Source: Candidatus Lokiarchaeota archaeon (GTDB lineage: Archaea; Asgardarchaeota; Thorarchaeia; Thorarchaeales; Thorarchaeaceae). From it: a DNA stretch of 32,036 nt. Location of the stretch: positions 1 to 32,036 of the forward strand of contig WJIL01000081.1 in the NCBI GenBank assembly GCA_014730275.1, written 5' to 3'. Shown here piece by piece: positions 1-32,036 of this stretch; the first letter of the stretch is position 1, and every line of letters begins with the position of its first letter. Position numbers and translations under genes: made by a program. The notes under the pieces are model-generated. The model had not been told where the DNA came from and ran no database searches. It saw only the letters and a list, made by a program, of their open reading frames with translations.

Positions 1-534
1 AAAATAGAAACCGTTCCCGGGATTGAGCTTTCTAGGGAAGTGGTTGAGAATTCTGGTTGGCCAAGTCTGAAGACGAGACTTGAGGGATTGCCCGTATGTC
101 TTGTGGTCAGTGCGTTGGGTATGCCCGAGTTCTATGGATTGCAAGCTGTTTCTTCTCGCTTGTTGGATGCTATTCCTGATGACGCTGACTTTGCAGAGGG
201 GCAGGAAGCGGCCTATGATTTTGCAATAGAGCTTGTACAAAAACAGGTCGAAGAAAAGGGGCCCACTTTTGGCCTAGATATTGAAAGGATGAAAGAAACC
301 CGTGCTGCAGTACTGATACCGGCAATTCTTGAGAGTAGAAAAGAAGAGATCGAATCGATTGAGCTTGACATTCCAACAGGAAAGAGCGGATTGTGGATTA
401 AGGATTTGCGAGGAACTTACTACGGAAGGAAAATCCTGTCTGAACTAGAAATAGGGTCATATGCCTCTGCTGAGGAAGTGGAGCAGATACGCGAGGTTCT
501 CAAGAAGACTGGCATAACGCTATCCACTTCATGA
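1..534 (+). CDS. Unrecognised protein, C-terminal part (5' end outside window)
   Basis: The reading frame is open to the left edge of the window, so this is the C-terminal end of a longer protein; a GTG at 40 is the first possible start inside the window but has no ribosome binding site in view. About 177 residues are visible. They form a soluble, mixed alpha/beta-looking sequence with an acidic helical middle (around EKGPTFGLDIERMKETRAAV) and a C-terminal segment with GKSGLWIKDLRGTYYGRK. I see no membrane segment and no catalytic motif I can name. It ends about 100 bases before the next gene on the same strand. No function is proposed. Confidence 0.6.
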   Translation, partial: KIETVPGIELSREVVENSGWPSLKTRLEGLPVCLVVSALGMPEFYGLQAVSSRLLDAIPDDADFAEGQEAAYDFAIELVQKQVEEKGPTFGLDIERMKETRAAVLIPAILESRKEEIESIELDIPTGKSGLWIKDLRGTYYGRKILSELEIGSYASAEEVEQIREVLKKTGITLSTS

Positions 535-637
535 TAGTCTGAGTGAGATGGGAACTGATGAAACAACGCTCGGTAGATTCAAAAGACATCCAAGATATAT
601 CTGAATCAAAAACAACCGGCAGTTGGGGAGTGCTTCT

Positions 638-1003
638 GTGAAGTTACGATACGGATTTGTCACCAACAGTAGTTCATCATTCTATATGGTGCACAATACT
701 ACAGATCGAACAAAGACTATGCTGGACTTACTCACTGAAGCAGCTGATGGCGAATGGTATCTAGTGGAAGGGCGCAAATACACAAAGGGAAGCAACCACA
801 GAGAGAGCCTTGAGGGGTGCGAACCCAATGACTATGAAAGCAGGCAGGAATTCTTGGAAGCTGTTCGTTCTTTGAAGATTTTTCCGCCACATACAATTCA
901 TTCTATTGCAATTGCTTGGGGCGATGGCGGGCCAATACACTCCAAAAAAGGACTATATAGCGGAAAAAAAGGAAGTTTCGAAATTGAATATATTCCAATG
1001 TAA
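638..1003 (+). CDS. Small protein with N-terminal GFVTNSSSSF motif, unknown function
   Basis: The GTG at 638 is preceded at 7 bases by GGGGAG (625-630), and starting there gives a protein of 121 residues beginning MKLRYGFVTNSSSSFYMV. A TTG at 623 in the same frame is rejected because it lies within or before that ribosome binding site. From memory, a start of the form MKxRxGFVSNSSSSSF recurs at the extreme N-terminus of many small uncharacterised proteins of bacteria and phages, and this one matches it once the shorter start is used. The rest is a soluble domain of about 100 residues, rich in Gly and Lys at the end, with no motif I can assign. There is no operon partner closer than about 100 bases on either side. 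Function unknown; transfer from a bacterial or viral source is possible. Confidence 0.75.
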   Translation: MKLRYGFVTNSSSSFYMVHNTTDRTKTMLDLLTEAADGEWYLVEGRKYTKGSNHRESLEGCEPNDYESRQEFLEAVRSLKIFPPHTIHSIAIAWGDGGPIHSKKGLYSGKKGSFEIEYIPM

Positions 1004-1176
1004 AGTTCAGGCTTCGGGGTTTCTTTAGCATAGCGAACTAGTTGCTATGGGCAATAATTGAATTGCAGACAAACAAAAGTGTAAACAGTCATTCTTATTG
1101 AAATTGGCAAGCGAATGGTGAGAAATCCTTGGCAGCCCTTCAAATGCATCATGATTTCAGAAGGTGTTAGGTAAAC

Positions 1177-2991
1177 GTGAATTCAAGTGGAAATCTCGAT
1201 CAGCTTGTAAATGGCATTCCAGACTCTCCAGGTGTATATATGTGGAAAGATGCGACCGAAACGATTCTCTACATTGGAAAGGCGAAGTCACTAAGAAAGC
1301 GTGTTCGGTCATATCTTCGTACCCGCAGCCTTGACAGAAAGACTTGGGAGATGATGAACCGAGCTGAAGATATCGAGACCATACTCACGAACACCGAACG
1401 TGAGGCTCTCCTTCTCGAAGCGACCATGATTAAGAAACACAAGCCACGGTATAATATTGCGTTGAAAGATGACAGACGTCATGCCTGGATTAGAGTTGAC
1501 CTGGACGCCGAAATTCCTGCGTTGCAGGTTACTAGGGATGCAAAGCGGGATGGTGCTAGGTACTTTGGTCCATTTGGAAGCACTCGACGTTTGGAACGGT
1601 TGCTTGACACACTTCGTCGATTCATTCCCGTTGCAATGTGCAATGATCCTGATGCTGTGAATCGGGAATGCATGGACTACCATCTTGAACGTTGTACTGG
1701 CCCATGTATGGGGAACATCAAACGAGAGGACTATCTTTCCCTGGTTGAGGACATGTGTATGTATTTGGATGGAAAAGGAGATGAACTGCGCAAGCTGCTA
1801 AAGGAGCGAATGCAGAAAGCCGCGCAAGAACTGCAGTTCGAAAAGGCAGCGACCATCAGAGACAGAATCGATGACCTTGATATCGTTATGCGAAGACAGA
1901 AGGTTGTGCAAACTGATGGTATTAATCGGGATGTTCTGGGTGTGTCCCGTACTGAACACGCGGCTCTTGTCGAGATTCTACTGGTGAGAAATGGTCGTTT
2001 AGTTGGTCATGACAACTTTTTTTTCGAAGTGGAGCTTGATACGACAGACAACGAAGTTCTGCAGGCTTTTGTGGAGCAATTCTATTTCTCTTCGCCAGAG
2101 GTTCCCGAAGAAATCATAATGCCTGTAGCAATTGAGAAACGAAAAGAACTAGGTAAATGGCTGAGTGAGACAGAGCGGCACCCTGTTCGTATAGGCCTTC
2201 CCGATACCGAGAAAACCAAAGAACTGATTCATATGGCCAACATGAATGCAAAGCGGGCTCTCAGAAGGATTCTGATATTGGACCAGAGGGAGGAAGAGGT
2301 TGTCAATGAGGGGGTAAGGGAACTGCGGAACACGCTCAATCTCCGACATGCCCCATTCCACATCGAAGGTTTTGATATTGCGAACATACAAGGTTCTGAC
2401 GCGACTGGCTCTTGTGTTGTCTTCAAGAATGGGCAACCAGAGAATTCTTCGTATAGGCATTTCCGCATCCGGTCGATAGATACTCCAGATGACTATGCCA
2501 TGATGAGAGAAGTGGTTTCGCGACGATACCGTTCTATGCTTGAACACTCCAACGAGCTGCCTGATTTGATCCTGATTGATGGTGGAAAGGGACAACTGGG
2601 TGCAGCAGTAGAAGCGCTTTCAGAAGTAGGTTTGGAGTACCTGAAGGTTGCTGCTCTTGCGAAGAGGGATGAGATTCTCTATACCCGTGACAGGCCAGAT
2701 GGCATTGCTTTTCAGAAAGACTCTCCGGCGCTTAGACTCGTCCAACAGGTCCGGGATGAAGCACACAGATTCGCTCAGCGTTACTATCACAAGCTGAGGG
2801 AGAAACGCTTCACTGGATCGATTCTTGAAGAAGCTCCGGGTATAGGTCCAAAAAGACGCAGCGCTTTGTTGAGGGCATTCGGAAGCTATCAGGAAATAAG
2901 AGAAGCCAGTGTTGATGCACTTGCTGATGTTCAAGGCATATCGTCTAGGTTGGCTAAATCCCTGAGGGAATGGCTCGATAGAGAAGGATAA
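1177..2991 (+). CDS. uvrC: Excinuclease ABC subunit C (UvrC)
   Basis: UvrC makes both incisions around bulky lesions in nucleotide excision repair, acting on the UvrB-DNA complex. All domains are visible over 604 residues, the usual length. The N-terminal GIY-YIG nuclease has GVY at 19-21, YIG at 32-34 and EREALLLE at 74-81. A four-cysteine cluster (C155, C165, C173, C177) matches the 4Fe-4S ligands known in E. coli UvrC. A UVR domain spans about 205-240. The RNase H-like 5' nuclease has FDIANIQG with D400, LIDGGKGQL with D468, and H530. Tandem helix-hairpin-helix motifs lie at about 550-600 (PGIGPKRRSALL, VQGISSRLA). The GTG start follows AAGGTG/TTAGGT at 1161-1172. uvrA and uvrB are not in the window. 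Archaeal uvrABC sets are generally regarded as acquired from bacteria. Confidence 0.97.
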   Translation: MNSSGNLDQLVNGIPDSPGVYMWKDATETILYIGKAKSLRKRVRSYLRTRSLDRKTWEMMNRAEDIETILTNTEREALLLEATMIKKHKPRYNIALKDDRRHAWIRVDLDAEIPALQVTRDAKRDGARYFGPFGSTRRLERLLDTLRRFIPVAMCNDPDAVNRECMDYHLERCTGPCMGNIKREDYLSLVEDMCMYLDGKGDELRKLLKERMQKAAQELQFEKAATIRDRIDDLDIVMRRQKVVQTDGINRDVLGVSRTEHAALVEILLVRNGRLVGHDNFFFEVELDTTDNEVLQAFVEQFYFSSPEVPEEIIMPVAIEKRKELGKWLSETERHPVRIGLPDTEKTKELIHMANMNAKRALRRILILDQREEEVVNEGVRELRNTLNLRHAPFHIEGFDIANIQGSDATGSCVVFKNGQPENSSYRHFRIRSIDTPDDYAMMREVVSRRYRSMLEHSNELPDLILIDGGKGQLGAAVEALSEVGLEYLKVAALAKRDEILYTRDRPDGIAFQKDSPALRLVQQVRDEAHRFAQRYYHKLREKRFTGSILEEAPGIGPKRRSALLRAFGSYQEIREASVDALADVQGISSRLAKSLREWLDREG

Positions 2992-3009
2992 CTCGACTGA
3001 TTCTTTGTG

Positions 3010-3025
3010 ACAGCTTTTATTTTTC
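3010..3025 (+). terminator. T-rich tract after uvrC
   Basis: Twenty bases after the uvrC stop the strand reads gacagcttttatttttcc. Archaeal transcription can end at T-rich tracts without a hairpin, so this is a reasonable but weak terminator candidate. Confidence 0.35.
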
Positions 3026-3334
3026 CAGAGCATTCTATGATAAGCTTGCACTTAGTCAAAAGCCTGATAGGGTGGGCAGCAAACATGGTTAGATTTTCGG
3101 GCATGAACTGCTGGCTTTCAGAGAACATTGTAGGTGGGTTCCATCTATTTTCCGGTACAGCTTTCAAGAAGTCAGCAGCTGGATGACTCGGTTCATTTGC
3201 TTTCCTCGCATTGTCTCTTTATGGCATCCGTGGATATTCACTAGATGCAGTCTTTCGAGCTGCGGAGTATCTGGGTTGGATTTTCGCAACTGAATTTCCC
3301 ATTGTGTTGACTGATGCATTTCTGTTCTGCAGCG
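3026..3334. other. Intergenic stretch without a supported gene
   Basis: Between the uvrC end and the permease terminator I see no open frame with a plausible ribosome binding site. A plus-strand frame from TTG 3211 runs into the antisense of the permease and looks like its shadow. No repeat or RNA gene was recognised. Confidence 0.5.
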
Positions 3335-3366
3335 AAAAAACCATGAACGCTTCGTCGAAGCAATTC
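3335..3366 (-). terminator. Hairpin plus T-run after the APC permease
   Basis: Read on the minus strand, GAA-TGCTT / AAGC-TTC arms (palindrome gcttcgtcgaagc at 3349-3361) are followed four bases later by six T residues (A-run at 3335-3340 on the plus strand). It lies about 60 bases beyond the permease stop and has the shape of an intrinsic terminator. Confidence 0.4.
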
Positions 3367-3422
3367 TTCAGAACAATGGCTTATGGTTCATCCCTTTTTT
3401 TCTTACATATCTGTCGCTCTGA

Positions 3423-4742
3423 TTATGTGTGGTTCATTTTCTTTCGTCTGGAGTATGCCCCATACACGAGCAGACCAACCAACGTTAACACCCCGCCAAG
3501 AACAAGCGCCTCGATATGCAGCGTAGGAACGAGAATCAGACAGGTAATAACACCCAAAATCGGTACTGCTGGGAAAAACTTCGATTTGAATGTGTCAGGT
3601 ACGCTGAGCCCTTTCCACCGCAATGCAATCACTGAAGCATTTACGATGGCGAGGCCCACCAAGTATCCAAAATCAGCAACTGACGCCACGAACTCTACGT
3701 TGCCTGATGCGGCAAATGCACTTACGACAATCAGAGTAAGAGCGAGAGCAGGTATCGGTGTGCTGAATTTCGGGTTCACTCGTTTGAGAATACTGGGGAA
3801 GTAGTTGTCTCTTCCGAGAGAATATGCAACACGAGCCGTCGCCATAAACGTTGCATTTAGGGCGGCATAATTGGAAGCCGCCATTCCTGCCAAACCGAAG
3901 TAAAATGCTCCTGGCCCAAGCATTCTGTTAAAGACATACGATATCGGAGTGGCAGAATCAGCAACATCTCCGTATGGTACGACACCTACAAGCACAAGAG
4001 AAGCAAGCATGTAGACAACTGTGGCTATGATCAATGTGAGCATAATAGCTCGAGGAATATTATGTGCTGGATCCTTGATTTCCTCCGTTGCGGTGGTTAT
4101 GAGCTCAAAACCGACGAAACTGATGTAAATAAATGAAACTGCTGACATGAACTCGTAAATTCCAGTCCCTTGGGCAACCAGTGGTTGAAGATTAGAGGGT
4201 TCAATGAAGAATAATCCTATGGCAATAAACGAGAACAGAACAAGCGACTGACCGACGTTTAGAATACCGAGAACGCCTGACACTCCCTTTACGCTGACAA
4301 CATTTGTTACGAATGTGATGATGATTATGATGATGGCTATTATGGCGACTGTCTGTTGAGTTGCTCCTGGAATGAAAACGACAAGCGTGTGAGCAACGGC
4401 GAGCGAATATAGCCCGCAGGCCACCAAATTGCCGAAGAAAAGGAACCATCCCGTCAGAAACGCCGGGAAGCCACCAAGAGTATCGTGTGCAAAAGTATAG
4501 CCGCCACCCTGTTTGGGAATGGAACATGCCAACTCTGCGTAATTTATTGCTGTAAAGAGTGTCATTATACCTGTTACCAGATATGCGAACACAATGACGG
4601 GTCCGACCATCCCTGCAGCTTTTCCTGAAATGACATAGATTCCCCCACCCAGCATGGCACCTAGACCTAAGCTAGTAGCGCCAACGAGACCTAGAGATCT
4701 TTCAAATTCGCCTTGTTCTTGGTCTTCTCCGAAGGTCTCCAT
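3423..4742 (-). CDS. APC superfamily amino acid permease
   Basis: This is a 439-residue integral membrane transporter with about 12 predicted helices, the normal size for amino acid/polyamine/organocation permeases. The first helix carries the family signature with a Gly-rich unwound region (GLGAMLGGGIYVISGKAAG, about residues 26-44), and GFELITTATEEIKDP at about 211-225 resembles the conserved helix 6 region followed by the cytoplasmic loop. The C-terminus is short and basic (SRRKKMNHT). Substrate cannot be read from the sequence. The ATG at 4740-4742 follows an AGGAG-like site at a rather long 12-base distance. The gene stands alone; the next minus-strand gene upstream starts at 5135. Confidence 0.9.
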   Translation of the reverse strand: METFGEDQEQGEFERSLGLVGATSLGLGAMLGGGIYVISGKAAGMVGPVIVFAYLVTGIMTLFTAINYAELACSIPKQGGGYTFAHDTLGGFPAFLTGWFLFFGNLVACGLYSLAVAHTLVVFIPGATQQTVAIIAIIIIIITFVTNVVSVKGVSGVLGILNVGQSLVLFSFIAIGLFFIEPSNLQPLVAQGTGIYEFMSAVSFIYISFVGFELITTATEEIKDPAHNIPRAIMLTLIIATVVYMLASLVLVGVVPYGDVADSATPISYVFNRMLGPGAFYFGLAGMAASNYAALNATFMATARVAYSLGRDNYFPSILKRVNPKFSTPIPALALTLIVVSAFAASGNVEFVASVADFGYLVGLAIVNASVIALRWKGLSVPDTFKSKFFPAVPILGVITCLILVPTLHIEALVLGGVLTLVGLLVYGAYSRRKKMNHT

Positions 4743-4877
4743 ATGTGGGAAGCTCTCCTGTTTGTTTTGGTATTATAGCTTTACAGCTAAGGAGGAGTGT
4801 GTTTCGTTGGCGTGCCTTGAGCGGCTTTTCAAAGTTTTGTATATGTCGTTTTCAGTTTGGTTTGATGTTGAGCTAGA

Positions 4878-5135
4878 CTACTTGACGAGGAACGGCTCTC
4901 CAAAAACGTGATCAAAAAAGTCCTTCAATGATTCTTCATGCAGCACAATCCTCACCAAGGCTTCATCATCCTCTCTTGGGTGGTAACTACCTGTGATTCG
5001 TTCTATTTTGGAGGTATCATCAAGCATCAGAATCGTCTTCTCCTCATCGACTTCCTGATGCATACCGAACTTCTCCTTGACTTCAGCCATTTTCTGCTTG
5101 TATGCTTGGGGGCTCACTTTGTAGAATAGCTTCAT
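4878..5135 (-). CDS. Small orphan protein, about 85 residues
   Basis: I do not recognise this gene. The frame extends to a GTG at 5144, but that GTG belongs to GTGAT (5144-5140), which fits the Shine-Dalgarno pairing for the ATG at 5135, so the shorter start is preferred. The protein begins MKLFYKVSPQAYKQKM and is soluble, charged and without cysteines. An amphipathic helix at the start is followed by a strand-like segment (KTILMLDDTSKIERITGSY) and an acidic C-terminal helix. The pattern suggests a small alpha/beta domain. It lies 135 bases upstream of the permease on the same strand and diverges from the phospholipase-D-like gene at 5230. Confidence 0.65.
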   Translation of the reverse strand: MKLFYKVSPQAYKQKMAEVKEKFGMHQEVDEEKTILMLDDTSKIERITGSYHPREDDEALVRIVLHEESLKDFFDHVFGEPFLVK

Positions 5136-5229
5136 TTGTATCACACTCGTCAGTTTGCTAGTGCCACTACGTGCAATTCGATTGATTTATTGCTGTCGCT
5201 GTTATACGGTTTCAAAGTGAGAGACTATC

Positions 5230-6915
5230 ATGAACCTGCGCAAGTACGTTAGTATGCTGACTTTGTTTTTGATTCTCTTTGCTGGTGTGGCTGCTTTCTC
5301 TATGCCTTCTAACGCCGCCAGAACTCCGGCACAGAACTATCAACCTTCACAAGTCACCTGGGAGACGTTCGAGAAGAATATGAACGTCACGACCTTTGTA
5401 GCTCCCGATGGTAGCAGAGACGAGCTCTGGCATTTGCTCCGCAGTGCAGAAAGTAGTATATATGTGGAGATATACGGTGTGAATAATCCGTATATTTTGG
5501 ATCTGATTCACGAACTGCACGATGAGAAGCCAAGTCTTGAGATGAAATTCCTGCTTGGGTGGAACAGTCTTGGCTACTATAATCCCAATGATTACGTTGC
5601 TAATAATCTGACCGAGCTCGGATACGACGTCAGATGGACAAATGACTCCGATTTCTATTTTGCACATCAGAAGTTCTTCGTTGTTGACAACGAGACTGCT
5701 GTGGTTCACGCCGGAAACTGGGCGAAGACAAGCTTTCCTGAACCCGGGAAGAAATCGAACCGCGAATGGAGCATAGCTATGACAGATACAGACGTGGCGG
5801 CTTCATACCTGTCCGTTTTCGACCACGATTGGAGCCGAGGCACACCCTATGATGCAGGTGAACATGGAACAGGTGAACCACTATCCTATGACCAAGCCTC
5901 TAGCACATATGAACGGCCATTCAGTCAGCCCGGCAAGTTTAGTGGCGAGATGAATGTTACACCAATCTTCAGCCCGGAAACAAGCCTTCAAGGCATTCTC
6001 TACTGCATAAACAACGCACAAGCCACATTGGACATACAAATCCCGTATTTCACCGATTTTGAGGGTGGAGCAGAAGTTGACCAAGTTGTTGATGCCATAG
6101 TTGCCGCCAAAGAACGCGGTGTAACGGTGCGCGTTATTACTGAAGAAGAGAAGGATTTCCTTGAGATATCATCCCATTTTGAGTCGCACGGAATTCCTGT
6201 GGTCTGGCAAGATAGCCGATGGTTTTCTGCGAACCATAACAAGGGAATCATCGTAGATGGAAGGATAGTACTCATCTCAAGTATCAACTACAGCGATGAA
6301 AGCATATCTGAGAATCGTGAGGCTGGAGTAATCATTGAACACGAGGGAGTTGCTCAATGGTACCAGCAGGTATACGATTTTGATTGGGGCATAGCAGACT
6401 GTGATGTGATGGATTATGTTAACCTGTACTGGGATCCCAATATACCGAAGAGCGATTCTGTGATCAATGTCACTGTTTACGCTCACGAGCTTTACGATTC
6501 TGATCCAGCACAGGGTGTAGAAGAAGTCATCTTGGGCACCAAGATAGATGATGGCTCGTGGGTCAATCATACCATAACGGCAAACAATTTCACATCAGCG
6601 GAAGATGACCTGGAGAATTACTTCTACGAGATATCTCCACAATCTGATGGCACGAACGTCACAGTAAAAGCATACATACTGGCTGACTCCCAGTGGCACG
6701 AGGGTATGGAAATGGTTATTCCGGTTCGTGATTCGCTTGGCTCGATAATAACTACTCCGACAACGACCACAACAACGAGCCCGACTACAACGACCACAAC
6801 AACGAGCCCGACTACAACGACCACGACTCCCCCACCTGACATGACCACGATAATCATTGCAGTTGCAGTCATTATTGCGGCTGTGGTAGTTGGCTTCATC
6901 AAGAAAAGAAGGTGA
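5230..6915 (+). CDS. Secreted, membrane-anchored phospholipase D-like protein
   Basis: A 561-residue surface protein of the PLD superfamily, whose members hydrolyse or transfer phosphodiester bonds of phospholipids or nucleic acids. Residues 1-30 form a signal peptide ending near SNAA. Two HKD motifs are visible: H146-Q-K148 with D153 (followed by GN) and H336-N-K338 with D343 (followed by SSIN), as expected for a pseudo-dimeric active site. Residues about 405-500 look like a beta-sandwich domain with several N-x-T/S sequons. Residues 509-533 are a Thr/Pro/Ser linker encoded by a tandem DNA repeat. A single helix (about 538-556) and a KKRR tail anchor the C-terminus, so the catalytic part faces outside. 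GTGAGAG at 5217-5223 serves as a weak ribosome binding site. Substrate (lipid, DNA or cell wall) is unknown. Confidence 0.88.
   Translation: MNLRKYVSMLTLFLILFAGVAAFSMPSNAARTPAQNYQPSQVTWETFEKNMNVTTFVAPDGSRDELWHLLRSAESSIYVEIYGVNNPYILDLIHELHDEKPSLEMKFLLGWNSLGYYNPNDYVANNLTELGYDVRWTNDSDFYFAHQKFFVVDNETAVVHAGNWAKTSFPEPGKKSNREWSIAMTDTDVAASYLSVFDHDWSRGTPYDAGEHGTGEPLSYDQASSTYERPFSQPGKFSGEMNVTPIFSPETSLQGILYCINNAQATLDIQIPYFTDFEGGAEVDQVVDAIVAAKERGVTVRVITEEEKDFLEISSHFESHGIPVVWQDSRWFSANHNKGIIVDGRIVLISSINYSDESISENREAGVIIEHEGVAQWYQQVYDFDWGIADCDVMDYVNLYWDPNIPKSDSVINVTVYAHELYDSDPAQGVEEVILGTKIDDGSWVNHTITANNFTSAEDDLENYFYEISPQSDGTNVTVKAYILADSQWHEGMEMVIPVRDSLGSIITTPTTTTTTSPTTTTTTTSPTTTTTTPPPDMTTIIIAVAVIIAAVVVGFIKKRR
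6763..6824 (+). repeat. 27-base tandem repeat coding for a Thr-rich linker
   Basis: Two exact copies (6763-6789 and 6790-6816) and a partial third of a 27-base unit beginning acgaccacaacaacgagc encode the TTTTTTSPT-type linker between the ectodomain and the membrane anchor. Such units can vary in copy number by slippage. The regularity comes from codon repetition inside a gene, not a CRISPR array. Confidence 0.85.
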
Positions 6916-6931
6916 TTGGTTCATCCTGAGG

Positions 6932-6963
6932 AAGGGGATTCAGACTGAGAATATGATCCCCTT
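6932..6963. terminator. Bidirectional hairpin between convergent genes
   Basis: AAGGGGAT (6932-6939) pairs with ATCCCCTT (6956-6963) across a 16-base loop, between the stops of the PLD-like gene and the minus-strand TPR gene. The tail on the plus strand is only moderately T-rich. Confidence 0.4.
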
Positions 6964-7008
6964 TCTACAGGATCTAGCCAGTGCAAAGCTGTTTCTCATC
7001 TACCGAAC

Positions 7009-7593
7009 TCATTCGGTTTCTTCAGCCTGTTTTGCGAATCTGCGGCACCTTTCTGCTTCTCTTTTCTCACCACGGCTATCATGAAGATTCGCAGCTATCC
7101 TGTAAGATCGGGCAACTTCATCCCATTTCTGTTTCGCATCAAAACAAAGTGCAAGTGCTTTCCACGTGCTGGGATCGGAGGAATCGGCTTTCAAAGCCTC
7201 CTTGTAGGCTACTATTGCGTCATCAATCTTCATCATGCTTTCGAGCGCTCTAGCCTTTTTCTTCCAGAGCAAAGCCGAATGCCCATTGTTTTCTAGACCT
7301 TCGTTGCTTGCTTTCAACGCATTATCAAAATCACCTATGCTTAGATAGGCTTCTGCTTTGTTTGAATATCCTTCAGCGTTTTGGGGAACCAACTGGATTG
7401 CTTTGTTGAATGCAGCTACCGCTTCATCCTGTGCACCAATGATTATCTTGAGTTTCCCCATTTCATTGAGTGCTTGGATGTCCTCTGGATTGCTCTCGAG
7501 GTACTCCTCATAGGCTTCAATCGCCTTTCGGTTTTCACCCTTCTCTTTCAATTCCCGCGCCGTTCTTAGATGAGAGAGCTCCACCGAAGTCAT
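7009..7593 (-). CDS. TPR-repeat protein
   Basis: A 194-residue soluble protein built almost wholly of tetratricopeptide repeats, which form helical scaffolds for protein-protein binding. Four to five units are visible, with the usual spacing of Gly/Ala and Pro positions, for example KGENRKAIEAYEEYLESNPED, GAQDEAVAAFNKAIQLVPQN, GDFDNALKASNEGLE and MKIDDAIVAYKEALKADSSD. The C-terminus is a charged helix (REAERCRRFAKQAEETE). There is no signal peptide or membrane segment. The ATG at 7591-7593 is the only sensible start. It is divergent from the membrane protein at 7744 and has no minus-strand partner, so the client protein is unknown. Confidence 0.85.
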   Translation of the reverse strand: MTSVELSHLRTARELKEKGENRKAIEAYEEYLESNPEDIQALNEMGKLKIIIGAQDEAVAAFNKAIQLVPQNAEGYSNKAEAYLSIGDFDNALKASNEGLENNGHSALLWKKKARALESMMKIDDAIVAYKEALKADSSDPSTWKALALCFDAKQKWDEVARSYRIAANLHDSRGEKREAERCRRFAKQAEETE

Positions 7594-7743
7594 AATTTCA
7601 TTCTACCTTTTGTGGATTTAATGCTTATTCTTTTGTAATAGATTTCAGAATTAATTTCATGCTTGAAACTGCCACACATTGATAACAAGTATTTTAACCG
7701 GGATGGAGACTAAAAACTCATACCAAAAAGAGAGGAGAACAAA

Positions 7744-8247
7744 ATGAGTTCAGAGCAAAATGCCCCTGAGAATGATAAAGAAAGCGGGGATATCATTGAA
7801 TCCGAAGAACAGAGGAGCTATGACGAATATCTCGAAATGGGGCCTTCTTTCTTTGAGGATCCCTGGCCAAAGACAGTACTTGTGCTAACACTCATTGGCC
7901 TTGGAATTGTTCTTCTGACACCGGTGGATGTCTGGGCAGTTTGGAACTATACCCTATTGGGAATGTATGGTTTGATTATAATCGCCTCTGCGGGGACCAT
8001 AATTGGACTTCGAATTTGGTTCACAACCGAGGGATCTCGCCTGAAATATGGTGGGATAGCAAATGCAATAGTTGTGATAGCTTGTGCTGTCTTGGGTGTT
8101 GCTGATACCCTTTCCTGGGTGGGCTTAGGAAGGTCACTTTTTCCCCAGTTTTCGGATAGTCCACTTCTATCCTTCTTGCTTGTTATTCAAATATTCTGTT
8201 TGTACAGCATCTGGCTTCTTCGACGGGTAATCCGCGGCGAAGAGTAG
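7744..8247 (+). CDS. Membrane protein with four predicted helices
   Basis: Function not recognised. The 167 residues start with an acidic, Glu/Ser-rich cytoplasmic-looking tail of about 40 residues, followed by four hydrophobic helices (about 43-61, 70-90, 104-125, 140-160) and an RRVIRGEE end. The ATG is well supported by AGAGGAG at 7731-7737, spacing 6. An AT-rich element (tattttaa, about 7690-7697) could be its promoter. The next gene, a MazG-like pyrophosphatase, begins 7 bases after the stop, so the two are probably co-transcribed, though no functional link is evident. Confidence 0.8.
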   Translation: MSSEQNAPENDKESGDIIESEEQRSYDEYLEMGPSFFEDPWPKTVLVLTLIGLGIVLLTPVDVWAVWNYTLLGMYGLIIIASAGTIIGLRIWFTTEGSRLKYGGIANAIVVIACAVLGVADTLSWVGLGRSLFPQFSDSPLLSFLLVIQIFCLYSIWLLRRVIRGEE

Positions 8248-8254
8248 TTTATGG

Positions 8255-8635
8255 GTGCTGCCCTTGCCAAAGAACGAGCCAACACTGAGTGAGCTCGTTG
8301 ATATCATACGTGAATTCGTACGAGAACGGGATTGGGAACAGTTTCATAAGCCAAAATCTCTGGCCATATCGGCGGGGGTGGAGCTGGGCGAGCTTCTTGA
8401 GCTGTTTCAATGGCTTACTGATGAAGAAGTGGAACAAGCACTAAGTGAGGCTCAATATCGAGAGAAGCTATCCTATGAAATCGCTGACATCATGATTTAC
8501 CTTCTTAGGCTAGCTGATGTAGCTTCAATAGATGCATCGAGTGCGATTATGTCCAAGATGGACGTTAATCGAGAGAAGTATCCTGCAGCAGACGTAGAAG
8601 GCAGACGGCCTAGGGATCCTCGCCAGGCGCGGTGA
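8255..8635 (+). CDS. MazG-like / RS21-C6-type nucleotide pyrophosphohydrolase
   Basis: An all-alpha NTP pyrophosphatase of 126 residues, of the kind that hydrolyses non-canonical or surplus dNTPs (dCTP in the RS21-C6/dCTPP1 group) to the monophosphate and pyrophosphate. The family signature is intact. HKPKSLAISAGVELGELLEL provides the Mg-binding glutamates E43, E46 and E49, preceding FQW, and YEIADIMIYLL provides E75 and D78. The GTG at 8255 follows the upstream gene by 7 bases and has only a weak ribosome binding site (GAAGAG), so translation may depend on coupling. The last 26 bases overlap the 3' end of the convergent nitrilase gene, and the C-terminal tail (GRRPRDPRQAR) comes from that overlap. 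Confidence 0.88.
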   Translation: MLPLPKNEPTLSELVDIIREFVRERDWEQFHKPKSLAISAGVELGELLELFQWLTDEEVEQALSEAQYREKLSYEIADIMIYLLRLADVASIDASSAIMSKMDVNREKYPAADVEGRRPRDPRQAR

Positions 8636-9431
8636 GTCTTGAATACAATTCAGGTTTTCTATCCTTCAGTACATGATTCCGTGTGGTAATCATCTTATTG
8701 TCGGCTTGACTTGGATCAATATCTGTGAAAGCAATCCCGGTTTCTTCTTCGTCAAGGGAAACAAGAACCTCTCCTCCTGGATTTGTTATTTGGGATTGTC
8801 CCGAAAATGAAACACCTCGCTCTTCTCCGATTCGATTAGCTGTAGCGGTGAAAATCTTGTTTTCAATAGAACGTGTAATCATAGCTTTCTGACAGAAAGG
8901 CAGAACCAAATTAGCAGGATGTAGTATCACCTGTGCACCCTTGAGAGCGAGAATCCTTGCTGTTTCAGGAAAAGCCCAGTCGAAGCAAATCATCATACCA
9001 TATCGAAAACCACGATAGCTAAAAACAGGTGGTTCTTCAAATCCGGCGGCAAATATGTTCAGCTCATTATCAAACAAATGGATTTTCCTGTATTTTTCAA
9101 GCATCTTTCCATTGCCAAACGCAACAGAAGTATTGTAGAGATTGTCACCGTCCTGTTCACACATCCCGGATACCACCAAAGTGTTTTCTCTCGACCATTG
9201 GCTGAGCAGTTGACACGTCTTCCCTCCTGGGATTTCTTCACTATTCATAAGTGCCTCTTTCCTGTTCTTAAAGACGTAACCCGAATTTGCAAGTTCGGGA
9301 AGGACCAATATGTCTACGTTCTCTTCCTCTGCTCTGTACAAAGCCTTCTCCATTCTATTGAAATTGGTGCTGGGTTCGGATACAACCGGTTCTATCTGCG
9401 CAACACCAAGTCTGATTTTACCTCCTGTCAT
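8610..9431 (-). CDS. Carbon-nitrogen hydrolase (nitrilase superfamily)
   Basis: A 273-residue cytoplasmic hydrolase of the nitrilase superfamily, which cleaves amide or nitrile C-N bonds through a Glu-Lys-Cys triad. The triad is visible: E46 in LVLPELANSGY, K116 in KYRKIHLFD and C149 in GMMICFDWAFPE. The length and the HPANLVLPF and GQSQITNPGGEVL segments fit the N-carbamoyl/omega-amidase-type branches, but the exact substrate cannot be fixed. The ATG at 9431 is the first start. A GGAGGT inside codons 3-4 is not followed by a usable start and seems fortuitous. It is convergent with, and overlaps by 26 bases, the MazG-like gene. Confidence 0.9.
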   Translation of the reverse strand: MTGGKIRLGVAQIEPVVSEPSTNFNRMEKALYRAEEENVDILVLPELANSGYVFKNRKEALMNSEEIPGGKTCQLLSQWSRENTLVVSGMCEQDGDNLYNTSVAFGNGKMLEKYRKIHLFDNELNIFAAGFEEPPVFSYRGFRYGMMICFDWAFPETARILALKGAQVILHPANLVLPFCQKAMITRSIENKIFTATANRIGEERGVSFSGQSQITNPGGEVLVSLDEEETGIAFTDIDPSQADNKMITTRNHVLKDRKPELYSRLTAPGEDP

Positions 9432-9506
9432 TCTAACTCGTCTCTTACTGCCTTTGTTCCTTCAACAATATTTGATTTCTTCTTTCTTATGTGCTGTTTG
9501 AAGAAC

Positions 9507-9516
9507 CTATAGAAAA
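9507..9516 (+). promoter_or_regulatory. Possible TATA box for the 37-codon acidic gene
   Basis: ctatagaaaa sits about 50 bases before the ATG at 9564. A transcript starting about 25 bases downstream would leave a leader of roughly 25-30 bases containing the GGTGAT ribosome binding site. Inferred from position only. Confidence 0.3.
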
Positions 9517-9563
9517 GGCCATATTCCCCTCATGTCATATACGTAACAAAGGGTGATTCTGTA

Positions 9564-9677
9564 ATGTCGGAATCAAAGGAATCCAAGCCTGTTGTTGACG
9601 AGAGCTGGGATGATGTGCCTCTTCCTGAGGAATATTGGGGTGATGAGTTCGAAGATGATGAATTGGACGTGTGGTAA
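9564..9677 (+). CDS. 37-residue acidic, tryptophan-containing microprotein
   Basis: A micro-gene running from ATG to TAA with an excellent archaeal ribosome binding site, GGTGAT at 9552-9557, 6 bases before the start. Of 37 residues 15 are Asp/Glu and 2 are Lys. Trp is at 15, 25 and the very last position (37), with Tyr24 and Phe29. The first third is Ser/Lys-rich (MSESKESKP), the rest acidic-aromatic (ESWDDVPLPEEYW, DELDVW). It should be disordered when free. In composition it recalls small acidic adaptor proteins such as eukaryotic Sem1/DSS1 and acidic C-terminal tips that bind partners; this is resemblance, not shown homology. It ends 17 bases before the stop of the basic protein on the other strand. 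Confidence 0.65.
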   Translation: MSESKESKPVVDESWDDVPLPEEYWGDEFEDDELDVW

Positions 9678-9694
9678 CCCTCCGAGTTGCAACG

Positions 9695-10525
9695 CTATCG
9701 ATTTTTCATTATGTGCTTCTTCACTCTAAGAAGCCTGTTGTAGCTGCTGTGAATTTCTTTCTTGGCATCTAGCCCCCATATTCTGTAAAGAAGACTATAT
9801 TTAATGCGAAGGCGCCTTATCTGATTTCGCAAACTAGAGTAGGTAGATTTCAAGCTCTCTAGCTTGGTCTCTTGTTTCTTAGATCGTTCCAACAATCCCT
9901 TGATTCTTCTATTGAGCCGTTTCAGCTCGGTTCTTGATGCAGACGAGACCAACTCTTCAAGCACGTCATTACTTCTTGTTCCGAGTGGTCGAAGTCTTGT
10001 CCAACGAGAGACATAGGCGCCCGCCTCACGAAGGCTTTCGGATATCTTCTTTGCATCTAGTAACCCAAGTGTGCTCGCCTTTGAGTAGAAGCGTTTGTAG
10101 TCCTTTTTTCGTAGTTGAGGGAATAGAAGAACACCTCTGTGAATCTTGAGAGCTCCAGCTTTTTCACAGAGTCTTTGAACCTTCTTTCTTTGCTGCACAG
10201 TTGATTTGGGAAGAGAATATGCTACGATTTTGTATGCGAGAAACTCGTCTGGGGTTTCGAGGTTGTTTCCCTTTGGGATTTGACGAGCTCTGGTGAAGAT
10301 GATGTGGGTCACTTCTGACAGCAGCTTTTTGAGTTTCTTGGGATTTCCCCGCACAATGTACACGCCCCCTTCCTGTTTCTTGAGCGCGAAGTCAGATTTG
10401 AGAAACCTGGCTAGCTTTTCGTGTTGTTCCCCCTTTTTCGGAATGAGAAGGAGGTAGCGCTTCTGCTTACGCTTGGCTTCAATAGCTTCTCCATCATCAG
10501 CTATATTGAAATCGTAGACTGTCAC
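9695..10525 (-). CDS. Basic protein with ChrB N-terminal/Cas2-like domain
   Basis: A 276-residue, very basic protein (roughly 67 Lys/Arg against 27 Asp/Glu). Residues about 22-85 form an alpha/beta unit (RYLLLIPKKGEQHEKLARFL ... GGVYIVRG). Residues about 97-145 read AYKIVAYSLPKSTVQQRKKV ... GALKIHRGVLLFPQ, which resembles the start of the ChrB N-terminal domain, a ferredoxin-like fold related to Cas2 and PaaX: YSLP, then Arg-rich helix, then GA-x-x-x-x-x-GV-x-x-x-P. After REAGAYVSRWTRLRPL comes a long basic coiled coil (about 195-276), also as in ChrB. No chromate transporter (chrA) is nearby, so chromate sensing is unproven; a nucleic-acid-binding role is plausible. The start is GTG 10525 with a weak upstream site. 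Confidence 0.7.
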   Translation of the reverse strand: MTVYDFNIADDGEAIEAKRKQKRYLLLIPKKGEQHEKLARFLKSDFALKKQEGGVYIVRGNPKKLKKLLSEVTHIIFTRARQIPKGNNLETPDEFLAYKIVAYSLPKSTVQQRKKVQRLCEKAGALKIHRGVLLFPQLRKKDYKRFYSKASTLGLLDAKKISESLREAGAYVSRWTRLRPLGTRSNDVLEELVSSASRTELKRLNRRIKGLLERSKKQETKLESLKSTYSSLRNQIRRLRIKYSLLYRIWGLDAKKEIHSSYNRLLRVKKHIMKNR

Positions 10526-10805
10526 GGCACTATTCTTCCGCTCTTTGTCTGTTTAAACACTTTGCTGTAGATATTCCTCTTCGCTTACCAATAGTGACAA
10601 TTAGGGGAATTTCTCATATTTCCTAATCCATGTTTTAAATGGTTATTATTTGTTTTACTGTTGCTTTCGAAGTGGATAACTCTTATTTCCTTTCTATTAT
10701 TTCATCTGTGTCCTTATTCGATGGTTTATTCATTCATAAATTTGCTTTCCATCGACTGTATGTTTAACTCAATCGTTGGAGGGCCCTCTTCCTAGGTGAA
10801 AAATC
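10526..10805. other. AT-rich divergent intergenic region
   Basis: These 280 bases separate the basic protein (-) from the 31-codon acidic gene (+). I see no further gene. AT-rich elements that could be TATA boxes include ttttaaat near 10633-10640 and cataaattt near 10735-10743. The latter would give a leader of about 40 bases to the acidic gene. Confidence 0.4.
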
Positions 10806-10901
10806 GTGATCCGAATCGACGAAGATTGGGACAGTGACGATTGGGACGAAGATGACGACTGGGACGAAGATGACGACTGGGATGACGACGACGATTGGTA
10901 G
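10806..10901 (+). CDS. 31-residue Asp/Trp-repeat microprotein
   Basis: A micro-gene from GTG to TAG preceded by AGGTGA (10794-10799) at a spacing of 6 bases. After MIRI the peptide is almost only Asp, Glu and Trp: 21 of 31 residues are acidic, one is Arg, and Trp occurs at 8, 13, 19, 25 and 31, i.e. every 5-6 residues and at the C-terminus. Two exact copies of an 18-base unit encode DEDDDW (10845-10862 and 10863-10880), and a third diverged copy ends the gene. The downstream bidirectional terminator supports a transcript. It is likely disordered, and could bind a basic protein, metal ions or an aromatic-binding pocket; the basic protein at 9695-10525 is an obvious candidate partner. The antisense Ser-rich frame has no such signals. 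Confidence 0.6.
   Translation: MIRIDEDWDSDDWDEDDDWDEDDDWDDDDDW
10845..10898 (+). repeat. 18-base tandem repeat encoding DEDDDW
   Basis: gacgaagatgacgactgg is present twice without change (10845-10862, 10863-10880). A third unit (10881-10898) differs at synonymous and conservative positions and encodes DDDDDW. This points to growth of the gene by unit duplication. Confidence 0.85.
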
Positions 10902-10961
10902 GAGTCACCCGGTACAAAGTCCCTGTCACGCGTTCCCGTGAGAACATGAAAAAATGAAAAC

Positions 10962-11004
10962 GATTGTGAGCTGCTTTTTTGGCTCACAATCCCTTCTTGT
11001 TTTT
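10962..11004. terminator. Strong bidirectional terminator
   Basis: GATTGTGAGC (10962-10971) and GCTCACAATC (10982-10991) form a perfect 10-base-pair stem. On the plus strand it is followed by ccttcttgttttt. On the minus strand it is followed by TTTTCATTTTTTC. It therefore serves both the acidic micro-gene and the convergent phosphorylase gene, whose stop it abuts. Confidence 0.75.
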
Positions 11005-11863
11005 AGAAGAGCGCATTCTCCATTGCTGTCTGACAATCACAGCTGGCTTTTTCTGGAATCTTTGGAATGAGTTCGTAGGTTAGTTTCCTGACCCGCTCGA
11101 TATTGTCTGACATGGTTTTGAGGACCTGCTCGTGGGTAACATGGTGTTCTCCATAGACATCTTTGTCTGTAGGCATAGCTATTGATACAAAGCAGATACC
11201 CGCTTCACGAGCCAACGAGGTCTCTGGGTATGCAGTCATACCAATGACATCGAAACCTTGCTTATGGTAGAAGATCGATTCTGCATAGGTCGAGAATCTG
11301 GGACCATTGATGCAGACGTACGTTCCCTCTTCGTGAACTTTGTAGTCCAAGTCGTTTGCCGTCTCTATGGTCAGCTTGCGCATCTCTGGGCAATAAGGCT
11401 CTCCAAAAGGCAAGTGGGCAATTGTTCCACCATCAAAGAAAGTGTCCTCTCGCTGCCCGAAAGTCCTGTCGAAAATCTGATCTGTTATCACAAACTCGCC
11501 TAGGTCAATTTTCTCAGGCTGCAGGCTTCCACATGCGCAGGGGCTTATGATCCTCTTGACACCAAGACTCTTCATGCCCCACACATTGGCACGGTAGTTG
11601 ATTTTGTGGGGTGGTAAGTGGTGGTTTCTCCCATGTCTCGCCAGAAATGCTAGGGTCTTTCCTTTCACATTGCCAACAATGAAATTATCAGACGGAGCAC
11701 CATAGGGAGTGAACACCTTCACTTCGATTGGGTTATCTATGACTTCGGGATCATAATTCCCGCTGCCACCAAAAAGCCCGACTTCAATGGGCATTAGCTC
11801 CTCCAACTCTTCTCTCTTCTCCGGGTCCACCGGAACTAGCGACGGTTCAGCTTCAAAGGCCAT
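11003..11863 (-). CDS. mtnP: S-methyl-5'-thioadenosine phosphorylase
   Basis: A trimeric-type purine nucleoside phosphorylase family enzyme, 286 residues. MTAP splits methylthioadenosine, the by-product of polyamine synthesis, with phosphate to adenine and 5-methylthioribose-1-phosphate. Visible motifs are GLFGGSGNYD (29-38), the phosphate-binding RHGRNHHLPPHKINYRANVW (76-95), NGPRFSTYAES (186-196), GMTAYPET (208-215) and TDKDVY (232-237), where two Asp residues mark an adenosine-type rather than inosine-type specificity. An N-terminal extension of about 25 residues precedes the core. The ATG follows GGAG at a 12-base distance. The phosphoribosyltransferase lies 79 bases upstream on the same strand and could reuse the released base. 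An inosine/guanosine phosphorylase role is less likely but possible. Confidence 0.92.
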   Translation of the reverse strand: MAFEAEPSLVPVDPEKREELEELMPIEVGLFGGSGNYDPEVIDNPIEVKVFTPYGAPSDNFIVGNVKGKTLAFLARHGRNHHLPPHKINYRANVWGMKSLGVKRIISPCACGSLQPEKIDLGEFVITDQIFDRTFGQREDTFFDGGTIAHLPFGEPYCPEMRKLTIETANDLDYKVHEEGTYVCINGPRFSTYAESIFYHKQGFDVIGMTAYPETSLAREAGICFVSIAMPTDKDVYGEHHVTHEQVLKTMSDNIERVRKLTYELIPKIPEKASCDCQTAMENALF

Positions 11864-11910
11864 CTATAATCAACTCTCCTTTTGCTCTATTACTGCAACT
11901 CCCCTCCTCC

Positions 11911-11918
11911 CATAAATA
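11911..11918 (-). promoter_or_regulatory. Possible TATA box before mtnP
   Basis: On the minus strand the sequence CCTATTTATG lies about 50 bases before the mtnP start, which would place transcription start about 23 bases ahead of the ATG. It suggests mtnP has its own promoter in addition to read-through from the phosphoribosyltransferase. Confidence 0.35.
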
Positions 11919-11942
11919 GGTGACGAGCTGTGAGTCGGTGAT

Positions 11943-12611
11943 CTACTCCTTGAGTCGCCATCTCTTGTCTAGTGGGTATTCAATAATCCCTAGGTCGCCC
12001 ATATGCTGTTTGACTTTGGACAGGCGTTCATCTGAGAGAACTATATTATTGTACTCACGCAATTGCTTCTTGAGCTGTTGCGTGGTCATTTCGTCAGTAT
12101 TCTCTCCTTCAAATATTTTTGAAATTAATGAAGTTAAATCTTCGTAGAAGTTCCATGGAAAAATTTCCCATGCCCAGTTGATTGATATGCCGTAAAAGTC
12201 TGGTTCGAATTCTGACCCTTGAATGTGCATGAGGGTTGCAGACTTGACATCATCAGCATTTCCCTCATCCTTGACGTGATTGACAGCCAATGTCAGGCTT
12301 TGTCCAGTATCAGTGATATCGTCTACTACCAACACTTTCTTGCCTTCAAGATCTACCTTTATCGGACAGGTGAGTTTGGCCTCTCCGTCCTTTGTGGCTG
12401 TTACACCCCAATGATCGACCTTAACACTGTAGAGCTCCTTCACAGCTAGAAAATCGCACTGGAGCCTAGCGTGAACCCATCCTCCTCGTGCGACGCCCAC
12501 CACCGCGTCTGGTCGCCATCCGGAGTCCTTTATCTTTTGGCTGGTTTGATACGCGTATTGATATATATCATCGAAATCAAGCAGATAACAGAGCGGTCCT
12601 TTCAGTTCCAT
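11943..12611 (-). CDS. Type I phosphoribosyltransferase (purine salvage type)
   Basis: A 222-residue PRTase. The PRPP-binding loop VLVVDDITDTGQSL (93-106) is intact, and GVARGGWVHARL (39-50) matches the first phosphate-binding loop of the hypoxanthine/xanthine-type branch that is common in archaea. These enzymes join a free base to PRPP to give a nucleotide. Residues 160-222 form a C-terminal extension, with a helical segment and YPLDKRWRLKE at the end, that is not part of the minimal fold. The ATG at 12609-12611 follows AGGAG at about 10 bases. Its position next to MTA phosphorylase fits base salvage, but the base used cannot be determined by eye. Confidence 0.85.
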   Translation of the reverse strand: MELKGPLCYLLDFDDIYQYAYQTSQKIKDSGWRPDAVVGVARGGWVHARLQCDFLAVKELYSVKVDHWGVTATKDGEAKLTCPIKVDLEGKKVLVVDDITDTGQSLTLAVNHVKDEGNADDVKSATLMHIQGSEFEPDFYGISINWAWEIFPWNFYEDLTSLISKIFEGENTDEMTTQQLKKQLREYNNIVLSDERLSKVKQHMGDLGIIEYPLDKRWRLKE

Positions 12612-12737
12612 TTCGGAATTTCTCCTGGAATATCTCCATTGAATTCCATGCTGAAGGCACTAGCTGTCAGTTAAAAGCTTGATGCCCTCTCCATGGACAA
12701 ATCTGCACCGCTGTCCACATATTGGATCCATGTTCGC

Positions 12738-13595
12738 TTAGCGGAGCTGAATCGCAAGGCTATCCAGTTGACCGGGTAGGTATGCTATTCGTATTCTCTC
12801 CGAATCTCCCTCCTGCACGTGTTTTGCTTTTTTAAGAGGGAGGAAGAGGTGCCGCCACCCGTCTTCCATGGAAATAGTTGTCTCCTCATCGAGGTCAACT
12901 TCGAAATAGCCCACTACACCGGTCAAGATGCTCTCTTGCTGGATTGAAAATTCGAGTGTTTTGTCAACCTTTTCAGGGATAGTCTGCTTGGAGAAATCAA
13001 ATTTAGCCAGCAGATTGGTTTCGCTTAAAGGCGTAAACTGGTCTGACCCGACTGTTTGTGGGACTCTGGGAAAAACAAGCCCGTTCCATTTGAATCGCTC
13101 TAGTATCGAATGACATGATACTGGAACTGCATACACTCGTGCCCTTCTCGGCATGATTGTTCCTTCTTCCCGCAAGAAGCTCGATACAGCATGAAAAGAA
13201 GCCGTTACCTGCTGCTCCACAAGAAGCATAGATGAGAGCATTTCACAGATCACAACATCAGCTTTTTGTTCTGGTTTGAACTCAAGATAGTGGCTTGTTA
13301 CGAATTCCATTGTTTTGTCCAGATTGTTCTCTCGTGCAGCTTGCCTTGCGTATGCTATCGAGCTGGAGTTGATATCTATGGCTGTTACTTTTTCTGCTCC
13401 AGCTTGAGCAGCCAACAGGGAAAGTATACCGGAACCAGCACCCAGTTCAATAACGTAGTCGCCGTCGGTCACAGCATTTCCTATTGCGTGTGCAAATTTG
13501 CGAATCCTGTCTTTTTGGGACAAAAGGCTCACAGCATGAAGCTTCGCAAACGGTGTGGCATACTTTTTGGACTTCATGAGCTTTCTAGTTGCCAT
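12738..13595 (-). CDS. Class I SAM methyltransferase, protein arginine methyltransferase-like
   Basis: A 285-residue methyltransferase laid out like the PRMT core. The N-terminal helix HAVSLLSQKDRIRKFAHAI (20-38) parallels the PRMT region before motif I. Motif I VIELGAGSGILSLLAAQAGA (48-67) and TAIDINSS bind SAM. DVVICEMLSSMLLVEQ (113-128) has two glutamates, E118 and E127, at the exact spacing of the PRMT double-E loop. DGWRHLFLPL (245-254) sits where the THW loop occurs. The C-terminal half is beta-rich, as in the PRMT barrel. The double-E and the barrel argue for an arginine or similar guanidino substrate; the Thr-His-Trp motif itself is changed, so activity on arginine is an inference. 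It lies 126 bases upstream of the phosphoribosyltransferase. Confidence 0.85.
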   Translation of the reverse strand: MATRKLMKSKKYATPFAKLHAVSLLSQKDRIRKFAHAIGNAVTDGDYVIELGAGSGILSLLAAQAGAEKVTAIDINSSSIAYARQAARENNLDKTMEFVTSHYLEFKPEQKADVVICEMLSSMLLVEQQVTASFHAVSSFLREEGTIMPRRARVYAVPVSCHSILERFKWNGLVFPRVPQTVGSDQFTPLSETNLLAKFDFSKQTIPEKVDKTLEFSIQQESILTGVVGYFEVDLDEETTISMEDGWRHLFLPLKKAKHVQEGDSERIRIAYLPGQLDSLAIQLR

Positions 13596-13698
13596 AAGCT
13601 AATCTCTTTATAATCCGATTGACCAGCCTTCATGAAAGAAAGGCCAGCTGGATTCTCAGCCAGTATGGTACTCATCCATTACCGGGGATTCAAATCAA

Positions 13699-14859
13699 GT
13701 GACTTCCGAGGCCATAGAGGACGCAAAGCGAGCACTGGCTGAGTGCCGCTTTGAAGATGCTATTTCTATCCTAGAAGAAAACCTCGCGGAGGATGAAACT
13801 GATCCCGACACTCTGGTTCTCCTTGGAATTGCCTATGTCCAAGCTGAAAACGCTGAGAAAGCAGTAGATGTTTTGAAAACAGCAGATGAACTATTGGAAG
13901 AACATTGTGTGGTTTCTCTCTTTCTTGGTCGAGCACTTGAAGCTCTTGGACAACTCGACGAGGCAGAAATTCACCTAAGACGGGCTATTCGCCTTGACCC
14001 TGGTGAACCTGAAGCGTGGAAGGATGTAGGTAGAATTCTTCTGGCACAGAAGCGTTATGCTGAGCTGATTGAAACAGCTCGAGAAGCAGTGAGTCGGTTT
14101 TCTGGTAATGTCTATTTGAGGAGCCTATACGCAATTGGTCTTTACAGATTAGGGGACTACACTGGTGCCTGCCGCCAGTGGTACGAGGTCTACAAGCGAC
14201 GTCCTGAGTCTCTCCTAGCGTTGTCAAATTTCGCGTATATGCTTTTGAAACAAGGGCGTCTTACAAAGGTGAAAGCCTACATCGAACAGGCAACAAAAAT
14301 CGGTCCTAAGGACTCTCGAACCTTATTTTTGCAGGGTGAATTGAACCTACAAAAGAGAAACTTCCGAAAAGCCAAGGCCTTCTTCGAACAGGCACTGGAT
14401 AAGCAGCCCAAGAATCTGACACCTCTATCACGATTGGCGATAGTCGCCCACCATGAAGGGAAACCTGATAGGCGTGATGATTTAATCACCCAGATTCGTG
14501 AAATTGGGCGAGACAATCCCCATTCATGGAAAGCACTTGCCTATATCTATGAACAGCTTGGTCAAATCGAGAAGCTGGTTGATTACTTGCTATACTTTGT
14601 TAGCCAGAATCACTGTTCAGCTGCTCCTTGGGTGAAGTTGGCTGCAGCCTATGAGAAACTGGGTTCGGTAGATGAAGCTGAACACGCATGGACTATGTCA
14701 TTCAAGCTACGTCGGTATGTCAAGATCCATTGCAGGCACTGTGGAACGTACCTCCGATTACCCTATGAGAAAGAGGAAGGCTTCGATATTCATCGAGACC
14801 GAAATTGTCTAGAATGTAATTCGGTTATTCCAATGCCTGATGCACTTGCTGATATCTGA
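13699..14859 (+). CDS. TPR protein with C-terminal zinc ribbon
   Basis: A 386-residue soluble scaffold protein. Residues about 5-340 are tetratricopeptide repeats (for example CRFEDAISILEENLAEDETD, GQLDEAEIHLRRAIRLDPGE, RNFRKAKAFFEQALDKQPKN, GSVDEAEHAWTMSFKLRR). Residues 345-373 form a four-cysteine knuckle, C345-x2-C348 ... C370-x2-C373, typical of a small zinc ribbon, followed by a short acidic end. The combination suggests assembly of a complex with a nucleic acid or protein contact made by the ribbon. The start is GTG 13699, 7 to 10 bases after GGGGATT. The Nudix gene begins 8 bases after its stop, so the two should be one operon. Confidence 0.85.
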   Translation: MTSEAIEDAKRALAECRFEDAISILEENLAEDETDPDTLVLLGIAYVQAENAEKAVDVLKTADELLEEHCVVSLFLGRALEALGQLDEAEIHLRRAIRLDPGEPEAWKDVGRILLAQKRYAELIETAREAVSRFSGNVYLRSLYAIGLYRLGDYTGACRQWYEVYKRRPESLLALSNFAYMLLKQGRLTKVKAYIEQATKIGPKDSRTLFLQGELNLQKRNFRKAKAFFEQALDKQPKNLTPLSRLAIVAHHEGKPDRRDDLITQIREIGRDNPHSWKALAYIYEQLGQIEKLVDYLLYFVSQNHCSAAPWVKLAAAYEKLGSVDEAEHAWTMSFKLRRYVKIHCRHCGTYLRLPYEKEEGFDIHRDRNCLECNSVIPMPDALADI

Positions 14860-14867
14860 TATGTAGA

Positions 14868-15329
14868 GTGGTAATCGTGGATTCGCGAGAGTATCCATCA
14901 GGAGCCCTTCCGGGAGTTGGAGCTATTGTGGTTGGTGCCGATGGTATTCTGCTTGTGAAGCGAGACAAAGATCCAGGGGAGGGTCTCTGGAGTATACCTG
15001 GTGGCCTCATTGAATTAGGAGAAACCCAAGAGGGCGCGGTGATTCGCGAGGTTCGAGAGGAAACAGGGATAGATGTGGAGGTACTCGGGCTGCTCAGTAC
15101 TGCGGATTTGATTATTCCTGACGGTGAAGATATTGTCAAGTTTCACTATGTACTGAATCACTATCTCGCACGAGCCCTGGATGAAGAAGCTCAACCGGAA
15201 TATCCTGAAGCTGAAGTCGGTTGGTTTTCCTTTTCAGACTTGGAATCAATGGATTTACCCCCTCGGATTCATAAGCTACTCACGAAACACCGATCAGCCG
15301 TTGAGAGAACACACCATCGATATTTTTGA
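14868..15329 (+). CDS. Nudix hydrolase
   Basis: A 153-residue Nudix enzyme, hydrolysing a nucleoside diphosphate linked to another group. The complete Nudix box runs from G46 to I68: G-x5-E52-x7-R60-E61-V-R-E64-E65-T-G67-I. The GALPGVGAIVVGADGILLVK start and the EVGWFSFSDLESMDLPP segment near the end fit the ADP-ribose/NADH pyrophosphatase-like group, but the substrate is not determined. Two starts are possible, GTG 14868 and GTG 14877; GAGTGG at 14866-14871 would serve the second. It follows the TPR/zinc-ribbon gene by 8 bases. Confidence 0.92.
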   Translation: MVIVDSREYPSGALPGVGAIVVGADGILLVKRDKDPGEGLWSIPGGLIELGETQEGAVIREVREETGIDVEVLGLLSTADLIIPDGEDIVKFHYVLNHYLARALDEEAQPEYPEAEVGWFSFSDLESMDLPPRIHKLLTKHRSAVERTHHRYF

Positions 15330-15369
15330 AATTGGCAATGACCATTTCTCTATGCTTCATCGAGCCAAG

Positions 15370-15379
15370 AAATATAAAA
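15370..15379 (+). promoter_or_regulatory. TATA box for the membrane protein at 15438
   Basis: aaatataaaag is the best TATA-like element in the window. A start about 25 bases downstream (near 15400) would give a leader of about 40 bases that contains the GGAG...GTGA ribosome binding site at 15421-15430. It separates this gene from the TPR-Nudix operon. Confidence 0.5.
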
Positions 15380-15437
15380 GCCTGCAGAGAGAAGACTAAC
15401 AGAGCCACTCTATAGTATACGGAGAAGTGAAAAAACA

Positions 15438-15902
15438 ATGCCATTTAGAACAATCATGGCCCTAATAATCGCCCTCGTGGTTGCGATTATAATAGGCGCG
15501 TTTCAGATTCTTGGACTAACCGTTGAGCAAATTCAACTAATTCTGAATTCTGGAGATGTAACAGGTCAGCTGGAGATATGGGGGGCTCTCTTGTTCGGTC
15601 AATTAATATTCCCATATACCTTTGCGACCGGTGGGGCATATGGCCCTCTAGTTGCATTGGGTGTAGCGGGATTCATAGCCGGACTGGTCTCAAAGAGCGG
15701 CGTCAGAATGCTCTTCGCATCACTCATTGCGATGGGTCTTTTCTTCTTGGGTTACACCGTGCTTTCATTAGGCCTAGATCCTAGTTCAGTAGAGCTACTC
15801 GCAGATATTGCTAGGAATATTGCAATTGATCTTGGCGTAGCCTTTGCTCTACTCTTCGTACCTGGCATAATTGGAGCAAGACTAACTGCTGACAAATATT
15901 AG
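15438..15902 (+). CDS. Small multi-pass membrane protein
   Basis: Function not recognised. The 154 residues hold four to five hydrophobic helices (about 5-27, 48-63, 68-88, 91-113, 122-147), separated by short loops. A Gly-rich stretch (TGGAYGPLVALGVAGFIAGL) suggests tight helix packing. No charged catalytic motif or binding site is seen. The ATG is supported by GGAG at 15421-15424 and GTGA at 15427-15430, and the gene has its own TATA box and a clear terminator, so it is probably a single-gene transcript. Confidence 0.75.
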   Translation: MPFRTIMALIIALVVAIIIGAFQILGLTVEQIQLILNSGDVTGQLEIWGALLFGQLIFPYTFATGGAYGPLVALGVAGFIAGLVSKSGVRMLFASLIAMGLFFLGYTVLSLGLDPSSVELLADIARNIAIDLGVAFALLFVPGIIGARLTADKY

Positions 15903-15913
15903 AATACCCCATT

Positions 15914-15945
15914 GAGGGGTGCAAGCCCCTCCTCTATGTTTTTTT
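15914..15945 (+). terminator. Intrinsic-type terminator
   Basis: GAGGGG (15914-15919) and CCCCTC (15926-15931) form a GC-rich stem with a six-base loop, followed by a run of seven T (15939-15945). The T-run touches the stop codon of the convergent DHH gene. Confidence 0.75.
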
Positions 15946-17425
15946 AGGACAAACTTCTACTCAAATCTTTGGAAACTAGGTCAAGATATTCATCCAGTCT
16001 TTCTGGTTGAATGAAGGCGCCTGCTGCCATTGGATGCCCTCCGGCTTCTACAACAAGAGTGTCATATTTCTTGTTGAGTGTTTGGCCACAACGGACAAAT
16101 GTCTCTTTCAGATTAACACCTCTTTTTACCAATCTCCTACGTGTTCTTCCAGAAAGCTTCGCGAGACTGCTTTTCTCAGAAGTGTTAGTGGTAACCCCAA
16201 TGATTGGCTTGTTTTCTGGTACGATTCGAGCTCCTTGTGCCATTCCGATGACAATCCCGATAATAGTGTCCTGTATTTCAGAATCTTGCACAAGATACAT
16301 TCCTGGTCTTTCGTCAAAACCGTGTGTTTCTATTCTCCGTATGGAAGTCGCTAGGTTTCGTCTATGCTCTCGTAGCAACAGCTTTCCCTCTTCATATGCT
16401 GCTTGATCACCTAAGCAAATCCTAACTCCCACTTCTGCTCTTCGATTGCGCCCACACGCATTCAACAATGTGGAGAACTCCTTAGCGCTTCTAAGTTCAG
16501 ACCTTTCCGGTCTTTTCAGCAAGGTTATGACATCTCCCACTATCCCTTGAGCCTTCCGGGAGTCTTCATAGGCCTGAAGAATTAGACTCATCAAATGCTG
16601 AATAATCACCTGTTTTTCTTCCGTGTTGAGATCCACCCATCTTCGCCATCTCTCGTTTGCTTTCACTGGTATTCCCAGAGCCTCAAAAAATTCAAAGGCT
16701 GCATCTCGATTCCCAGTGATCCCTGGGATGTACGGTTCTGTTGCATATTCTAGGAGAAAAGGCAAAGGTCTGGTATTGATGCCGAAGAATGTTAGGTCCC
16801 GATCCACTCGCACCGTGCCACTTTCTAATGCCACTTCCAGTATTTTGCGATTCACTCCTGCGAAACCTTTTCCATAGTATCTCTGTAGATCCCCTGTTGC
16901 TCCTACCACCGCCAGCTCGCTCAAGTCAGCGTTACCTCTAGAAACTTCATAGGCAAGGAGAAATGCAGTTCCTGCCCCTGAGAGATCGGAGCTTCCGTCT
17001 AAGTCGTGATGACATGGATTAACCTCGATGATGGGTGTATTTGCATGCCTTTTCGAATACCCTTCTGCATCATCCTTCGGAAGATGGTGATCCAGAACGA
17101 TGATGCTGTTAAGAGACTCGAGATTCCCTAGTTCCTTGACAATCAAGGGCATCTGCCCTGTTCCCAAGTCGCTGAATATGGCGATATCCGGGTTCTTTTC
17201 TGTAACGATTTTCTTTACGTCTTGGATAGTTTCAGAATTAAGCTGATGGATATTTCTCCATATTGGAGACTTGTCCAGTCTTCTGAGCATTCGGCACACA
17301 ATTGCAAGTGCAGTAATACCGTCAGTATCTATATGGGAAACAGCGAGAGGACGTTCTGCCGCTTTGATTTGTTCTGCAGCCTGAGCGAGTTGGTTTCCCA
17401 TTTGTGGAGGTAAATCCAAATGCAA
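15944..17425 (-). CDS. DHH/DHHA1 family phosphoesterase, archaeal RecJ-like nuclease
   Basis: A 493-residue member of the DHH superfamily, which in archaea includes the RecJ-like (GAN-type) single-strand nucleases and relatives of Cdc45. Motifs are complete: SHIDTDGITA with H31, D33 and D35; FSDLG with D86; LDHHLP with D112-H-H; GATGDLQ with D179; and the DHHA1 substrate-binding GGHPMAAGA at 462-470. The metal ligands are all present, so it should be catalytically active, unlike Cdc45. The start is TTG 17425 after GAGGT at 9 bases; an internal ATG at 17401 lacks a site. No GINS or primase genes lie nearby, so a replication link is only by family. Activity on DNA, RNA or oligonucleotides is undecided. 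Confidence 0.9.
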   Translation of the reverse strand: MHLDLPPQMGNQLAQAAEQIKAAERPLAVSHIDTDGITALAIVCRMLRRLDKSPIWRNIHQLNSETIQDVKKIVTEKNPDIAIFSDLGTGQMPLIVKELGNLESLNSIIVLDHHLPKDDAEGYSKRHANTPIIEVNPCHHDLDGSSDLSGAGTAFLLAYEVSRGNADLSELAVVGATGDLQRYYGKGFAGVNRKILEVALESGTVRVDRDLTFFGINTRPLPFLLEYATEPYIPGITGNRDAAFEFFEALGIPVKANERWRRWVDLNTEEKQVIIQHLMSLILQAYEDSRKAQGIVGDVITLLKRPERSELRSAKEFSTLLNACGRNRRAEVGVRICLGDQAAYEEGKLLLREHRRNLATSIRRIETHGFDERPGMYLVQDSEIQDTIIGIVIGMAQGARIVPENKPIIGVTTNTSEKSSLAKLSGRTRRRLVKRGVNLKETFVRCGQTLNKKYDTLVVEAGGHPMAAGAFIQPERLDEYLDLVSKDLSRSLS

Positions 17426-17498
17426 GAATCTGTGACCTCATGACGCAAATTTGGCTAGAGGGATATAAATGCGCACCTCTGCAATGACGAGATAATCT

Positions 17499-17840
17499 CT
17501 AGTCGGAACCTCTTGCAACTCTGGAGAGCGCTAAGAACACGACCAGAAATACACTTGCCACAGCAGCCAATCCTTTGGCGATTTTCTGCCAAAGCGTTAA
17601 TGGAACTTCCAACTCTCTAAGCTCATTCTTCACCCTTTTCAAATAGATTCTTTGCTCATTATAGAGCGAACTGGAATCGTCATATTGATCCGAAAATTCA
17701 GACCAACTGGAATAGAATGGTGGCTCTGGATTCGTTGTTACAAACTCGTTCCAGAGGGCCATTATGTTGGATCTATGGGGTTCCGGAAATTCCTCTATGG
17801 TTGATACGATTTGCCTTTCTGCCTCTTTTGACAGTCCCAC
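17499..17840 (-). CDS. Tail-anchored small protein
   Basis: Function not recognised. The 113 residues consist of a soluble, acidic and aromatic N-terminal domain of about 80 residues (FPEPHRSNIMALWNEF, PPFYSSWSEFSDQYDD), then a single hydrophobic helix at about 86-105 (IAKGLAAVASVFLVVFLAL) and a short basic end (SRVARGSD). This is a tail-anchored arrangement with the N-terminal domain in the cytoplasm. The start is GTG 17840 with GGGTG about 8 bases before it. It sits 73 bases upstream of the DHH gene and about 100 bases downstream of a coiled-coil gene, all on the minus strand. Confidence 0.7.
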   Translation of the reverse strand: MGLSKEAERQIVSTIEEFPEPHRSNIMALWNEFVTTNPEPPFYSSWSEFSDQYDDSSSLYNEQRIYLKRVKNELRELEVPLTLWQKIAKGLAAVASVFLVVFLALSRVARGSD

Positions 17841-17941
17841 TATCTTTGCACCCGCGTTAACCAGTATCTATAACCTGTATATGCTCCGGCCTTCTTAAGG
17901 CTTGAGCTTACCTATTGACCTTTGCGTTACAATCAGTGATA

Positions 17942-18460
17942 CTACTGCTTAGCATCTATTTCCTTAATCCAGTCTCGTATATCTGATTTGAGTTTTCTGA
18001 TATCATTCGGATTAATACTGTCGACTCTGCTGTAGGTTCTTAGAATCCGACGCCACCTGTCCATCTTTATGGTTAATGATCCGGAGCCAATGGCATTCTC
18101 CACACTATGGGCCGCCTCGGAAATGCGATCCGCGAGCTCACTAGCAATCGCTCCATCTCTTACTTGCGATTCAAGATTCTCCAAGACCGATTTAGCATTG
18201 GAGAGCTCCTGTTTTTCTGTCAATTCCTTCTTTTCTTCAACTACGGGTCTCTGTACCGGTTTCTGCTTGGTAGCCACTTTCAGTTCTTCTAATGTCTCAG
18301 CATTTGCTGCCACCTGAAGCCTCAATTCTCCTATTTCATCCCTTACTTCTGATATTATAGAAATAGCATCCACCATCTTGTTCACGGTGTCCGTAAGGCG
18401 CTCTATTGACTTGTTGATTTCCGTGAATTTTGCTCGAATATATGTGCTATCGTCACTCAT
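17942..18460 (-). CDS. Coiled-coil protein
   Basis: Function not recognised. About 172 residues in three parts: an N-terminal coiled coil (about 8-65, with heptad-like hydrophobics in FTEINKSIERLTDTVNKMVD and SEVRDEIGELRLQV), a Lys/Glu/Pro-rich linker (about 66-88) and a helical C-terminal domain (about 90-172, with WRRILRTYSRV and DIRKLKSDIRDWIKEI). There is no membrane segment. Two starts exist: ATG 18469 has AAGGGAGA only one base away, while ATG 18460 has it about 10 bases away, so the shorter start is used. It may act as an oligomeric adaptor together with the tail-anchored protein just downstream. Confidence 0.7.
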   Translation of the reverse strand: MSDDSTYIRAKFTEINKSIERLTDTVNKMVDAISIISEVRDEIGELRLQVAANAETLEELKVATKQKPVQRPVVEEKKELTEKQELSNAKSVLENLESQVRDGAIASELADRISEAAHSVENAIGSGSLTIKMDRWRRILRTYSRVDSINPNDIRKLKSDIRDWIKEIDAKQ

Positions 18461-18603
18461 GTATTCCATTCTCCCTTGTGATCAGTAGGAGTAACCCGTG
18501 ATTGATACTCGGGTGAACAGACCTTGGATTCAAGATTAAGCTTTTTGTCATTAACAGTTCTTGTTCAACCTGCATTCTAGGACTTCATTCCGTTAGCTGA
18601 ACG

Positions 18604-18611
18604 GTTTTATA
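18604..18611 (+). promoter_or_regulatory. Possible TATA box for the cupin gene
   Basis: gttttata lies about 70 bases before the GTG at 18675. Transcription beginning near 18633 would start just after the longer open frame begins, which favours the internal start with its AGAGGT site. Confidence 0.4.
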
Positions 18612-18674
18612 GGCGGCGAATTATTCTTTGCGTTGAGAAGCCTATCTCCCGTGAGCCACAAGAGGTCGATTGAA

Positions 18675-19028
18675 GTGTATGTAACGAATTACAAGAACCG
18701 CAAGGAAATCGAAGTTACTCTGGAAGGCAGCAAGAAAACCACAATGAGATGGCTCGTAGGAAGAAGAAGCGGAGCTAAAACTTATGCTATGCGCTGGTTC
18801 AAGATTGAACCGGGTGGAATCATTCCTTCTCATACGCACCCAGAAGAGCATGAGATATTTGTTTTGAGCGGCGAGGCAAAGCTACTTGGAGGACTTGAGG
18901 GCGAGACGGCAAAGAAGGATGATGTCGTATTCATAGACTCAAACAAACCCCATGGTTATGATAACACTGAGGGTACCGAGGATTTCTGCTTCATCTGTGT
19001 CATTCCCCTTCTTGATAACGAAGAATGA
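18675..19028 (+). CDS. Single-domain cupin protein
   Basis: A small beta-barrel protein of about 117 residues. The first cupin motif is clear (EPGGIIPSHTHPEEHEIFVL, with two His and a Glu as metal ligands) and the second contributes His in NKPHGYDN. Cupins of this size include isomerases, dioxygenases and ligand sensors; nothing here fixes the substrate. A TTG at 18633 and GTG at 18651 give longer frames, but AGAGGT (18661-18666), 8 bases before GTG 18675, and the TATA position near 18607 favour the shorter form. The HAD-family gene follows 65 bases later on the same strand. Confidence 0.85.
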   Translation: MYVTNYKNRKEIEVTLEGSKKTTMRWLVGRRSGAKTYAMRWFKIEPGGIIPSHTHPEEHEIFVLSGEAKLLGGLEGETAKKDDVVFIDSNKPHGYDNTEGTEDFCFICVIPLLDNEE

Positions 19029-19093
19029 TTTTGATATTCCTAATTTAGTCACAACGGCCTATAGAAACGCTTTCCAATAAAGCGGTGAAACAA

Positions 19094-19906
19094 ATGAAGC
19101 TTGATGAGAAATCTCTTTGGTTGTTTGATGTTGACAATACGCTGATTCATGATGTTGAGCATCCAACTCCTTTTCCGGGTGCTGTGGATTGCTGTAGATA
19201 TCTCAGAGATGCTGGCAAAGAGATAGGAATACTCACTAACGTAGGCCGGCTTTCAGCGCAACAGGTGCATGCGGCTCTACAAAAAGCTGGGTTTCATTTC
19301 TCAAAAGAAAGCGTATTCACTGCAGGAGCTGCTACGGCGGCTTATGTTTTCAATAGGAATCCTGACGCTAGATGCTTCGTGATAAGCGAAGGTGGAGCTA
19401 CTGAGGATTTCATTGCTAAAGGTCTGAATGTTGTGAACAATCCTCCAATTGATTTTGTTGCAATAGGTGCAGATCGCGATTTGAGCTTTCAACGTTTGAA
19501 TTTTGCCGCCAAATGTGTACGAGACGGAGCTGAACTGCTTTGTGTAAGCGGTAGCAGAGAGTATCCCGGCGTCTATCTGGGAAAAGAGGACATGTATCTG
19601 GGCGAACGATCCATAACTGCCGCAGTAGAAGATGCCACTGGAGTTGAAGCAACCATAGTTGGAAAACCCATGCCTGAGATTGTTATTGAGACTGTGATGA
19701 CAATGGGTTATGATTGTGATGATGCTGTCATGATTGGAGATAATCCGGCTTCAGATATTGCGGGAGGTAATGCTGCAGGATTGACTACCGTCCTGGTCAA
19801 GCGAAATCCTGATGATATAGTTGCATATAACGCAGGTGAGCTGGATACAACTCCCGATATGACCGTCACGAGTTTGGAGGAATTACAATCGCTCATTTGC
19901 GGATGA
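19094..19906 (+). CDS. HAD superfamily phosphatase, NagD/subfamily IIA type
   Basis: A 270-residue HAD hydrolase with the large cap typical of the NagD/phosphoglycolate/nitrophenyl phosphatase group. Motif I is LFDVDNTL, with the nucleophile Asp and general acid Asp at residues 12 and 14. Motif II is ILTN. The motif III lysine is in VGKPMPEI. Motif IV is MIGDNPASDIAGGNAAG, which also carries the subfamily signature. It should dephosphorylate a small phosphometabolite. The ATG at 19094 has GGTGA (19084-19088) at 5 bases; the upstream GTG at 19085 is part of that site. It may be co-transcribed with the cupin. Confidence 0.92.
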   Translation: MKLDEKSLWLFDVDNTLIHDVEHPTPFPGAVDCCRYLRDAGKEIGILTNVGRLSAQQVHAALQKAGFHFSKESVFTAGAATAAYVFNRNPDARCFVISEGGATEDFIAKGLNVVNNPPIDFVAIGADRDLSFQRLNFAAKCVRDGAELLCVSGSREYPGVYLGKEDMYLGERSITAAVEDATGVEATIVGKPMPEIVIETVMTMGYDCDDAVMIGDNPASDIAGGNAAGLTTVLVKRNPDDIVAYNAGELDTTPDMTVTSLEELQSLICG

Positions 19907-19920
19907 CAAATGAGTGTCAT
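19892..19920 (+). terminator. Overlapping hairpins at the HAD gene stop
   Basis: CTCATTTG (19892-19899) pairs with CAAATGAG (19907-19914), the stop codon lying in the loop. An alternative stem pairs ATGACA (19903-19908) with TGTCAT (19915-19920), followed by TTTTG. The two are mutually exclusive. It is probably a terminator, though the T-run is short. Confidence 0.4.
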
Positions 19921-20000
19921 TTTGAAACCAGCCGCAAGGGTTGTTCATCTTTTGATATGAATTTCGCAACCTTGAAAATCGATGGTACTATCGTCCGACC

Positions 20001-20705
20001 ATGAAAAATGAAGATGGGTTGGCTGATTCTGTTGGGATTGATGTGCAATTTGAAATCCCGAGAGCTGGAGTGTCATTAGCAATTATCAATCTCCAAGATG
20101 TTACTGTATCATCGGTACAAGATGGATTTCTTGAATATGAGTCAGAGGTATTTGACTGGATTAGGGCCCAGCATTCAAGAGACAGCTTAAAAAGTGATAC
20201 CATTCTAAGTGCATTCCGGGAATTCTACTGGACTTTTGGAATGGATCCCACCAAGTCGAGAGTGTCAAGTGAGGCACTTCTCCGGCGAATTCTTCGGGGC
20301 CATGGTCTATGGAGGATATCAAATATCGTAGATATTGCCAATCTTGCTTCAGCTTTTCACAAATTCCCCATAGGTCTTGCCGATACTTCAAGACTTGATG
20401 GTCCTCTGCAGATTAGAACCGCAAAAGAAGGTGAGACGTTCGAACGAATCGGTGGAACGGAGATTGAGTGTCGTGGAAGGGATCTAGTTGTTGCTGACAC
20501 AGAACGAATCATCTGTTTTGGTTATGCAACTCACGATTCCAATTATACGCGGATTCGCGCTGATACCGAGAACGTATTTGTTATGGTGTACTGTGCACCG
20601 GGTATCAAAGCAAGAACATTCTCTGAAGCTGTCGAGACCACACGTGAGATGTACGATGAGTGGGCCGATTGCCGAAGTGGAACGACAGAGTTCTTTCATT
20701 CTTAG
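20001..20705 (+). CDS. B3/B4 tRNA-binding domain protein
   Basis: A 234-residue protein made mainly of the B3/B4 domain found in the beta subunit of phenylalanyl-tRNA synthetase, here free-standing, as in many archaea and bacteria. The family pattern is visible: FGMDPTKSRVSSEALLRRIL, GLWRISNIVDIANLASA, PIGLADTSRLDGPLQIRTA, EGETFERIGG and VVADTERIICFGYATHDS. In the synthetase this region holds the editing site that hydrolyses mischarged tRNA; the stand-alone proteins have no settled role. ATG 20001 has no ribosome binding site in view and may be leaderless. The stop overlaps the stop of the convergent HerA-like gene. Confidence 0.88.
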   Translation: MKNEDGLADSVGIDVQFEIPRAGVSLAIINLQDVTVSSVQDGFLEYESEVFDWIRAQHSRDSLKSDTILSAFREFYWTFGMDPTKSRVSSEALLRRILRGHGLWRISNIVDIANLASAFHKFPIGLADTSRLDGPLQIRTAKEGETFERIGGTEIECRGRDLVVADTERIICFGYATHDSNYTRIRADTENVFVMVYCAPGIKARTFSEAVETTREMYDEWADCRSGTTEFFHS

Positions 20706-22624
20706 TCGATTTCGAATTCAAGAAACGGTTTTCCAAGTGCAATTCGCTCAATCATATTGTTCTTCTTTGCAGTCTTGACAACGTTTAGGAATGTATCTTC
20801 TAGCCTATCCATGTCCAGATACTCTGGATTCTTTATTCCCATGCTTTTGGCCACTTTATCAACTGCCTGTTCAAAGTCGAACACGATATGTGGTTCCATA
20901 CGTCCCCCATGTCGCTCTTCAGGTTTCTTTTCCTTTTTCACGAATCCCTGTTTGATGACGCTACGAGTTTCGGTCAGGTAATAGACCAGTGATTTTTCGT
21001 AGTTGAGTTCTCCTCTCTCAACCAATTCGCGAAGGAAATTGAGACCATGCGTTGTGCGCGCAACTTTTTCAATTCGAGCAATGAGTCCATTGACAATATC
21101 TTCGTATGAAACCTTCTCTGTCTTACCTTTTGTCTCAATGACTCTTTCATCATCCTTTGCTTTGGCAAGTTTTGCTTTCTTGGCTGCAATAGCTTGTTGT
21201 TTCTTTTTTTGTTCCTCTTCTAGTCTCTTCTTTCGCTCTCGCTCCTTTCGCTTCTTCTCAGCTTCTCTGCGGCGAGATTCTTCTCGTTTCCTCCGCTCCG
21301 CCTCCATCTTTTCTAGTACTTTCTTCCTTTTCTCCACAAGTTCTTTCATGTGCTTTTGGACATCTTTCTCGGTTAACGTAACGTGATTGGTAAGAAGCCA
21401 CCTAACGCCAATCTGATTCACCTTCGGCTTCAAATCGGCTGATGAAAAAACGAAACTGGCTGTTTGCTGGCCAGGTAGCGCATCTATGATTTCTTCAGCT
21501 GCTCGCTCGCCGGCAATTGGTTCCAGAATACGTTCAAGCACCTTCAGAGATTGCTTACTGCTTATCCTGCCTGAGGCTATTGTGTTGAATTGTTCAAACG
21601 CCTTGTAATCTATGTCCTTGGGACTCTGTGTTGCAATCAAGCATTCTATGCCGTATTTCCTGGCTTGCCGGAATAATAGAAGAAATGTCTCTTTCGGACC
21701 TGGTGATTTCATTCCTGCAGGAATGAATGGAGCAGCTTCATCCTGGAACAATAGCATCCTGGGATCTTCGCTATATCCTTGACGTAGCATCCATGAATAC
21801 AATTGGTTCAATACAATGGAAATGAAGAAGTGCTTCTCTTCTTCGCTTCGCAGTGTCTTGAGGAAGAGTACGTTGATTGGAGTTTTCCCATCGATTTCCT
21901 TTGTCATATAGTCGAAGTCGATTTGCCCCTGTTCTTTGAAGAGTAGCTGAGAGGATCCCACAGTCAGGCTTCTAATCGATGTTGCGAGCTTTCGTCGTTG
22001 CGAAGCTTTCATGTATGGGTCCAAATCAACACCAATCTCTTCCTTATCTGCTTCCAGCATATCTGCAAGTTCGGCAAGTGTACCGATATCCTTCTCATCA
22101 TCTTCCCAAACCTCCCTGAGCAGTTCGTAAACCGCAGCAAATGATTTGGCTTCCCACGAACTGGAAAGACCAGCAACTTTTGCAAGCACTTTTACTAAGG
22201 TTCGAGCGGAGTTGTCAAGCAGTCTAATAACATCATCTTGGTCAGCTTTCTTATCAGGTAGTTTCAGGGGATTGATTGATATGGGCAACCCTTTGCTGCT
22301 GGCTGGAGTGAAAACGCGTACAACCACTTTGTCCATGTATTCTTCCAATCGCTCTGGAGGTACACCCTTCTTTTCCAATTCCTCAGGATCTCCTGGAAGC
22401 ATCAACGATGCTATGTCTCCTTGAGGATCGAATGCCAATACAGGAATCCCCTCCAAGGCCGCTTCCTCTATTATCGCCTTGCTGAGTACAGTCTTTCCAG
22501 AGCCAGTTGACCCAAAGACCCCTCCATGTCTCCGAAGGAGATCGACGCTGATTTCGAATTTCTTGTCGGTCTTCTGTCCCTTATCGTCGAGATATGTACC
22601 TAGCCACAGTTTATCATCTGCCAT
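20702..22624 (-). CDS. HerA/FtsK-superfamily ATPase with charged coiled coil
   Basis: A 640-residue ATPase of the HerA-like helicase group. Walker A GSTGSGKT is at 38-45 and the Walker B LLFQDE at 291-296 has Asp and Glu. The sensor-like CLIATQSPKD (328-337) and the SGRISSKQSLKVLERIL segment follow, as in HerA-type pumps that act as hexameric DNA translocases. Residues about 420-490 are an extremely Lys/Glu/Arg-rich coiled coil, and about 505-640 form a further C-terminal domain. ATG 22624 is chosen because GGAGTGAT lies 7 bases upstream; ATG and GTG codons at 22633 and 22636 fall within that site. No nurA nuclease gene is adjacent, so an end-resection role is uncertain. Confidence 0.88.
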   Translation of the reverse strand: MADDKLWLGTYLDDKGQKTDKKFEISVDLLRRHGGVFGSTGSGKTVLSKAIIEEAALEGIPVLAFDPQGDIASLMLPGDPEELEKKGVPPERLEEYMDKVVVRVFTPASSKGLPISINPLKLPDKKADQDDVIRLLDNSARTLVKVLAKVAGLSSSWEAKSFAAVYELLREVWEDDEKDIGTLAELADMLEADKEEIGVDLDPYMKASQRRKLATSIRSLTVGSSQLLFKEQGQIDFDYMTKEIDGKTPINVLFLKTLRSEEEKHFFISIVLNQLYSWMLRQGYSEDPRMLLFQDEAAPFIPAGMKSPGPKETFLLLFRQARKYGIECLIATQSPKDIDYKAFEQFNTIASGRISSKQSLKVLERILEPIAGERAAEEIIDALPGQQTASFVFSSADLKPKVNQIGVRWLLTNHVTLTEKDVQKHMKELVEKRKKVLEKMEAERRKREESRRREAEKKRKERERKKRLEEEQKKKQQAIAAKKAKLAKAKDDERVIETKGKTEKVSYEDIVNGLIARIEKVARTTHGLNFLRELVERGELNYEKSLVYYLTETRSVIKQGFVKKEKKPEERHGGRMEPHIVFDFEQAVDKVAKSMGIKNPEYLDMDRLEDTFLNVVKTAKKNNMIERIALGKPFLEFEID

Positions 22625-22710
22625 CGGTTGCATCACTCCACAAATACACAGGAGTTCGGTCCTTACTAACTGGGATTTTGGCCTTACTGATTATGTATTT
22701 ATCTCCTATG

Positions 22711-22747
22711 GAAACAAAAAGAAAGCAAGAAGGGGGCTATCGCCCCC
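22711..22747 (-). terminator. Terminator of the membrane protein gene
   Basis: GGGGGC and GCCCCC (22732-22747) form a perfect six-base-pair GC stem with a four-base loop. On the minus strand it is followed by TTCTTGCTTTCTTTTTG. It lies just beyond the stop at 22761. Confidence 0.75.
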
Positions 22748-22760
22748 AAGCATTATTCTA

Positions 22761-23369
22761 TTACTCACCGACAGGTTCGTATCTTCTTCCAAGCGCGATG
22801 GCCATCACTACAACTAGGCCCACCGCAAAGGCTCCAAGTGCTACTGCAGCCCATTCGTAACTGCCAACTGAAACCCTTATCCAGTCCAAACCAACCATCA
22901 CACCAGCCATTACAGAACCAAGCAACAATGAAACAAGCATGAATCGCGATGTCATCTCTTTCACTTGGCTGATATCTGTACCTTCTGTGATTGTCGTGCT
23001 GAAATAGCTGAAGATGAATAGGAATACATACGCAATCACTATCATCGATGCCATCTCGAACAGGGTATCTTGGACGGCTGTGTTGAAGATGCCGTAAATC
23101 AAGATGGTCGCTATCGCCATCAGGAATACGAATATGTTGCTGATGAGCTTGTCTTCCGGGTGTACGAAGCCGGTTAATTCTGTAAACGTGTTTATGAGCG
23201 AAAACACGACCACCAGAATCATGAGGGCGGCACCGACAACCCAGGTGACGAATGGGGTATTCTCCTGCCCTGCCACACCTTCAAGTAGATAGTGGAGGAT
23301 CACAGAGAACCCGAGGATTGTTAGGCCTATTCCGGCTACGATATTGCTTATTGTCGTTAGGCGCACCAT
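22761..23369 (-). CDS. Membrane protein with six predicted helices
   Basis: Function not recognised. The 202 residues include six hydrophobic stretches (about 7-28, 41-62, 75-97, 102-124, 140-161, 172-193). Loops are short. One (TTITEGTDISQVKEMTSRF) separates helices 4 and 5 and is probably cytoplasmic, and the C-terminus is short and charged (GRRYEPVGE). No transport or enzyme signature was seen. The ATG at 23369 has a strong GGGGAGAT site about 4-6 bases upstream, and a clear terminator follows the gene, so it is likely monocistronic. Confidence 0.8.
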   Translation of the reverse strand: MVRLTTISNIVAGIGLTILGFSVILHYLLEGVAGQENTPFVTWVVGAALMILVVVFSLINTFTELTGFVHPEDKLISNIFVFLMAIATILIYGIFNTAVQDTLFEMASMIVIAYVFLFIFSYFSTTITEGTDISQVKEMTSRFMLVSLLLGSVMAGVMVGLDWIRVSVGSYEWAAVALGAFAVGLVVVMAIALGRRYEPVGE

Positions 23370-23681
23370 ATTTATCTCCCCAAAACGGAGCTACTTTAGT
23401 GAAGTTCGGAAGACCGTTATTAACCTTTGCTGAGGGGTCTTGAACAGCAGATTTGCTGGATTTTTGGTTTTTCCTGCAGGGATTACCTTTTTTGGAAGAA
23501 GCGTTTTTGTTTTGTTAGATGAAGGTCTATTCAATAAGATGTTCGTCATAGGGCCATTTGAAGTTCTGCGGAAACCCTGTGCGTTCAGTGAATGTGCAAA
23601 AACCCTAACAACGGAGTGAACAGAACACAGTCACCATATCGATGACCGTTCTGTCCACGTGTGTTGTGATGAATCCCGTTG
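23370..23681. other. Intergenic stretch without a supported gene
   Basis: About 310 bases between two minus-strand genes. I found no frame with a ribosome binding site and no convincing hairpin. Part of it should carry the promoter of the membrane protein gene at 23369. Confidence 0.5.
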
Positions 23682-24923
23682 TTACGCCGCGACAGTCTCT
23701 TGGGGAGATGTCTCGTCATCGGTTTCATGCTTTTCCTCATGCACCTCTGGCATGAAGTAGGTCCCAATGATGGCAATTGCGATGAAGACCGCCACCACGA
23801 TGGTAAGTCCGGGGAGCCCGTAGTTGGAGTATGCAAATCCACCAACAGCGGGGCCGATGATCATGCCGGATCCGAAGAAGATGCTGTAGACTCCCATGGT
23901 GGTGCCGCGCGTTTCTTCTTCTGAGACATCAGTGAGATACGCCATGGCGGCTGGCGGGAATGCACCGGATATGAATCCGAGAATGGGAAGCAGTGGCCAT
24001 ACCGACCATAGGGCCGCTATGTTGTCTGAATTTGCCACTAACAAGTATGCAAGCACACCGAAACCGAGGAGTCCACCGACGATGAACGGGCGACGCTTTC
24101 TCAAATGATCCGATAAGTGACCCATGGTGATGATTCCCAGAACCAACGCGCCTCCAAGCATCGCGAAAAGGATAATGAGATCCGTGGCTGTCAACGAGAA
24201 GTAATTTTCGATGATGTGCTCAGCATATCCTATGAGCAAGCCGTACATTGAGATGATTGGTACATAAACAGGAATCATCTTCTGAATCCTGCGGTCACCT
24301 GCTACTTCTCGCAGGAGAGTGGAAACACTCATTTCCACATGAACATGCGTCTTGGTTTCACTAATTGCCACAATGGCTATGAGCCCACTGATTATACATG
24401 CCGAGCCCGCCGCACTAAGAATGAGAACCGGCAGTACACTGAATTCGAGAAGGATGACACCGAGACCGTATCCTCCTGCAAGCCCCATCAGAGTCGACAG
24501 ATCGTAGTAGCCCATAAGACTTGCTCTGTTGTCTTTTTCTGACATGTCTGCAATCATGGAAAGCGTAGTTGAGACCTTGGACGCTGCTCCTATACCAAAC
24601 AACCCTGATGCAACCAAGAGAATTATGACACTGGGTGTAAAAGCGAAAGTAAGTGCAGCCGATCCCGTCAAGAACAAGCTAACAATCAATATCGGTCTTC
24701 TTCCAATTTTATCACTATAAGAGCCGAAGAAAGAAACCGAAGCAAGTTCAGCTACAGGATATACCAGCATTACTGCAGCTATTTCCAACACTTCGAGTCC
24801 ACCGCCCATGTAGGACGAACTCTGGATAACTGCAATGCTGACATAGAATGATGCTCTCATAACCATAGTAATTAGGTAAAGCGCGAGTAAGTTCCAAGTA
24901 TGCTCAGATGCTCGAAGACCCAT
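23682..24923 (-). CDS. Major facilitator superfamily transporter
   Basis: A 413-residue transporter with 12 predicted helices in two halves. The loop-2/3 signature GSYSDKIGRRPIL and its second-half counterpart GHLSDHLRKRRPFI are both present, which is diagnostic of MFS. Other family features include GLFGIGAASKVSTTLSMIAD and GPAVGGFAYSNYG. Substrate and direction are unknown; drug or metabolite efflux would be typical. The C-terminal tail is acidic (HEEKHETDDETSPQETVAA). The ATG at 24921-24923 follows TGGAG at 9 bases. It is divergent from the small gene at 24999, the two sharing a 75-base promoter region. Confidence 0.9.
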   Translation of the reverse strand: MGLRASEHTWNLLALYLITMVMRASFYVSIAVIQSSSYMGGGLEVLEIAAVMLVYPVAELASVSFFGSYSDKIGRRPILIVSLFLTGSAALTFAFTPSVIILLVASGLFGIGAASKVSTTLSMIADMSEKDNRASLMGYYDLSTLMGLAGGYGLGVILLEFSVLPVLILSAAGSACIISGLIAIVAISETKTHVHVEMSVSTLLREVAGDRRIQKMIPVYVPIISMYGLLIGYAEHIIENYFSLTATDLIILFAMLGGALVLGIITMGHLSDHLRKRRPFIVGGLLGFGVLAYLLVANSDNIAALWSVWPLLPILGFISGAFPPAAMAYLTDVSEEETRGTTMGVYSIFFGSGMIIGPAVGGFAYSNYGLPGLTIVVAVFIAIAIIGTYFMPEVHEEKHETDDETSPQETVAA

Positions 24924-24963
24924 TTGGAATTCTCCATATTCTGTTGCGCTGACCGTACAATTC

Positions 24964-24972
24964 GGTTTATTA
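24964..24972 (+). promoter_or_regulatory. Possible TATA box giving a leaderless transcript
   Basis: ggtttatta is centred about 30 bases before the ATG at 24999, which has no ribosome binding site. A start 25-30 bases downstream would fall on or next to the ATG, as in leaderless archaeal mRNAs. Confidence 0.4.
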
Positions 24973-24998
24973 AGCCTTGTAGTTAGAGTACATTTACA

Positions 24999-25361
24999 AT
25001 GGCGGCTGAGAAACCATCATCAGCTACGGGCTCACGGGAATTTGTCTATCTCACCCTGTACCGGCTGAAAACCCTCACAGATGAAGAGAAACGGGATTGG
25101 TTTGAACAGTGGGCAGAAATCCGGAATAGCCTGCCTGAAGGCATTCGTATTGTGACGGAAGCAGGGAATGCTTTCGGCACTGAATTCACTGGCTTCACTG
25201 TTTTTGAAGGACCGTTCAAAGCATTTGGTGAGCTAATGGCCATATTGGAACAAAACGCGGGAGCGCTTGTTGAGAAGACTCACACAATAATCGGCACAAA
25301 AGGCTTGTTTCATCCCTCTTTTGACATCAAAAGGATAGTGTCGAAGCGTCCAATTGATTGA
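24999..25361 (+). CDS. Small orphan protein, possible ferredoxin-like fold
   Basis: I do not recognise this 120-residue protein. After a Ser/Thr-rich start it alternates strands and helices: EFVYLTLYRLKTLTDEEKRD, a Trp-rich helix (WFEQWAEIRNSL), GIRIVTEAGNAFG, GFTVFEGPFKAFGELMAILEQ and EKTHTIIGTKGLFHP. The beta-alpha-beta-beta-alpha-beta order resembles the small dimeric alpha/beta-barrel proteins, and the end repeats that idea; this is an impression only. No cysteines and no membrane segment. It probably comes from a leaderless transcript (TATA-like element about 30 bases upstream). Confidence 0.65.
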   Translation: MAAEKPSSATGSREFVYLTLYRLKTLTDEEKRDWFEQWAEIRNSLPEGIRIVTEAGNAFGTEFTGFTVFEGPFKAFGELMAILEQNAGALVEKTHTIIGTKGLFHPSFDIKRIVSKRPID

Positions 25362-25447
25362 GTTTCCTTCGTCTATGTCATTGCCGCAGTAGCCCCCTTT
25401 TTAGAGGGTTATTCTGCGAAGACAGATAGTAAGATACGCGCCGAGGA

Positions 25448-27217
25448 ATGCATTTGTCGTACCAGATATCGAGAAAGACAGCCATAGTCTTGACAATAGC
25501 CCTTGTTGCTGGCGTTGTGATGTATAATATCGCCCCTATGGATATACGTCCTGGTGACTATCAAGCCACTTTGACTGTGGATGCACCTGGAATCTCTCTG
25601 GAGCACTCTATACCTATCGAGGTAGTGGAAAGCGGTGAAATCCAAGAAACAACTGTGTTTTTGAGCGGAGATTCTACAAATCTAACTGTGCTTGCCAGGA
25701 ACGTTTTGCCAATAAACACCGACACGCCGTTCCGTTTCGTGGTTGAATATTCGGGCGAGTCAATGAAAGCAAGTGATATCCTTGTTCGGATAACCAACAA
25801 TGCCGGATACAATCAAACAGTGAGGCCAACTTTGCAACAGGATCAAGAATTCATTATAGAACATCAACCACTCGTTCACTCAAAAGCAGCCGTCGCGATT
25901 CTTACAGTTGTAGGAATTCTCTGGTTTACTGAAGGTATTAGCCTTGTAGCCACCTCGATAATGATTCCAGTGATGGTGATTTTAGCCAACATCAGAACTC
26001 CTACAGAAGCACTGAATCCATTCTTTGATCCTGCTGTGGCGCTCATTCTGGGTGGGTTCTTGATTGGCCGGGCACTAAGCAAATATGAGCTTGACAAACG
26101 CCTTGCTCTGATGATTCTCTCTAGGAGTGCAGGGAGTGGTTCAACTTTGATATTGACCATAATGGGTGTGAGTGCTTTCTTGTCGATGTGGATTAGCAAT
26201 ACCGCTTCCGCTGCAATCATGATTCCCATTGCGATTGCCGTTATCTCCAAGATTGAGAATAAGGAAACTCGGGATAAATATGGGAAAGTGCTCGTTTTGG
26301 CTGTTGCTTATTCAGCCACTGTTGGTGGTGTAGGTAGTCTTGTTGGTTCTCCTCCCAATCCTCTCGCAGCAACATACATCAATTCGTTTCTCGGCATTGA
26401 GTTCAGCTTCATTGATTGGATTCCGTATGGACTGCCAGTTGTTATTATCATGCTTCCGATTATTTGGCAATGGTTGATGTTTCGTTTTGACTTACCAAAG
26501 GACATCGAAGAAATCCAGAATCTGAAGACAGTATCAAAGAAGGAATACCTCCGACTCGGACCGATGTCTACTCAGCAGAAGCTTGTTGTATCCGTTTTCT
26601 CTGGAGTGGTCGTCTTCTGGCTTACTGAACAGCTGCCAGACATCATTGCCAATGCTATTGGCTGGCCCGGTCATGGGATATCTAGTTCTGTCATCGCCCT
26701 GGGTGGAGGCCTCTTACTACTCGTTCTGGGGCTTCTCGATGAAAAGGATGTCTCACATGAGCTAAGCTGGTCTTCTCTCCTGATTCTAGGCAGTGGCATT
26801 GTACTTGGTGGTGCTATGATTGATACCGGCCTTTCAACTTACATTGCGACACAAATGGGTGCATTGGGTGCATTACCTCAGTTGTTAGTGATTATTATCA
26901 TAGGCGCGGTTGCAATAATCGTGACGATGATTGCTTCCAATACTGGGTCTGCAGTGATTCTCATTCCTATTGCAATCCCCTTGGCAACAGGACTTGGTAT
27001 AGATCCCTTGCTGATTACAATGGTGATTGCTATTGCAGTCTCGATGGACTTTGCTCTCCCCACAGGTACCCCTCCTTCAACCATCGCGTATAGCACAGGC
27101 AAAGTTGAGATGCGAGAGATGGTGACGACTGGTGTTATCGTGGATCTGATCTCTTTGCTTGTTGTGACAGTGATTGTTGTCTATCTGTGGTCATTCATGG
27201 GTTTGGTAGTACTATGA
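25448..27217 (+). CDS. DASS/SLC13-type anion symporter with extracytoplasmic insert
   Basis: A 589-residue member of the divalent anion:Na+ symporter family, which imports dicarboxylates, sulfate or phosphate-like anions. Both repeats carry the substrate/sodium clamshell motifs: WISNTASAAIMIPIA and GSPPNPLA in the first, ASNTGSAVILIPIAIPLA and PTGTPPSTIAY in the second. Unlike the usual architecture, helix 1 (about 11-29) is followed by about 115 residues of beta-rich sequence (DYQATLTVDAPGISLEHSIP ...) that should lie outside the cell before the transport core begins near 146. ATG 25448 has GAGGA directly against it; TTG 25454, 7 bases from that site, may be the true start. Confidence 0.88.
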   Translation: MHLSYQISRKTAIVLTIALVAGVVMYNIAPMDIRPGDYQATLTVDAPGISLEHSIPIEVVESGEIQETTVFLSGDSTNLTVLARNVLPINTDTPFRFVVEYSGESMKASDILVRITNNAGYNQTVRPTLQQDQEFIIEHQPLVHSKAAVAILTVVGILWFTEGISLVATSIMIPVMVILANIRTPTEALNPFFDPAVALILGGFLIGRALSKYELDKRLALMILSRSAGSGSTLILTIMGVSAFLSMWISNTASAAIMIPIAIAVISKIENKETRDKYGKVLVLAVAYSATVGGVGSLVGSPPNPLAATYINSFLGIEFSFIDWIPYGLPVVIIMLPIIWQWLMFRFDLPKDIEEIQNLKTVSKKEYLRLGPMSTQQKLVVSVFSGVVVFWLTEQLPDIIANAIGWPGHGISSSVIALGGGLLLLVLGLLDEKDVSHELSWSSLLILGSGIVLGGAMIDTGLSTYIATQMGALGALPQLLVIIIIGAVAIIVTMIASNTGSAVILIPIAIPLATGLGIDPLLITMVIAIAVSMDFALPTGTPPSTIAYSTGKVEMREMVTTGVIVDLISLLVVTVIVVYLWSFMGLVVL

Positions 27218-27270
27218 CATCGCATCAGTTTTAAAGCAATATTCGTAGTGAATCGAACTAGGTGACAATG

Positions 27271-28029
27271 ATGAACTGGATTACCAAGATGGTACAAGGA
27301 AACCCAGATGAATTCTCCCACGCACAGCTGGTTAAATATGGATTAGGAACTCACCCGGGTCCAAGAGCTCAATTACGATTCACTAGCAAGAAGATATGGT
27401 TCAAAGGCGATTTGGGTACAGAGAAGATTTTCCTCAGAGCGTATTTCAAGGGTGTACCAGAAGGCGGCCAGAAGGTCAATGGCTATGTTGTCACCTACGA
27501 TAACAGGCAAGACGATTTTGACCAAATCACCGCGCCTTTGATCTTCAATGAAACATCAGGTAAGACCGCCACCAAATACAAAGCATCATTCAAAGAGGTT
27601 GTTCCTCTTGCCCATCTCAAGGAGCTGATGGACGTAGACGGACCAACTACCTTCTTCATGCTTTCAATCAAGCCCAAGAGTGATGGGAAACCCTTCAAAA
27701 TAGACATCAAGAAACGGTTCCCCAAAGGCAGAAAGCGTACTAAAGATGAAAAAGCACCCAATTTTGTCAAGGGGAGTTTGAAGCACACTCCTGAACTGCG
27801 CAATTATCTACTTGAAGAGCTGGTTCCTGAGATGGCGGATGAAATCCCGGATGATGTTGGGAAGGTCAAGCTTGACATGGACATAGTTATCGAAGATATC
27901 GACATCCCAAAGGATCCCGATATGAGCTTCGCGGAGAAGAGAAAAACTGCAAAGAAATCCGGAAAGCTGGCCAGAACTATTACTGTCGATGGTGAGGATC
28001 ATATCTTCGAAACTGAGTTCTATGCATAG
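27271..28029 (+). CDS. Orphan soluble protein, about 252 residues
   Basis: I do not recognise this gene. AGGTGA (27260-27265) is the ribosome binding site, so ATG 27271 (5 bases away) or ATG 27268 is the start; GTG 27262 is part of the site. The first 140 residues look like a beta-sandwich (RAQLRFTSKKIWFKGDLGTE, KIFLRAYFKG, TTFFMLSIKPKSDG). A Lys-rich patch follows (KIDIKKRFPKGRKRTKDEK), then an acidic segment (DIVIEDIDIPKDPDM) and a basic tail. An arrestin-like or Spo0M-like sandwich was considered, but no family motif is visible. It lies about 50 bases after the anion transporter and may be co-transcribed. Confidence 0.7.
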   Translation: MNWITKMVQGNPDEFSHAQLVKYGLGTHPGPRAQLRFTSKKIWFKGDLGTEKIFLRAYFKGVPEGGQKVNGYVVTYDNRQDDFDQITAPLIFNETSGKTATKYKASFKEVVPLAHLKELMDVDGPTTFFMLSIKPKSDGKPFKIDIKKRFPKGRKRTKDEKAPNFVKGSLKHTPELRNYLLEELVPEMADEIPDDVGKVKLDMDIVIEDIDIPKDPDMSFAEKRKTAKKSGKLARTITVDGEDHIFETEFYA

Positions 28030-28051
28030 AGTCTTCCACTTCAACCGTGAT

Positions 28052-28061
28052 GTTTAAATTT
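28052..28061 (+). promoter_or_regulatory. Possible TATA box for the small membrane protein
   Basis: gtttaaattt is about 40 bases before ATG 28097. A start near 28082 would leave a leader of about 15 bases ending in GCGAGG. Confidence 0.35.
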
Positions 28062-28096
28062 GCTCCACCTTGGATTTGCACTAGAAAAAAGCGAGG

Positions 28097-28342
28097 ATGC
28101 CAAAAGAAATGCAGGATTGGACTGACTGGTTTAGCTGGATTGAACAAATCACCTTGGAAGGATCATTCATCTACATATCGATTCTATTCTTTGTTCTGGG
28201 GTTGTTTTCTTTTGGATGGCTCGCTGTACATATTGAACATGGGCGGCATTTCTCAAACTCTAGGGTATTCTTTGCTACTGTTCTAGGTTCAATCTTCCTT
28301 GGTTTCGGATTTCATTTTCTATTGCTTGCCTATGGTCTCTAA
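28097..28342 (+). CDS. Small two-helix membrane protein
   Basis: Function not recognised. The 81 residues begin with a Trp-rich amphipathic segment (MQDWTDWFSWIEQITLEG), followed by two membrane helices (about 23-45 and 58-79) joined by a short loop with His residues (HIEHGRHFSNSR). It could be a small subunit or modulator of a membrane complex. GCGAGG abuts ATG 28097; ATG 28109 lies 12 bases from it, so the start is not certain. It has a TATA-like element of its own. Confidence 0.65.
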   Translation: MPKEMQDWTDWFSWIEQITLEGSFIYISILFFVLGLFSFGWLAVHIEHGRHFSNSRVFFATVLGSIFLGFGFHFLLLAYGL

Positions 28343-28448
28343 TAGCCAATTCTGGTTCTCTCTCCTCACCAAGAATCTGGCCTTTCGAAAAACATCGAAA
28401 ATTGAATCGTTATTCTTCTAACCCCTTGGATATAAACGCAAAACATCT

Positions 28449-28459
28449 ATTTATTAAAT
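28449..28459 (+). promoter_or_regulatory. Possible TATA box for the three-gene helicase unit
   Basis: tttattaaat lies about 70 bases before TTG 28524. A start near 28483 gives a leader of about 40 bases containing the GAGGT site. A second AT-rich element (gatataaac) is at 28429-28437. Confidence 0.35.
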
Positions 28460-28523
28460 CTCCAACAAAATCTCTGTCTTGGTTCCGATGCGTTACGCTA
28501 GATGCCAAACAGAGGTTGTTTAA

Positions 28524-29708
28524 TTGCTGATTGACCCCGAGATGGAGAAGGTTGCGGTAAAGAGTCGTAGGAGGCTGGTAGATGAATTTCGAGAACGTTA
28601 TGCAACCCTTCAGCGAAATGTAAATCGCATTCCAATAGACCAAGCACGGACTACTGCAGAAGAATTGAGTTGTCCTCTCCAGATTGCCATGGTTGCGCTT
28701 TATTTCCACATGGAAGGCATCGTTCAGCGCAAAGAAGCAATTCGATTGCTGACCAACGAATTGAACAGAAGAGCGGAGGTAGGTACAGAAGTTCCGAATC
28801 TGCCTGGCAATGTGATGGATTTTGCCCTTTCTGAGGGACGGTGGATTCAGCATATCTATGATACTTTCAGCAAAAACATTGAACGCAAAGTCCGTAAGCT
28901 AGTCAATCTGGAAAACACGTTAAAAGACGAATCACCCACCGTTGAGAAAGTGATTTCTGTTTTGAAACGGAGGGCTGAAATCGCAGAGGCTTACATAATG
29001 CCCATTCTTGAGACATGGGTCCAAGAGCATCCGCGATCCAATGCCTATGATGCACTCATGGCTTTTGCTCCAGCAATTACGAAGTGGAGACCAGCTACTA
29101 TCGAAGGAAAATTGGCGTTCAAATGTAGACAGACTCAAGCATTTTTTAGAAAGCTCCATCATGCCCTTCAACCAATCTCGGATTCTGCAACAATTGATGT
29201 TTCTGTTGACAAGATTCTGGGATTGATTGAACGATTGGATGTAGACTTCCGCGACATGGAACTTGTTGCCACATCTCATCTCCTTCTCCATATGGTTCCC
29301 CGTCCATTATCACGGGGCGATCGTTCAAGTTACATATCTAAGGGAACCTCGAGCAGAAGGGGTGGAAAAAGCGAACCAGACATGGAAGGGCCAGTTGATT
29401 ACCTTGAGCGCGATGTACGCCTTACTAAACGTCGTCCTCCAGATGAGCAAAAGGAATATCTCATGGAGAAGATTAATCGGGTTCTTCGAGTACTAAGGCA
29501 CTTTGGAAAATCATCATTTGAAGCTCTAAAAGAGTGTTTGGTCGAGTTGAATAGCCGGCTGGGGATAGATAGGGATTTGGAACCAGTTCTTGAAACCACA
29601 AAACAGAAAATTGATGGGGTATCAGCAGATAAACAAGAAACTATTGCGGTCAAGACCGTTTTTGATTTTCTGCAAGAGGATTTCCTATCTGGTGGAGATA
29701 AAGATTGA
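28524..29708 (+). CDS. Orphan alpha-helical protein, 394 residues
   Basis: I do not recognise this gene. It starts at TTG 28524, supported by GAGGT (28512-28516) at 7 bases. The sequence is nearly all helical and without membrane segments or cysteine motifs. Residues 1-230 look like packed long helices (for example SRRRLVDEFRERYATLQRNV and WIQHIYDTFSKNIERKVRKL). About 265-305 is a Ser/Gly/Arg-rich, probably flexible segment (RGDRSSYISKGTSSRRGGKS), followed by another helical domain. Its stop overlaps the start of the next gene by four bases (TTGA), so translation is coupled, and the helicase follows these two genes. It may be a scaffold or partner in the same RNA- or DNA-processing complex. 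Confidence 0.75.
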   Translation: MLIDPEMEKVAVKSRRRLVDEFRERYATLQRNVNRIPIDQARTTAEELSCPLQIAMVALYFHMEGIVQRKEAIRLLTNELNRRAEVGTEVPNLPGNVMDFALSEGRWIQHIYDTFSKNIERKVRKLVNLENTLKDESPTVEKVISVLKRRAEIAEAYIMPILETWVQEHPRSNAYDALMAFAPAITKWRPATIEGKLAFKCRQTQAFFRKLHHALQPISDSATIDVSVDKILGLIERLDVDFRDMELVATSHLLLHMVPRPLSRGDRSSYISKGTSSRRGGKSEPDMEGPVDYLERDVRLTKRRPPDEQKEYLMEKINRVLRVLRHFGKSSFEALKECLVELNSRLGIDRDLEPVLETTKQKIDGVSADKQETIAVKTVFDFLQEDFLSGGDKD

Positions 29709-30475
29709 AGTCACCGACACCTATGTACTGGCTACTGGATGTAGAAGCTTATGACTTTGATGTAGGGGTTTTTGATGGAGCTAAGATTGCCGGCAAGGCT
29801 CTTATTGTATCTCGTCAGCTTTGGTCTGTCATACGTGGTGAAGAAGTATTTTCTGCTCTTATTGGACCCGGCATGTTCAAAGGAAAAGCTGTTGAAGGAA
29901 AGCGAACTGTAGAACTACTTGAGCCGCTTAGTGCTCTCATTTTCAATCCTTCAGAACTTCGCCCTGATAGACCCGTTCCTCTAGTGGATATTATCTCTCC
30001 TGAGGTTATCGATCCCTTGGGCCAGTCAGAGAGCGAGGAAATTGTGACCATGATAAAGAAACTCCTTGTTGAAAAAGGAAATGTCCTTCCGGTTGGTGCC
30101 ATAGCTACCGTGAAAGGGGAGAGTATGATTCCCTCGACTGTACATTATGATGAAAAGCTGAAGAAACTATCTGTACGGCATGTTTCAGGAACAACAAGGG
30201 CGCGTTTCATTCTGGGCGGTACCAATTCCCCACTCTATAAGCCCTTTTCTGAAAGTTTCCAGAAACTAAGATACAGTGAACCTGAGGAATCTGGAATCCT
30301 TTCAACTACATTGGGGAAGTTCTTAGACTTCAAAAGGGACGACTTCTTGGATAATTGGATTATTGTTGAAAAAACAGATCAAGGTTCTGGGAATGGATAT
30401 GAAGACGTACGGGAAGAGTACCTTCGAGCATACGAAGAAATGGAAAAAAACAAGGAATCTTTCATTTTTGATTAG
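29705..30475 (+). CDS. Orphan protein coupled to the helicase unit, 256 residues
   Basis: I do not recognise this gene. The TTG start lies in the TTGA overlap with the preceding stop and has GGAGAT about 7 bases upstream. The first 100 residues look like a beta-rich domain (MYWLLDVEAYDFDVGVFDGA, FSALIGPGMFKGKAVEGKRT). Residues 100-180 are mixed alpha/beta, with a Gly-rich turn (RFILGGTNSP), and the end is a charged helix (EEYLRAYEEMEKNKESFIFD). No cysteines in pairs, no signal peptide. Gene order and coupling suggest it works with the helical protein before it and perhaps the ASH-Ski2 helicase after it. Confidence 0.72.
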   Translation: MKSPTPMYWLLDVEAYDFDVGVFDGAKIAGKALIVSRQLWSVIRGEEVFSALIGPGMFKGKAVEGKRTVELLEPLSALIFNPSELRPDRPVPLVDIISPEVIDPLGQSESEEIVTMIKKLLVEKGNVLPVGAIATVKGESMIPSTVHYDEKLKKLSVRHVSGTTRARFILGGTNSPLYKPFSESFQKLRYSEPEESGILSTTLGKFLDFKRDDFLDNWIIVEKTDQGSGNGYEDVREEYLRAYEEMEKNKESFIFD

Positions 30476-30584
30476 GGACCAAACCACAAGAGTCTTTTCT
30501 ACAACTCTAGGGACTTGACCTGAGGTATCCATTCTGGAAGTTGCAGCTGCAGATATCCGGGAGAGACTGGAGAAGTCTTATGCA

Positions 30585-32036
30585 ATGGTCCTGCGAGAAA
30601 CTAAACAAGAGTGGACTCTCCGTGTCGAAATCTTTTCGGATGTTCTAAGAGATAGGCAGCTTGCTTCTTTTGCGGGTCGAATTGAATTTGGACACAAACA
30701 ATCCGGCCTTCTCGAAATACGAAAGTCTTGGTTCGTAAAATACAATAAACCAGTCTATATTAGACCCAAGAATTTTCGAGATATACTTCGAAAAGCTGAG
30801 CATATCATCCTCCCGCGGCAGCAGGAACCTTCGTTTGTTTCTCAACTTGAAGACTACCTTGACAGAATACAGGCGCCAGCACCGAAAACTGTTCCTGTGT
30901 GTGAAAACTGCCTTCGTGAAAAGCGGCTCACGATTCTGTCAAGAAGAAATGCTGTGAAAACTTCTGCTGAACAGGTCATGTGTCTCGCCTGTGCAGGAAA
31001 AGAGTTGAAATTAGATATTAGCAGCCTTGGAATCGACCTCTCAAAGCGGATGGAACAGTATCTTCAGAATAGGTTGGCCCAAACGAAATCCGTTCCTGAT
31101 ATTGTTAAAATGATGTCGCCTGGCTTTGATCCTTCCAGTGATCCAAGTATCACCAAGGTTGACGAATTGGAAGCTGGGGAGGTGGTTGAGGGTAGATCCA
31201 TCGATAACCTACCAATTCCTAACAAGCTCAAGGGTGTGCTCAAGCGAGAAGACCTCACCAAGCTTCTTCCGGTTCAGGAGATTGCTGTGCGAGCCGGATT
31301 ATTTGACGATACGGATATGATGATTGTTTCTTCCACTTCTTCAGGGAAAACCCTAATCGGAGAGCTTGCGGGTATTCCCAAGGCGCTTGAAGGAAAGAAA
31401 ATGCTCTATCTTTCACCTCTGGTTGCACTTACCAACGAGAAATATGAGCGGTTCAAGCGAAGATATCGTCAATTGGGTTTGCGAGTTGGTATCCGAGTAG
31501 GTATGTCAAGGATTGAAGTTGGCGATGAAGGAAAGGTCATAGTGGATACGGACGTAACAAAAGCAGATGTTGTTTCCGCCACCTATGAAGCACTGGATTT
31601 GATTCTTCGTTCGGGCGAGGCTAACCAGCTGGGTGACATTGGTACTATTATCATCGATGAGATACAGAATCTTGCTGCTCCCGAAAGAGGGCCTGAACTG
31701 GATGGACTGCTGAACCGCCTTGAAATGTATGCACCGGATGCCCAGAAACTGGCGCTTTCTGCAACAGTGGGAGCACCCTCTAATCTTGCGGAGGAACTCA
31801 GGTTGAAACTGGTGGAGTATACTGGGCGGCCAGTTCCTCTAGAACGGCACCTTGTATTTGCTACAGATGACAAAGACAAATGGCGAATTGTCAGGCGTCT
31901 TGTATCCAGCGAGTTTCGCACAACAAGCAGTGCAGGCAAAAAAGGGCAATCTATAGTGTTCACGTTTTCACGGAGAAGGTGTCATAGAATATCGGACTGG
32001 CTCAATGAACACGGGGTTTCTTCAGCAGTATATCAC
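30585..32036 (+). CDS. ASH-Ski2-type superfamily II helicase, N-terminal part (3' end outside window)
   Basis: The frame is open to the right edge. The N-terminal region carries a zinc knuckle, C-E-N-C ... C-L-A-C (codons near 30900-30995). The RecA-1 domain follows: Q-like motif LLPVQEIAVRAG, motif I SSTSSGKTLIGELAG, Ia LSPLVALTNEKYERF, motif II DEIQ (31656-31667), III LSATVGAP, then motif IV SIVFTFSRRRC at the start of RecA-2. A DEIQ box plus N-terminal zinc finger is characteristic of the archaea-specific Ski2-like helicases (ASH-Ski2), which in Thermococcales work with the exonuclease aRNase J in RNA decay. ATG 30585 is the first standard start, but the frame is open back to 30519 and GAGGT (30522-30526) precedes a CTG at 30534, which may be the real start. 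Confidence 0.88.
   Translation, partial: MVLRETKQEWTLRVEIFSDVLRDRQLASFAGRIEFGHKQSGLLEIRKSWFVKYNKPVYIRPKNFRDILRKAEHIILPRQQEPSFVSQLEDYLDRIQAPAPKTVPVCENCLREKRLTILSRRNAVKTSAEQVMCLACAGKELKLDISSLGIDLSKRMEQYLQNRLAQTKSVPDIVKMMSPGFDPSSDPSITKVDELEAGEVVEGRSIDNLPIPNKLKGVLKREDLTKLLPVQEIAVRAGLFDDTDMMIVSSTSSGKTLIGELAGIPKALEGKKMLYLSPLVALTNEKYERFKRRYRQLGLRVGIRVGMSRIEVGDEGKVIVDTDVTKADVVSATYEALDLILRSGEANQLGDIGTIIIDEIQNLAAPERGPELDGLLNRLEMYAPDAQKLALSATVGAPSNLAEELRLKLVEYTGRPVPLERHLVFATDDKDKWRIVRRLVSSEFRTTSSAGKKGQSIVFTFSRRRCHRISDWLNEHGVSSAVYH

Follow-up and report, generated by a model that had tools for sequence, protein, structure and literature searches.

The window analysed here, a stretch of 32,036 nucleotides taken whole, comes from the 3.64-Mb genome assembly of a Thorarchaeota-like Asgard archaeon and encodes two microproteins rich in acidic residues and tryptophan on either side of a strongly basic protein, hereafter BASIC (Table 1). 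Peptide 2, MIRIDEDWDSDDWDEDDDWDEDDDWDDDDDW, has Trp at positions 8, 13, 19, 25 and 31, the last being its C-terminal residue, and peptide 1, MSESKESKPVVDESWDDVPLPEEYWGDEFEDDELDVW, has Trp at positions 15, 25 and 37. Both small frames described in the original prediction are present with their ribosome binding sites, Trp-ended and with 6-nt spacers, and its estimate of about 67 Lys/Arg against 27 Asp/Glu in the protein between them is exact (67 against 27 in 276 residues, pI 10.5).

Asgard archaea are the closest known relatives, or sister lineage, of eukaryotes. We searched 228 Asgard genomes together with phage, plasmid and viral collections, and what lies at this locus appears to be a gene type that has gone unnoticed, some 25-40 codons long and encoding an acidic Trp-rich peptide beside a strongly basic protein of predicted nucleic-acid-binding fold. 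No Pfam or NCBIfam model covers the acidic Trp peptide class and no report of a peptide-BASIC system was found in the open-access literature searched; a class of genes of this size, conserved across several Asgard families, appears to have escaped description.

Table 1. Features of the window and microprotein genes of other Asgard loci.
Feature	Sequence region	Position	Strand	Description
Ribosome binding site GGTGAT of peptide 1	window	9552..9557	+	spacer 6
Peptide 1 (second acidic Trp microprotein)	window	9564..9677	+	37 aa, ATG start, TAA stop at 9677, convergent with BASIC
BASIC	window	9695..10525	-	276-aa protein; two ferredoxin-like domains (second Cas2-like) and C-terminal helices (model); net charge +40
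BASIC-peptide 2 divergent intergenic region	window	10526..10805	.	280 bp
TTTAACTC, possible promoter element of peptide 2	window	10763..10770	+	weak in window: TTTACTC variant with an extra A
Ribosome binding site AGGTGA of peptide 2	window	10794..10799	+	spacer 6
Peptide 2 (acidic Trp microprotein, AP)	window	10806..10901	+	31 aa, GTG start, TAG stop at 10901
MTAP and nitrilase genes	window			neighbourhood of peptide 2 and BASIC
Lys-rich microprotein	L035	7006-7083		MAKKKPAAKKKKAEPKAAESKKKKK
Lys-rich microprotein	L042	8607-8702		further example, among others
Lys-rich microprotein	L044	9521-9616		further example, among others
Lys-rich microprotein	L045	9776-9865		further example, among others
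Lys-rich microprotein	L088	7569-7643		further example, among others
Lys-rich microprotein	L091	6168-6260		further example, among others
Lys-rich microprotein	L150	5021-5089		further example, among others
Second unlinked acidic peptide	L044	3847-3930		from a set of genomes including G017 and G222
Second unlinked acidic peptide	L096	7361-7441		same set
Second unlinked acidic peptide	L139-L142			same set
Glu-rich Trp microprotein	L148	5459-5632		further Asgard families
Glu-rich Trp microprotein	L170	5048-5200		further Asgard families
Glu-rich Trp microprotein	L171	5189-5281		further Asgard families

Coding signatures of the acidic peptides

Compared with its copy in the sister genome (G001), peptide 1 of the window shows eight synonymous changes and one non-synonymous change (pS 0.41, pN 0.011), against 0-1 synonymous and 8-9 non-synonymous changes when the same DNA is read in its other two frames. 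The same comparison for peptide 2 gives two synonymous changes and one non-synonymous change, too few to be read alone; in other relatives the acidic peptide shows synonymous to non-synonymous counts of 7:2, 9:1 and 4:1, its Trp and acidic positions being retained while third positions vary freely. Two pairs of stand-alone peptides (L141/L139 and L139/L140) have an excess of non-synonymous change, one of them consisting of frames of different layout.

Upstream, a GAGGTGA-type site stands 4-10 nt 5' of the peptide start in nearly all Thorarchaeota relatives, and TTTACTC, exact or near, is found 34-45 nt 5' of the start in most of them (exact in 9 of 20). The divergent layout is kept in Thorarchaeota, with 190-321 bp from BASIC to the peptide start. 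The first 270 bp of the intergenic region are 95% identical to the sister genome, exceeding several neighbouring coding genes. The pattern W-[DE]3..W-[DE]3 does not occur in the rest of the window's genome.

Repetitive composition could point to a low-complexity, non-coding artefact, a possibility made negligible by the synonymous-biased change, the conserved place and the ribosome sites. Very short frames close to other genes might also act in cis, as a leader peptide or attenuator whose translation would matter and whose product would not. This is extremely unlikely: the gene 3' of peptide 2 is convergent in the window and in the relatives that share its nitrilase-MTAP context, the peptide genes come with ribosome sites of their own and with an element that recurs upstream, their amino-acid sequence is selected, and no Rfam match was found within the window. 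Gene order and selection led us to reject both readings.

That both frames are genes, as had been predicted, is borne out by synonymous-biased change and conserved sites. Their treatment as equals holds for gene status and fails for conservation, the class of peptide 2 being widespread and peptide 1 occurring in five Thorarchaeota genomes (G000, G001, and G007, G009 and G019 with loci L033, L038 and L039). In these five, peptide 1 carries the motif PEE[YDF]W and always lies convergent to BASIC, next to its 3' end; rarer than peptide 2, it is a second peptide of limited lineage range.

Pairing with BASIC and its modelled fold

A profile of the BASIC family (A1) identified 41 homologous genes in 39 of the 228 Asgard genomes, and a scan of genome contigs with the BASIC profile returned five loci. 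As the original prediction had proposed, the peptides belong with the basic gene: a short acidic peptide gene, usually Trp-ending and normally with a GAGGTGA-type ribosome site, lies near 38 of the 41 homologs, a count that includes one locus split between contigs C41 and C61 (G010), one read by hand (G219) and one with a partial gene at a contig end (G225). No linked peptide was found at the BASIC of G041, G042 (contig edge) and G056 (internal stop). Among 45 linked peptides, 32 end in Trp, the median charge is -18, and 21 are under 30 aa, so that the expectation that they would be too short for standard gene calling holds for many. Members of the class are recognised by their place, gene structure and composition, using thresholds set after examples had been seen. 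A profile of these low-complexity peptides recovers few of its own members and sequence homology among them is therefore not demonstrable; genome-wide protein or profile searches for them have almost no sensitivity owing to composition bias.

Acidic-Trp frames preceded by a ribosome site, scanned for strictly in 39 loci, number 35 at distances of up to 600 bp from BASIC and 4 across the other 401 kb (p about 7e-31), and the strict pattern (ribosome site, acidic run, terminal [DE][DE]W) was found in 20 of the 39 BASIC genomes against 3 of the 189 others (p 4e-15), one of these three matches clearly being no peptide; both p-values overstate the association because related genomes are counted as independent. 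Distinct gene contexts and duplicated pairs provide the stronger argument. The pairing persists through at least nine gene contexts and both orientations, the peptide being divergent from BASIC in Thorarchaeota and co-directional elsewhere (on the same strand and downstream in families f9 and f13). Where BASIC is duplicated, in G121 (L083 and L084) and G052 (L085 and L088), each copy is accompanied by a peptide of its own. Lack of conservation beside BASIC, or a dN/dS near one, had been named in advance as what would speak against the peptides; the comparisons were run and gave conservation beside BASIC and change biased towards synonymous sites.

Peptide and BASIC thus stay together over deep evolutionary distance and in varied surroundings, so that a joint function is very probable, and we place high confidence in a functional link between peptide 2 and BASIC. 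Sequence comparison shows purifying selection on the gene of peptide 2, which forms a conserved pair with BASIC in several Asgard families.

All scored copies of BASIC are basic, with net charges of +11 to +41 and pI values of 9.9-11.6. The AlphaFold model of the window's copy (overall pLDDT 83) consists, in order, of a disordered start, a ferredoxin-like domain of moderate confidence, a second ferredoxin-like domain and three long helices. Modelled alone, domain 2 adopts a Cas2 fold (pLDDT 87), and Cas2 chains were its top Foldseek matches in the PDB (best E 7e-4, prob 1.0), while the best PDB match of the whole model was E. coli PaaX (E 8e-4, low TM-score). BASIC had been called ChrB-like, a label that is weakened by these results, the modelled fold being of Cas2/PaaX type: ChrB models of Pfam and NCBIfam gave no match to the window's BASIC and none is among the listed Pfam families of 21 relatives. 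A motif V-Y-S-x-P ... L-x-P resembles one of ChrB. The predicted Cas2-type fold of domain 2 likens BASIC to PaaX and Cas2, and one BASIC relative scores 22.6 bits against the PaaX_M cut-off of 24 (PF20803), with the match in its N-terminal domain. Unlike PaaX, BASIC is modelled as tandem ferredoxin-like domains followed by a helical C-terminal part, and its model contains no PaaX-type N-terminal winged helix, the N-terminus being ferredoxin-like after the disordered start. The BASIC profile gave mostly coiled-coil chance matches among sequences of solved structures, and a viral structure library yielded nothing convincing. Taken together, modelled fold and charge suggest that BASIC binds nucleic acid.

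The patchy distribution (39 of 228 genomes), the many gene contexts and the duplicated pairs would also suit a toxin-antitoxin-like or selfish module, in which a harmful BASIC would be neutralised by the peptide. We consider such a module unlikely, as the genes are mostly divergent and form no operon, and relatives of BASIC were absent from the phage and plasmid records and viral contigs searched. Moreover, the catalytic Asp of Cas2, expected at the end of strand 1, is not conserved in the domain 2 alignment, where the position, placed by inference, is mostly S, R, Q, N, T or H.

Acidic and lysine-rich microproteins beyond the pair

Acidic Trp peptides also occur in Thorarchaeota genomes without BASIC (G016, G227, G031, G025, G006, G026 and G027). 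Two of these, G016 and G227, are estimated to be 98% and 99% complete and keep the peptide with no BASIC found, so that absence of BASIC is probable; at the nitrilase-MTAP site, G026, G027 and a second locus of G028 carry an acidic Trp peptide without BASIC. Acidic peptides thus exist in genomes lacking BASIC, which therefore cannot be their sole partner, and the original view of BASIC as the sole target is weakened.

The main rival explanation is a general acidic-aromatic adaptor with several basic clients, comparable to DSS1 or the SSB tails, for which BASIC would be one client or a co-regulated neighbour. It draws support from the stand-alone peptides of BASIC-less Thorarchaeota and of many other Asgard families, from a loose acidic-Trp pattern in 34 genomes without BASIC, and from a second, unlinked peptide by metallo-beta-lactamase and GNAT genes in G017 and G222. 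Against it, nearly all instances of the most tightly defined gene structure, with a ribosome site, an acidic run and a terminal DDW or similar, come from BASIC genomes, and the stand-alone peptides of other Asgard families are longer and may be unrelated to those of Thorarchaeota. On balance we regard the adaptor as a plausible but rather unlikely reading.

The second, unlinked peptide is a feature of one Thorarchaeota genus, where it lies between metallo-beta-lactamase-fold and GNAT genes with or without BASIC in the genome. In another Asgard family, stand-alone acidic Trp peptides (L154, L155, L166 and L167) are encoded near deoxyhypusine synthase and pyruvoyl arginine decarboxylase genes. 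A polyamine link, suggested by these genes and by MTAP and nitrilase in the window, was dropped, since it does not recur across families. Glu-rich Trp microproteins were seen in further Asgard families; those of L170 and L171 are syntenic, and no BASIC was detected in the fetched regions of L148, L170 and L171. Viral contigs gave 71 matches to the peptide pattern, the few in-frame ones being unlike the Asgard peptides.

Some loci encode a further microprotein, rich in Lys (MAKKK...KKKKK, about 17-31 aa), 33-146 nt from the acidic Trp peptide and on the same strand. It was found in loci of Thorarchaeota and of families f9, f13 and f20, the last without BASIC; in G017, for example, locus L044 has the acidic peptide at 9339-9422 and the Lys-rich one at 9521-9616. 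The window has no such companion, and the original prediction accordingly did not include it. A Lys-rich pattern was unusable over the 228 genomes, where control matches are similarly common in AT-rich genomes, and the test was made at the level of loci: a strict scan (frames of 15-40 aa, no more than 200 bp away from the acidic peptide) gave 20 cases, all on the same strand, against 2 elsewhere (p 6e-24), and a relaxed search added one (L093). In loci of other Asgard families (L150-L152, L160, L161 and L164), a single chain begins with a Lys block and continues with an acidic-Trp block, as if fused.

Acidic and Lys-rich microproteins could in principle form a polyelectrolyte pair, a disordered complex or condensate like a miniature of histone H1 and prothymosin alpha, that would recruit BASIC. 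The same-strand clustering and the chains joining both blocks are in line with such a pair, which is nevertheless highly improbable: neither the window nor its relatives of nitrilase-MTAP context have a Lys-rich frame next to peptide 2, and a purely electrostatic complex would not need Trp.

Possible mode of action

The acidic peptide class is assigned to no known family, and in its physics it resembles DSS1 and the H1-prothymosin pair. DSS1 has been described as a DNA mimic towards RPA (PMC8394001), and histone H1 and prothymosin alpha form a disordered, high-affinity charge complex (PMC7661507). Like DSS1/Sem1, a proposed nucleic-acid mimic or adaptor, the peptides are short, acidic, Trp-containing and probably disordered; they share with it an acidic segment with a conserved Trp, which any acidic Trp peptide would have and which is thus not discriminating. 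DSS1/Sem1 has a C-terminal amphipathic helix, whereas the peptides mostly end inside the acidic run, usually at Trp, are about half as long, and have as partner neither a PCI nor a BRCA2 protein. The suggestion that they might belong to DSS1/Sem1 found no support, as none of the 228 Asgard genomes exceeded the PF05160 cut-off, in a search of low power for short peptides, and sub-threshold matches lay off the peptide loci. With the H1-prothymosin pair the system shares oppositely charged partners and, where the Lys-rich microprotein is present, AKKP-like lysine motifs; here the chains are far shorter, the acidic partner is Trp-rich and there is an additional folded basic protein. The acidic C-terminal tips of SSB also combine an acidic run with a terminal aromatic residue, whereas the peptides are stand-alone genes, with several Trp, unattached to SSB.

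The best explanation, which we hold with moderate confidence, is that a disordered acidic-aromatic peptide binds the positive surface of BASIC, competes with nucleic acid and so controls BASIC. The peptides are most likely disordered nucleic-acid-mimic or chaperone peptides. Adjacency and opposite charge suggest that peptide 2 may well bind BASIC directly. Asp and Glu would then substitute for phosphates and the regularly spaced Trp for bases, and by rivalling DNA or RNA the peptide would control, shield or deliver BASIC, as prothymosin alpha does with histone H1 and as has been proposed for DSS1 with RPA; mimicry as the mode of action is put forward tentatively. Peptide 1 would represent another version, particular to its lineage, and the Lys-rich microprotein, where present, a counter-charge titrating the acidic peptide.

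If this explanation is correct, the physical mode, an acidic disordered mimic or chaperone, would be a known one, and the genes and their arrangement would be new. If the peptides indeed regulate a nucleic-acid-binding protein by mimicry, the sister lineage of eukaryotes would possess regulation by acidic disordered chains like that of DSS1 or prothymosin. More speculatively, the genes could belong to an unrecognised Asgard regulatory system of charged microproteins. Its members would be the acidic Trp peptide, the tandem ferredoxin/Cas2-fold protein, taken to bind nucleic acid, and in some lineages the Lys-rich peptide; the disordered peptides would gate the protein's access to DNA or RNA, and the system would be an archaeal parallel to the acidic disordered chaperones known from eukaryotes. 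Because the genes come as a pair, a direct test would need no more than synthetic peptides and a single purified protein. The observation that underlay the original prediction is confirmed and its interpretation partly supported. Read by eye, peptide 1 resembles the P-x-E-x-W...VW spacing of DSS1, a likeness that we note as a lead only.
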